Source of the DNA: an uncultured Collinsella sp.
GTDB taxonomy: Bacteria; Actinomycetota; Coriobacteriia; Coriobacteriales; Coriobacteriaceae
Direction: 5' to 3'
DNA: 5,770 nucleotides
Assembly (NCBI GenBank): GCA_938036665.1
Contig: CALHWR010000107.1
Location: 1 to 5,770, forward strand
Shown here piece after piece: positions 1-5,770 of the stretch. The number at the start of each line of letters is the position of its first letter. Positions within the stretch are counted from its first letter, which is position 1. A program made the position numbers and the translations under genes. Below the pieces are notes generated by a model that made no database searches, was not told where the DNA came from, and saw only the letters and a list, made by a program, of their open reading frames with translations.

Positions 1-51
1 GCGGCCGCCCTCATGCTGCTGCAGCAGCTGGGCGCCAGCGATGACGACTAA
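1..51 (+). CDS. C-terminal end of an unidentified upstream protein (partial)
   Basis: Frame 1 is open from the window edge and reads AAALMLLQQLGASDDD before a TAA at 49-51. The hydrophobic helix-like stretch followed by an acidic tail ending in DDD resembles a natural C-terminus. The other two plus frames read through in low-complexity Cys/Ser or Arg/Pro-rich peptides. Only 16 residues are visible, so no family can be named. The gene must run on the plus strand and begin outside the window. A structured intergenic region starts about 15 bp after its stop. Confidence 0.45.
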   Translation, partial: AAALMLLQQLGASDDD

Positions 52-63
52 TGGGTCGACGCT

Positions 64-165
64 GCAAACGCCCCATTTGGGCAATCTGACCCTCACTCGT
101 CGGTCGCGTACTCAAGTACGCTTCCCTCCTCTTTCGGGCCACCTTGCCACAAATGGAACGTTTTC
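64..165 (-). repeat. Long imperfect inverted repeat with nested hairpin (structured RNA or palindromic repeat)
   Basis: The left arm at 66-84 pairs with the right arm at 144-163: AAACG with CGTTT, CCATTTG with CAAATGG, and GGCAA with TTGCC, with one bulged base at 149. The only internal mismatch, C71/C72 against A157/A158, becomes two G-U pairs if the minus strand is transcribed, so the stem is nearly continuous on that strand. Inside the loop a perfect hairpin, GCGTAC-TCAA-GTACGC, lies at 106-121. Plus-strand DNA after this inner hairpin is pyrimidine-rich (TTCCCTCCTCTTT), so it might alternatively act as a weak terminator of the upstream gene. I see no credible protein here. The two small ORFs crossing it, one per strand, have no codon bias or good start context. 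Confidence 0.5.
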
Positions 166-177
166 GCTTACTTATGC

Positions 178-238
178 TCAACCTGTAAGGGTGTTTACGG
201 GACAAAGCCATCTTCGTCTCACCCACATTGCAGGTTGA
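178..238 (+). repeat. Two-tier inverted repeat in the leader of the PAP2 phosphatase gene
   Basis: TCAACCTG at 178-185 is perfectly complementary to CAGGTTGA at 231-238, and inside it GGGTG at 189-193 pairs with CACCC at 220-224. The two nested stems would close a loop of about 26 nt. The structure ends 28 bp before the proposed phosphatase start at 267, so if transcription begins upstream it would form a 5' leader stem. It resembles no riboswitch I can name. An operator or a chance structure are alternatives. Confidence 0.35.
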
Positions 239-266
239 CCGCCCTTCACCCGACCGAAAGGAAAGC

Positions 267-1130
267 ATGTTCGGATACATCTATAAGAAAGATGTCGCCA
301 TGATCGCGGTTGTCCTGTGCCTTTGTCTGGGCGTGGGCAGTTTCTTCGATTATCAGATCTCGAGCGCGCTCTTCAATATCGGCAGCATGTACGGTCGCTT
401 TATCGAGGCCGCTGGCGAGCTGCCGTTTGAGCTGACGGCGAGCGTCGCGGGCGTTATGCTCGTGCGTTCGGCACGCCCCGATTCCAAGACGAGCAAGTGG
501 CTTGCCGCGCTGGGCGTTCTGGTCAACGTGGGCCTGACCGGCTACGAGATCGTTTCGTCCCTGAGGGTTGGCGGCAAACTCATCGCGGCTCAGTTGGTGC
601 TGACGTTTGTGCTGGTCATCGTCGCCAACCTTATCGTCTATCGCCTCACGCGCGCGACCGACCCCGACGAGCTCACACGCTGGGCGTTGATGGTGCTGGC
701 CGTGTGGGTCGCTCAGGCCATCATCCTCAACGTGGTTGTCAAGCCGCTGTGGTCGCGCCCGCGCATGCGCGTGATCGAGGTCACGCCGGGGCTCAATTTT
801 CAGCCGTGGTGGGTGATTGGCAACCCCGACAAGTGGAGCTATATTGCGGCCGGCGTAATCAAGGACGGCTTTAAGTCGTTTGCGAGCGGACACACGGCGC
901 ACGCGGCGATCGGCCTTATGCTCGCCGGGCTTCCTGCGGCGTCCTTTAAGGAAAAGCCGTCGCGACGCCGCGTGGTCTTTTGGGTCGCTGCCGTGGTCGC
1001 GGCGCTCGTCGCCTTTGGCCGCATCGTGATCGGTGCACACTTTTTGACTGACGTGAGCTGCGGCTTTGCCCTGGTGTTGGCACTTGAGTGCCTTGCCGCA
1101 CGCATTGCCTATCCGGGCGGCGTACAATAG
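267..1130 (+). CDS. PAP2-family membrane phosphatase
   Basis: The 287-residue integral membrane protein probably hydrolyses a lipid phosphate or pyrophosphate, such as a phosphatidate-type or undecaprenyl-pyrophosphate-type substrate; the exact substrate cannot be read. All three PAP2 signature motifs are visible: K159-PLWS-R164-P165 (motif 1), S207-G208-H209 in FASGHTAHA (motif 2), and R252-IVIGA-H258-FLT-D262 (motif 3). H209 and H258 would be the catalytic histidines. Hydrophobic segments lie near residues 10-27, 52-67, 77-96, 104-124, 137-158, 209-225, 236-258 and 264-282. I chose the ATG at 267 because AAAGGAAAG lies just before it; an in-frame ATG at 228 would add 13 polar residues without a good ribosome binding site. 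The threonine aldolase gene starts 45 bp downstream on the same strand and may be co-transcribed, though the functions are not obviously linked. Confidence 0.88.
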   Translation: MFGYIYKKDVAMIAVVLCLCLGVGSFFDYQISSALFNIGSMYGRFIEAAGELPFELTASVAGVMLVRSARPDSKTSKWLAALGVLVNVGLTGYEIVSSLRVGGKLIAAQLVLTFVLVIVANLIVYRLTRATDPDELTRWALMVLAVWVAQAIILNVVVKPLWSRPRMRVIEVTPGLNFQPWWVIGNPDKWSYIAAGVIKDGFKSFASGHTAHAAIGLMLAGLPAASFKEKPSRRRVVFWVAAVVAALVAFGRIVIGAHFLTDVSCGFALVLALECLAARIAYPGGVQ

Positions 1131-1145
1131 CGGCGTTTAAATCAT

Positions 1146-1159
1146 CGGGCCCATGCCCG
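1146..1159 (+). other. Small hairpin between phosphatase and aldolase genes
   Basis: CGGGC-CCAT-GCCCG forms a 5-bp GC stem with a 4-nt loop, ending a few bases before the purine-rich ribosome binding site (AGAGAGGA, 1163-1170) of the aldolase. No T-tract follows, so it is not an intrinsic terminator. It could modestly affect mRNA stability or translation, or be chance in GC-rich DNA. Confidence 0.25.
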
Positions 1160-1175
1160 GCTAGAGAGGATTGCC

Positions 1176-2201
1176 ATGCTCGCGTTCAACAACGACTATT
1201 CCCACGGTGCTCATCCGGCAGTGCTGCAGGCGCTCGTCGATACCAACATGGAGCCGCAGCCCGGCTACGGTACCGATGCGCACACCGAGCGTGCCAAGCA
1301 GCTGATTCGCGAGGCCTGTCAGGCCCCCGATGCCGACGTGTTCTTGCTGGTGGGCGGCACGCAGGCCAACGCGACGGTGATTGACATGCTGCTCGCGCCC
1401 TACGAGGGCGTCGTTGCCGCCGAGACCGGCCATGTCGCTTGCCACGAGGCGGGCGCCATCGAGTTTGGCGGCCACAAGGTGCTCACCATCCCCGGCTACG
1501 AGGGCAAGATGCACGCCGAGGATCTCGAGAACTATATCCAGGTGTTCTACGAAAACGAGAGCTACGAGCACACGGTGTTCCCGGGCGCCGTGTACGTGAG
1601 TCTATCGACCGAGTACGGCACGCTGTACTCCAAGGCCGAGCTCGCGGCGATTCACGCGGTGTGCCAGAAGCGCGAGATTCCGCTGTTTGTGGACGGTGCT
1701 CGTCTGGCCTATGCACTGGCGGCCGATGAGTGCGACATTACCCTGCCCGAGCTGGCGCAGCTGTGCGACGTGTTCTACATCGGCGGCACCAAGTGCGGCG
1801 CGCTTTGCGGCGAGGCTGTGGTGTTCTGCGGCATGCACGCTCCGGCGCATCCCATTCCGCGTATTAAGCAGCACGGCGCGCTGTTGGCCAAGGGCCGCCT
1901 GACGGGCGTGCAGATTGAGGCGCAATTTACCGATGGCCTGTATTTTGAGATTGGCCGACAGGCGATTCAGACGGCCCAGGCGCTGCGTCGTGTGCTGCAC
2001 GAGCGCGGCTACCAGTTCTTTTTGGAGACGCCTACGAACCAGCAGTTTGTGATTCTGCCCAACGAGGACATGGCCCGCATTCGCGAGCATGCGGCGATCG
2101 AGTACTGGGAAAAGTACGACGATACCCACACGGTGGTGCGCTTTTGCACCAGCTGGGCCACGACGCAGGAGGACATCGACGCGCTGGCGGCTGTCCTGTA
2201 G
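1176..2201 (+). CDS. Threonine aldolase family PLP-dependent enzyme
   Basis: The 341-residue protein matches low-specificity L-threonine aldolases (beta-eliminating lyase superfamily, fold type I), which cleave L-threonine or allo-threonine to glycine and acetaldehyde in the cytoplasm. The N-terminal FNNDYSHGAHPAV is the family's substrate-side start. PGYGTDAHT (about residues 29-37) and LVGGTQANA form the cofactor phosphate region. H86 in ETGHVACHEAGA fits the His that stacks on PLP, D173 in FVDGAR fits the residue binding the pyridine nitrogen, and K206 in IGGTKCGA is the Schiff-base lysine. The length is normal for the family. The ATG at 1176 follows AGAGAGGA with a 5-nt gap. A related beta-eliminating lyase or a serine/phenylserine-preferring aldolase cannot be excluded. 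The gene ends at a strong terminator, closing the transcription unit that probably includes the phosphatase. Confidence 0.9.
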   Translation: MLAFNNDYSHGAHPAVLQALVDTNMEPQPGYGTDAHTERAKQLIREACQAPDADVFLLVGGTQANATVIDMLLAPYEGVVAAETGHVACHEAGAIEFGGHKVLTIPGYEGKMHAEDLENYIQVFYENESYEHTVFPGAVYVSLSTEYGTLYSKAELAAIHAVCQKREIPLFVDGARLAYALAADECDITLPELAQLCDVFYIGGTKCGALCGEAVVFCGMHAPAHPIPRIKQHGALLAKGRLTGVQIEAQFTDGLYFEIGRQAIQTAQALRRVLHERGYQFFLETPTNQQFVILPNEDMARIREHAAIEYWEKYDDTHTVVRFCTSWATTQEDIDALAAVL

Positions 2202-2219
2202 CCTGATGTAATGACGAGG

Positions 2220-2262
2220 GGCCGCCTTGCGCTGGGTTTGGCGCAAGGCGGCCTTTGTTTTT
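2220..2262 (+). terminator. Strong intrinsic terminator after the aldolase gene
   Basis: A perfect 13-bp stem, GGCCGCCTTGCGC (2220-2232) with GCGCAAGGCGGCC (2241-2253), encloses an 8-nt loop and is followed at once by TTTGTTTTT (2254-2262). It begins 18 bp after the aldolase stop codon. The next gene starts only 16 bp after the T-tract, so this hairpin also forms the immediate upstream region of the acetyltransferase. Confidence 0.92.
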
Positions 2263-2278
2263 GAGAGAGAAGGGTTGT

Positions 2279-2869
2279 ATGACCGAGATGTCCGAGCCGG
2301 CGATTCGCCTGGCGACGCCCGAAGACGCGCCGGCGTTGCTTGCCATCTATGAGCCGTATGTGCGCCAGACGGCGATTACCTGCGAATACGAGGTGCCGAG
2401 CGTTGAGGAGTTCGCCGGGCGCATCGAGCGTACGCTCAAGCGCTATCCGTATCTGGTGATGGAGCTGGACGGGCGTCCGGTAGGCTATGCCTATGCGAGT
2501 CCGCTCAACAGCCGCGAGGCATACGACTGGTCGGTCGAGACGTCGATTTACCTGGCACGCGACGTGCGCCACGGCGGGCTGGGCCGCAAGCTGCACGATG
2601 CGCTCAAGCAGTGCCTGATCGCGATGGGCATCACCAACATGTGCGCGCTCATCGCCGTGCCGCACGACAAGGACGACGAGTATCTAACGCACAACAGCCA
2701 GGACTTCCATGCCCATATGGGATATCGCTTGGTGGGTGCTTTCGACCGCTGTGCCCAAAAGTTCGACCGCTGGTACGACATGTGCTGGATGGAGCTGGTC
2801 CTGGCCGAGCGCACCCCCAACCAGCCCAAACCAACCTGGTTCCCCGACCTTCCTAAACCTACCATTTAG
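2279..2869 (+). CDS. GNAT N-acetyltransferase, phosphinothricin acetyltransferase-like
   Basis: The 196-residue cytoplasmic enzyme should transfer an acetyl group from acetyl-CoA to the amino group of a small amino-acid-like substrate. Family features run in order: IRLATPEDAPALLAIYEPYV at the start, YDWSVETSIYL (beta-4 region), the acetyl-CoA pyrophosphate loop R97-H98-G99-G100-L101-G102-R103, and the C-terminal FHAHMGYRLVGAF plus WYDMCWMEL typical of the Bar/PAT/MnaT branch. In that branch substrates include phosphinothricin, methionine sulfone or methionine sulfoximine; which one applies here is unknown. The ATG at 2279 has GAGAAGGG four bases upstream; an in-frame ATG at 2288 is the alternative. 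A Pro-rich tail (NQPKPTWFPDLPKPTI) extends past the GNAT fold, and its stop codon lies within a small hairpin and repeat-like sequence. The strong terminator directly upstream means its own promoter must lie inside the aldolase gene, or expression depends on read-through. Confidence 0.87.
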   Translation: MTEMSEPAIRLATPEDAPALLAIYEPYVRQTAITCEYEVPSVEEFAGRIERTLKRYPYLVMELDGRPVGYAYASPLNSREAYDWSVETSIYLARDVRHGGLGRKLHDALKQCLIAMGITNMCALIAVPHDKDDEYLTHNSQDFHAHMGYRLVGAFDRCAQKFDRWYDMCWMELVLAERTPNQPKPTWFPDLPKPTI

Positions 2870-2884
2870 GGACAGGTTTATTTT
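2850..2884 (+). terminator. Weak terminator-like alternative hairpins spanning the acetyltransferase stop codon
   Basis: TAAACCT (2854-2860) pairs with AGGTTTA (2874-2880), followed by TTTT. An alternative, mutually exclusive stem pairs CCTAAA (2852-2857) with TTTAGG (2865-2870). The stop codon TAG at 2867-2869 lies inside both. The stems are short and AT-rich, so termination would be weak. Confidence 0.3.
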
Positions 2885-2890
2885 GGCAGG
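2866..2890 (+). repeat. REP-like sequence overlapping the acetyltransferase stop codon
   Basis: TTAGGGACAGGTT, then TTTTGGCAGG, resembles the second unit of the repeat at 5295-5339 (TTAGGGATGTTCCTTTT). GGGACA here also has a complement, TGTCCC, at 2960-2965. I think this is a member or remnant of a genome-dispersed intergenic repeat, but with two divergent copies in view that is a weak inference. Confidence 0.25.
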
Positions 2891-2922
2891 TTTTTGGCTG
2901 TCTTGTGGTATCAAATCGCCGC

Positions 2923-2950
2923 AAGTAGCGTGGCGTTTGTACGCTATTTT
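2923..2950 (+). terminator. Candidate intrinsic terminator for the acetyltransferase gene
   Basis: AAGTAGCGT (2923-2931) pairs with ACGCTATTT (2941-2949), a 9-bp stem with one G-U pair and a 9-nt loop, and the sequence runs TTTT at 2947-2950. A second tiny hairpin, GTCCC-CTC-GGGAC, follows at 2961-2973. This is a better terminator than the hairpin over the stop codon, but the T-tract is short and partly inside the stem. Confidence 0.35.
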
Positions 2951-2983
2951 GACCTGGATTGTCCCCTCGGGACGCCTTGCGGG

Positions 2984-3107
2984 CTAAGTGAGTAGACTTT
3001 TTTGGCGCAGGCCGAGCACAAAGCGTATCTGCCTTAGTAAAACCGCAGGTCACGGAGGTGGCTGTTTTGAATGTGCTCGGCAGCTCGCGAAAAGTCTACT
3101 CACTTAG
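2984..3107. repeat. 124-bp three-tier palindromic element (MITE-like or structured RNA)
   Basis: The outer arms are perfect 18-bp inverted repeats, CTAAGTGAGTAGACTTTT (2984-3001) and its complement (3090-3107). Inside them GCCGAGCACA (3011-3020) pairs perfectly with TGTGCTCGGC (3072-3081), and further in AAAACCGC (3039-3046) pairs with GCTGTTTT (3061-3068) with one mismatch. Three nested stems around one centre are far beyond chance. Terminal inverted repeats around a short non-coding core fit a miniature transposable element. No longer target duplication flanks it (GCGGG against ATTTA), but TA dinucleotides within the arm ends would suit a TA-targeting family such as IS630/Tc1. No T-tract follows on either strand, so a simple terminator is unlikely. 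It lies between convergent genes. Confidence 0.65.
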
Positions 3108-3258
3108 ATTTACGGTGCTGGATATTTTGGGCAGGAACAGTTGAGCTTGGGCGGCGAGTGTTGCCAGGCGATGTTGGCATTTGCGCCATGCCGGCTTGAG
3201 ATTTAATAAAAACCGCAGGTAAAACGTTTATTAGGTACATTTTGCCTCGTTTGGTGCG
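3108..3258. other. Intergenic stretch without a gene; repeated motif and weak AT hairpin
   Basis: No coding signal is seen here. It holds a second copy of AAAACCGCAGGT (3209-3220), the first being at 3039-3050 inside the palindromic element. A 7-bp AT-only inverted repeat, TAATAAA (3204-3210) with TTTATTA (3227-3233), surrounds this copy. On the minus strand it lies about 25 bp past the GntR gene's stop and could be a weak 3' end signal, but it has no GC stem. GGCAT...ATGCC near 3174-3191 is a minor hairpin. Confidence 0.3.
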
Positions 3259-3981
3259 CTAGCCGATGGGCTCGGTGTATTTGGCGCGGTCGGTGCGTTG
3301 GATGCGCTTGGAGACATGGAGCGGACGGCCGTCGGTGTCGTAGACGTAGTCGGTGATCAGGATCAGCGCCTGCCCGCGCTCGACGTTGAGCAAAAATGCC
3401 TCGTTTTGCGACGCATAGCACACCTCAAAGGTCTTATGCCCCTGCGCCGGCGCGCGATGGAACTCCTGGCGCAGCGTGGCGTAGAGCGAACCGTTGATAT
3501 CGCGATCGATGAGCGACCCAAAGCTTGGCGGCAAATAGGTGGTCTCCAGGCACAGTGGCGCATCGTCCAGGTAACGCAGGCGGACAAGTTTGACAAGCTT
3601 GCTGCCCACGCTAGCGTCAAAGAACTTGGCCACGCTGCCCATTGCTTTGGCAAAGCCCGAGTCCACCGTGCGCGTGGCGGGCTTCATGCCCTGGCCTTCG
3701 ACCTGCTTGGTATAGCTCGAAAACACCAGGTTGTTCTCGTGGAGCGCCGGTGTGTCGGCCACAAAGGCGCCGCGCCCGCGCTCGGTTCGAATCAGGCCCT
3801 CGTCAACAAGCACCTTAAGGGCATGGCGCACGGTGCTGCGCGACAGGCCCGATTCGTCCATGAGTTCCATCTCGGACGGCAGTTTATCTCCGCGGGCGTA
3901 GGTGCCGGCGGCAATGCGGTCGCGAAGCGTTGCCGCCAGACGCTCGTATTGGGTCAAGTTCTTTTTCGACGAAGTGCTCAT
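3259..3981 (-). CDS. GntR-family transcriptional regulator with UTRA ligand-binding domain
   Basis: The 240-residue protein has an N-terminal winged helix-turn-helix at about residues 10-75. Its GntR signature is GDKLPSEMEL (31-40), SRSTVRHALKVLVDEGLI (47-64) and the wing RGRGAFV (68-74). The rest, from about 90 to 235, has the length and pattern of a UTRA domain of the HutC/FrlR/TreR subfamily, which binds small effectors, often sugar phosphates or their amine conjugates. It is transcribed divergently from the SIS-domain deglycase, the usual arrangement for a local repressor relieved by the pathway intermediate. A TGTAT-motif copy lies 10 bp upstream of its start codon, suggesting autoregulation. 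The ATG at 3981 is the only reasonable start; its ribosome binding site (AGGTTG) is modest. Ligand identity is inferred from the neighbour only. Confidence 0.9.
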   Translation of the reverse strand: MSTSSKKNLTQYERLAATLRDRIAAGTYARGDKLPSEMELMDESGLSRSTVRHALKVLVDEGLIRTERGRGAFVADTPALHENNLVFSSYTKQVEGQGMKPATRTVDSGFAKAMGSVAKFFDASVGSKLVKLVRLRYLDDAPLCLETTYLPPSFGSLIDRDINGSLYATLRQEFHRAPAQGHKTFEVCYASQNEAFLLNVERGQALILITDYVYDTDGRPLHVSKRIQRTDRAKYTEPIG

Positions 3982-3990
3982 GCGAACAAC

Positions 3991-4009
3991 CTGTATCTAA
4001 CTTGTATGC
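3991..4009. promoter_or_regulatory. Putative GntR operator, copy 1 (next to the regulator start)
   Basis: TGTATCTAACTTGTATGC (3992-4009) differs by one base from copy 3 at 4131-4148. Each copy contains TGTAT twice with an 11-bp period, about one helical turn. TGTAT/ATACA half-sites are known for HutC-type GntR proteins. Its place 10 bp upstream of the regulator's start codon fits autorepression. Confidence 0.6.
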
Positions 4010-4023
4010 TTACAGAACCAAGC

Positions 4024-4042
4024 ATGTATCCAACATGACAAC
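4024..4042. promoter_or_regulatory. Putative GntR operator, copy 2 (degenerate)
   Basis: ATGTATCCAACATGAC follows the same pattern as copies 1 and 3 (TGTAT, two bases, AAC, A/T, TG) but lacks the second full TGTAT. Its start is 33 bp from copy 1, close to three helical turns, which would place both on the same face of the DNA. Confidence 0.4.
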
Positions 4043-4048
4043 AAAACC

Positions 4049-4080
4049 GCTGGTAATGGCTTGCCGAAAACTTTACCAGC
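4049..4080. promoter_or_regulatory. 8-bp perfect inverted repeat in the divergent promoter region
   Basis: GCTGGTAA (4049-4056) and TTACCAGC (4073-4080) are perfect complements around 16 bp, with half-site centres 24 bp apart. It lies between the operator-like copies. It could be a binding site for a second regulator or a hairpin in the leader of either gene. No T-tract strong enough for a terminator follows. Confidence 0.35.
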
Positions 4081-4101
4081 AAAATTTCTAAGACAAATAT
4101 A

Positions 4102-4148
4102 GCATACAACTAGTCGACATAACCAAAACATGTATGTAACTTGTATGC
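4102..4148. promoter_or_regulatory. Putative GntR operator, copy 3, with an inverted half-site (next to the deglycase)
   Basis: TGTATGTAACTTGTATGC (4131-4148) is nearly identical to copy 1 and ends 38 bp before the deglycase start codon. An inverted TTGTATGC lies at 4102-4109 (GCATACAA), so this side carries sites in both orientations. An AT-rich stretch (AAATATAGCAT, 4095-4105) overlapping the inverted half-site could hold the deglycase -10, in which case a bound repressor would cover the promoter. I cannot assign a convincing -35. Confidence 0.55.
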
Positions 4149-4186
4149 CATCGAGAGCATCAAACGAGAAGAAAGGCTGATGCACG

Positions 4187-5179
4187 ATGACTACTCAGGA
4201 ACAGGTTAAGGACGTCGTCTCCCAGGTTTTGGCTGACAAGGCAGACAAGGGCGGCATCAAGCGCGTCGTGTGGATTGGCGCCGGTGGATCCAACGGCGGC
4301 AACTATCCTGCCCAGTACTTTATGGAGCACGAGGCCACGCAGGTCGTGAGCTCCAGCTACACCAGCAACGAGTTCGTGCACGCCACGCCTGCCTACGTCA
4401 ACGAGAACACCCTGGCCGTCGTCGTGTCCATGCGCGGCACCAAGGAGACCATCGTCGCCGCCCAGGTCGCCAAGAACCACGGCGCCAGCACCATCGCCAT
4501 CTATGTTGACGAGTCCGGCCTCACCGAGGTCTGCGACTACAAGATCCAGTACGACAGCCTGGCCGTCGACGAGTCCTGCATGGGCCGCACCAACTCTGCC
4601 GTCGTGACCATGATCGCCATGGAGCTTACGCAGCAGACCGAGGGCTATGCCGAGTACGAGACCGCTATGGCCGCCTTCGACTTGGTCGACCCCATCTATC
4701 GCAAGGCCGTCGAGTACACCCGTCCGCTCGCAGCCAAGTGGGCCGAGCAGAACGCCGACAAGCCCTGCATCAACGTGATGGCTCAGGGTCCGCTCTTTGG
4801 TGCCGCCTACGTCTTTAGCATCTGCAACGTGCAGGAGATGCTGCAGATCGACTCCTGCACCATCAACACCTGCGACTTCTTCCACGGTCCATTCGAGATC
4901 CTGGACAAGCGTACCTCGCTGTTCCAGCTCATCAGCGTCGGCCGCAGCCGCTGCAACGACGAGCGCGGCATTCGCTTTGTCAACCAGTACGGTGGTGAGC
5001 GCGTCTACCAGCTCGACGCCAAGGAGCTCGGCCTCAACGACATCAAGGACAGCGTGAGCGAGTACTTCAACCACCTGATCTTTGCCCCGATCCTCAACAA
5101 CGTCTACATGCGTGCGCTCTCCGCCGTCACCCACAAGGACTACATGACGCGCCGCTACATGTGGAAGCTGGATTACTAA
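4187..5179 (+). CDS. SIS-domain sugar-phosphate deglycase, FrlB/FraB/GfrF type
   Basis: The 330-residue cytoplasmic protein has two SIS domains (about 20-150 and 185-320), like fructoselysine-6-phosphate and glucoselysine-6-phosphate deglycases, which split Amadori-product 6-phosphates into a hexose 6-phosphate and an amino acid. The glycine-rich loop IGAGGSNGG (30-38) and SMRGTKETI (second sugar-phosphate segment) mark the first SIS domain. FFHGPFEI carries H233, and E217 in VQEMLQ lies 16 residues before it; this matches the Glu/His spacing I recall as catalytic in FraB. The C-terminus TRRYMWKLDY parallels the ERRYYGGLVEY ending of FrlB. The start at 4187 follows GAAAGG by 10 nt; an ATG at 4180 is out of frame and too near the ribosome binding site. 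The divergent GntR/UTRA gene and the operators suggest induction by substrate. No PTS or kinase gene is in view. The amino-acid part of the substrate cannot be read, and a related SIS isomerase is possible. Confidence 0.85.
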   Translation: MTTQEQVKDVVSQVLADKADKGGIKRVVWIGAGGSNGGNYPAQYFMEHEATQVVSSSYTSNEFVHATPAYVNENTLAVVVSMRGTKETIVAAQVAKNHGASTIAIYVDESGLTEVCDYKIQYDSLAVDESCMGRTNSAVVTMIAMELTQQTEGYAEYETAMAAFDLVDPIYRKAVEYTRPLAAKWAEQNADKPCINVMAQGPLFGAAYVFSICNVQEMLQIDSCTINTCDFFHGPFEILDKRTSLFQLISVGRSRCNDERGIRFVNQYGGERVYQLDAKELGLNDIKDSVSEYFNHLIFAPILNNVYMRALSAVTHKDYMTRRYMWKLDY

Positions 5180-5215
5180 GGGATAGAGCGGCCTAACAGC
5201 CCAATACCCCTCATG

Positions 5216-5282
5216 AGTTGCGGTGGAATAGTTCCTGTTTGGGGGCGTGAAGCCTCTGTTTGAGAACTATTTCACTGCAACT
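5216..5282 (+). repeat. 19-bp stem hairpin 3' of the deglycase gene, fully paired as plus-strand RNA
   Basis: The 19-nt arms 5216-5234 (starting AGTTGCGGTG) and 5264-5282 (ending CACTGCAACT) pair along their whole length. The two non-Watson-Crick positions (G5222 with T5276, G5226 with T5272) are G-U pairs in plus-strand RNA but A-C clashes on the minus strand. Inside the 29-nt loop a second stem pairs GGGGC with GCCTC (one G-U). It begins 37 bp after the deglycase stop and is followed by GCTAGAGCGG, not a T-tract. A 3' mRNA-stabilising or processing structure, or a palindromic repeat, fits better than an intrinsic terminator. Confidence 0.5.
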
Positions 5283-5294
5283 GCTAGAGCGGCA

Positions 5295-5339
5295 CTTGGG
5301 GACGTTCCCTTTCTGCCGGCAGTTAGGGATGTTCCTTTT
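5295..5339 (+). repeat. REP-like repeat with palindromic core at the IS end
   Basis: Two similar 18-bp units, CTTGGGGACGTTCCCTTT (5295-5312) and GTTAGGGATGTTCCTTTT (5322-5339), are direct repeats (14 of 18 identical) with a 27-bp period, separated by the perfect palindrome CTGCCGGCAG (5313-5322). The first unit is itself almost palindromic (GGGGACGTTCCC). This looks like a dispersed REP-type intergenic repeat. It lies within about 20 bp of the inferred end of the IS110-family element, and REP sequences are known targets for several members of that family. Confidence 0.45.
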
Positions 5340-5372
5340 AATATGAGCAGGACATTGTCAAGAGGCAAAATC

Positions 5373-5404
5373 GGGCCTGGCCCCAACGATATGGGGTCAG
5401 GCCC
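5373..5404. terminator. 12-bp hairpin near the IS end, possible terminator
   Basis: GGGCCTGGCCCC (5373-5384) pairs with GGGGTCAGGCCC (5393-5404) around an 8-nt loop. The one irregular pair (G5380 with T5397) is G-U on the plus strand and A-C on the minus strand. On the minus strand GATTTTGCC follows, a short T-run that could end the transposase or guide-RNA transcript. On the plus strand TCTCCCTATA follows, which is poor. It could also shield the element from outside transcription or mark the IS terminus. Confidence 0.45.
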
Positions 5405-5657
5405 TCTCCCTATATCAACCCGTCCGCGGCGACCTCGGCGTGTCTTACCGACGCTCGTCTTTGCAGTTTAATATCCGCCCGTGGCGATCTCTCGCTGGGC
5501 AATCCGTTGCTACGGCTGAGGCTTCTACGTCGAACCGACAGTCTGTGCACGCGTGTGGCGCCCTGGGCGCTCGCAGAAAAGGGACCTGAGGTTCGCCTCA
5601 ACGGCTTCGGATCGAACCGCTTCCGGGGTGACTGGCTTATGTGCGGGGGACCGCCCC
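5405..5657 (-). ncRNA. Candidate guide RNA (bridge RNA/seekRNA) of the IS110/IS1111 element
   Basis: This 253-bp region after the transposase stop has no convincing coding frame but holds many small, near-perfect hairpins: 5477-5500 (GCCC/GGGC outside GCGA/TCGC), 5504-5515, 5529-5539, 5558-5570, 5587-5600 (TGAGG/CCTCA), 5600-5621 (nine pairs with one bulge, including one G-U on the minus strand only) and 5645-5658. A 17-bp direct repeat with three transitions lies at 5420-5436 and 5475-5491. In IS1111-group elements the structured RNA that pairs with donor and target DNA is encoded downstream of the transposase, as here. Position and structure density support the call; the true ends and any donor/target pairing loops are not established. 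Confidence 0.4.
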
Positions 5658-5770
5658 CTACGCCTCCTCGGCCATGAGGCCGACCGCCCACACCCAGCAG
5701 GCGAGCTCGCGCGCCGTGGCGACGTTCGCCTTGTTGCCGTGGACCCCGCGCGCGAGCAGCGCCTCCCGCC
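5658..5770 (-). CDS. IS110-family transposase, C-terminal fragment (partial)
   Basis: The last 36 residues before a TAG at 5658-5660 include the stretch GNKANVATARELACWVWAVG, ending GLMAEEA. This resembles the C-terminus of actinobacterial IS110-family (Transposase_20) recombinases, where a basic NKA segment precedes an ARELA/ARKLA helix followed by an aromatic helix. The protein begins beyond the window, so neither the N-terminal DEDD domain nor the catalytic serine of the C-terminal domain is visible. It would act with an element-encoded RNA to excise and integrate the element. The stop codon lies at the edge of a GGGGG/CCCCC hairpin (5645-5658). The assignment rests on a short fragment. 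Confidence 0.65.
   Translation of the reverse strand, partial: REALLARGVHGNKANVATARELACWVWAVGLMAEEA

Follow-up and report, generated by a model that had tools for sequence, protein, structure and literature searches.

Near one end of the window (the whole stretch of 5,770 nucleotides analysed here), a transposase gene on the minus strand comes to its stop codon and is followed by a long non-coding region, which raises the question of whether this region encodes the guide RNA of an IS110-family element and, if so, what that RNA reads. A preliminary description of the sequence had placed a transposase end and its stop just before the region, and this proved correct. The window terminates within the element and shows only the final 36 residues of the protein. 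The 36-residue peptide had a single plasmid match at E 0.1 or better, to an IS110 family transposase that is distant (54.5% identity). The protein of the full-length relative L060 scored above cut-off for the Pfam domains PF01548 (DEDD_Tnp_IS110) and PF02371 (Transposase_20) and for NCBIfam NF033542, "IS110 family RNA-guided transposase". D25, E71, D110, D113 and S286-G287 were invariant in 12 of 12 aligned transposases, among which a GL-P----SG pattern was present, and we read these residues as the DEDD and SG motifs. Through its full-length relatives, the element has the DEDD residues and the C-terminal Transposase_20 domain with the SG motif by which the IS110 family is recognised. A profile matched the C-terminal part of the IS621 and ISCro4 transposases (PDB 8wt6 and 9t56; E 1.3e-9 and 2e-10), a distant match confined to profile positions 184-311. 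A plasmid search with the full L060 protein returned 3403 records, all below 60% identity, which were not used for classification.

Relatives of the element were then collected. Searching named genomes with a degenerate pattern of the transposase end gave 22 stretches, including near-identical Collinsella copies (L004, L009, L011, L016 and L021) and further relatives labelled Eggerthellaceae, Gordonibacter and Rubneribacter. The stretch 5310-5770 was matched in 30 of 43 genomes from the same genus as L004, some of these matches being the short repeated target piece alone. In a class-wide search, 78 of 396 genomes had a full or partial transposase with an E value of 1e-60 or below, and 40 of these places were read out as loci. 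Viral contigs, searched with two DNA patterns, and phages gave no match, and the plasmid DNA search matched one host repeat.

Elements with defined ends were mostly about 1.53-1.65 kb long (1.72 kb for L160) and carried a non-coding region of about 280-405 nt after the stop, 3' of the transposase. The elements used had subterminal inverted repeats of 13-19 bp, with the exception of L132, a degenerate copy with 10 bp; in IS1111 elements these repeats are usually 11-13 bp (PMC11187229, available in part), within a range of 7-17 bp (PMC11208160, available in part). The repeats sit directly inside the left end GACG (GACA in L160) and the right end TA, GA or CA. The layout proposed in the preliminary description, a long non-coding region 3' of the transposase, was thus seen in full-length relatives together with subterminal inverted repeats, and both features are those of IS1111. 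The end extensions differ: empty sites give 4 bp at the left and 2 bp at the right (5 + 1 also fits), not the 7 (or 6) bp and 3 bp of IS1111 elements (PMC11187229). The transposase is also longer than those of the IS1111 elements with seekRNAs, at about 370 residues from a conserved first methionine and not 330-350 (PMC11187229). Since the IS110-family features and most IS1111 features are present and the extensions deviate, we classify the element from its sequence as an IS110-family, IS1111-like insertion sequence rather than as a certain member of IS1111.

End definition left 24 rows without an exact repeat pair; only L009 of these was used later, with hand-set anchors, which were likewise applied to L004, L016, L021 and the window. 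L007 was excluded for a spurious repeat, and L011, L025, L027, L028, L031, L047, L049 and L051 as duplicate copies of other loci. The guide alignment further excluded the duplicate copies L124, L125 and L141 and 18 loci whose ends were not definable by script. Several loci showed structures of their own. A sub-group of seven (L143, L144, L146, L150, L151, L154 and L155) has an 8-bp inverted repeat, and the left-junction GACG of every member is preceded by TA (ATA in L146, CTA in the other six). In two copies from genome G002, L062 (approximately 1903-3450) and L063 (same hit spacing), about 1.5 kb of other DNA separates the stop codon from the rest of the non-coding region; in L062 it holds a 403-residue minus-strand frame with a GLDVGK motif that by eye is another IS110-type transposase. 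L011 (1925-2576) contains two transposase C-termini separated by 544 bp that include an N gap, a tandem or misassembled pair of copies.

The right end of the element was placed by comparing copies with uninterrupted sites. Copies related to that of the window share CTCATATTA and the target bases and diverge to the right of them. L164, whose host side is 99% identical, shows the window's own site without an insertion, as TGCCGGCACA^AAAGGAACATCCC (the caret marks the insertion point), so that the empty site reads GGCACA^AAAGGAACATCCC. At the L060 site, 12 of 12 orthologues examined, from 21 near-full-length ones listed, were uninterrupted and read GGCAG(A/G)AAAGG, or GGCAG(A/G)AAAGGAACG at greater length. 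These uninterrupted sites indicate insertion without duplication and set the right end in the window at 5339. For the L095 insertion, the compared empty sites show several base differences from its flanks and do not settle the junction. The non-coding region therefore comprises 319 bases, and the interval 5405-5657 originally proposed was too narrow, leaving out a 3' hairpin that copies and empty sites place inside the element (Table 1).

Table 1 Features of the element and its target in the window
Feature	Position	Strand	Remarks
IS110-family transposase, C-terminal part	5661..5768	-	36 residues, read from 5768 to 5661; TAG stop codon at 5660-5658; remaining gene beyond the window
3' non-coding region, predicted guide-RNA source, to the right end of the element	5339..5657	-	Collinsella copies diverge just beyond; empty site in L164
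Outer helix P1 of the target-binding domain, 5' strand	5593..5601	-	Alignment A3 columns 19-28; 8 of 9 pairs with double changes
Top-strand target guide (T), TCCCTTTTCTGC	5573..5584	-	Complement of GCAGAAAAGGGA across the insertion point; scan z 5.7, permutation P 0.0015
Inner hairpin P2 between the target guides	5551..5574	-	5 of 8 pairs with double changes; 5573-5574 common to the T guide
Bottom-strand target guide (B), GTGCACA	5544..5550	-	Scan z 5.2, permutation P 5e-5; L164 empty site
Outer helix P1, 3' strand	5516..5524	-	Alignment A3 columns 127-135
Candidate left donor guide, ATATTA	5469..5474	-	Same as the last six bases of the element; identical in 27 of 28 elements
Terminator-like 3' hairpin with GATTTT behind it	5373..5404	-	Stem of at least 8 pairs in 31 of 31 distinct regions
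TTGACA, -35-like hexamer	5356..5361	-	17 nt before the left-end GACGAT in a predicted circular form; putative junction promoter
Right copy of the subterminal inverted repeat, ATGTCCTGCTCATAT	5341..5355	-	Left copy ATATGAGCAGGACAT in L004, L060 and L066; the window's own left end lies outside the window
Two-base right-end extension, TA	5339..5340	-	Empty sites and copies
Right target half, AAAGGAACATCCC	5326..5338	-	Part of a repeated Collinsella sequence; L164 empty site; sequence family in 23 of 43 genomes
Target-site sequence for the L060 ends and flanks, GGCAGAAAAGGAACG			

The preliminary description had rested its case on a high density of hairpins, and this premise did not survive comparison with shuffled sequence. 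The 253 nt of 5405-5657 fold like their dinucleotide shuffles (z 0.12 on the transposase strand and 0.70 on the other). Perfect stem-loops were in no excess, with two of at least five Watson-Crick pairs against 1.4 in shuffles and none of at least six against 0.4; with G-U pairs allowed, the transposase strand had five (4.3 in shuffles) and one (1.9), respectively. None of the helices predicted from the alignments is the hairpin at 5600-5621 to which the preliminary description had drawn attention. As the premise failed statistically, the interpretation was tested by comparison of relatives instead, in which covarying stems, the sign proposed for a guide RNA, did appear. RNAalifold on 16 regions gave 32 pairs, 15 of them with double changes, and in the target-binding domain of 26 elements double changes occurred in 14 of 21 pairs (26 of the 28 alignment rows; L160 and L162 were left out). 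For the 17 pairs of the guide-holding helices, 93.2% of cells were paired, compared with 70.3% after shuffling and at most 46.2% after sliding, and 84 cells carried double changes against 24.7 after shuffling, a result somewhat favoured by the prediction of these helices on the same alignment. The region thus has the conserved secondary structure around its guides that is expected of a seekRNA or bridge RNA. Rfam returned nothing at the gathering threshold. A conventional 3' untranslated region that carries a terminator and owes its structure to chance would agree with the unremarkable folding energy and hairpin counts and with the terminator-like hairpin, which in 21 of 31 distinct regions additionally has at least three T in the next eight bases; a terminator scan of the window (loop of 3-8, five T required) does not list it. 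The strong covariation of the helices and the similarity retained in Eggerthellaceae relatives argue against such a region, and we regard this explanation as barely credible.

We next investigated whether segments of the region follow the insertion sites. The 46 aligned non-coding regions represent 28 distinct guide sets, 27 of which have both flanks, and the guide set of the window was represented by L060 in the permutation test. Across the 27 guide sets, segment B matched 3.52 of 5 bases in its own target compared with 2.29 in re-paired targets (sd 0.17, P 5e-5), and the run of matches of segment T was 5.26 compared with 4.38 (sd 0.26, P 0.0015); because the elements are mutually related, the permutations are not fully independent. 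An unguided scan of 316-317 non-coding positions recovered the same segments. For pairing with the right target half (complementary strand), the sole position above z 4 was 5578-5584 (z 5.7), and bases 3-9 of that half gave 5580-5586 (z 4.3); with the left half as sense, the sole position above z 4 was 5544-5549 (z 5.2). Two opposite-strand controls of the position scan gave nothing above z 4. Individual sites show the same matches: the T guide has a 10-nt exact match to the L060 target, and the last five bases of the B guide are the left target half GCACA of the uninterrupted L164 site. At the window's own site, judged by eye, T pairs at 10 of 12 positions with two mismatches, and B agrees with the five bases that adjoin the insertion point. 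Both target strands are therefore matched by segments of the region, T before B as in the scan, and some elements match poorly: among the 27 guide sets, the T measure was 0 in L126 and L162, 3 in L012, L076, L081, L138 and L156, and 4 in L078, L080, L096, L142 and L160, all below the permuted mean of 4.38.

The similarity between guides and targets could in principle be a by-product of common ancestry or of a captured target rather than of pairing, given that the elements are interrelated and many targets are A-rich. The permutation was made among the same elements and retains their common A-rich background, the two segments match opposite strands in fixed registers flanking a covarying hairpin, they differ between close relatives such as L095, L099 and L142, and neither another non-coding position nor a wrong-strand control passes z 4; we consider a by-product very unlikely. 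The alignments speak clearly for two guide segments that change together with the insertion sites, that is, for natural reprogramming. Transcribed from the minus strand, 5339-5657 very probably yields a guide RNA of the bridge or seek type, whose guides, 5573-5584 and 5544-5550, would each pair with one strand of the target.

The target itself is a repeated sequence in the genus, as GGCANAAAAGGNACRTCCC occurs in 23 of 43 genomes and in 22 of those 23 at four or more copies. A second unit resembling the target lies at about 5291-5316 of the window. In the L095 comparison, terminator-like sites were seen in relatives. A stem of at least seven pairs starting within 10 nt was present in 22 of 43 right flanks, compared with 33.4% of 4608 control windows (nominal P 0.012, for sites that are not independent), and by folding energy 16 of 41 sites ranked within the top fifth of their own flank for stability. 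These figures are suggestive only of intrinsic terminators being chosen as targets. Flank hairpins often stand behind an A-tract, as if the insertion had hit the T-tract belonging to a terminator oriented towards the element.

Other repeats were also observed in the window. The intergenic stretch 60-240 resembles by eye a repeat of about 130 bp that is found many times per Collinsella genome and forms the left flank of L095. Positions 5206-5283 hold an inverted-repeat element with 19-bp arms, which matches at four places in one C. aerofaciens record and at many in Collinsella genomes. At 2984-3107, CTAAGTGAGTAGACTTTT (2984-3001) and its reverse complement (3090-3107) enclose the inverted pair GCCGAGCACA and TGTGCTCGGC, possibly a small mobile or attenuator-like element.

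A further segment of the region follows the element itself. In 27 of 28 elements (P 1.5e-5), the segment equivalent to 5469-5474 is identical to the six bases that close the element, suggesting that it may serve as a left donor guide. In 23 of the 28, ATATTA stands in both places, and only one position of the segment varies; of the five elements with a variant letter, L018, L135, L160 and L162 carry it in both places and L156 in the segment only. A later set of 19 held-out loci included nine without an end pair, and the segment was identical to the end in nine of the ten with readable ends, all of them ATATCA or ATATGA; the exception was L146, and the set includes close relatives (L150 and L151 from one genome, L158 and L159 from another). 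The sub-group with the 8-bp repeat has this identity, save for L146. A right donor guide, the complement of GACG, was looked for and was not consistently present in the elements. The region thus has two segments that match and covary with the target and another that matches the right end of the element, as the preliminary description had anticipated for loops of a guide RNA, and its proposal of a candidate bridge RNA or seekRNA is supported by this comparison of relatives, not by the hairpin count.

It is possible, if rather unlikely, that the RNA reads the target only, as a seekRNA in the narrow sense, with the transposase recognising the ends through their inverted repeats and the resemblance at 5469-5474 caused otherwise. 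An 82-nt seekRNA of ISEc11 suffices for movement (PMC11187229), and both the missing consistency of a right donor guide and the single variable position of the putative left one would agree with this. Against it stand the four of five variant-letter elements that match their own right end and the nine of ten later loci, some of them close relatives. On balance we favour a Coriobacteriia-wide, IS1111-like lineage in which a single 3' RNA would read the right end of its own element as well as the target, so that donor-end recognition of the IS1111 type would be at least partly RNA-guided; natural re-aiming would have given this lineage at least 27 guide sets, many of which point to A-tracts next to repeats or to hairpins resembling terminators.

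These features can be combined into a conditional scheme of movement. Once excised as a circle, the element would have a promoter at its junction, composed of the right-end TTGACA and the -10-like GACGAT from the left end; TTGAC is present in 46 of 46 aligned regions. No promoter was detected when 5180-5770 was scanned, which would fit a -10 box situated at the opposite end of the element. The junction promoter would transcribe the transposase and the RNA, ending near the 5373-5404 hairpin, and the transposase would bind the RNA. The RNA may then bring the circle junction, read through 5469-5474, to the target GGCACA^AAAGGAAC, where the element would insert without duplicating bases.

The phrase "undescribed RNA-guided recombinase" in the preliminary description was too strong, as seekRNAs of IS1111 and bridge RNAs of IS110 elements have been published (PMC11187229, PMC11208160). 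With the IS1111 elements ISEc11, ISPa11, ISKpn4 and ISPst6, as described in the available part of PMC11187229, the element shares the long non-coding region 3' of the transposase, the subterminal inverted repeats, the order of a top-strand guide 5' of a bottom-strand guide with overlap of the guides in the target, insertion without target duplication, and natural reprogramming; ISPa11 likewise targets a repeated extragenic sequence. In the same source, target matches are reported for IS1111-type RNAs and end binding is called unknown, and we found there no report for a seekRNA of a segment that tracks the element's own right end as it does here. Like the bridge RNA of IS621, an IS110 element (PMC11208160), the predicted RNA has two target guides for the two strands, guide-target covariation across orthologues and, in a second region, a sense copy of the left donor end, which in IS621 is the left donor guide. 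Unlike that bridge RNA, it lies 3' of the gene with the guide order of IS1111 elements, and a right donor guide to accompany the left one is not consistent among the elements. Potential donor-binding nucleotides have been predicted in many IS1111 RNAs, and a covariation test limited to IS1111 RNAs was not found in the part of PMC11208160 available. A search by titles and the starts of abstracts found no publication on this lineage, which is weak evidence of absence, as subscription journals and preprints were mostly outside its coverage.

The element is predicted to add one naturally re-aimed member to a known kind of RNA-guided recombinase. Because 5469-5474 and the right end vary together in nature, one can test directly whether IS1111-type RNAs read the ends of their elements. 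Programmable recombinases of the Coriobacteriia could be studied, and perhaps put to use, with the 27 natural guide/target pairs, which differ from one another and have mapped guides, as a ready-made panel.
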